Part shown: positions 1 through 34,922 of the stretch, piece after piece
Layout of the letters: every line of letters starts with the position of its first letter
Numbering within the stretch: the first letter of the stretch is position 1
DNA from: a bacterium
Lineage (GTDB): Bacteria; Gemmatimonadota; Glassbacteria; GWA2-58-10
Assembly: GCA_021372515.1 (NCBI GenBank)
Contig: JAJFUG010000133.1
Location: forward strand, 1 to 34,922
Direction of reading: 5' to 3'
Length of the DNA: 34,922 nt
The notes under the pieces: model-generated
The model's input: only the letters and a program-made list of their open reading frames with translations
Told to the model about the DNA's origin: nothing
The model's database searches: none
Translations under genes and position numbers: made by a program

Positions 1-252
1 TAAAATCACAATCCCGTGAAAATGATCGGGCATGATAACATATTCATCCAGGTCTACATTAGTTCGCAACTCCGCAGTCCGAAGCCACTCCTCCCTCACG
101 ATCCGCCCGCAGCCGTTCAATTCCATCGTCCCATCCGCCAAAACATTCCCGAAAAGATCGGATTTCACGGCAGTGCAGATTGTCACCAGGTATGCCCCGG
201 GGCTGGCATAATCATATTCCGGCAGCCGGACACTTCTTCTTTTGCGATCCAT
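1..252 (-). CDS. REP-associated (IS200-like, Y1/HUH) transposase, partial, N-terminal half
   Basis: The gene reads leftward off the window edge, so only the first 84 codons are present, starting at the ATG at 252. The translation shows the N-terminal half of a Y1 single-strand transposase of the REP-associated type (RAYT). LPEYDYASPGAYLVTICT (about residues 10-27) is the first conserved strand. YVIMPDHFHGIV (71-82) carries the metal-binding HUH pair as His77-Phe-His79. The catalytic tyrosine would lie beyond the edge. Members of this family are single-copy, domesticated transposases that act on REP palindromes in single-stranded DNA. A GTAG-headed palindrome lies about 27 bp upstream in the same orientation, which fits that role. 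No strong ribosome binding site is visible. I cannot tell whether the rest of the gene is intact. Confidence 0.85.
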   Translation of the reverse strand, partial: MDRKRRSVRLPEYDYASPGAYLVTICTAVKSDLFGNVLADGTMELNGCGRIVREEWLRTAELRTNVDLDEYVIMPDHFHGIVIL

Positions 253-278
253 GGCGGACTCGATGGGATTGGTAAGTT

Positions 279-302
279 GGGCACGGTGCACCGTGCCCCT
301 AC
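279..302 (-). repeat. REP-like palindrome with GTAG head, next to the transposase gene
   Basis: On the minus strand this reads GTAG followed by a perfect 20-bp palindrome, GGGCACGGTGCACCGTGCCC. It sits just upstream of the transposase start. The copy at 32353-32376 is almost identical. A GTAG tetranucleotide next to a hairpin is the known signature of REPs that partner RAYT proteins. Confidence 0.75.
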
Positions 303-405
303 GCAAAACCAAAGCGCAAACAAAACAGCGGCATCAAGAAAGCTATTCGTTATTACAAGCAATGCATTGAACAAGTTTAACACAAGTCCGTAATTTCATC
401 ACCAC

Positions 406-440
406 AAAAAAACGCGCCGGGAGATCGCTCCCCCGGCGCG
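406..440 (-). terminator. Rho-independent terminator of the PreA/PreT-like gene
   Basis: A perfect 9-bp GC stem (413-421 with 432-440, CGCGCCGGG/CCCGGCGCG) has a 10-base loop. On the minus strand it is followed by seven T residues (complement of the A-run 406-412). It lies about 35 bp after the stop of the gene at 475-3171. Confidence 0.85.
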
Positions 441-474
441 CCGGTCATTCTCTATCATCCTGCCGAATAATGCC

Positions 475-3171
475 TTAGTGCGCCCCAACCCGCGCGGGCG
501 ACAGCTCGCCCTTGACCATCTCGATGTTGTGGTTCGGGCAGCGGAAAGAGCACATGCCGCAGGCCACGCAGGCTTCTTTATCAACTTCCACTTTCTTGCC
601 CTCCTCGTGGCTCCAGGCGAAACGCATGCACAGCTCCTCGCAGATCTGGCAGCCCACGCCGCAGCCGCAGCTCAGGCAGCGTCCGGCCTCCTCGACCGCG
701 GCTTCCTGGCTCAGAGTTTCCTCATATTCCTCGAAATCCTGCTTGCGCTCGGCGGCAGGCTTGACCTCCACCGGCACACGATCCTTCAGCGGCATATCCG
801 TGCGGCGGTTGACCACATCCACCGGATCGACCACGCTCAACGCCGGGTCGAAATCGAGCACGGCGTTCTCGGCGCGCAGGAACTTGTCCACCGAGACCGC
901 GGCGCGCTTGCCCTCGGCAACCGAGCGGATCACGGTGCTGGGGCCCATGGCGGCATCTCCAGCCACGAACACATCGGCCACCGCGGTGCGGCCGGTGGAC
1001 TCATCATAGGCCAGGGTGCCCCAGCGGGTCAGCTCGAGGCCCAGAGCGGAGGCCACGCCGTCCAGTTTCTGGCTCACCGCGGTGATCACCGTGTCCACGC
1101 TCAGGGTGAACTCGGCGCCCTCGACCTGCTCCGGGCTGCGGCGGCCGCCGTTGTCGGCTGCCATGCCCAGGACGTTGCTCTTCAGGCGCAGGCCGGTCAC
1201 TTTGCCGCCCTCGGTCTCCACGGCCACCGGGCTCACCAGATACATCACGCGCACGCCCTCCTGCTCGGCCTCCAGCACCTCCTCAGGCACGGCGGGCATC
1301 TCATCCTTGGTGCGGCGGTAGGCGATGTAGACACTCTCAACGCCCAGGCGCGCACAGATACGGGCCACATCCACGGCGGTGAACCCGCCGCCCACGATCA
1401 CCACTTTCTTGCCCAGCTTGGGCGCCTTGCCAGCGGCGTGGCCGCGGATCACATCCACCGCCGAGTAGACCTGGGGCGCATCCTCACCCGGGATACCCAA
1501 CGTGACACCGGCCTGGGTGCCCACGGTCATGCAGACAGACTTGAAACCCTTCGCGCGAAGGTCGGCCAGGCTGAAATCCTTGCCCAGGGCCTTGTTGTAC
1601 TCGACTTTCACCCCCAGCTTGCCCAGCCATTGCAGCTCGCGGTCGATGAGCTTGCGCGGCAGACGGAACTCGGGGATGCCGTAGCGCAGCATGCCGCCGC
1701 CCTTGGCCTCGCGCTCGAACACCGTGACCGCATAGCCGGCGCGGGCCAGGCTGGAGGCGGCGCTGATCCCGGCCGGGCCGGAGCCGATCACCGCCACCTT
1801 GAGACCGTTGGCCGGGGACATTTCCATATTCGGCTGCCAGCCCTCGGCGGCGGCCTTGTCCATCACGAAACGCTTGATCGCGCGGATACGGATCGGCTCA
1901 TCCTTGAGGCCGCGGCTGCAGGCATCCTCGCAGGGATGGTTGCAGATGTAGCCGCAGACATGCTGCAGCGGGTTCTTGCTGGTGATCATCTTGTAGGCTT
2001 CCTCGAACTTCTCCTGCGCCACCAGGCGGACATAGGCCATGGCCGGCACATGGTGCGGGCAGGCGTAGTCGCAGGGAGCCGCCAGATTATCATCTTTCTT
2101 TTTGGCGTAGCCCTCGTAGATAGTCAGCTCCGGGGCGCTCTTGATCGCCGGGATGACCTTGTCGCGCATGTCGCCGGGCTGCTTGATCCCCATCTCCTGC
2201 ATATAATTCTTGAACCCGCGGAAGAACTCGGGGAAGAACGAGAAGCCGTAGATGATCGTGGCGGAGCAGAAACCGACCAGGTCGGCCCCGGCCATCATCA
2301 TCTCCACACCGTCACGCCAGGTGGTCACCCCACCGGTGCCCAGAAGCGCCGGCGCCGGGCCGACTTTCTTGCGCATCATGTAGACATCGCGCAGGGCCAG
2401 GGGCTTGATCCAGTAGCTGTTCATGCAGTACATGCCCTGCTCGTCCTGCAGGTTGATCGTGCTCTTGCCGGGCTGGTCCACGCGCATGGCGGCCAGGGCC
2501 AGACGGTTGGCGACGCCGCAGACCATGTCGGCGCCGGCCTCGAAACAGGCCTGGGCCACGATGTCCTGGCGGCCGCCCTCCGGGGTGAGCTTAACGCAGA
2601 GCGGGATGGAGGTCTCGGCCTTGATCGCCCGGATGATGGCCTGGATCTCACGCTCCTGCTGGCCCAGGCTGGCCCCGGTCTTGTGGCTCTCGGCCCCCTT
2701 GTCCTTGGCCAGCTCCACGTTGAACGACATGTTGGGGCAGCACATGTTCAGCTCGTTGATGTGCGCGCCCGCCTCCTCGAATTTCTTGGCCATGTTCACC
2801 CAGCCCTCGATCCCACCCTCGGAATAGGTGAAATTCGAGAACAGGACGAAATCCTTGATCTGCTTGCGGGCGGCCTCGATCAGGCGCAGGGCCTCCTCCA
2901 GCACCAGGCGCTTCTCGGCCGAGAAATACAGCAGGTGCTGGTCGGCGTCCCAGCCGTAGCGCGGACGGCGGTTGATGTAGGGCGGCGGGTCGAAAGTGAG
3001 CTTGCAGCTCGCCCCGCCGATCCCGCATTCGGCAGCCTTGATCAACTGCTGAAGCGTGGAGGTCGTGGGACCGCTGGAGACGAAGAAGGGGTTACGCCAT
3101 TTAACGCCGGCAATTTCCACCGGCAGCTCAAAGTCCTCGTCTTTGTAGTTTTTACGGTTCTGGTATAACAT
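475..3171 (-). CDS. PreA/PreT-like fusion: FMN TIM barrel + GltD-like FAD/NAD(P) oxidoreductase + 2[4Fe-4S] ferredoxin
   Basis: This 898-residue cytoplasmic redox protein combines the parts of dihydropyrimidine dehydrogenase in one chain. Residues about 10-330 form a dihydroorotate-dehydrogenase-type FMN barrel (SSGPTTST, ELNMCCPNMS, GTGGV). Residues about 365-450 are a GltD-type N-terminal Fe-S region (VCGYICNHPCEDAC). Residues about 460-770 bind FAD (GSGPAGISAA) and NAD(P)H (VGGGFTAVDVA), with the second FAD motif VFVAGDAA. The last 75 residues are ferredoxin-like, with a cysteine-rich CLSCGCGVGCQIC region and CVACGMCSFRCP. In mammalian DPD the FAD part precedes the FMN barrel; here the order is reversed. 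The DPD catalytic loop (ACGQ) reads SLGQ here, so pyrimidine reduction is not assured. The ATG at 3171 is preferred because AAGGA lies 8 bases upstream; a TTG two codons earlier abuts that site. Confidence 0.85.
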   Translation of the reverse strand: MLYQNRKNYKDEDFELPVEIAGVKWRNPFFVSSGPTTSTLQQLIKAAECGIGGASCKLTFDPPPYINRRPRYGWDADQHLLYFSAEKRLVLEEALRLIEAARKQIKDFVLFSNFTYSEGGIEGWVNMAKKFEEAGAHINELNMCCPNMSFNVELAKDKGAESHKTGASLGQQEREIQAIIRAIKAETSIPLCVKLTPEGGRQDIVAQACFEAGADMVCGVANRLALAAMRVDQPGKSTINLQDEQGMYCMNSYWIKPLALRDVYMMRKKVGPAPALLGTGGVTTWRDGVEMMMAGADLVGFCSATIIYGFSFFPEFFRGFKNYMQEMGIKQPGDMRDKVIPAIKSAPELTIYEGYAKKKDDNLAAPCDYACPHHVPAMAYVRLVAQEKFEEAYKMITSKNPLQHVCGYICNHPCEDACSRGLKDEPIRIRAIKRFVMDKAAAEGWQPNMEMSPANGLKVAVIGSGPAGISAASSLARAGYAVTVFEREAKGGGMLRYGIPEFRLPRKLIDRELQWLGKLGVKVEYNKALGKDFSLADLRAKGFKSVCMTVGTQAGVTLGIPGEDAPQVYSAVDVIRGHAAGKAPKLGKKVVIVGGGFTAVDVARICARLGVESVYIAYRRTKDEMPAVPEEVLEAEQEGVRVMYLVSPVAVETEGGKVTGLRLKSNVLGMAADNGGRRSPEQVEGAEFTLSVDTVITAVSQKLDGVASALGLELTRWGTLAYDESTGRTAVADVFVAGDAAMGPSTVIRSVAEGKRAAVSVDKFLRAENAVLDFDPALSVVDPVDVVNRRTDMPLKDRVPVEVKPAAERKQDFEEYEETLSQEAAVEEAGRCLSCGCGVGCQICEELCMRFAWSHEEGKKVEVDKEACVACGMCSFRCPNHNIEMVKGELSPARVGAH

Positions 3172-3294
3172 GGGCAATCCTTTAGTGTTTGATTAACGTT
3201 TCAGCCGATCCGGGCAATTCGGGAATTACGGGGAGCGGAGGACTTGCACAGCAGAAGTTCTGATACGGCAGAGCTATGCTGGCATCAGGATTGT

Positions 3295-3322
3295 AAGATA
3301 TAAAACCCCTATCGATTTGCAA
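3295..3322 (-). promoter_or_regulatory. Possible promoter of the PreA/PreT-like gene
   Basis: On the minus strand, TTGCAA and TATCTT are separated by 16 bases, about 120 bp before the start codon. Each hexamer matches the sigma-70 consensus at four of six positions, so this is only suggestive. The same pair of hexamers recurs at 14471-14499. The rest of the 317-bp gap (3172-3488) holds the leader and the terminator of the next gene; I see no gene in it. Confidence 0.3.
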
Positions 3323-3431
3323 GTTTTTTCGCACATATAGAGGCCTTATCTTCTCGTTCTGGAGAAAAACCATTTACCGGCTGAGCATATAACGTCCAGG
3401 ACTGAAATAAGTTACCGCCGGTGAGACATAT

Positions 3432-3465
3432 AAAACGCCGCCCGGGGAGAATCCCGGGCGGCGTT
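3432..3465 (-). terminator. Rho-independent terminator of the zinc peptidase gene
   Basis: A perfect 13-bp stem (3434-3446 with 3453-3465, AACGCCGCCCGGG) has a 6-base loop and is followed on the minus strand by TTTTATATG. It starts about 24 bp after the stop codon of the gene at 3489-4199. Confidence 0.75.
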
Positions 3466-3488
3466 CCGAACAGGTCTGACAGACTGGC

Positions 3489-4199
3489 TCAGTCGCTGCG
3501 GCGGCCGCCGAGCAGCCCGGCGCGGATGGCGAAATAGAGCAGCTGCATCACCGCCGAAATCGTGGCCGCCACATAGGTCATGGCCGCCGCGCCCAGCACC
3601 TTGCTCACGCCCTCGCGCTCCTCAGGGCTCACCAGCACCCCGGTGCTGACCAGCACTTTCTTGGCCCGGCTGGAGGCATCGAACTCCACCGGCAGCGTGA
3701 CAATCTGGAACAGCACGATGGCCGAAAAAGCCAGCACGCCGATCTGCAGCATCTGCATCGAGTGCAGCAGCATGCCGAACATGATTATGGGCCATGAGAG
3801 CCAGGAGCCCAGGCTGGCCACCGGCACCAGGGCCGTGCGAAATTTCAGCGGCATGTAGTCGCGTGCATGCTGGATCGCGTGCCCGGCCTCGTGGGCCGCC
3901 ACTCCGGCCGCGGCGATACTCCGCCCGTTGTAGACATCCGGGCTCAGGCGCAGCACCTTGGAGCGCGGGTCGTAGTGATCGCTCAGGAAACCGCCCACCT
4001 CCTCCACCCGCACGTCCATGATATGGGCCGCCTCCAACACCAATTGGGCGGCCTCGGCGCCGGTCACCCCGCGCGAGGTGCCGATCTGGCTGTACTTGTT
4101 GAAATTCGACTTCACCTTGAGCTGCGCCCAGAGCGCCAGCAGCATGGTCGGCCCGATCAGCAGCCAGTATAGAGGGTCCATCATAGCGAGAAATCGCAT
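3489..4199 (-). CDS. Membrane zinc metallopeptidase, YugP-like
   Basis: This 236-residue integral membrane peptidase resembles the YugP/Zn_peptidase_2 family, whose substrates are largely unknown. It has an N-terminal membrane segment (about residues 9-25), the zinc motif HEAGHAIQH (about 103-111), two further hydrophobic helices (about 128-170) and a last one near 205-228. The length is normal for the family. The ATG at 4199 is chosen because GGGAGG stands 4 bases upstream; the Met codons five and six residues later have no such site. It is a single-gene unit with its own terminator and is divergent from amtB. No regulatory site is recognisable upstream. Confidence 0.85.
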   Translation of the reverse strand: MRFLAMMDPLYWLLIGPTMLLALWAQLKVKSNFNKYSQIGTSRGVTGAEAAQLVLEAAHIMDVRVEEVGGFLSDHYDPRSKVLRLSPDVYNGRSIAAAGVAAHEAGHAIQHARDYMPLKFRTALVPVASLGSWLSWPIIMFGMLLHSMQMLQIGVLAFSAIVLFQIVTLPVEFDASSRAKKVLVSTGVLVSPEEREGVSKVLGAAAMTYVAATISAVMQLLYFAIRAGLLGGRRSD

Positions 4200-4675
4200 A
4201 AAGCCTCCCGAGAAAATATTCTTTCTTTACTACTGTAATAATCGAGTTCAAATGCTCCCCGGCCCACCGTAATGTTGCTTACCCGCGGGCCGGACCCACC
4301 GTTCCAGAAAATGGCAAGCCGCGTGCCCGCAGGGGCAATGAGCGGCATCCCCAGCACTATTAAGCAATTACACTTTACGGCCCCGGACGGCCCTCCGCGC
4401 AAACGGGCCCTCTCTGCCAGAAATGCGGCAACCGCACCGCCAATGCGGCAGTCTTACTGTGCCTAAATATAACCCTGCCGGCCACTCCGCGTTACAGAAA
4501 TCGGATTTGGGGCCGGACGGAGGCACGCGAAACAATTCGGAAACACAGAATTAAAACTATCGTAACTCAAGGGCAACAGGCCGGAAATAGAGTTCTTTTA
4601 TCTTTTGGTCCGGTAAAAGTTTGGAACTGTGAAACCCTGATCGGCACCCTGGAATCGCTGTTCGATGGAGGATGG
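4200..4675. other. 476-bp intergenic region between zinc peptidase and amtB
   Basis: This region must hold the divergent promoters for the zinc peptidase and amtB. Short open frames in it have no recognisable protein features. I looked for a sigma-54 site upstream of amtB. The best candidate (GGCAC at 4643 followed by ATCGCT) has 12 rather than 10 bases between GG and GC and is rejected. A TATCTT at 4599-4604 has no matching -35 element. I see no other structure. Confidence 0.5.
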
Positions 4676-5992
4676 ATGAAGAAAAAACTGTTCCTTCTGG
4701 CGGGCCTTTGCTGTCTGGCTCTTCCCGTATTGGCTCTGGCCGACGACCCCCAGTATACGGTCGACCAACTGGCCCTGGGGATCAACACGGTCTGGGTCCT
4801 GATAACCGGGTTCCTGGTCTTTTTCATGCAGGCCGGATTCGGCATGTTGGAGGCGGGGTTCACCCGGGCCAAGAACGCCGCCAACATCCTGATGAAGAAC
4901 ATGATGGATTTCACCATGGCCTCGCTGGCCTACTGGATCATCGGTTACGGCCTGATGTACGGGGTGGGCAACGGTTTCATCGGCAGTGGCTTCCTGTTCC
5001 TCAAGGACATTCCCGAGCTGACCGCCGGGGTGCCGACCCTGGCCTACTGGTTCTTCCAGGTGGTGTTCTGCGCCGCTGCGGCCACCATCGTGGCCGGCGC
5101 GATGGCCGAGCGCACCAAGTTCATCGCTTATCTTCTCTACAGCTTCATCATCAGTGCGGTGGTCTATCCGATCATCGGCCACTGGGTCTGGGGCGGCGGC
5201 TGGCTGACGAAACTCGGGTTCCTGGATTTCGCCGGTTCGACCGTGGTGCACACGGTGGGCGGCTGGGCCTCACTGGTCGGGACAGTGATGTTAGGCGCGC
5301 GTATCGGCAAGTTCACGCCGGACGGCCAGGCGCGGGTCATACCGGGCCACAACATCCCGCTGGCTGCCCTGGGTGTGCTGATTCTCTGGTTCGGCTGGTT
5401 CGGTTTCAATCCCGGCTCCAGCCTGAGCGGCATGGACGCCAACCTGATCGCCAAGGTGGCGGTGAACACGAACCTGGCCGCTGCCACCGGCTGCGTGGTC
5501 AGCATGCTGGTGGTCTGGTGGCAGTTCGGCAAGCCCGACCTGAGCATGGCGATCAACGGCTCGCTGGCCGGGCTGGTGGCGGTCACCGCGCCCTGCGCCT
5601 GGATCTCGCTTTCCTCCAGCGTCATCATCGGCGCGATCGCCGGAGTGGTGGTGGTCTACGGTGTGCAGCTGCTTGACAAGATCAAGGTGGATGACCCGGT
5701 GGGCGCGATACCGGTGCACGGGATGTGCGGCGTGTGGGGCACTATCGCCGTGGGGCTGTTCCATGAAAGCCAGGGCCTTCTGACCGGCCACGGCGCACAC
5801 CTTCTGGCCGTGCAGGCCCTGGGCTCGGCCGCGGTGGTGGGGTTCACCCTGGTGAGCATGTATGTGGTCTTCCGGGTACTCAAGGCCACGGTTGGGCTGC
5901 GGGTCAGCCAGAAGGAAGAGATACGCGGCCTCGACATCGGCGAGCACGGCATCGAAAGCTACGCCGGGTTCCAGATCTTCCTCACCGACTGA
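4676..5992 (+). CDS. amtB: Ammonium transporter Amt/AmtB
   Basis: This 438-residue ammonium channel of the inner membrane imports NH4+/NH3 and is normally gated by a PII protein. A cleavable signal peptide (MKKKLFLLAGLCC... to ALADD, about residues 1-23) precedes eleven predicted membrane helices, as in E. coli AmtB. The pore twin histidines are visible as GSTVVHTVGG and AIPVHGMCGVWG. FFMQAGFGMLEAGF and RAKNAANILMKN are family signatures near the N-terminus. GGAGG lies four bases before the ATG. The gene is followed 16 bp later by glnK, the usual arrangement. Expression is probably nitrogen-controlled, but no nitrogen-regulated promoter can be pointed to. Confidence 0.95.
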   Translation: MKKKLFLLAGLCCLALPVLALADDPQYTVDQLALGINTVWVLITGFLVFFMQAGFGMLEAGFTRAKNAANILMKNMMDFTMASLAYWIIGYGLMYGVGNGFIGSGFLFLKDIPELTAGVPTLAYWFFQVVFCAAAATIVAGAMAERTKFIAYLLYSFIISAVVYPIIGHWVWGGGWLTKLGFLDFAGSTVVHTVGGWASLVGTVMLGARIGKFTPDGQARVIPGHNIPLAALGVLILWFGWFGFNPGSSLSGMDANLIAKVAVNTNLAAATGCVVSMLVVWWQFGKPDLSMAINGSLAGLVAVTAPCAWISLSSSVIIGAIAGVVVVYGVQLLDKIKVDDPVGAIPVHGMCGVWGTIAVGLFHESQGLLTGHGAHLLAVQALGSAAVVGFTLVSMYVVFRVLKATVGLRVSQKEEIRGLDIGEHGIESYAGFQIFLTD

Positions 5993-6008
5993 CACGGAGA
6001 CTTGACCG

Positions 6009-6350
6009 ATGAAAATGATAATAGCCCTGATCCAGCCCGAAAAGCTGCCTGAGGTGAAAAAGGCGCTTCTCGACAAAGAAGTGTTCAAGATGACAGTCTC
6101 AAACGTCATCGGTTGCGGCCAGCAGAAAGGCTTCACCGAGACCTACCGTGGCGTGATCCACGAGGTGAACCTGCTCAAGAAGGTGCGCCTCGAGATCGCA
6201 GTCAACGAGGACTTCGTCGAGGCGACCATCCAGGCGATAATCGCCGGGGCGCGCACCGGCAAGATCGGTGACGGGAAAATCTTTGTCCTTCCGCTCGAGC
6301 GCTGCGTGCGAATCCGCACCGGCGAGGAGGGGCACGACGCCATCGGCTGA
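6009..6350 (+). CDS. glnK: PII nitrogen regulatory protein, GlnK type, with His at position 51
   Basis: This 113-residue PII signal protein binds ATP/ADP and 2-oxoglutarate and usually blocks AmtB when nitrogen is plentiful. The T-loop reads [19 protein letters not shown] (residues 35-53). The C-terminal nucleotide-binding signature is [24 protein letters not shown]. The length is standard. Tyr51, the residue uridylylated by GlnD in E. coli, is His51 here (YRGVIHEV against YRGAEYSV); Tyr46 is kept. Classical uridylylation at position 51 is therefore impossible, and control is likely by ligands alone or by another modification. GGAG lies nine bases before the start. The gene is co-transcribed with amtB and ends at a palindrome that probably terminates the operon. 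Confidence 0.93.
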
Positions 6351-6388
6351 GCGCGGCGCAGCAAGCAGATTGCCTGACGTAAACAATT

Positions 6389-6417
6389 GTAGGGGAGGGT
6401 TTAAAACCCTCCCCTAC
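6389..6417 (+). repeat. GTAG-headed perfect palindrome; likely glnK terminator
   Basis: A 29-bp element has 14-bp arms (GTAGGGGAGGGTTT and its complement) around one base, so it carries a GTAG head at both ends. On the plus strand it is followed by GTTTTTAC. Lying 38 bp after the glnK stop, it can serve as the amtB-glnK terminator. It belongs with the other GTAGGGG palindromes in the window. Confidence 0.7.
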
Positions 6418-6462
6418 GTTTTTACATGTAAAACGCAAGCCCGTGCCTGCCCGTATCGCCGC

Positions 6463-6487
6463 GGGCGTCCACAGGGGGCCGCCCCTA
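6463..6487 (-). repeat. REP-like palindrome, GTAG head on minus strand
   Basis: The minus strand reads GTAGGGGCGGCCCC, then a short loop, then GGACGCCC. The imperfect 8-bp stem has one mismatch. The sequence closely matches the right half of the paired element at 30903-30954, which reads GTAGGGGCGGCCCCGTGTGG on the minus strand. Confidence 0.65.
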
Positions 6488-6546
6488 CAGTTACCGGGCT
6501 TTTAAGGACTCATTTAAGAGGCTCGATACACCGTGCCCCGGTGAAC

Positions 6547-6577
6547 AAAAAAAGGGGCGACCGCCGGTCGCCCCTAC
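6547..6577 (-). terminator. REP-like palindrome acting as terminator of the flagellar operon
   Basis: On the minus strand, GTA is followed by a perfect 9-bp stem (GGGGCGACC/GGTCGCCCC, 3-base loop, 6554-6574) and then by seven T residues (A-run 6547-6553). It lies 33 bp past the stop of motE. It therefore has both the GTAG-headed REP form and the layout of a Rho-independent terminator. Confidence 0.7.
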
Positions 6578-6609
6578 ATTTATATCCCTGTCTTCGCCGG
6601 ACCTTCCGC

Positions 6610-7146
6610 TCATTCCTTGAGCATGGTGATCAACTGGCTCACCTTGGCCAGCTTTTCGGCGCTCATGGCGTTCATCACGCTGCCAGCCGAGCGCTTGCGC
6701 ATGCGCAGCAGTATCTTGGCCGAGGAGAAATCGCTCAGGTTGTCCAGCACCCGTCCGGCGTCCGCGGGCTTCATGCTTTCGATCAGTCCGGCCAGGTCCT
6801 GGTAGCGCAGGTTCATGATCGAGTCCTCCTCAGCCGAGGCCTCGCCCACTTTCTTCTGGATATCCTCCAGCATCTGCCTGTTCTGCTCGATCTCCTGCTG
6901 CTTGCGGGCCAGATCCTCCTCCTTGGTGGTCAGCTCAGTTTTCTTCTGGTCGATCTGGATACGCTCCTTGGCGTACATCGACAGGCTGTCCGGCCAGACC
7001 CCTGCCGCGATCAGGCTGTCCACGTTGACCCCCGGCGGGGGCGGCGCGGTGTAGTCCTTGGTGTACCAGAAGATGCCGGTGAAAAGGCCGACGATCAACA
7101 GGAACGAAAGGATGAACCCTCCGATGAACTGTAAAAGCTTGGTCAT
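6610..7146 (-). CDS. motE: MotE-like flagellar protein with MgtE-N-like domain
   Basis: The 178-residue protein has one N-terminal membrane helix (about residues 8-28), a Pro-rich stretch, a charged coiled coil (about 58-105) and a C-terminal helical domain of the MgtE N-terminal type (about 112-178, LIESMKPADAGRVLDNL...SAEKLAKVSQLI). This architecture and its place directly after fliJ match MotE, described as a chaperone for the motility protein MotC in rhizobia and common in flagellar operons. The precise role here is inferred. It is the last gene of the operon. The usual followers fliK, flgD and flgE are absent, and a palindrome cluster comes next. The ribosome binding site is weak (GGAG only two bases from ATG), so translation may depend on the upstream gene. 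Confidence 0.75.
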   Translation of the reverse strand: MTKLLQFIGGFILSFLLIVGLFTGIFWYTKDYTAPPPPGVNVDSLIAAGVWPDSLSMYAKERIQIDQKKTELTTKEEDLARKQQEIEQNRQMLEDIQKKVGEASAEEDSIMNLRYQDLAGLIESMKPADAGRVLDNLSDFSSAKILLRMRKRSAGSVMNAMSAEKLAKVSQLITMLKE

Positions 7147-7170
7147 AACTCCACTGGCCCCTGTGCCGGT

Positions 7171-7632
7171 TTATTGCATGATTCCGTTGCCGTTGTGGAA
7201 CGAGCGCACGCTCAGCTCGTCCATGAACTTCTGTTCCATGTTGCGCAGTTTCTTCTTGAATTCAGCATACTTTTTATCTTTCAGTTTTTCAAGCACCTTC
7301 TTGTCACGGGTAATTTCGAGCAGGCGCTCGCGGTGCAGACGGACCTCCTCGTTCTGTTTCTCGATACGCACCCGCTGCGCGCGAATCTCGCCGGCCAGGA
7401 CCTCGGTCCAGCCGCTGTAGTTCATCAGCTCGGAGACCCGCACCGCGTGAGTCCGGTCGGCCGCGGACTCGAACTCGGCGATCTGCTGCTCCAGGCGCTC
7501 GAGCATGGCCTCCAGTTCCTCCTCGCACCTGCGCAGCCGGCCGAACGCCTCGGCCAGCTCCCGCTTCTGCACTTCCTCGCGGGTCATGGTCGTTTCCATC
7601 ACTTTCTGCAGGCGGAACTGGAACTGCTTCAT
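7171..7632 (-). CDS. fliJ: Flagellar export protein FliJ
   Basis: This 153-residue, almost entirely coiled-coil protein begins with the FliJ-like MKQFQFRLQKVMETTMTREE. FliJ is the central stalk-like partner of the FliI ATPase in the flagellar type III export apparatus and also helps recycle chaperones. The length matches the family (about 145-155). Charged heptads run from residue 15 to 140 with no membrane segment. GAGG precedes the ATG by about four bases. It follows fliI with 24 bp between and precedes motE, the standard order. Sequence conservation in this family is low, so the call rests on length, coiled coil and position. Confidence 0.88.
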   Translation of the reverse strand: MKQFQFRLQKVMETTMTREEVQKRELAEAFGRLRRCEEELEAMLERLEQQIAEFESAADRTHAVRVSELMNYSGWTEVLAGEIRAQRVRIEKQNEEVRLHRERLLEITRDKKVLEKLKDKKYAEFKKKLRNMEQKFMDELSVRSFHNGNGIMQ

Positions 7633-7656
7633 CTCCCCTCACTCTCAGGCGGGCCT

Positions 7657-9081
7657 TCAGGAGGCCCGGTAGGCCCGTCCGGCTCCGGCGGCGTTCTGCG
7701 CGGCCTGGGCCTCGGCGGATACCGCCTGGCCGGCCTGCTGGATGCGTGCGTAGAGCTGATCCAACTGCTCCAGAGTCTGGGGCCAGTCGGTGTGCTCGTT
7801 GATGTCCTGGCGCAGGAACGCGTTCACCGCGTCTATCACGCGCAGGGCGCGGTCGATGCGCGGGTTCGACCCGGGCTGGTAGGCCCCGATGTTGATCAGG
7901 TCCTCGGCCTCGCGGTAGACCGCCAGGGTCTCCAGGATGGCCTGGGCCTTGGTGCGGTGCTCGCGCGGCACCACGTCGGTCATCACGCGGCTGATCGAGG
8001 GCAGGACATCGATAGCCGGATAGTGGTTCATCGAGGCCAGACGGCGGCTCAGGACGATGTGCCCGTCCAGGATCGAGCGCATGGCGTCGGCGATGGGCTC
8101 GTCCATGTCGTCCTGGTCCACCAGCACGGTGTAGAGGCCGGTGATGCTCCCCCGCTCCAGCTTGCCCGCCCGTTCCAGCAACTTGGGCATCATGGCGAAC
8201 ACCGAGGGCGTGTAGCCCTTGGTGGTGGGCGGCTCGCCCACGGCCAGGCCGATCTCGCGCTGGGCCATGGCCATGCGGGTGACCGAATCCATCAGCAGCA
8301 TCACGTCCTCGCCCCGGTCGCGGAAATATTCGGCGATAGCGGTGGCGACAAAGGCGCCCTTGAGGCGCACCAGGGCCGGGCGGTCGGAGGTGGCCACGAT
8401 GACCACCGAACGCTTGAGGCCAGCCTCGCCCAGGTCACGTTCGATAAAGTCGCGCACCTCGCGGCCGCGCTCGCCGATCAGGGCGATCACGTTCACATCC
8501 GCGGCGGTGTTACGGGCGATCATGCCCAGCAGGACCGATTTGCCCACGCCGCTGCCGGCGAAAATGCCCACGCGCTGGCCCTTGCCGCAGGTGAGCAGGC
8601 TGTCTATGGTGCGGATGCCGGTGGCGATGGGTTCCTTGATCCGGGCGCGGGCCATCGGGCTGGGCGGCTCGCGGTAGACCGGCGCCGAATCGGCCAGTTC
8701 CAGGGGCCCCAGCCCGTCGATCGGGTTGCCCAGACCGTCCAGCACCCGTCCGAGCAGCTTCTGCCCAGCCGGCACCGTGAACATCGAGCGGTCGCCCACC
8801 ACCTCGCAGCCAGGCGCTATCCCCTGCATGCTGCCCAGCGGCATCAGCAGAACTTTGTTATCCTTGAACCCCACCACCTCGGCCTTGTCCTCGCGGCCAT
8901 CCTCCCGGCTGCGGATACGGCAGATCTGTCCCATGGAGACCGAGGGCCCGATGGACTCGATCACCAGACCTACCACCTGGTTGACCTTGCCGTTGAGGAC
9001 TATGTCCTCGCAGTGGTCCAGGGCGCGGAAACAGCGGCCCAGAGGCCTTTCAGTCGTATCAGTGCTCAGAGACGGCGGCAT
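7657..9081 (-). CDS. fliI: Flagellum-specific ATPase FliI
   Basis: The 474-residue hexameric ATPase energises flagellar type III export and is related to F1 beta. It shows Walker A AGSGVGKS (residues 175-182), Walker B VMLLMDSVTRMA, GERGREVRDFIE and the C-terminal SRVMTDVV. The N-terminal beta-barrel domain spans about residues 20-95. The ATG at 9081 is chosen because AGGAG lies seven bases upstream; the in-frame ATG at 9099 has no comparable site. The start overlaps the end of fliH by 23 bp, suggesting translational coupling with the regulator FliH. The C-terminus (last 25 residues) is Ala-rich and unlike the core. Confidence 0.96.
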   Translation of the reverse strand: MPPSLSTDTTERPLGRCFRALDHCEDIVLNGKVNQVVGLVIESIGPSVSMGQICRIRSREDGREDKAEVVGFKDNKVLLMPLGSMQGIAPGCEVVGDRSMFTVPAGQKLLGRVLDGLGNPIDGLGPLELADSAPVYREPPSPMARARIKEPIATGIRTIDSLLTCGKGQRVGIFAGSGVGKSVLLGMIARNTAADVNVIALIGERGREVRDFIERDLGEAGLKRSVVIVATSDRPALVRLKGAFVATAIAEYFRDRGEDVMLLMDSVTRMAMAQREIGLAVGEPPTTKGYTPSVFAMMPKLLERAGKLERGSITGLYTVLVDQDDMDEPIADAMRSILDGHIVLSRRLASMNHYPAIDVLPSISRVMTDVVPREHRTKAQAILETLAVYREAEDLINIGAYQPGSNPRIDRALRVIDAVNAFLRQDINEHTDWPQTLEQLDQLYARIQQAGQAVSAEAQAAQNAAGAGRAYRAS

Positions 9082-9808
9082 CGTCCCGCTCCTGCGCATT
9101 CTCGCGCTCGATGAACAGCGCCTGCCTGAGGGCTTTCTCGATCTCGGCCATGCGGGTGTCCACCCGCGCGTCGATATTGCCCGCTCCGGTTTCGATCACG
9201 CAGCCGCCGCGGCGGACCTGCTTGTCCGCCCGCACGTCCAGCCGCCCGATCCCGTCGCCGATGAAAATAATATCGTCCTGGTGCCCCCGGACCACTTCCA
9301 GGTCCTCCGGGTTGACCCGCAGCACCAGCTTGTCTTTCTCGGTCACCAGCCGCACCGCCGATTTGATAGACTGCTTGATCACCTCGCTGCCGGTCTCGGC
9401 GGCCAGGTCCACGAAGCGGCGGGCGATGGCCAGGGCCAGATCGACCGCCTCGGACTCGGCCTCGCGCAGGACTTTCTCCCGCTCCTCGGAAAGCGCGACC
9501 AGCAGGTCCCCGAGCACTTTCGCCCGTCCCGCCAGACTCTTCTCGGCCTCGGCGCGGCCCTCGGCGCGGCCCTTCTCCAAGGCCTCGCCTTTCAGGCGCC
9601 CGGTCTCGGCCTGCCACTGCACGCGTTCGGCGGCCAGATGTTCCTGGACCGCGCGGTCGAGCCCCTCCCGGTCGTAGAGCTCGGCCGGGGGGACATTTTC
9701 CAGGGCGCCGAAATCCGCCTCCTGGAACTCGTCCTCCTGCGCGACGATCTCCTCGCCGGTCTTGAGGAACACCTTTCTAAGGGGCTTGCCTGTCTTGATC
9801 ACTATCAT
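9059..9808 (-). CDS. fliH: Flagellar assembly protein FliH
   Basis: This 249-residue stator-like regulator binds and inhibits the FliI ATPase and tethers it to the export gate. It has a long charged helix (about residues 50-125) with an EALEKGRAEGRAEAEKSL stretch, a family trait, followed by the C-terminal V-ATPase-E-like domain (about 120-230, containing VVRGHQDDIIFIGD and RGGCVIETGAGNIDARVDTR). GGAAG sits seven bases before the ATG. The gene lies 35 bp after fliG and overlaps fliI. Confidence 0.93.
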   Translation of the reverse strand: MIVIKTGKPLRKVFLKTGEEIVAQEDEFQEADFGALENVPPAELYDREGLDRAVQEHLAAERVQWQAETGRLKGEALEKGRAEGRAEAEKSLAGRAKVLGDLLVALSEEREKVLREAESEAVDLALAIARRFVDLAAETGSEVIKQSIKSAVRLVTEKDKLVLRVNPEDLEVVRGHQDDIIFIGDGIGRLDVRADKQVRRGGCVIETGAGNIDARVDTRMAEIEKALRQALFIERENAQERDDAAVSEH

Positions 9809-9843
9809 CGCATTCTTCCGTTCTCAGCCGCAGGCCGCGGCGG

Positions 9844-10863
9844 TTACTCCACCAGGGTGTCCTCGGCGCCGCCCTTGCCGCTGATGACGATCTCGCCGTC
9901 CTCCTCCAGGGAGCGCACCACATCCACCACGCGCTGCTGGACCTCCTCCACGTCGCGCAGGCGCACCGGGCCCATGAAATCCATCTCTTCCTGGATCAAC
10001 TGGGCCACGCGCTCGGACACGTTGTGGAAGACCTTGGTCTTGAGTTCCTCGGCCGCGCCCTTGAGCGCCATGGAGAGGTCCTTGACGTCGATCTCCTTGA
10101 GCACGCGCTGCATGCTCTTGTCGTCGAGCAGAAGGATATCGTCGAACACGAACATCAGGTTTTTCACCTCGGTGGCCAGTTCGGGGTCTTTCTGGACGAG
10201 GTTGTCCAGGATCTTGCGCTCGGTGGCACGGTCGGCCAGGTTCAGGATTTCGGCCACGGTGCTCGCGCCGCCGGCCTGGCTCAGGTCCTGGCCCAGCACG
10301 CTTTCGAGCTGGCTTTCCAGCACCTTTTCCACGTCGTTGAGCAGCTCCGGGCTGATCTTGCCCATGGTGGCGATACGGTAAACGATCTCGTTCTGGAGCT
10401 GCTCGGGCAACTCGGCCAGGATCGAGGCGGCCTGGCTGGCATCCAGGTGCGCCATGATCACCGCCACGGTCTGCGGGTGCTCGTTCATGATGAAATTGAG
10501 CAACTGGGCCGGGTCGACTCTTTTCAGCAGCTTGAAGCCCGACACGTGCAGGGCGCTCTGGACCTTGGCCAGTATCTGGGCCGCCCGCGGGCCGCCCAGG
10601 GCCTGTTCCAGCACGCTGCGCGCGTATTCCATGCCGCCCTGGGCGATATACTCCTGGGCCAGCACCATCTGGTAGAACTCTTCCACCACGGCGTCTGTCA
10701 CAGCCGAGGGGATGTCCTGCATATTGGCGATCTCGATGGACAGGCGCTCTATGTCGCGCTCGCCCAGGTTCTTGAAGATCGAGCTGGAGGCCTCCACGCC
10801 CAGGGCCACCACCAGGATTGCGGCTTTCTGCAGACCGTTGAGGCTTTCGTAGGTGAGGTCCAT
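9844..10863 (-). CDS. fliG: Flagellar motor switch protein FliG
   Basis: The 339-residue rotor protein forms the switch ring on FliF and generates torque with the stator. Three armadillo-like domains are visible: FliG-N (LNGLQKAAILVVALG), FliG-M with the EHPQ motif (residues about 124-135, FIMNEHPQTVAVIM) and FliG-C carrying the charged torque helix (MGPVRLRDVEEVQQRVVDVV). The start is set at the ATG at 10863, three bases after the fliF stop, because GGGGG lies seven bases upstream and it gives the family-standard N-terminus. The in-frame ATG at 10896 would overlap fliF. Production with FliF is presumably stoichiometric through coupling. Confidence 0.96.
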   Translation of the reverse strand: MDLTYESLNGLQKAAILVVALGVEASSSIFKNLGERDIERLSIEIANMQDIPSAVTDAVVEEFYQMVLAQEYIAQGGMEYARSVLEQALGGPRAAQILAKVQSALHVSGFKLLKRVDPAQLLNFIMNEHPQTVAVIMAHLDASQAASILAELPEQLQNEIVYRIATMGKISPELLNDVEKVLESQLESVLGQDLSQAGGASTVAEILNLADRATERKILDNLVQKDPELATEVKNLMFVFDDILLLDDKSMQRVLKEIDVKDLSMALKGAAEELKTKVFHNVSERVAQLIQEEMDFMGPVRLRDVEEVQQRVVDVVRSLEEDGEIVISGKGGAEDTLVE

Positions 10864-10865
10864 GC

Positions 10866-12395
10866 TTAATCCCCCGACTCTTCTTCGACCATCCACGTTT
10901 TAAGCAGCTTGGCCACGTTGGCCGGTTTTTCCTTGGCAAAGATCATCACCTGCTCCTGAATCTGGGCCCGTTTCTGCGCCTCGATCGAGATTTCCTCCTC
11001 GATCGGCACCGCGGCCTCGATGCCCTCCTCGGCCGCCTCCTTGGGCGGCAGTATCTTGAGCGAGCGCAGCAGGCTGCGGGCAAACAGCACGAAGATCAGG
11101 ATCGAGATGACCAGCAGCATCTTCTGGGCCACGCTGTACCAGAACTCGCGCCGCTCGGCGTCCTCCAGCTGTTTGCGCTCCTGGTCCACCTGCGAGGTGT
11201 CGAAACTGAACTGGTTGATCGCCACCTGGTCGCCGCGTGATGGGTCGTATCCTACCGAATTCTGTACAATTACGCGAATGTTGTCAAGCTCTTCCTGGGT
11301 GCGCGGCACGTGCTGGAGCACGGGATCACCGCCGCCGGGAGGAGGGGTCATCTGGGTGAGCTGGTTCACGAAAACGGCCACCGTGACGCGGTGGATGTTG
11401 CCGCTTTCCTGGACCACGTGCTCCATGGTCTCGTTGATCTCGAAATTGGTGATCGAGCTTTCATCCGTGTTCGAGGAATTGGTCTTGTTGTCGGTGCTGA
11501 TCGTGGCGTTGCGCTGCTCGCTCTTGACCACGGTGTTGTTGGGGTCGAAGGTGCGGATGGTCTGGTCGACTTTCTTGAAATCCACCTCGGCCGAGACGCG
11601 CACGATGGTGTTGCCGTTGCCCAGGACGCCGTTGAGCAGGGTCTGGACTTTCTTGGTCAGGTAGTCCTCGGTGCGCTGGCGCAGCTCGAGCTGGTGCGCG
11701 GTCAGCTTGACCATCGGGTCGACCGACTGGACCGAGGAGAGCATGTTGCCGTAGGAGTCGATAATGGTGATATTCTCGGGGTCGAGGCCCTCGATGCTGC
11801 TGGAGATCAGGTGGGTGATACCCACGATCTGCTGCTCGTTCAGCTTGGCCGAGGGCTTGAGCTTGAGCATCACCGAGGCGGTCGGTTTCTTCTGGTCCTC
11901 GGTGAACAGGCGTTCCTCGGGGATGACTATATGGACACGGGCCTTGTCCACGTCGGCCACGGTCTCGATCGAGCGGGTCAGCTCACCCTCCAGGGCGCGA
12001 CGGTAGTTGATCTTCTGGACGAAGTCGGTCACGCCGATGTTGACCTTGTCGAAGATCTCGTAGCCCACTCCGCTGGTGCGGGGCAGCCCCTTGCCGGCCA
12101 GCTGAAGGCGGGTCTCGGGCACCTGCTTGCTCGGGACCAGGATCGCGGTGCCGTTCTGGTCCAGCTTGTAGGGAACCTTGTTGGCGGTAAGCTCGTTGAC
12201 GATGTTGCCGGCGTCTTCCTCGGTCAGGCGGGAATAAAGCAGTTCGTACTTGGGCCGCTGGACCCAGATGAGCAGGAAAATCATGCCCACGATGGTGGCG
12301 AAAGTCACCCCGAGCATCGCGAATTTCTGGTTCGGCGAAAGCTTGCCCCACAAATCGCGGGCCTGGGTCAGGAACTGCTGGAAGAACTCATTCAT
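10866..12395 (-). CDS. fliF: Flagellar MS-ring protein FliF
   Basis: The 509-residue protein builds the MS ring in the inner membrane, the base on which the flagellum assembles. Membrane helix one is near residues 24-45 (FATIVGMIFLLIWV). The periplasmic ring-building motifs YscJ-FliF follow (ARVHIVIPEERLF, ASVMLKLKPSAKLNEQQI, VRVSAEVDFKKVDQT). The second helix is near 435-455 (MLLVISILIFVLFARSLL). The C-terminal tail (FAKEKPANVAKLLKTWM) is the FliG-binding segment. The Ser/Thr/Asn-rich stretch around residues 290-320 corresponds to the variable periplasmic loop. The length is slightly under the E. coli protein (about 550), which is normal in other phyla. Confidence 0.96.
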   Translation of the reverse strand: MNEFFQQFLTQARDLWGKLSPNQKFAMLGVTFATIVGMIFLLIWVQRPKYELLYSRLTEEDAGNIVNELTANKVPYKLDQNGTAILVPSKQVPETRLQLAGKGLPRTSGVGYEIFDKVNIGVTDFVQKINYRRALEGELTRSIETVADVDKARVHIVIPEERLFTEDQKKPTASVMLKLKPSAKLNEQQIVGITHLISSSIEGLDPENITIIDSYGNMLSSVQSVDPMVKLTAHQLELRQRTEDYLTKKVQTLLNGVLGNGNTIVRVSAEVDFKKVDQTIRTFDPNNTVVKSEQRNATISTDNKTNSSNTDESSITNFEINETMEHVVQESGNIHRVTVAVFVNQLTQMTPPPGGGDPVLQHVPRTQEELDNIRVIVQNSVGYDPSRGDQVAINQFSFDTSQVDQERKQLEDAERREFWYSVAQKMLLVISILIFVLFARSLLRSLKILPPKEAAEEGIEAAVPIEEEISIEAQKRAQIQEQVMIFAKEKPANVAKLLKTWMVEEESGD

Positions 12396-12444
12396 CGACC
12401 GGCCTCATCTCCGTTATACCGAACATTATCTTAAGCCAGGGATG

Positions 12445-12792
12445 TCAGAGCGACATCCGCTTGATCTCCTGATAGGCGTCCATCATCTTGTTGCGCAGCT
12501 CCATCATCAACTGGAAGCTGGTGCCGGCTTTCTCCACCGCCATCATCACGTCGTGCACGTCCGTTATCTCGCCGGCCATGAAATCCTGCACCTTCTTGGC
12601 CGAGTCTTTCTGCATCCCGTCCACATCGTGCACGAAATTTCGGATCGTGTCGCGGAACGACATTTCGGTGGGCTCGACCGGGCTGCCGCCGGCACGCTCG
12701 GCCTCGGGCAGGATCGTGCCGGGCTTGAGCGGAGCGTTGGGCTGTGCGAACGGCTGCTCGGGCCGCAGGGGGTTGATCCGGAAATCCGCCAT
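12445..12792 (-). CDS. fliE: Flagellar hook-basal body complex protein FliE
   Basis: FliE (115 residues) joins the MS ring to the proximal rod. The C-terminal half (from about residue 44) shows the family pattern: SFRDTIRNFVHDVDGMQ, then DVHDVMMAVEKAGTSFQLMMELRNKMMDAYQEIKRM. The N-terminal 40 residues are Pro-rich and variable, as usual. GAGGAG precedes the ATG by six bases. It lies 49 bp before fliF and 25 bp after the small hypothetical gene. Confidence 0.95.
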   Translation of the reverse strand: MADFRINPLRPEQPFAQPNAPLKPGTILPEAERAGGSPVEPTEMSFRDTIRNFVHDVDGMQKDSAKKVQDFMAGEITDVHDVMMAVEKAGTSFQLMMELRNKMMDAYQEIKRMSL

Positions 12793-12817
12793 CTTTAACT
12801 CCTCGGGCTATGCCGTC

Positions 12818-13192
12818 TCAGCTCAGAAGGTCGAGTTTTTCACCTTTAACCGCCGGATTGGCGCCGCCCAGACGGCCGTCCAGACGGTAGAAACCGTACT
12901 GCCCCGACTTGACCACACCGGCGGTGCGGTCCTCCGGGGCGGCCGCAGCGGCGGCCTCCAGGCGCGAGCGCGCCTCGCTCGACAGCGAGTAGACCACCCC
13001 GGTGACCGGGCTGGCCGGGATGAAACGGTCCTGTCCCTTGGCCGCCTGCGTCTGTGCAACGCGCTCCGGCTCATCCGGCAGGCTGAACGCCTCGGCCGGG
13101 GCCTGGCCCGCCGCGGCGGTCCGGGCGGCCTGCGCTCGGAGCGAGGCTTTCTGGACCTGCGGCTGCGCGTTGAAATAGGGCAGAATTCTCAT
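12818..13192 (-). CDS. Hypothetical protein inserted between flgC and fliE
   Basis: I do not recognise this 124-residue protein. It begins MRILPYFNAQPQVQKAS, has an Ala/Gln-rich first half, then RFIPASPVTGVVYSLSSEARSRLE, an Ala-rich helix, and ends GQYGFYRLDGRLGGANPAVKGEKLDLLS. There is no signal peptide or membrane segment. GGGAG lies five bases before the ATG and the spacing to both neighbours is short (47 and 25 bp), so it is very likely translated as part of the operon. flgC and fliE are normally adjacent in flgB-flgC-fliE operons. Possible roles include a rod/FliE accessory or export-related factor, but nothing in the sequence decides this. Confidence 0.7.
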   Translation of the reverse strand: MRILPYFNAQPQVQKASLRAQAARTAAAGQAPAEAFSLPDEPERVAQTQAAKGQDRFIPASPVTGVVYSLSSEARSRLEAAAAAAPEDRTAGVVKSGQYGFYRLDGRLGGANPAVKGEKLDLLS

Positions 13193-13239
13193 TACAGCTC
13201 CCGGGGCCGTCGCCGCCTACAGGCGCGCGGCCGTCACGC

Positions 13240-13731
13240 TCAGATTTCGAGCGCCTTCCTGGTCATGTCCTTGCTCGCGTTGAGCGCCGTGGTGTTGGCC
13301 TCGTAGGCGCGCGTGGCGCTGATCATGTCCACCATCTCGGTCAGCACGTTCACGTTGGGCATCGCCACATAACCCTGGGCGTTGGCATCCGGATGGGTCG
13401 GATCGTACACCAGGCGCGGAGGCGACTGGTCCACCGCGGTCTCGACGACCTCGGTGCCGCTTGGAACCGGCATCTGGTCGCGGATGGGCTCATCCTTGAA
13501 ATGGTTGCCGTCGGTGCGCTCGAGGTGGATGGCGTTCTCGAAATACTTGGGGAACACGGTGACCGGGGCCTCGGCCGTGACCACGAACTTGCGCTTGTAG
13601 GGCCCACCCTCCTCGGTGCGCGTGGTCTCGGCGTTGGCGATGTTCTGGGCGATCTGGTCCATCCGGCGGCGCTGTGCGCTCAGGCCGGTGGCGCTTATGT
13701 TGAGCGAGGAGAATATGCGTTCCAGGGGCAT
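13240..13731 (-). CDS. flgC: Flagellar basal-body rod protein FlgC
   Basis: FlgC (163 residues) is a proximal rod subunit exported by the flagellar type III system. The N-terminal rod signature is present (FSSLNISATGLSAQRRRMDQ then IAQNIANAETTRT). The C-terminal signature is also present (YVAMPNVNVLTEMVDMISATRAYEANTTALNASK, about residues 121-154). The central region (about 45-115) is longer than the E. coli protein (134 residues), as in many other phyla. GGGAG lies seven bases before the ATG. It follows flgB with 22 bp between. Confidence 0.95.
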   Translation of the reverse strand: MPLERIFSSLNISATGLSAQRRRMDQIAQNIANAETTRTEEGGPYKRKFVVTAEAPVTVFPKYFENAIHLERTDGNHFKDEPIRDQMPVPSGTEVVETAVDQSPPRLVYDPTHPDANAQGYVAMPNVNVLTEMVDMISATRAYEANTTALNASKDMTRKALEI

Positions 13732-13753
13732 GTCCGGGCTCCCTTACGGCCTA

Positions 13754-14179
13754 TCAGGTGGAGGTTTCGCCGCGGATCGAGCTGCGCAGCGCGGAGAAAG
13801 TCCGGTTGGCCATCTTGGAAGCGAAGTCGAACGAGAGCTGGGCCTTGGCCAGGCGGACCATTTCCTCGTCGATATCCACGTTGTTGACCCCGGAATGCAG
13901 GTCGGTGTCCTCGGGCATGAAGGGCACGGGCTTGACCTCGTCCAGAGTCCCTGCGCCGATCTTCATGTGCGCGTCATCGGTGCGCTCGCCGCGGATGCCG
14001 CGGTCGTAGTCCAGGGCCTTGCGCAACTCGTCCTCGAAAGTCACCTCGACGCGCTTGAACCCGTGGGTGTTGACATTGGCGATGTTGTGCGCCGAGGCTT
14101 TCTGGCGCATGGAGTAGGTGTCGAGGCCCTTCTGCAGCAGCGGCAGGTTGGTCTGCTCGAACAGGAACTGGTTGAGCAT
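13754..14179 (-). CDS. flgB: Flagellar basal-body rod protein FlgB
   Basis: FlgB (141 residues) is the first rod subunit. It carries the N-terminal rod motif ASAHNIANVNTHGFKR (about residues 29-44) and a C-terminal helix (DIDEEMVRLAKAQLSFDFASKMANRTFSALRSSIRG). AAAGGA lies eight bases before the ATG. It is the promoter-proximal gene of the operon. A textbook sigma-54 promoter ends about 70 bp upstream of the start, so transcription of the whole rod/MS-ring/export operon should depend on RpoN and an enhancer-binding activator. Confidence 0.95.
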   Translation of the reverse strand: MLNQFLFEQTNLPLLQKGLDTYSMRQKASAHNIANVNTHGFKRVEVTFEDELRKALDYDRGIRGERTDDAHMKIGAGTLDEVKPVPFMPEDTDLHSGVNNVDIDEEMVRLAKAQLSFDFASKMANRTFSALRSSIRGETST

Positions 14180-14258
14180 CTCGGGCGTCCTTTCTCTCTA
14201 TTGAGCCGGCGGCCGGCGCCGGGTCCCGGCGCAAACCTGGATAGTCTGCCGGCAAAAT

Positions 14259-14275
14259 AGCAACATCCATGCCAG
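14259..14275 (-). promoter_or_regulatory. Sigma-54 (-24/-12) promoter of the flagellar operon
   Basis: The minus strand reads CTGGCATGGATGTTGCT. This matches the sigma-54 consensus YTGGCACG-N4-TTGCW at nearly every position, with exactly ten bases between the invariant GG and GC. Transcription would start near 14248, giving a leader of about 69 bases to flgB. Enhancer sites for the activator would be expected in the AT-rich region to about 14500; none can be named. Confidence 0.85.
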
Positions 14276-14470
14276 TGCCGCCCACCCCCTAACAAGTTAT
14301 TCTAAAGCAAGTTGCCCAGGGCAGTCCGCCCCGGATCAGGCAATTGGTTCCGCTGCGGAAAAGTATTCCGATATCTGTGCGTCTTCACTTTCCCCCCGTA
14401 ATTGCCCGACCCGAAATCATAAATATGCTAATTATACATTTACGCTTATGACATATTGCCGGGAAGAGTA

Positions 14471-14499
14471 TTGCAATAATAATTCATTTGTGTTATCTT
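14471..14499 (+). promoter_or_regulatory. Possible promoter for the winged-helix-like gene
   Basis: TTGCAA and TATCTT are separated by 17 bases inside the AT-rich part of the 485-bp gap 14180-14664. The start would be near 14506, leaving a leader of about 160 bases. Four of six bases match in each hexamer. The same hexamers occur upstream of the PreA/PreT-like gene. Confidence 0.35.
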
Positions 14500-14664
14500 T
14501 AATTAATTCTATTAATTCGCCGCCTATAGCAGCGGGAGTGCGGGTCAGATCGGGCAAGCGGCTGTTTCGGCAGTATATTCGATGCTTAAATGAAGTACAT
14601 TTATAACCGTTTTGTATCGGCTGTCTTTCACAACACCGGCTTACTTTGAATCCGGAGGCTTTAA

Positions 14665-15075
14665 ATGTCGGATATATTGAAAGGTTTTTTCACCGGGATG
14701 GAAGAATTTGCCAAAACCATGCGAGACCATGTGAACATTTCCGAACAGACCGGCGGCAGCCAGCGCGAGTTGATCGAAAAAGTGAATGTGCTGACCGAAA
14801 GAGTCTCCCAGCTCCTCGACCTGCTCGAAAACAAAATCGGTACGGCAATCGAGATCACGCCGACAAAAGGCAAGCGCATGATGGATATAAAAGAGAAAAT
14901 CCTGGAGAAAGTCCAGCAGGCGCCGAGCGGCATCCGTCCCCCGCAGCTGGCCCGCCAGCTGGGCACGAAAGTGCAGAACCTCTATCCGCACCTCAAGTCG
15001 GCGGTGGCGGGCGGCAGCCTGCGCCGGGACAATGCCGGGGTCTACTATCCGGCCGGCGATACGGGCAAGAAATAG
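14665..15075 (+). CDS. Small protein with coiled coil and winged-helix-like C-terminal domain
   Basis: This 136-residue protein is not one I can name. The first 60 residues form an amphipathic helix (ILKGFFTGMEEFAKTMRDHV) and a leucine-zipper-like coiled coil (LIEKVNVLTERVSQLLDLLE). Residues about 72-130 look like a winged helix: IKEKILEKVQQAPSGIRPPQLARQLG (helices 1-2), TKVQNLYPHLKSAV (recognition helix) and LRRDNAGVYYPA (wing). This resembles oligomerising DNA-binding proteins. GGAGG lies six bases before the ATG. It is monocistronic, divergent from the flagellar operon and convergent with cheZ, and ends at a shared terminator. Its place between two motility clusters makes a regulatory role plausible but unproven. 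Confidence 0.75.
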   Translation: MSDILKGFFTGMEEFAKTMRDHVNISEQTGGSQRELIEKVNVLTERVSQLLDLLENKIGTAIEITPTKGKRMMDIKEKILEKVQQAPSGIRPPQLARQLGTKVQNLYPHLKSAVAGGSLRRDNAGVYYPAGDTGKK

Positions 15076-15163
15076 ACAACCGGATGGAGAGCCGCGAGCC
15101 TGCGGGCGAAACGAGCGGGAAGTCAATCCAAAGCGGAACAGGACCTTATAACGATGTTAAGAC

Positions 15164-15191
15164 AAAGGGGCACGCCTGAGCGTACCCCTTT
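15164..15191. terminator. Bidirectional terminator between the winged-helix-like gene and cheZ
   Basis: A 12-bp stem with one mismatch (AAAGGGGCACGC with GCGTACCCCTTT) and the loop CTGA lies between two convergent genes. It has T-rich tails on both strands (TTTCTG on plus, TTTGTCTT on minus). The arms are nearly the same as those at 30834-30863. Confidence 0.75.
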
Positions 15192-15232
15192 CTGATTCTG
15201 TTCCAAGCCAAACGCGGCCGAACCGCGGTCTG

Positions 15233-15991
15233 TCAGTCTCCCCCCGGGGCCTTGAAATCCGAGGACACATCATCCGCCAGCTTCTGCCGGATATCGCGGT
15301 CTTTCATGGTCGCGCCAGGGTCGAAAGTGGTCCTTGCCGCCTTCATCTGCTCCCTGGCGTTACTGCTGGCTCCCTCGCTGAATGCAGTCATGATCTGACG
15401 GAAATCGAGCAGTTTCTGCTTGGCCTCCTCCAGGAGCTGCTGGGCCAGCTGTATCTGCTGGGTGGTGATGTCCTGGAACTGCATCTCGTTCATGATCTCG
15501 AAGGCCTCACCCTGGATTTCGTTTTCCAGGTTCTCGATCCGGCTTAGGACCTCCATCATGGATTCCGGCTCCGATTCACTTTTCCGTTCGGACAGTTTTT
15601 CCCGCAGGTTTACGATCTGCTCGAAAATCGTGTTCTGCCGCTCACATATCTGGTCGATACGGTTCAACACGCTGTTGACCGCCATCTGCGTCGACTCGGT
15701 CACTTTTTCCAGTTGCTCGGAAACCCGGGTGAGGATTTTCTTCGAGCTCTTTTTAAGCTCTTCCTCCGATAATTCCAGATCGGACACCACGTTGCTGATG
15801 AAACGCTCGATCTCGCTGACGAGTATATGCGCCCGAGCCGCCGTTTCATTGATAGCCGCCCGGCAGGATACTGGCAGATCGCCCTGATCGAAGCGGGCCA
15901 GGCTCTCGCCCAATTCTCTCGAAACTTGCTTTACACGCAGCAGGGAGTGGCTCTCTCTGTCTTCGGCGCTGTCGACCGATGTATTTTCCAT
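15233..15991 (-). CDS. cheZ: CheZ-type CheY-P phosphatase
   Basis: This 252-residue, mainly helical protein dephosphorylates CheY-P and so ends the chemotactic signal. The catalytic signature EIMNEMQFQDITTQQI (residues 165-180) contains the Asp and Gln that correspond to E. coli CheZ Asp143 and Gln147 (here Asp174 and Gln178). The two long helices on either side (about 75-160 and 168-215) would form the four-helix bundle dimer. The C-terminal tail (RDIRQKLADDVSSDF) is a plausible CheY-binding helix. GGGAG precedes the ATG. It is the last gene of the cluster that starts with cheY, 35 bp after the sigma-54 activator gene. Confidence 0.88.
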   Translation of the reverse strand: MENTSVDSAEDRESHSLLRVKQVSRELGESLARFDQGDLPVSCRAAINETAARAHILVSEIERFISNVVSDLELSEEELKKSSKKILTRVSEQLEKVTESTQMAVNSVLNRIDQICERQNTIFEQIVNLREKLSERKSESEPESMMEVLSRIENLENEIQGEAFEIMNEMQFQDITTQQIQLAQQLLEEAKQKLLDFRQIMTAFSEGASSNAREQMKAARTTFDPGATMKDRDIRQKLADDVSSDFKAPGGD

Positions 15992-16026
15992 TCTGGCTCC
16001 CGAGTTAATGAATCCTGTATCCAGGT

Positions 16027-17421
16027 TTATTTTATCTGAATACCTTCCCCTGCATACTCGTTAAGCTTGTTGCGCAGAGTACGGACGCTGATTCCCAGCA
16101 CCTCCGAGGCACGCGTCCGGTTGTTACTCTCCTGGGTCAGGGTACTCAGGATCAGTCTCTTTTCCATTTCGTGCAGGGTTATGCCCGGCGTTATCCCATC
16201 CATCCCGAACCCGGCGCTGCTGGTGACAGGCGCGTGCTCGAACTGGAAATGCCGCGCCCCGATAAGCTCATCCCGGCAGAGCACCACCGAGCGCTCGATG
16301 TGGTTTTCGAGTTCGCGGACATTGCCGCGCCATTCCTGCACCATCAGGAGCGCCATGGCCTCGTCATCCAGCCCGGCGATCTTGCGCGCGTTCTCCTCGC
16401 AGTACTTGCGCAGGAAATGGTCCACCAGCAGCGGGATGTCCTCCTTGCGGTCCCTGAGCGGCGGCAGCCAGATCGGCACCACATTCAGGCGGTAGTAGAG
16501 ATCCTCGCGGAAATTCCCCTCCTCGACCTCCTTTTTCAGGTCGCGGTTGGTGGTGGCGATCACCCGCACATCCACGCTCAGGGGGCTGGGATTTCCCACC
16601 CGCTCGAACTCCTTTTCCTGCAGCACCCGCAGCAGCTTGCTCTGGAGCGTGAGCGGCAGCTCGCCGATTTCATCCAGCAGCAGGGTGCCGGTGTCGGCCA
16701 GCTCAAAACGTCCCTTGGTGGTGCGGATCGCCCCGGTGAAAGCGCCCTTCTCGTGCCCGAACATCTCGCTCTCCATCAGGCCCTCTGGCAGGGCGGCGCA
16801 GTTGAGCTTGATGAACGGACGGTTCTGGCGCGGGCTGTTGAAATGGATGGCCCGGGCGACCAGTTCCTTACCGGTGCCGCTCTCGCCCTGGATCAGGACC
16901 GTGGCCCGGCTGGGGGCGATCATCTCGATCGTGTCGTAGACCTTGCGCATCACCTCGCTCACTCCGACAATCGAGCTGAAACTGTACTTGTCCTTGAGCT
17001 GGTTGCGAAGCTGGGTGTTGTCGCTGCGCAGAGAACGGTTCTCGTCCCGCAGGCGCTGGCGCTCCATGGCCCGCTCGACCACGATCTCGATCTCATCGGC
17101 CGAGAACGGCTTGGTGATGTAGTCGTAGGCCCCGAGCTTCATCGCCTCCACTGCGTTTTCGATCGTGCCGAACGCCGTGATCATGATCATCTCGGTCTCG
17201 GGGCTCTGGCGCTTGACCGACTCCAGCAGGTCCATGCCCGTGACCTCGGGCATGCGGATGTCGGAGATTATGAGGTCGAAATACTCGGTTTTCATCTTCT
17301 CGATCGCCTGGGCGCCGTTACCGAGAGATTCGACCAGATATTTCTTGCGTTGCAGCGTTTCGACCAGGAAGTCCCGCATCAACGGCTCGTCATCTACCAC
17401 CAGCACACGCTTGAAATCCAT
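16027..17421 (-). CDS. Sigma-54-dependent response regulator, NtrC/FlrC type
   Basis: This 464-residue enhancer-binding activator has a receiver domain (residues 1-120) with Asp54 as phosphoacceptor, Thr82 and Lys104. A AAA+ domain (about 147-380) follows, with Walker A GESGTGKE (179-186), the sigma-54-contacting GAFTGA (226-231) and Walker B LLLDE. A Fis-type helix-turn-helix ends the protein (NRTRASEVLGISVRTLRNKLNEY). All key residues are present. GGAG lies seven bases before the ATG. The partner kinase gene is 147 bp upstream; that gap contains an 11-bp direct repeat (CATTCCGGACG at 17451 and 17531). FlrC/FleR-like control of class II/III flagellar genes is inferred from context, and the flgB promoter is the obvious target. 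Confidence 0.93.
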   Translation of the reverse strand: MDFKRVLVVDDEPLMRDFLVETLQRKKYLVESLGNGAQAIEKMKTEYFDLIISDIRMPEVTGMDLLESVKRQSPETEMIMITAFGTIENAVEAMKLGAYDYITKPFSADEIEIVVERAMERQRLRDENRSLRSDNTQLRNQLKDKYSFSSIVGVSEVMRKVYDTIEMIAPSRATVLIQGESGTGKELVARAIHFNSPRQNRPFIKLNCAALPEGLMESEMFGHEKGAFTGAIRTTKGRFELADTGTLLLDEIGELPLTLQSKLLRVLQEKEFERVGNPSPLSVDVRVIATTNRDLKKEVEEGNFREDLYYRLNVVPIWLPPLRDRKEDIPLLVDHFLRKYCEENARKIAGLDDEAMALLMVQEWRGNVRELENHIERSVVLCRDELIGARHFQFEHAPVTSSAGFGMDGITPGITLHEMEKRLILSTLTQESNNRTRASEVLGISVRTLRNKLNEYAGEGIQIK

Positions 17422-17568
17422 AGCATTTCTCCGGGTGGGCGAGTCAGATGCATTCCGGACGCCCGAATGGAAAATATATCGCCGTGACAGCCCAGCCCGT
17501 TGCGCCGGACAACGGGGTCACGACAGACCACATTCCGGACGGCCTCGGGGCCGCGCCGGCAATCTGAT

Positions 17569-18693
17569 TTAACGGCTGAGCGGCAGCAGGATCGCGATCT
17601 CGGTGCCCGCTCCCAGTTGCGAGCGGACATCGATCGAACCCTGCTGCTCCTGGATCATTTTCTTGGCGATGGCCAGCCCCAGCCCGGTCCCATCCTCGCG
17701 GGTGGTGAAAAACGGGTTGAAAATCTTTTTCTGCACGTCCTCGCTCATGCCCACGCCCTGGTCCGCCACCACCAGACGCAACGAGCGCGTCCCGTCGCAG
17801 TTGCCCTCCCTTGACAGTGAGATGGTCAACTGGCCGCCGGCAGCACGCATCGCATGCACCGCGTTCTGCAGGATGTTGAGCAGCACCTGCTGCATCAGGC
17901 TCGGGTCGATCTCCGCCTCCAGGCGGTCCCCCGGGAAATCGCGCTGTATAACGATCGGCAGCCCCTGGTTCTCGATCTCGACCTCGAGGAAAGCCAGGAC
18001 CTCATCCACGAACGAGGCCAGCTCAATCCGCCGCAGGCTGGGCTTGATCGGACGGGTGTAGATAAGCAGGTTGGAAACTATCCGGTCCAGACTGGCCACA
18101 CCCTCTATGATTTTCTTCACCAGATTGCGGCGCGGGTCATCCACCCCCAGGTCGCGCTCCAGCAGCGCGGCGAACCCGCCGATGCCGCCCAGGGGGTTGC
18201 GAATCTCGTGCGCCACGTTGGCCGCCATCTCTCCCAGGGCGCTTAAGGTTCTCGAACGCGAGACCTCGTCCCGCAACTGCTTGATCGAGGACAGGTCGGT
18301 CAGTATCTCCACCGCCCCCACTATCCGCCCGTCACTGTCGCGCACCGCCTCCAGGCGGGCCTCCACTGCCAGGGGCTGGCCCTCGCGGGTAAGAAGGCTC
18401 TTCTCGCCGCGCCAGGGGCTTTCGAGACGTTCCTCGAGCAGGGCCCCGACACGCTCGCCCGCACCGTTGTCCGTGCTGAACGGCAGTTCCTCGTACAGAC
18501 GGCCCAGCAGCTCGCCACGCGCGAACCCGCTGATCCGCTCGGCCGCCTCGTTGAACAGGATCAGCCGCCGCTGGCAGTCCACGGCCAGGATAGCGTGCTC
18601 CACCTTTTCCAGGGCCAGGCTCACGCAGCTTTCCACCGGTCTGGGTACAACAGGGGCGCCGACCGGTTCGATTGTACGAGGGGGGAGGGTCAT
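17569..18693 (-). CDS. PAS-domain sensor histidine kinase, NtrB/FlrB type
   Basis: The 374-residue soluble kinase has a PAS domain (about residues 24-135), a dimerisation domain with the H-box ANVAHEIRNPLGG (phosphoacceptor His162) and a HATPase_c domain (about 255-372) with QNAVHAM (N box), DQGVGM and GTGLGLAIA. There is no membrane segment, so it senses an intracellular signal, as FlrB/FleS and NtrB do. The ATG at 18693 overlaps the stop of the preceding gene as ATGA, which shows translational coupling; upstream in-frame starts would lie inside that gene. It is the likely partner of the sigma-54 activator encoded next. Confidence 0.92.
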   Translation of the reverse strand: MTLPPRTIEPVGAPVVPRPVESCVSLALEKVEHAILAVDCQRRLILFNEAAERISGFARGELLGRLYEELPFSTDNGAGERVGALLEERLESPWRGEKSLLTREGQPLAVEARLEAVRDSDGRIVGAVEILTDLSSIKQLRDEVSRSRTLSALGEMAANVAHEIRNPLGGIGGFAALLERDLGVDDPRRNLVKKIIEGVASLDRIVSNLLIYTRPIKPSLRRIELASFVDEVLAFLEVEIENQGLPIVIQRDFPGDRLEAEIDPSLMQQVLLNILQNAVHAMRAAGGQLTISLSREGNCDGTRSLRLVVADQGVGMSEDVQKKIFNPFFTTREDGTGLGLAIAKKMIQEQQGSIDVRSQLGAGTEIAILLPLSR

Positions 18694-19406
18694 ATACGGC
18701 CTAAAAGCTCCTTTTTCTTTTCGTTGAACTCTTTTTCCGACAGGACTCCGGCCTTGAAAAGCTCGCTCAGCCGCTTGAGCTGATCGAACGTGTCCGTCTC
18801 GCATTCCTGCTTTTTCTGCTGCCTGCGGTAGGAGGACTCCACCTGGGAGCCGGGCACATCCCGCACCGGGCGCTCCGGGCTGTCCTTGGCCCCGGGTTCG
18901 GGCGGCGAGGATTCCTCCACCAGCAGCTCGCTCATCTCCGGGATACGCACCTCTTGCTCCAGCGGACGGCTGCGACGGGGGCGCGCCTCGCTCTCGGCCA
19001 GTTTCGCCAGGGCCGCGCGCAGCTTGCGCCGAAGCTCGAACACCTCCACCGCCTGGGCCAGCCGGACCTTGACCTCCTCCAGGCGGAACGGCTTGATCAG
19101 CACGTCCCAGGCCCCGGTGCGGGCCAGCAGCTCCGACTCGGCCGCGCCGGCATGCGGCGCGATCAGCAGGACCACCGTCTCCTGGGCCGCCTCGTGCAGC
19201 ATGCCGGTAAGACGGGCGGCGGCTTTCTCCTCCGGCGCCAGGCTGAGAATCGCCAGCGGGAAGGCCTTGTGCGTGGCAATCAGCTTCTCCGCCTCCGGGA
19301 CACCGGACGCCGCGGACACCGAAAACCCGGTGTGGCGCAGGTGGTTGGTCAGCAGATCGCGGCTGAACACCTCACTGTCGACAAGCAGCACCGTATAGCG
19401 ACTCAC
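18690..19406 (-). CDS. Pseudo-receiver protein with C-terminal SHOCT domain
   Basis: The 238-residue protein has a CheY-like fold (residues 1-125: YTVLLVDSEVFSRDLL, LAILSL, WDVLIKPF). The second residue of the acidic pair is Ser11, and the position of the phosphoacceptor Asp is Ser55 (LAILSLAP). The conserved Lys is kept. It should therefore not be phosphorylated in the usual way. A charged Pro/Glu-rich linker (about 140-200) leads to a SHOCT motif (206-238, FDQLKRLSELFKAGVLSEKEF...). SHOCT domains are small, often at C-termini, and thought to mediate protein contacts. GTG is the start, with AGGAG ten bases upstream. The stop overlaps the kinase start, so it is made together with the kinase and may modulate it; that function is inferred. 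Confidence 0.85.
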   Translation of the reverse strand: MSRYTVLLVDSEVFSRDLLTNHLRHTGFSVSAASGVPEAEKLIATHKAFPLAILSLAPEEKAAARLTGMLHEAAQETVVLLIAPHAGAAESELLARTGAWDVLIKPFRLEEVKVRLAQAVEVFELRRKLRAALAKLAESEARPRRSRPLEQEVRIPEMSELLVEESSPPEPGAKDSPERPVRDVPGSQVESSYRRQQKKQECETDTFDQLKRLSELFKAGVLSEKEFNEKKKELLGRI

Positions 19407-19469
19407 CGCGGCTCGACTCCTGCCGGCGCACCGGCCTTGGCTTGCTTCCGTTCAATTCAGGCGGCCGGC

Positions 19470-21164
19470 CTACTCCTCGTCTTCCTCGTCCTCCATGTCC
19501 GACATTCCACCGGTAGCCTCTTTTATCGACAGGCGCTTGAGCTCGATCTGGTTTTCCTCCAGCATGGCCATCACCCGGCGCTGACGGGCATCCACCTTTT
19601 TCACGACATCGTTGATCCCGAGCAGCACCCCGGGCCAGAGGGTCTGAAGCACGTATATTTTGCGTTCCTTGTCGAACTGGTCGACGAATTTTTTATGGAA
19701 GTCTTCTTTGTCCTGCAACGTTTCCTGCTTTATCTCTTCGAGTCTTTTCAGTTTGTCGAGCAGATCGGTCAGTTCCTTTTCCTTGTCCGCCGGGAAATGC
19801 GGCAGCCGTTTCTTGAGCAGGTCCAGGAAGTCCAGGCGCTTGCGGAGCATCTTGTCCTCCTCGTCCAGGACTTTCAGCTCCTCCTCCAACTGCTGGAACT
19901 TCACGTTGACCTCATCCTTGACGATCCGGCCGACCTTGATCGAGGTCTTGGTGTCGGACATGGAGCCGATATTCTTGGCCCGCACGCAACTGCCGGCGAA
20001 CACGTTGCTGCCGGCGATCATGCCGCGGTCGCGCAGGGCGCGCACCTCGTTCTCGGCGTAGACCGAGCTGTTCATGATGTAGCTGCCCACCTCGATGTCC
20101 TTGCCGGCCGAGATGACGGACTCCTGGATGAACAGGGCCCGCAGTGCGCCCTCGGACACGATCTTGGCCTTCTTTTCCTTCTGCGTGCCGATGATGCCTT
20201 TCTTGACATCGATGTTGCCGCCGGTGGAGACAATCTCGGCCGCCTCGACCGTGCCTCGCACGATGATGTTGCCCTCCGTGTGCACGCTGAAATCGGCCTT
20301 CACGTCGCCGTTTATCACAACGTCGCCGGGATAGGAGATGTTGCCGGTGGAGAAATCGACATTGCCCCGGACCACGTAGACATTCTCCACGTGCATCATG
20401 CCGTCGCTCACGTACACGTTGCCGATCAGCGAGCTGAAAAGCTGGAGCCCGTCCTCCGAGGACCAGGTGTTCTTGCCGCGCGGCATGGGTGTATCCTCGC
20501 CGGGCCGTGGCTCGAGGTAGCGGCCGGTCACGGTGTAGCCGCGCTCGCCGGGGGTGGCCGGGGCCTTCACCGCCAGCAACTGGTCCTTATCCACCACTTT
20601 TATCAGGTTGATGTTCTTGAAATCGACCGAACCGTCATCCATGATCAGCGGCTTGGGGGTCTCGTCCGTGTCGATCAGCATCTTGATCTCGGCATCGCGG
20701 CCGTCCTGACGGGGCTTGCCGCGGGCGACCACGGCCTTGTGCACGGGCTGGCGGGCTTTGATCAGGCGGGCGATGAGCGGCTCATCCACACCCTTCTCCA
20801 CCCCCACTTCCAGCAGCTTGTAAAGAACGTCGTTGACCGAGATTTCCTCGATCCCTTCCGGCACTCCCAGACTGAGGTAAGCCTCCATCTGGTTGTCGGC
20901 TATCGACACGTCGATGTACTTGTCCTTGATCGTGTCGTAGCGCTCGAAGTAATTGGCTATCTTGACCGCTTTGCCGCTGGCATCGTCCCATATCTTCTGG
21001 ATAACGTTGAAATCGGCATTGACTACTCCCTTACGGATGATCTCCTTGCGGATATCATCGAAGGAGTACTTTTCCTTCTGGGCGGGAGAAACCGAGAGGT
21101 AGACGCCGTCCTGGCGCTGATCGAACTTCCCGATCTCCTGGCTTTTGAGAATGCTGTCATCCAT
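19470..21164 (-). CDS. fapA: FapA-family protein (DUF342)
   Basis: The 564-residue cytoplasmic protein of the FapA (flagellar assembly protein A, DUF342) family has an N-terminal region (about 1-175), a central right-handed beta-helix-like part rich in G-N-V/I-V repeats (about 250-400, GNVDFSTGNISYPGDVVING...EGNIIVRGTVEAAEI...) and a C-terminal coiled coil (about 415-500). It ends in an acidic tail (MSDMEDEEDEE). Family members occur near chemotaxis and flagellar genes and affect polar flagellation in Vibrio; the biochemical role is unclear. It lies only 9 bp after cheY and lacks a strong ribosome binding site, so coupling to cheY is likely. Confidence 0.88.
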   Translation of the reverse strand: MDDSILKSQEIGKFDQRQDGVYLSVSPAQKEKYSFDDIRKEIIRKGVVNADFNVIQKIWDDASGKAVKIANYFERYDTIKDKYIDVSIADNQMEAYLSLGVPEGIEEISVNDVLYKLLEVGVEKGVDEPLIARLIKARQPVHKAVVARGKPRQDGRDAEIKMLIDTDETPKPLIMDDGSVDFKNINLIKVVDKDQLLAVKAPATPGERGYTVTGRYLEPRPGEDTPMPRGKNTWSSEDGLQLFSSLIGNVYVSDGMMHVENVYVVRGNVDFSTGNISYPGDVVINGDVKADFSVHTEGNIIVRGTVEAAEIVSTGGNIDVKKGIIGTQKEKKAKIVSEGALRALFIQESVISAGKDIEVGSYIMNSSVYAENEVRALRDRGMIAGSNVFAGSCVRAKNIGSMSDTKTSIKVGRIVKDEVNVKFQQLEEELKVLDEEDKMLRKRLDFLDLLKKRLPHFPADKEKELTDLLDKLKRLEEIKQETLQDKEDFHKKFVDQFDKERKIYVLQTLWPGVLLGINDVVKKVDARQRRVMAMLEENQIELKRLSIKEATGGMSDMEDEEDEE

Positions 21165-21173
21165 TCAGGGGTC

Positions 21174-21551
21174 TCAGACGCTGGCGAGAATTTTATCGAT
21201 TTTTTCTTTCAATGTCTGAGGAGTAAAAGGCTTCACGATATAGCTGTTCACCCCGGCTTTCATCGCCTCGATGATGTCCTCCTTGATCGAACGGGTGGTC
21301 ACCATAAGGATGGGGATTTCCTTAAAACTGCCCTCGCGCACCTTGTTTACAAATTCCAGACCAGACATGTTCGGCATGTTCCAGTCGGTGACGATGAAAT
21401 TAATGCCGCCCTCGCTTTCCAGCTTGGCATAGGCGTCAACTCCATCCTCCGCCTCGATCAGGTCCTCATAACCTATTCTTTTCAATGTGTTTACAATAAT
21501 CCTTCGCATCGTCGCTGAATCATCTACCACCAGGATTTTAAGCGCGGCCAT
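21174..21551 (-). CDS. cheY: Chemotaxis response regulator CheY
   Basis: This 125-residue single-domain receiver, when phosphorylated, binds the motor switch. The acidic pair is Asp10-Asp11, the phosphoacceptor Asp56 (VTDWNMPNMSG), the switch Thr about 85-86 (MVTTRS) and the invariant Lys107 (IVKPF). The WNMPNMSG motif is typical of true CheY. AGGAGG precedes the ATG. It is the first gene of the minus-strand cluster. The 251 bp upstream (21552-21802) contain AT-rich stretches, but no sigma-54 or sigma-28 site that I can defend. Confidence 0.93.
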   Translation of the reverse strand: MAALKILVVDDSATMRRIIVNTLKRIGYEDLIEAEDGVDAYAKLESEGGINFIVTDWNMPNMSGLEFVNKVREGSFKEIPILMVTTRSIKEDIIEAMKAGVNSYIVKPFTPQTLKEKIDKILASV

Positions 21552-21802
21552 TCTCTACTCCTCCTGTCGGTAACGGCTTGTCATCGACCTGGCGACACAG
21601 GACGGCCCACCACGCCCAGGTTGCCACATTTCGGGTATTATCATGCTTTATAAAGAGATCCACAGATAACAGCATGTTGATCCGGCCGTGGACCGGCTCG
21701 CGGCTTAAAACGTGTTTTTAATGTATACTCCTAAAAATCTTTTTTCAAGCATATTACAGGCCCCGAGGGAACATATTTCCCAGCCGACTGGAAAAAATTT
21801 CA

Positions 21803-23260
21803 TTATTCCGACCTACCGGCGCGTTGAGCCTGTCTCTCGGCCAGGGCTTTCCAAGTCTCGGAATAGTCGTTCCGCGCGTTCCAGACGATCCAGCCCACGG
21901 CCCCGCTGTCCTCGGCGGCCTGCATCTGCTGGATGATGTAGCGCGTGCCCCAGTAGGGGGCGTGCCAACTGAAGCCCTGGATGTAGGGCTGCACTCCGGT
22001 CAGCCGCTTGCCGCGCCGCTCCACGCCCTTGGCCGTGCCCTCGCGCACGATATGATAGGCGCGGTCGCGCCCGTACTCCGACTTGAACGCCTTGGGGAAA
22101 TGCGAGTCATACAGCATCGGGCATACCACATCGGCGTGACGGGCGATCTCGTCGTAATCCTGCCCGATGTTGAAATCGCGGTTCTTGTGCAGCCAGGGCA
22201 CCCAACCGAACACGTCCACCGACAGCGAGGCCCGGTGGCTGTCCACCGCCTTGCGCACCCCGGACAGGAACATCCCGATCACGTCGATCTTTTCCAGGCT
22301 GTCCAGCACCACCTGATACGACAGCCGTCCCACGTCGCCGTCGGTGGGGAAGCGTATGTAATCCATCTGGATCTGGTCGAAACCGAACGAGAGGAGTTCG
22401 TCCACGACCCCGGTGAGGTACTCGTGCACCCGTCGGTCGTAGGGGTTGGCCCAAAGCTCGCCGTTTTTCTGCTGCCAGGGCCGCCCGCTGGACGAATCGA
22501 GCACGGCGTAAGGATAGGTGCTGTCAGCTCCGGCGTAAGTGGCCAGAAGCGGGTCTTTGAACGAAACCACCCGGGCGCAGGCGATAAGGCCGTTGTCGTG
22601 CAGCTTGCGCACCAGGGCCGCCGGGTCGCTCACCCGTCGGGTGTTTGACCCGATCTGCGCCGCCAGGGGCAGGCGGCTGCGATAAGAAAGATAGCCCCGG
22701 TCGTCCTTCATGTCCATGACAAAACCACTGACCTCGGTGCCTTTCACCCGCTGGATGAACTTGTCCAGAAGGGCGTCGTTGGCTATGGACCCGGAATTAA
22801 GATAGATGGCGTTGTAGTGCAGGGCCTTTTCCGAGAACTTGGGCGGGGTGACAGGCGGTGGCGGGGGCGGCGGGGTCTTGCGCGCCGGACGTTCCCGGTG
22901 CGCGGCGCTGTCGGGCTTGGACGGGGCGGCGGCGGCTTTGGCGGACACGCTGTCCGGGACTGGCCGGGAGGCGCTGTCGGCGGGCGCCGCGGTGCTGCCG
23001 GGAGCAACCGTGCTGTCGGCTGAGACCGCGGCGGCGGCTGCCTCCGGAACAAGCGTGTCCTGAGTCTGGGACGGGGCCTCCGGCGCCTGGAGCGGAGCGG
23101 CCAGACTGTCCGCCTGGGCAGAGGCTGCGGAATACCGCGCCGCGGCGGCGGAGGAATCCTGCCCCTGCGCCCGCAGCGGCAGGACCGTAAAAGCCAGCAG
23201 CAGCGCCCCGATACCGGCGGCGCCGGGCAGAATCCCGGCACGGCGTAACCCTCTGCGCAT
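21803..23260 (-). CDS. Exported glycoside-hydrolase-like protein (DUF4015 type)
   Basis: The 485-residue protein has an N-terminal signal or anchor (about residues 8-32), a 110-residue Ala/Ser/Pro-rich linker ending in a poly-Pro stretch, and a TIM-barrel-like domain (about 145-480). The domain resembles the putative glycoside hydrolases of DUF4015 (IYLNSGSIANDALLDKFIQRVK, GFVMDMKDDRG, IQMDYIRFPTDG, VDVFGWVPW, VCPMLYDSHFPK). The Asp residues in MDYIRFP and the D/E near strand ends are likely catalytic. Family substrates are mostly unknown. The ATG at 23260 is used, with GAGGGG about eight bases upstream; a TTG at 23266 is an alternative. It is the last gene of an operon with bioB and bioA, 47 bp after bioA. 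Confidence 0.85.
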   Translation of the reverse strand: MRRGLRRAGILPGAAGIGALLLAFTVLPLRAQGQDSSAAAARYSAASAQADSLAAPLQAPEAPSQTQDTLVPEAAAAAVSADSTVAPGSTAAPADSASRPVPDSVSAKAAAAPSKPDSAAHRERPARKTPPPPPPPVTPPKFSEKALHYNAIYLNSGSIANDALLDKFIQRVKGTEVSGFVMDMKDDRGYLSYRSRLPLAAQIGSNTRRVSDPAALVRKLHDNGLIACARVVSFKDPLLATYAGADSTYPYAVLDSSSGRPWQQKNGELWANPYDRRVHEYLTGVVDELLSFGFDQIQMDYIRFPTDGDVGRLSYQVVLDSLEKIDVIGMFLSGVRKAVDSHRASLSVDVFGWVPWLHKNRDFNIGQDYDEIARHADVVCPMLYDSHFPKAFKSEYGRDRAYHIVREGTAKGVERRGKRLTGVQPYIQGFSWHAPYWGTRYIIQQMQAAEDSGAVGWIVWNARNDYSETWKALAERQAQRAGRSE

Positions 23261-23307
23261 ACTCAAAGCCCCTCCCTCGATTCTCTCTTTCGTACCAAGC
23301 CTGAAGT

Positions 23308-24681
23308 CTATGGCCGGAGGCCGCGAATCGCGGCCTCGATCGATTCGGCGGTTATCTGGACTGTCTGCAGGAGCTCATCCTCGCTGAAAGACAGGTGCGG
23401 CATCAGGACGATGATATCCCCAAGGGGACGGATTATCAGGCCGCGGCGGCGCGCCTCCAGGACCACCCGGTGGCCCAGGCGCAGCCCGGAGGGCCAGCTT
23501 TGGCGCGTGTCGCGGTCGGCGACCAGCTCGATCCCGACCATGAAACCCATCTGGCGCACCTCGCCCACATGCTCCAGGGTGGCCACCTCGAGCTGAAGGG
23601 TGCGGCGCAGAAGATCGATCTTCGGCTGCATGCGCTCCAGCACCCGCTCGTTCTCGAAAACCTCCAGGCTGGCCAGGGCCGCGGCCGCCCCCAACTGGTT
23701 GCCGGTAAACGAGTGGCCGTGGAAAAAAGTGACCGGCTCGCCAGGGGCGCCCAGGAAACGCTCGTAAATCTTTTCGCTCACCAGGGTGGCGGCCATGGGC
23801 AGGTAGCCGCCGGTGAGGCCCTTGGCGCAGCAGAGCAAGTCCGGCGAGACCGACTCGTGCTCGCAGGCGAACATCCGCCCGGTGCGGCCGAACCCGGTTG
23901 CAACCTCATCCGTGATCAGCAGAAGCCCGTATCGGTCGCAGATCGCGCGCACCCCGGCCAGGAACCCCCGCTCGGCCACCACCATCCCGCCCGCGCCCTG
24001 CACCAGCGGCTCGATTATCAGCGCGCCCAGATACTCGGCCCCGTCGCGGACCAGGTCCTCCAGGCTCTCCAGGCAGTGGGCCAGGTAGCTTTCCCGTGAG
24101 CGCGGCGGCCCGAAACGGTAGTAGAATGGGTACTCGGCGAACAAAACCGGGAACAGCAGGTCGCGGAACGCACCGTGAAACAGGTCCATCCCGCCCACGC
24201 TTACCGCGCCCAGGGTGTCGCCGTGGTAGGCGTTGCGGAACGAGACGAACCCGGTGCGCTCGCGCTCGGCCGGGTCGGGGCTGAGGCGGCGGTACTGGTA
24301 GGCCATCTTGAGCGCGATCTCCACCGCGGTGGAGCCGTTGTCCGAGAAGAACACCCGGCTCAAGCCCTGCGGGGTGACCTCGATCAGGCGTTCGGCCAGA
24401 GCGCAGACCGGCTCGCTGCTCAAGCCGAGCAGGGTGCTGTGGCTGATCCGCGCAGCCTGCTCGGCTATGGCGCGGGTTATGTGCGGGTGGTTGTGGCCGT
24501 GCAGGGTGACCCAGAGCGAGGAGACCCCGTCCAGGTAGCGGCGGCCCTCGGTATCGAACAGGAACGAGCCCTCACCGCGCGCGATGACCGGGAATTGCTC
24601 CTCCTGCCAGGCGCGCATCGCGGTGAAAGGGTGCCAGATATGGGTGCGGTCAAGCGCCCGAAGGTCCTTTTCGTTCGGCAA
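23308..24681 (-). CDS. bioA: Adenosylmethionine-8-amino-7-oxononanoate aminotransferase BioA
   Basis: BioA (457 residues) is a PLP enzyme that converts KAPA to DAPA in biotin synthesis using S-adenosylmethionine as amino donor. The class III aminotransferase pattern is clear: HIWHPFTAM at the N-terminus (a BioA hallmark), NAYHGDTLGAVSVGG, LLITDEVATGFGRTG and the PLP lysine in LLCCAKGLTGGYLPMAAT. HGHSFTGNQLGAAAALASL follows. The start is TTG at 24681, with GGAG seven bases upstream, overlapping the end of bioB by 32 bp. The neighbours are bioB upstream and the glycoside-hydrolase-like gene downstream. bioF and bioD are not in the window. Confidence 0.93.
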   Translation of the reverse strand: MPNEKDLRALDRTHIWHPFTAMRAWQEEQFPVIARGEGSFLFDTEGRRYLDGVSSLWVTLHGHNHPHITRAIAEQAARISHSTLLGLSSEPVCALAERLIEVTPQGLSRVFFSDNGSTAVEIALKMAYQYRRLSPDPAERERTGFVSFRNAYHGDTLGAVSVGGMDLFHGAFRDLLFPVLFAEYPFYYRFGPPRSRESYLAHCLESLEDLVRDGAEYLGALIIEPLVQGAGGMVVAERGFLAGVRAICDRYGLLLITDEVATGFGRTGRMFACEHESVSPDLLCCAKGLTGGYLPMAATLVSEKIYERFLGAPGEPVTFFHGHSFTGNQLGAAAALASLEVFENERVLERMQPKIDLLRRTLQLEVATLEHVGEVRQMGFMVGIELVADRDTRQSWPSGLRLGHRVVLEARRRGLIIRPLGDIIVLMPHLSFSEDELLQTVQITAESIEAAIRGLRP

Positions 24682-25660
24682 AGTACGGCTCCAGTCCCAG
24701 GTCGGCGATCATTTGCAGGTCGTCATTGCTGTCGCGGCCGCTGGTGGTCAGGTAGTCACCGATCAGCAGGCCGTTCGCCCCGGCCCAGAAAACCAGGGGC
24801 TGAAGGTCACGCAGGTTGCGTTGCCGTCCGCCGCAGATCACGATGTCGCGCTCGGGCAGGACCAGGCGGAACATGGCGATTATCCGCAAACAGAGTTCGG
24901 GGGTCAGGTTGTCCGCACCCTCCAGCGGGGTGCCGGGGATGGGATGCAGGAAATTGAGCGGCACCGAATCCACGCCCAACTCGTCCAGCTCCAGGGCGAA
25001 ATCCACCCGGTCCGTGTCGCTCTCGCCCAGGCCGAAGATGCCGCCGCTGCAGACCCTGAGGCCCAGCGACTTGGCCAGGCGCACCATCTGAACCCTTTCG
25101 GCGCGGCTGTGGGTGCTGCAGATACGGCCGAAAAAGGCCCGGCTGGTCTCGAGGTTGTGGTGGAAACAATCCAGGCCGGCCACTTTCAGCCGGGCCAGGG
25201 ACTCGCGGTCCATCTGTCCCAGGCTGGCGCAACGCTGACGGTCGCCGTGACTGGCTGCGATACGCCGCAGCGCCGCCTCCAGTACTGCGAGCTCGGCCTC
25301 GCGGCTCACTCCCGCTCCGCTGGTCACGATCGAGAACTCGCCCGCCCCGCGCGCATAGGCTCGGGTCGCCGACTCGGCCAGACGGTCCGCGCCGAGCAGC
25401 GGGTAGCGCTCCACCGCGGCGCCGTGGTGCGAGCTCTGGGCGCAGAAAGCGCAGTCCTCGCCACAGGCCCCGCTGCGGGCGTTGACAATGGAGCACAGGC
25501 GCACCCGGGCCCCGCTGTGCCTGCGCCGGGCGGCATCTGACAGGGCCAGGACCTCGCTCAGCGCCAGACTGCGGTCGCCCAGCACCCGTAACGCGTTCTC
25601 CCGCCCGATCCGTCCCCGCCCCGCCAGCTCTTCCTTTATATCTTGCAGGGAATCCGTCAT
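24650..25660 (-). CDS. bioB: Biotin synthase BioB, type-II-like (altered auxiliary-cluster ligands)
   Basis: BioB (336 residues) is the radical-SAM enzyme that inserts sulfur into dethiobiotin. The radical-SAM cluster ligands are Cys66, Cys70 and Cys73 (SGACGEDCAFC). In E. coli BioB the sulfur-donor [2Fe-2S] cluster is held by Cys97, Cys128, Cys188 and Arg260. Here Cys144 (CASLG) and Cys204 (CSGGIFGLGES) are kept, but the Cys97 position is Ser110 (EFSIVTSG) and the Arg260 position is Val274 (DIVICGGR), with a new Cys276. Extra cysteines such as Cys56 (LCSIVNARSGAC) occur. This pattern fits the type II BioB of anaerobes, which use a different auxiliary cluster. The ATG at 25660 is chosen (AAAGG seven bases upstream); longer upstream frames run through the promoter region. 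Confidence 0.93.
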   Translation of the reverse strand: MTDSLQDIKEELAGRGRIGRENALRVLGDRSLALSEVLALSDAARRRHSGARVRLCSIVNARSGACGEDCAFCAQSSHHGAAVERYPLLGADRLAESATRAYARGAGEFSIVTSGAGVSREAELAVLEAALRRIAASHGDRQRCASLGQMDRESLARLKVAGLDCFHHNLETSRAFFGRICSTHSRAERVQMVRLAKSLGLRVCSGGIFGLGESDTDRVDFALELDELGVDSVPLNFLHPIPGTPLEGADNLTPELCLRIIAMFRLVLPERDIVICGGRQRNLRDLQPLVFWAGANGLLIGDYLTTSGRDSNDDLQMIADLGLEPYFAERKGPSGA

Positions 25661-25745
25661 CCCCCGACCTTTCTTGCAGACTTTCGCCCTAAAACCATCC
25701 GGAGCCGGAACCGCGCGCCGCGCCCGGCTCCCGGACACATTGAAG

Positions 25746-25773
25746 AATATACATTTCAGCTCTGGAATAGCAA
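25746..25773 (-). promoter_or_regulatory. Probable promoter of bioB-bioA operon
   Basis: On the minus strand TTGCTA and TATATT are 16 bases apart. The start near 25739 would leave a leader of about 79 bases. That leader contains an inverted repeat, GGAGCCGG at 25701-25708 and CCGGCTCC at 25724-25731, enclosing a GCGC-rich loop. I see no BirA-type operator. Confidence 0.45.
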
Positions 25774-25810
25774 ACAAATATTGCGCCGCGCCCGCTGTTG
25801 TCCAAAAGGA

Positions 25811-25839
25811 TTGACTTAGCGCGGCCAGGCGGGTTAAAT
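25811..25839 (+). promoter_or_regulatory. Probable promoter of the clpP-like operon
   Basis: TTGACT (five of six bases of the consensus) and TTAAAT are separated by 17 bases. The start near 25846 leaves about 55 bases before the start codon. It is divergent from the bioB promoter with under 40 bp between the two. Confidence 0.55.
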
Positions 25840-25900
25840 TCATGGATTATGGCCCGGAAAGCGGGTCACAACCAGCATGACGGGTTCAGGGAGGTTTTGG

Positions 25901-26503
25901 ATGATTATTCCGCAGGTATTCGAAAAAACGCCCCAGGGAGAAAGGGCTTTCGACATTTTCTCCCGCCTTCTGCGCGACAGGATAATCCTTCTGTCCAGCG
26001 AGATAGACGACAACCTGGCTAACCTGATCGTGGCGCAGCTTCTGTTCCTCGAGGCCGAGGATCCGGGCCGCGACATCAACCTGTACATAAATTCGCCGGG
26101 CGGCTCCATGACGAACGCGCTGGCGGTGTACGACACCATGCAGTTCGTCAAGCCGGATGTCAGCACGATCTGCACCGGCATGGCCGGGGCGAGCGCCGCG
26201 CTGCTGATGTCGGCCGGAACCAGGGGCAAGCGCATGTGCCTGCCCAGCACCCGGTTTGTCCTGCACCAGGTCTACGGTGCGGCCGAGGGCCCGGCTGTCG
26301 ACGTGCTGATCGCCGCCCGCGAGGTGGAACGTCAGCGCGAGGCGTTCAACACCCTGCTGTCGCAGCATACGGGCAGGACAGCGAAGAAGATCGAGAAAGA
26401 GACCGAACGGGTGTTCTACCTGAGCGCCGAGGAGGCCATCGAATACGGTCTGGTGGACCGTGTGATCCAGGGCGAGGGCTTTAACGACAACAGCGGAAAA
26501 TAG
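25901..26503 (+). CDS. ClpP-family protein lacking catalytic Ser and Asp (ClpR-like)
   Basis: This 200-residue ClpP homologue aligns without gaps to mature E. coli ClpP over nearly its full length (GERAFDIFSRLL, NLIVAQLLFLEAE, LYINSPGG, YDTMQF.KPDVSTIC). The active site is changed. The segment GQAASMGA reads GMAGASAA, so the catalytic Ser97 position is Ala97, with Ser98 one residue later. Catalytic Asp171 is Val171 (ETERVFYLSA against DTERDRFLSA). Only His122 (LHQ) remains, and the following Pro is Val. It may be an inactive ClpR-like ring partner or use a shifted nucleophile. The ATG at 25901 has GGAGG six bases upstream and gives a propeptide-free start. No tig or clpX is adjacent, so this is probably a second paralogue. 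Confidence 0.88.
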   Translation: MIIPQVFEKTPQGERAFDIFSRLLRDRIILLSSEIDDNLANLIVAQLLFLEAEDPGRDINLYINSPGGSMTNALAVYDTMQFVKPDVSTICTGMAGASAALLMSAGTRGKRMCLPSTRFVLHQVYGAAEGPAVDVLIAAREVERQREAFNTLLSQHTGRTAKKIEKETERVFYLSAEEAIEYGLVDRVIQGEGFNDNSGK

Positions 26504-26526
26504 TGGCTCAAGGGCGGGAGAGGAAA

Positions 26527-27567
26527 GTGCGCAAGGTACTGTTTGAAAGAATCAATATCGGGCTGGCAGTCTCGGTTATCGGTTGTGTTCTCCTGGCCGC
26601 CTGCGGCGGCAAGGAAAAGAACCCGTACCTGGAAAGCGTCAAGATCGAGCAGCTCACGATCAAACCCACCCCGAGACTCGATGAGGTCGATCTCACCGCG
26701 CGCCTGGCCGCGGCCGTGCTGGATTCCCTGCGCAACGGCGCCGATTTCGCGGTCATGGCCAAGCGCTACAGCTCGCATGCCAGCGCCACCCACGGCGGGA
26801 TGCTCACCCTGGTCCCAGGCTGGATGCCGGCCGAGTTCGATGACAGCCTGGCTGTCCTGCCGGATGGCCGGCTGAGCGGTGTGATCCGCACCCAGACCTC
26901 GGTGTTCATCGTGGCGCGCGATTCCAGCCAGTACCTTTCGGTCCGCAGCAGCCATATCCTGATCGCACCCGACACCACCCGCGCCTGGGTCAGCCGCGAC
27001 AAGGCCTGGAAAGAGGCCGAGGACAAGGCCTGGGAACTCTACCGCCGGATAAAGAACGGCGAGAGTTTCTACGACCTGGCCAAGGAATTTTCGAAGGACC
27101 CCGGCTCGGCGCAGAATGGCGGCGACCTCGGCTGGACCAAGCGCAACACCATGGTCCGGGAATTCGAGGACGTCGCTTTCACCCAGGAGGAGGGGGCGGT
27201 CCACGAGCCGGTCAAGACCCGTTTCGGCTGGCACGTCATCCGGACGGTCAAGAAAAAGGACCAGAACTGCTACCTGCGCCTGATCGAATTCAAGGTGCCG
27301 CTGAGCCAAGAGGACCTGGCGCGGGCCCGCAAAGTGGCCGAGCAGGCCAGGCGGCAGGCCCTTTCCGGTGAGCAGCTCGAAAAAATTGCCGCCGAGCTGA
27401 ACTCCACCTCCGAAGCCGAGGTGAGCTATTCCAAGCCCTACGAAGTGCGGAAGAGACTGCTTCTGCCGCAGATTGCCGAAAAGATAGAGAAACTGGACGC
27501 GGGTGACATCTCGGAGCTGATAAGCGGAGACAGCAACTACTATTTTATCCGCCTTATGGAGAAATGA
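26527..27567 (+). CDS. Lipoprotein parvulin-type peptidyl-prolyl isomerase (SurA/PrsA/PpiC-like)
   Basis: This 346-residue putative envelope foldase has a lipoprotein signal peptide (about residues 1-24) with lipobox LLAAC. A degenerate parvulin-like region follows (about 60-140, DFAVMAKRYSSHASATHGGMLTLVPGWMPAEFDDSL), then a complete one (about 145-250). The latter has VRSSHILI, FYDLAKEFSKDPGSAQNGGDLGW and RFGWHVIRTV, all parvulin signatures. The start is the GTG at 26527 with GGAG six bases upstream. A GTG at 26503 that overlaps the clpP stop by one base is an alternative and would lengthen the N-terminus. Co-transcription with the ClpP-like gene suggests a shared proteostasis role, although they act in different compartments. 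Confidence 0.85.
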   Translation: MRKVLFERINIGLAVSVIGCVLLAACGGKEKNPYLESVKIEQLTIKPTPRLDEVDLTARLAAAVLDSLRNGADFAVMAKRYSSHASATHGGMLTLVPGWMPAEFDDSLAVLPDGRLSGVIRTQTSVFIVARDSSQYLSVRSSHILIAPDTTRAWVSRDKAWKEAEDKAWELYRRIKNGESFYDLAKEFSKDPGSAQNGGDLGWTKRNTMVREFEDVAFTQEEGAVHEPVKTRFGWHVIRTVKKKDQNCYLRLIEFKVPLSQEDLARARKVAEQARRQALSGEQLEKIAAELNSTSEAEVSYSKPYEVRKRLLLPQIAEKIEKLDAGDISELISGDSNYYFIRLMEK

Positions 27568-27772
27568 ACCAAGGGTTTACCTCTCCAAGGGCTTGCCGTT
27601 TAGGAACTTTTCGGATAGATTCTGACTTCGGGGCCCCGCGGCCGTCCTGACAGGTCACGCAGCGCCGCCATCGCATACAGGCAACGCCGCCCCCCCGTTC
27701 CGTAAATACTCCGCCCTGCAGTTCCATTTGTGCTCTCCCTTGATCGGTTTTCCCCGAAATTTTTGCCGAACC

Positions 27773-27810
27773 TTGTCCTTGCATGGTATTTAGAGTTACA
27801 ATCATTGTAA
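27773..27810 (+). promoter_or_regulatory. Possible promoter with overlapping operator-like palindrome
   Basis: TTGTCC and TACAAT are 18 bases apart. A perfect inverted repeat, TTACAATCATTGTAA (27796-27810), covers the -10 element and the start region, 58 bp before the ATG of the c-di-GMP gene. A repressor binding here would block transcription. The regulator is unknown. The rest of the 300-bp gap 27568-27867 shows no gene. Confidence 0.4.
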
Positions 27811-27867
27811 ATGTACTTTTCTCTGTGATAAGAATCGGATTGAATCCTTCCTCCGGCCGGAAAGCAC

Positions 27868-30801
27868 ATGACCAGGACCCCCAGGATACAGGGACCGGAA
27901 CATAGTCCGGGCTCAGCACAAGCCCGTGAGATGCCCCGGATCTCTCCCGAGAATAACAAAAGGCTGCTTGAACTGTTCCTGACCCAGTCGCGGGAGGGAG
28001 TGTTCCTGCTCACTTTCGATCCTCCGCTGAACTGGGCCCAGGCTAAGAACAAGGCCCGGGCCCTGGAGTCGGCGATCGAGCGCCACCGTCTGGCCCGCGC
28101 CAACGATGTGCTGCTGCTCCGGCTCGGCCTGAATGCAGGCGAGGTCGAGTCGCTGCACCTGAAAGACCTGCTCCCTCCGGATGAGTGGTCGCGGACTGAA
28201 TTCTGGCATGAGCTTTTCGACCAGGGCAGCCGCAGATTCCACTGGGCGACCGGGACGGAGCTGCCGGGACAGCCGGCCGGACTGGAGGGGGAGTGTTTCT
28301 GTCTGTACGAGGCCGGGGGTCTGATAAGCGGTGTCTGCGGGATTATCCGCGAGGACGCCGCCCCGGACGCGAGAAAGACCAGTCCCGGGGAAATAGAAAG
28401 CCTCTACCGCCTGCTCTCCGAGAACACCACCGACCTGATCTCGCGCCACAGCGACGAGGGAGTGTTCCTCTACCTTTCGCCGGCCTGTGAGAACCTGCTC
28501 GGCTACTGCCCGGAAGAGCTCCTGGGCGACTCGATCTACAACTATTTCCATCCCGATGACCTGAACACGGTCATCCGCGCGCATTCCAACATTCTCCGCA
28601 AATCCGAACACTACACGATCCGCTACCGAATCCGGCACAAGGACGGTCACTACGCGTGGTTCGAGACCACGAACCGGACCATCCGCGACCCGAAAAGCGG
28701 CAAGACACGCGAAATTATCGCGGTCTCGCGGGACATAAGCGACCGGGTTCTGGTGGAGACCCGTCTGCGCGAAAGCGAGAACCTTTCGCGCACCATGCTC
28801 GACGCCACCACGGACTCGGCGTTCCTGTTCGACACGCGGGCGGTGTGCCTGGCGGTCAACAACATCGGCGCCAGCCGCCTGAACCGCAAGCCGGAGGAGA
28901 TAGTCGGCCGCAGCATGGCCGATTTATTCCCCTCCCCGGTTTACGAGTTCCGGCAAAAGATTTTCGACAGCGTGATAAGCCGTAGGGAAAGCATGCGGGT
29001 CCAGGATGAGCGCCAGGGGTTCCATTTCGACACTTTCTATTCCCCCATCCTGGATGATCAGGGTGAGGTGACGATGGTGGCGCTGTTCGCCCAGGACATC
29101 ACCGAGCGCGTGGGCTACGAGCAGAAACTGAAGCTGTTCGAGAAAGTGTTCGAGAACACGCTGGAGGGAATCCTGATCACCGACTCCGCCGCGAACATCC
29201 TGGCGGTGAACGCCTCTTTCCAGACCATTACGGGGTACTCGTCCGAGGAGGTGACAGGACGTAACCCGAGCCTTCTGCGCTCCGACCGCCACGATGCCGA
29301 GTTCTTCAGCCGGATGTGGAACAGCCTGCTCCAGAGCGGCTACTGGTCCGGTGAGATATGGAACCGCAGGAAGAGCGGCGAGGCCTATCCCGAATGGCTT
29401 TCGATCAGCGCCATCCGCGACCGTCACGACAAGCCGGTGCAGTACGTGGCTGTGTTCCACGATATAACCGAGGTCAAGCACAAGGAAGAGCAGATACGGA
29501 TACAAGCCTATTACGACGCCCTGACCGGCCTGCCCAACCGCAGCCTGCTCAAGGACCGCTTGAGCGTGGCCATCTCCCACGCCCAGCGGACCCGTCAGAA
29601 ACTGGCGGTCATTTTCATCGACCTGGACAATTTCAAGCATGTCAACGACAGCCTGGGGCACCAGGCCGGCGACCAGCTCCTGCTGGGCGTGGCCGACCGC
29701 CTGCGCCGCCTGACCCGTCGCGAGGACACGGTCTCGCGTCTTAGCGGGGACGAGTTCCTGGTGGTGATGACCGAGCTGACCGATGAGCGCTACGCCCTGC
29801 TGGCCGTGGAAAGGATACTGGAGGAGTTCCAGAAGCCTTTCCGGATCAGCGACCACGAGCTGCTGGTGACCACCAGTATCGGGATCGCTTTCTTCCCGGA
29901 GGACAGCACCGAGCCGGAAGACCTGATCCGCTGCGCCGACATCGCGATGTACCAGGCCAAGAAACAGGGCAAGAACAATTTCCGCCTCTTCACCAACGAG
30001 ATGAACGAAAAGGTGATCCAGAGGCTCTCGCGGGAGGAAAACCTGCGACGGGCCCTGGATCAGGATGAGCTGCGGGTCTATTTCCAGCCGCGCCTGAACG
30101 CCGCCAGCGGGAAGGTCGGAGGCATGGAGGCACTCTCGCGCTGGGTCAAGCCGGACGGGCAGGTGATCGGACCGGAAAACTACATCTCCCTGGCCGAGGA
30201 AACCGGCTTGATCCTGCCTCTGGGTGAGCGGGTGATCGAGCTGGCCTGCCAGGAGACCATGAAACTGGCCGCGGCGGGCTACCCCGACCTGCGCCTGGGG
30301 GTGAACCTGTCCCCCCGCCAGTTCAGCCAGAAAAAAATCCTGGAGAAGATCAAGGACATCCTCGCAAGGACCTCTTTCCCGCCCACGCGCCTGGTGGTGG
30401 AGATCACCGAGAGCACCCTGTTCGAGGACGTGGAGCGGACCAACAACCTGCTGGTTGAGCTGTCGGAGCTGGGGGTCAGCCTCGCGGTCGATGATTTCGG
30501 CACGGGCTATTCCTCGCTCAACCGTCTGAAACGCCTTCCCATCGACGAGCTCAAGGTGGACCGCTCCTTCGTGATGGACCTGGAGCAGGACCCGGATGAC
30601 GCCTGTATCGTGCGGACCATCATCAATATGGCCAAGGGGCTGCGGATGAGAGTGACCGCCGAGGGGGTGGAGACTCCCGGACAGCTCGATTTCCTGGTCA
30701 AGAGCGGCTGTGATGAGGTGCAGGGGTTCCTGTTCGGACGGCCGATGCCGCCGGAGAAATTCTTCGCCTATCTCAGGGAAAAAGACGCCCAGGCGCGATG
30801 A
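27868..30801 (+). CDS. PAS-PAS-PAS-GGDEF-EAL cyclic di-GMP signalling protein
   Basis: This 977-residue soluble signalling protein has an N-terminal PAS-like region (about 30-165), three PAS/PAC units (about 175-300, 305-425 and 430-550, each ending near a DI(S/T)D/ER or DITE motif), a GGDEF domain (about 555-720) and an EAL domain (about 735-970). The GGDEF signature is SGDEF (626-630), with an RRED I-site five residues before it. The EAL motif GGMEALSRW is at 751-759, with DDFGTGYSS and DELKVDRSFV further on, so phosphodiesterase activity is likely. Cyclase activity is uncertain because the first Gly is Ser. No membrane segment is visible. The start has only a weak GGAAAG site. It is a single-gene unit ending at a strong terminator. 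Confidence 0.92.
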   Translation: MTRTPRIQGPEHSPGSAQAREMPRISPENNKRLLELFLTQSREGVFLLTFDPPLNWAQAKNKARALESAIERHRLARANDVLLLRLGLNAGEVESLHLKDLLPPDEWSRTEFWHELFDQGSRRFHWATGTELPGQPAGLEGECFCLYEAGGLISGVCGIIREDAAPDARKTSPGEIESLYRLLSENTTDLISRHSDEGVFLYLSPACENLLGYCPEELLGDSIYNYFHPDDLNTVIRAHSNILRKSEHYTIRYRIRHKDGHYAWFETTNRTIRDPKSGKTREIIAVSRDISDRVLVETRLRESENLSRTMLDATTDSAFLFDTRAVCLAVNNIGASRLNRKPEEIVGRSMADLFPSPVYEFRQKIFDSVISRRESMRVQDERQGFHFDTFYSPILDDQGEVTMVALFAQDITERVGYEQKLKLFEKVFENTLEGILITDSAANILAVNASFQTITGYSSEEVTGRNPSLLRSDRHDAEFFSRMWNSLLQSGYWSGEIWNRRKSGEAYPEWLSISAIRDRHDKPVQYVAVFHDITEVKHKEEQIRIQAYYDALTGLPNRSLLKDRLSVAISHAQRTRQKLAVIFIDLDNFKHVNDSLGHQAGDQLLLGVADRLRRLTRREDTVSRLSGDEFLVVMTELTDERYALLAVERILEEFQKPFRISDHELLVTTSIGIAFFPEDSTEPEDLIRCADIAMYQAKKQGKNNFRLFTNEMNEKVIQRLSREENLRRALDQDELRVYFQPRLNAASGKVGGMEALSRWVKPDGQVIGPENYISLAEETGLILPLGERVIELACQETMKLAAAGYPDLRLGVNLSPRQFSQKKILEKIKDILARTSFPPTRLVVEITESTLFEDVERTNNLLVELSELGVSLAVDDFGTGYSSLNRLKRLPIDELKVDRSFVMDLEQDPDDACIVRTIINMAKGLRMRVTAEGVETPGQLDFLVKSGCDEVQGFLFGRPMPPEKFFAYLREKDAQAR

Positions 30802-30833
30802 ACAGGCCGTCTCGGCAGGACACGCGGTAACGG

Positions 30834-30863
30834 AAAGGGGCACGCTTTCGAGCGTGCCCCTTT
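30834..30863 (+). terminator. Strong terminator after the c-di-GMP gene
   Basis: A perfect 13-bp stem (AAAGGGGCACGCT with its complement) is closed by a TTCG tetraloop and followed by TTTGTC. It lies 33 bp after the stop. The arms repeat those of the element at 15164-15191. Confidence 0.8.
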
Positions 30864-30902
30864 GTCATGGATCAGAATCCGATCTAATCCGGTTGTTAAC
30901 CT

Positions 30903-30954
30903 GTAGGGGCGCACCCATGTGTGCGCCCGGGCGGCCACACGGGGCCGCCCCTAC
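30903..30954. repeat. Paired, inverted REP-like element
   Basis: Two GTAG-headed palindromes face each other. The left reads GTAGGGGCGCACCCATGTGT then GCGCCC on the plus strand; the right reads GTAGGGGCGGCCCCGTGTGG then CCGCCC on the minus strand. They meet at CGCCCGGGCG. This is the arrangement of a BIME-type REP doublet. It lies 39 bp downstream of the TIM-barrel gene stop and may end transcription from both sides. Confidence 0.75.
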
Positions 30955-30993
30955 ATCGGCTTGCGCGAATCGGAGGACAGCCTGTCCGCTTGT

Positions 30994-31884
30994 TCACGCC
31001 TGGTATTTCTGCAGCAGCTTCTTGCAGGCCAGCACACCCTCGTGCGGGGCGGGCTCGCCGCTGTACTCGATGCCGAAGAACCCGTGGTAGCCGCTGTCCA
31101 GGCTGATCTTGACCAGACGGTCGAGGTCGTAGGCCGGATGGGTGCCATCCGGTAGGAAATCCATGCATTTGACGCTCACGCCCTTGGCGTAGGGCATCAC
31201 CATCTGAAGCGCCTTGTAGGGGTCGGTCCCCTTCTCGAAATTGCCGTAGTCCGGGAGCAGCCCGAAGCGCGGGTGGTCCACCTGCTTGACCAGCGCGACC
31301 ATGCACTCGGGGATCGAGGAGAAGGAGCCGTGGTTTTCGACCATCACGTTCATCCCGGCCTGGTCGGCGTACAGGCAGAGCTCGTGGTAGCTCTCGGCCG
31401 CGCGCTTGACCTTCTCCTCATCCGTGCCCGGGGTGTTGGTGCGGGCGTTGCCGCGGATGCCGTGGCAGCCCAGGTAGTGGGCGATGTCGATCCACTTGCG
31501 GTGCTGGATCACGGCCTGGTGGCGCTCCTTGGGGTCGATGTGCGAGAAATCCCCGTCATCGTCGCACATGATCAGCACCGGGGTGACTCCGTAATCGCCC
31601 AGCCGTTTCTTCAGGTCCTGCAGGTACTTGTAGGTGGGCAGCTCGAAGAAGCTGTTGACGAATTCGAGGCCGTCCAGGTCGAACTCCTCGCGCACGATAC
31701 GCGGCAGGTCGAGGTTGACCCAGGTTTTCTGGTAATCGCGCACCAGGCTCCAGGCGGCCAGGGAAATCTTGAATTTCTTCTCCGTGGCGCCCTGCGCGGC
31801 CAGGCTTGTCAGCGAGCCGAACGCGGCCAGGGAGGCGGCTGCGGCGGTGCCGGACTTGAGGAAACTGCGACGGTCGAGGCTCAT
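30994..31884 (-). CDS. Tat-exported sugar phosphate isomerase/epimerase-like TIM barrel protein
   Basis: The 296-residue protein begins MSLDRRSFLKSGTAAAASLA, a twin-arginine signal peptide, with cleavage probably near residue 33. The rest is an AP-endonuclease-2/xylose-isomerase-like TIM barrel (FKISLAAWSL, LEFVNSFFELP, HGIRGNARTN, MNVMVENHGS, FGLLPDYGNF, GVSVKCMDFL, YHGFFGIEYSGE). The Glu of VENHG, Asp of LPDYGN, His/Lys of SVK and Glu of GIEYSGE fit the metal site of this family. The substrate cannot be predicted; exported members are common in polysaccharide-degrading lineages. GGAG lies five bases before the ATG at 31884. A longer upstream frame has no ribosome binding site and would bury the Tat signal. 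Confidence 0.88.
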   Translation of the reverse strand: MSLDRRSFLKSGTAAAASLAAFGSLTSLAAQGATEKKFKISLAAWSLVRDYQKTWVNLDLPRIVREEFDLDGLEFVNSFFELPTYKYLQDLKKRLGDYGVTPVLIMCDDDGDFSHIDPKERHQAVIQHRKWIDIAHYLGCHGIRGNARTNTPGTDEEKVKRAAESYHELCLYADQAGMNVMVENHGSFSSIPECMVALVKQVDHPRFGLLPDYGNFEKGTDPYKALQMVMPYAKGVSVKCMDFLPDGTHPAYDLDRLVKISLDSGYHGFFGIEYSGEPAPHEGVLACKKLLQKYQA

Positions 31885-32313
31885 CGTATCTCCGGGTAAG
31901 AATTGAAGTGAGTTAAAGATAAATGAAGAGGGTATGCGGCTCGGATGGAGGAAATGATAGCACCGCCCGGGGGCCCGGGTCAACCCAAATCGGCGCGCAC
32001 ACAGAATAGACAGCATCGTCGTTCAAAAGGAGAACTGGCGCTTCCAAGCTCGTATCACAATGGTACTTCTCACTCGATAGCACTTCTCCACCGCGGCCCG
32101 GCGGGCCGCCCGGGGGCCGTTCTGTCTGAGCTGCATCGGACAAGCGGAGTAATTGCCCCCCGCACACCCGACTCTGCAACAGCACCAAGGTCCGGCGGGC
32201 GATCAGCGACAGCGCCGCCCGGCACAGATGGCAGCGTGACAATGCCTCGTGCACACCGGAGCTGAGGAAAGTGGCAAAGTCCGCGCGAGTTTACGGCCCC
32301 CCAATGGCTTCTG

Positions 32314-32339
32314 GTTCTCTTGGCCGAAACCAAGAGGAC
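32314..32339. repeat. Hairpin next to a REP element
   Basis: A 10-bp stem (32314-32323 with 32330-32339, one G-T pair) has the loop CCGAAA. It is followed by six A residues and, 8 bp later, by the REP at 32353. It lacks a T-run in either direction and so does not look like a terminator. It could be part of a larger mobile repeat unit. Confidence 0.5.
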
Positions 32340-32352
32340 AAAAAAGCTTTCC

Positions 32353-32376
32353 GGGCACGGCACGCCGTGCCCCTAC
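32353..32376 (-). repeat. REP-like palindrome, GTAG head on minus strand
   Basis: The minus strand reads GTAG then a 20-bp palindrome with arms GGGCACGGC and GCCGTGCCC. It differs from the copy beside the transposase (279-302) only at the centre. Confidence 0.75.
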
Positions 32377-32479
32377 AGCCGATTGGGACTTGTCCAATCC
32401 ACCGGCGGCCCCCAAAGACTGAACTGCGGCGGCCTGACAGCCGCAAGCGGGTTTAGTCTCCTGGTATGCAGGCGGTGTC

Positions 32480-32531
32480 GTAGGGGCGGACCCATGTGTC
32501 CGCCCGGGCTCACTCGCGGGTGCGCCCCTGC
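32480..32531. repeat. Second paired, inverted REP-like element
   Basis: The left half reads GTAGGGGCGGACCCATGTGT then CCGCCC. The right half, on the minus strand, reads GCAGGGGCGCACCC and has a diverged tail (GCAG in place of GTAG). The order and spacing match the doublet at 30903-30954. Confidence 0.65.
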
Positions 32532-32581
32532 AATCACACAATTCAAGGCTCCCGTTCATAAGAGACTGCCGGTTTCCTGGC

Positions 32582-32610
32582 TTGCTTTTTGCATTTGGGC
32601 CTGTTATCTT
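32582..32610 (+). promoter_or_regulatory. Possible promoter of the subtilase gene
   Basis: TTGCTT and TATCTT are separated by 17 bases, with a start near 32617 and a leader of about 39 bases. The -10 hexamer is the same as in the candidate promoters at 3295 and 14494. Confidence 0.35.
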
Positions 32611-32655
32611 ACGCCCTCAAAGTAATAAATCTGAAACCCGCGGAGTAACACCAAA

Positions 32656-34922
32656 GTGCGAAAACCGCTCCTGCTGTTCACAGTTATGCTGGCCTGCCTG
32701 TCGGGCCAGGCGCGGCTGTGCGCGTTCCAGCCCGTGGCTGCGCGCATGACCGAGCCCCTGCACCAGGACCTGACCTACCGTGCCGCGGATGACCTGATCC
32801 CGGTGATTGTCTACCTGCACGAGGACCTCGACCTGGCCGGCCTGAGCCACCGTCTGACCCTGGCCGCGGCGGACAAGAAAAAACGCCACAGCGAGGTGGT
32901 TGGCGCGATGCTGGCCTCGGCCAAGGAAACACAGGCCCCACTGATCGAACTGCTGCGCCAGGGCATGGCCGGCGGGGATGTAACCACCTACAAGCCGTTC
33001 TGGGTCCTCAACTGCATCGCTGTTACCGCCAAGGTGTCATTCCTGGCCGCGCTCTCGGGCCGCGACGAGGTGGAGTGGATGACCCACGACCATGTCTACG
33101 TGCGCCGGGACACTGTGGAGCACGGCGCCCGGCCGATGTATCTTCCCAACCCCGATTCCCTGCGCAAGTACTCCTACCCGATCCGCTCGCTGGGCCTGGA
33201 CAAGCTCTGGCAGCGCGGCCTGACCGGCAAGGGTGTGCTGGTCTGCGTGATCGACGAGGGTATCGACGGCAAGCACCCGCTGCTGGCCCCCAAGTGGCGC
33301 GGCAACAACGGCGGCACGGTCGAGGAGAGCTGGTTCGACCCGGTGGAGGGCAGCTCGTTCCCGTTCGATGACGACAACGCCGCGCCCAGCCACGGCACCG
33401 GCGTCCTGGGAATCATCGTGGCCGGCGAGCGCAGCCTGGGAGTGGCTTACGACGCACAGTGGATCGGGGCCAAGGTGTTCGACAACAAGCATCTGAACGA
33501 AAGCAACGGCCCGACCACCAAGGACAGCTACCTCATCGCCGGGTTCCAGTGGGCCCTGGACCCGGACGGCAACCCGGAGACAGTGGTGGATGTCCCGGAC
33601 GTGATCAACAACTCCTGGGGCACCTCCGGCGAGTTCAACGAGGATATCTGCCAGCAGAAACTGTGGCTCCTGATCGACCGGATCGAGGCCGCCGGCAGCG
33701 TGCTGGTGTTCTCTGCCGGCAACGACGGGCCCGACCCCTGGACCATCGGCTCCCCGGCCAGCCGCGCGCTGAGCCCGGTCAACGCCTTCGCCATCGGCGC
33801 GGTCGACTCGACCGGACGGGTGGCCTCGTTCTCCAGCCGCGGCCCCTCGGCCTGCGACTCGGTCAGTATCAAGCCCAACATCTGCGCTCCGGGCTACAAA
33901 GTCCCCACTCTCGTGGCCTACGAGCGCAGCGAGATCGTCGTGTTCCAGAGCGGCACCAGTTTCTCGGCCCCCTATGTCGCCGGGATAATCGCCCTGATGA
34001 AACAGGCCGACCCGACCCTGACCCCGGACCAGATCAAGAACCTGATAATCGAAACCGCCACGGACGCCGCACTGCCCGGCCCTGACTACGCCGCGGGCTA
34101 CGGGGTGATCAACCCGGACAGCATTTTCTCCCTCCTTTCCATTCCAGACCACCCGGTCCTGTTCACCAAGCGGGTGGAGGCGGATGACAGCCGCGCCGGC
34201 AACGGCAACGGCTACCTGGAGCAGGGCGAGCAGATCGACCTGCGCGTGCCGGTTTACAACTCCGGCAGTCCGGCGGTCGGTGTGACAGGCCATCTGCGCA
34301 CCTCGAGCGATGGTATAATTCTCCAGGACAGCACCGCGCTCTACGGCGATATCCCCACCCTGGGCGGGACCACCAACAGCGATGACCCGTTCCGGTTCAG
34401 TATCCTGCCCGCGGCGGCCTCGGGCGGCCAGGTGGTGTTCTACCTGGACCTCTATGCAGATGGCTCGCTTCTCCAGACCGTTCAGGTCAGCCTGACCGTG
34501 GCCCCGGCCGTGGAGGGCGTGGCGGTCCACGACAACGGCACGTTCAGCTTCGGGTTCACCAACTACGGCCAGTTCGGGGGCAACATCGGGCTCTCGGCGG
34601 CCGGGGCGCCTCTGCGCTATCCGCACGACGCCCCCTACACGATGCTCTACCGCGGGGCGCTGGTGATCGGCACCAGCTCGCTGCGCGTATCCGACGGCAT
34701 CTCGGACGATGATTTCGCCCCAGCGCCCGGCGGGCCGCTCCAGCTCATCGAGGGCACGCCTCGCGCCGACCAGGTGGGTATCGGCTACATCCAGGAGAAA
34801 AACCGCGGCGGCCTCAACGCCATCGGGGTGAAAATCAAGCAGACCAGCCTGGTCTGGCGCAACAGCCCGGACAATAAGTTCGCGGTCCTCGAATACACGG
34901 TCTACAACCCCTACGAGGCCGA
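32656..34922 (+). CDS. Secreted subtilisin-like (S8) serine protease, partial at the right edge
   Basis: At least 755 residues are present before the window ends; the C-terminus is missing. A signal peptide (about residues 1-23, KPLLLFTVMLACLSGQARLCA) is followed by a prodomain-like region (about 30-165) and the S8 catalytic domain (about 175-490). The catalytic triad is Asp200 (VCVIDEGID), His246 (PSHGTGVLG) and Ser435 (QSGTSFSAPYVAG). The oxyanion Asn is in VINNSWGTSG (about residue 319). After residue 490 come beta-rich segments, the first (about 500-610) resembling CARDB-like adhesion/ancillary domains (LEQGEQIDLRVPVYNSGSPA). The start is GTG with GGAG ten bases upstream; the next ATG would cut the signal peptide. 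It is probably exported for protein degradation. Confidence 0.88.
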   Translation, partial: MRKPLLLFTVMLACLSGQARLCAFQPVAARMTEPLHQDLTYRAADDLIPVIVYLHEDLDLAGLSHRLTLAAADKKKRHSEVVGAMLASAKETQAPLIELLRQGMAGGDVTTYKPFWVLNCIAVTAKVSFLAALSGRDEVEWMTHDHVYVRRDTVEHGARPMYLPNPDSLRKYSYPIRSLGLDKLWQRGLTGKGVLVCVIDEGIDGKHPLLAPKWRGNNGGTVEESWFDPVEGSSFPFDDDNAAPSHGTGVLGIIVAGERSLGVAYDAQWIGAKVFDNKHLNESNGPTTKDSYLIAGFQWALDPDGNPETVVDVPDVINNSWGTSGEFNEDICQQKLWLLIDRIEAAGSVLVFSAGNDGPDPWTIGSPASRALSPVNAFAIGAVDSTGRVASFSSRGPSACDSVSIKPNICAPGYKVPTLVAYERSEIVVFQSGTSFSAPYVAGIIALMKQADPTLTPDQIKNLIIETATDAALPGPDYAAGYGVINPDSIFSLLSIPDHPVLFTKRVEADDSRAGNGNGYLEQGEQIDLRVPVYNSGSPAVGVTGHLRTSSDGIILQDSTALYGDIPTLGGTTNSDDPFRFSILPAAASGGQVVFYLDLYADGSLLQTVQVSLTVAPAVEGVAVHDNGTFSFGFTNYGQFGGNIGLSAAGAPLRYPHDAPYTMLYRGALVIGTSSLRVSDGISDDDFAPAPGGPLQLIEGTPRADQVGIGYIQEKNRGGLNAIGVKIKQTSLVWRNSPDNKFAVLEYTVYNPYEA

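Follow-up and report, generated by a model that had tools for sequence, protein, structure and literature searches.

Has a ClpP homologue with alanine at the catalytic serine position, and a serine directly beside it, become a ring subunit that no longer cuts, or has its active site been rebuilt around the neighbouring serine? The question is raised by a gene, called clpP* here, which lies at positions 25901..26503 (+) of the window, the whole stretch of 34,922 nucleotides that was analysed.

The clpP* gene and its catalytic residues

The open reading frame of clpP* encodes 200 amino acids from an ATG at 25901. A Shine-Dalgarno sequence, GGAGG (25890..25894, +), read directly in the sequence, is found 6 nt before this codon, and a sigma-70-like promoter match, TTGACT-18-TAAATT (25811..25840, +), is located 5' of the gene; the good start and promoter described in an earlier, sequence-only reading of this DNA are thus both present, the promoter as a consensus match only. 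The protein, ClpP*, matches the whole domain of PF00574 (residues 12-190; 234.7 bits, cut-off 20.2). A PDB search aligned it without gaps to the ClpP chains of E. coli and Coxiella, and the Foldseek matches of its predicted model are ClpPs (TM 0.83-0.86), in agreement with the intact fold that had been proposed. Concerning the more specific models, ClpP* scores below the cut-off of the ClpP equivalog TIGR00493 (268.1 vs 308.6 bits), above that of the looser subfamily model NF001368 (271.9 vs 249 bits) and below that of NF009204 (175.3 vs 263 bits), which we take to be the cyanobacterial ClpR model.

Residues are numbered as in E. coli ClpP, which is also the numbering of the protein. In the gapless alignment with E. 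coli ClpP, Ser97 is replaced by Ala, Met98 by Ser and Asp171 by Val, and His122 is retained; this computed alignment gives the same four residues that the sequence-only reading had named. The codons of Gly96-Ala97-Ser98 (GGG GCG AGC, 26186..26194, +) replace Ala-Ser-Met, the His122 codon is CAC (26264..26266, +) and that of Val171 is GTG (26411..26413, +). Position 97 is Ala in all six clpP* orthologues found, whereas it is Ser in 115/115 comparison ClpPs and also in further Patescibacteria-type ClpPs. All six proteins share the motif T-G-[IML]-A-G-A-S-A-A together with His122. Asp171 is retained in five of them, Val being found in the window only, where Glu also replaces Asp167, a residue invariant elsewhere (D167E is likewise private to the window genome). 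The two replaced residues had been read as one trait; the A97/S98 part is conserved in the related genomes (6/6), but V171 belongs to the window genome. The loss of both D167 and D171 there is what would be expected if catalytic constraint were gone.

Among 39 columns that are near-invariant in the 115 other ClpPs, only G73, S97 and G127 are broken across the whole clade. The surroundings of the active site and the substrate strand are altered (G96, P124V, L125Y, G127X with R/E/Q/A, Q131P), and the handle changes are L143E and G127X. The hydrophobic-pocket residues L23, L24, L48, F49, Y62, F82 and L114, presumably the sites that bind IGF-type loops, are kept, as is the ring-contact residue R170. 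Judged from these residues, the chaperone-docking pocket is largely kept.

Conservation, partners and descent

An orthologue of clpP* is found in all six genomes analysed from the window's family of uncultured bacteria, which span five genera, and its neighbourhood is identical in each (some genes are partial at sequence ends): the gene is divergent from bioB-bioA and a PpiC-type gene follows directly 3'. In the window the bioB frame is located at 24650..25843 (-), its true start probably lying inside the frame, and the bioA frame at 23308..24681 (-); both were named by eye from their translations. The PpiC-type (parvulin) peptidyl-prolyl isomerase (26527..27567, +; PF00639, 157.6 bits) probably starts at GTG 26527, and its frame is already open at GTG 26503, in overlap with the stop of clpP*. 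The protein has a lipoprotein-like signal with an apparent lipobox, LLAAC (start and lipobox assigned by eye), and the proposed link to an envelope foldase extends to 6/6 genomes. ClpP is cytosolic; the family pairs a gene for a cytosolic Clp subunit with one for a predicted exported foldase. Further 3' of the pair, at 27868-30801, a 977-aa frame encodes what appears by eye to be a PAS-GGDEF-EAL signalling protein.

A second, canonical clpP, which the sequence-only reading had proposed to look for, is present in the window's genome (C119) in a tig-clpP-clpX operon, and a canonical copy accompanies clpP* in each of the six genomes. All six also encode a ClpX, beside the canonical clpP, as well as a ClpC-like ATPase whose loop reads [VLM]GF. 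C119 and ClpP* have the same fold and length and about 51% identity; the Ser-His-Asp triad is intact only in C119.

Some other features of the ClpP complement were also seen. The canonical ClpP has Asn171 in four of the six family genomes (G001, G002, G004 and G005; loci L115, L117, L118 and L119), and in those four the A97 paralogue retains Asp171; in Listeria ClpP1, Asn at the corresponding site promotes inactive heptamers. A link between clpP* and this Asn171 was considered and dropped, since Asn also occurs in relatives for which no such paralogue turned up. In other families of the phylum (G031, G036, G008; L125, L126, L128), the second ClpP-like protein is of another sort and bears no relation to the A97 clade; it has about 40% identity, the motif TGWVASAGA and a Ser/His/Asn triad. 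A third match to PF00574 in the window's genome is weak (26 bits; G000:C32:4067-4276, L003) and falls in a 384-aa frame, which may encode a membrane protease of the SppA or NfeD kind.

Pairwise comparisons of clpP* gave dN/dS values of 0.11-0.30, against mostly 0.03-0.15 for canonical clpP; these figures are rough because dS is near saturation. Identity within the family is 63-81% for ClpP* and 81-91% for canonical ClpP. The clpP* gene is thus evolving faster than canonical clpP, yet it is clearly constrained and under purifying selection.

In the tree, clpP* forms a clade with support 100/99, which joins a ClpP from Patescibacteria whose motif is V-A-S-A-A-A (92/93), outside the group of the family's canonical ClpP. 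An AU test did not reject a single clade of clpP* with the canonical copies (p 0.22). The placement of the A97 clade speaks against the idea that the tig-linked clpP was duplicated recently in this family, but with that p value clpP* may stem either from transfer or from an old duplication. ClpP* may well have arisen independently of cyanobacterial ClpR; the trees covered ClpPs other than the latter.

The search beyond the family used a DNA pattern that required the exact NSPGG...HQ spacing and Ala or Gly at position 97. It was validated on the six known clpP* genes and is blind to ClpPs that lack His122 or have a different residue at 97, so that it does not survey all inactive ClpPs. Among the loci collected, it matched exactly the six clpP* genes; across 298 genomes of the phylum it found the same six and one match (G090) unlike ClpP. 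In about 850 further genomes, beyond those of the family, this pattern found no A97-type clpP. It matched nothing in 28 genomes drawn from a wide range of phyla, nor in the phyla of an Eisenbacteria genome (47 genomes), a Patescibacteria genome (192) or an Omnitrophota genome (145), and 149 genomes of the phylum of an Acidobacteriota genome (L064) gave only two matches, unlike ClpP; these two and that in G090 were judged from partial DNA reading. Six matches on viral contigs were set aside as chance reading frames. We found no description of this clade among the openly licensed full texts searched, which is weak evidence of absence.

A ring subunit or a rebuilt active site

On the residues and partners described above, we consider it fairly probable that ClpP* is a non-proteolytic, ClpR-like ring subunit which pairs with canonical ClpP; its role is probably structural or regulatory. 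This is the simplest reading, because there is no nucleophile at position 97, the docking surface is kept, a canonical partner is present in 6/6 genomes and Asp171 is damaged in one lineage. ClpP* would be a ring-forming paralogue that has lost peptide-bond hydrolysis, through the absence of the nucleophile at 97 and, in the window, of Asp171 as well. Together with the canonical ClpP present in its cell, it would form a mixed double ring, either of two different stacked heptamers or of mixed rings. In such a core, ClpP* may offer a docking face to ClpX or ClpC and may tune assembly, gating or substrate choice, and the canonical ClpP would do the cutting. If this is true, clpP* and clpP make up a simple two-subunit system for asking what inactive ring subunits do.

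Two observations stand against the ring subunit: His122 (6/6) and Asp171 (5/6) are kept, unlike in ClpR, and Ser98 is invariant despite switches between codon families, a stronger constraint than a dead site would require. Also, the handle changes L143E and G127X could mean that ClpP* does not pair with canonical ClpP. The sequence-only reading had suggested a ClpR-like non-proteolytic subunit outside the cyanobacteria; this fits best, with Ala97 fixed, canonical clpP in every genome, the pocket largely kept and further decay around Asp171 in the window, but ClpP* is not assignable to cyanobacterial ClpR itself, given the retained His122, Asp171 in five of six proteins and the score below the NF009204 cut-off.

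The other suggestion, an active site rebuilt around Ser98, is in our judgement unlikely. Here Ser98 would act as the nucleophile with His122 and (in 5/6) Asp171, the A-A-S-x-x segment having slid to A-G-A-S-A with Gly96 providing flexibility, and the enzyme would still cut, with altered specificity. The retention of His122 and Asp171 is in line with this, as is Ser98 itself, which is present in all six proteins although three genomes use AGC for it and the other three use TCN. These two codon families are not one step apart, and on the clpP* tree a minimum of one switch between them, and perhaps a second, is required, which argues that serine is selected at position 98. The same kind of switch occurred once at Ser65, a structural residue, so the switches at Ser98 indicate constraint and are not proof of catalysis. 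The ClpPs nearest in the tree have A-S-A-A-A, from which A-G-A-S-A-A is a one-residue slide, and pseudoenzymes whose catalytic residues have migrated have been described (PMC10211241). Aligning the serines by such a slide gains 3.5 score units before gap costs; the two gaps that it needs cost far more than this gain, and every search aligns ClpP* without gaps. In the predicted structures (monomers, mean pLDDT 82-85, from a 32-row alignment), the helix starts earlier in the window ClpP* (97-105) than in canonical ClpP (98-104): Gly96 occupies the pre-helix place which Ser97 holds in canonical ClpP, and Ser98 falls inside the helix. This is mildly against Ser98 as nucleophile, as weak evidence from monomer models. 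Val at position 171 in the window also counts against a rebuilt site. A related version, in which ClpP* is a re-registered serine peptidase (A-A-S to A-G-A-S, working with His122) that is now decaying in the window's genus, seems to us similarly doubtful. An active Ser98 would provide a rare case of a catalytic nucleophile that has shifted in register.

It is quite improbable that ClpP* forms a homo-oligomer of its own, neither cutting nor joining canonical ClpP, which might serve, for example, as a sequestering or chaperone-holding chamber or as a ClpX/ClpC decoy and be functionally linked to the PpiC-type lipoprotein gene. The changes in the handle helix and substrate strand (L143E, G127R/E/Q/A, Q131P) could favour self-pairing, and clpP* lies in a separate operon with the conserved PpiC-type gene; this neighbour is predicted to be exported, however, whereas ClpP is cytosolic, and no functional ClpP homo-14-mer that is wholly inactive is known to us. 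That clpP* is a pseudogene in decay, or an error of sequencing, is very hard to credit: D171V and D167E are private to the window genome and its branch is long, but A97/S98, the synteny and the open frame are common to six independent assemblies, dN/dS is well below 1 and the change from an Asp codon to GTG takes two base changes, all of which leaves standing the earlier description of the gene as not degraded.

ClpP* and known mixed Clp cores

Catalytically dead ClpP subunits are already known from cyanobacteria and the organelles descended from them. ClpR, which occurs in cyanobacteria, plastids and apicoplasts, is, as ClpP* presumably is, a ClpP homologue without a working triad beside an active ClpP in the same cell (PMC7966870). 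The published description of ClpR is of a protein that lacks the catalytic triad (PMC7966870), whereas the clade-wide loss in ClpP* is at Ser97 only, with His122 kept throughout and Asp171 kept in 5/6.

Two further systems combine ClpPs of different kinds. In the ClpP1P2 complex of Mycobacterium tuberculosis, catalysis by ClpP2 is dispensable and its chaperone-docking face is essential (PMC9067928). M. tuberculosis and the window's family each have two ClpP types, but M. tuberculosis ClpP2 has a natural catalytic serine (S110) and ClpP* naturally lacks Ser97; also, unlike the ClpP2 gene, clpP* does not share an operon with the second clpP of its genome. In Listeria monocytogenes, ClpP1 has a degenerate triad (Asp172 to Asn) and forms a mixed complex with canonical ClpP2, in which it is active; its truncated triad raises the affinity of the heterocomplex for ClpX (PMC5361862). 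Listeria ClpP1 keeps its serine and the loss is at Asp, whereas ClpP* loses Ser97. What appears new here is a probable pseudo-ClpP from outside the cyanobacterial lineage, in which a single targeted loss stands next to a conserved serine. If this is true, a second case in unrelated bacteria would suggest that mixed active and inactive Clp cores arose more than once.
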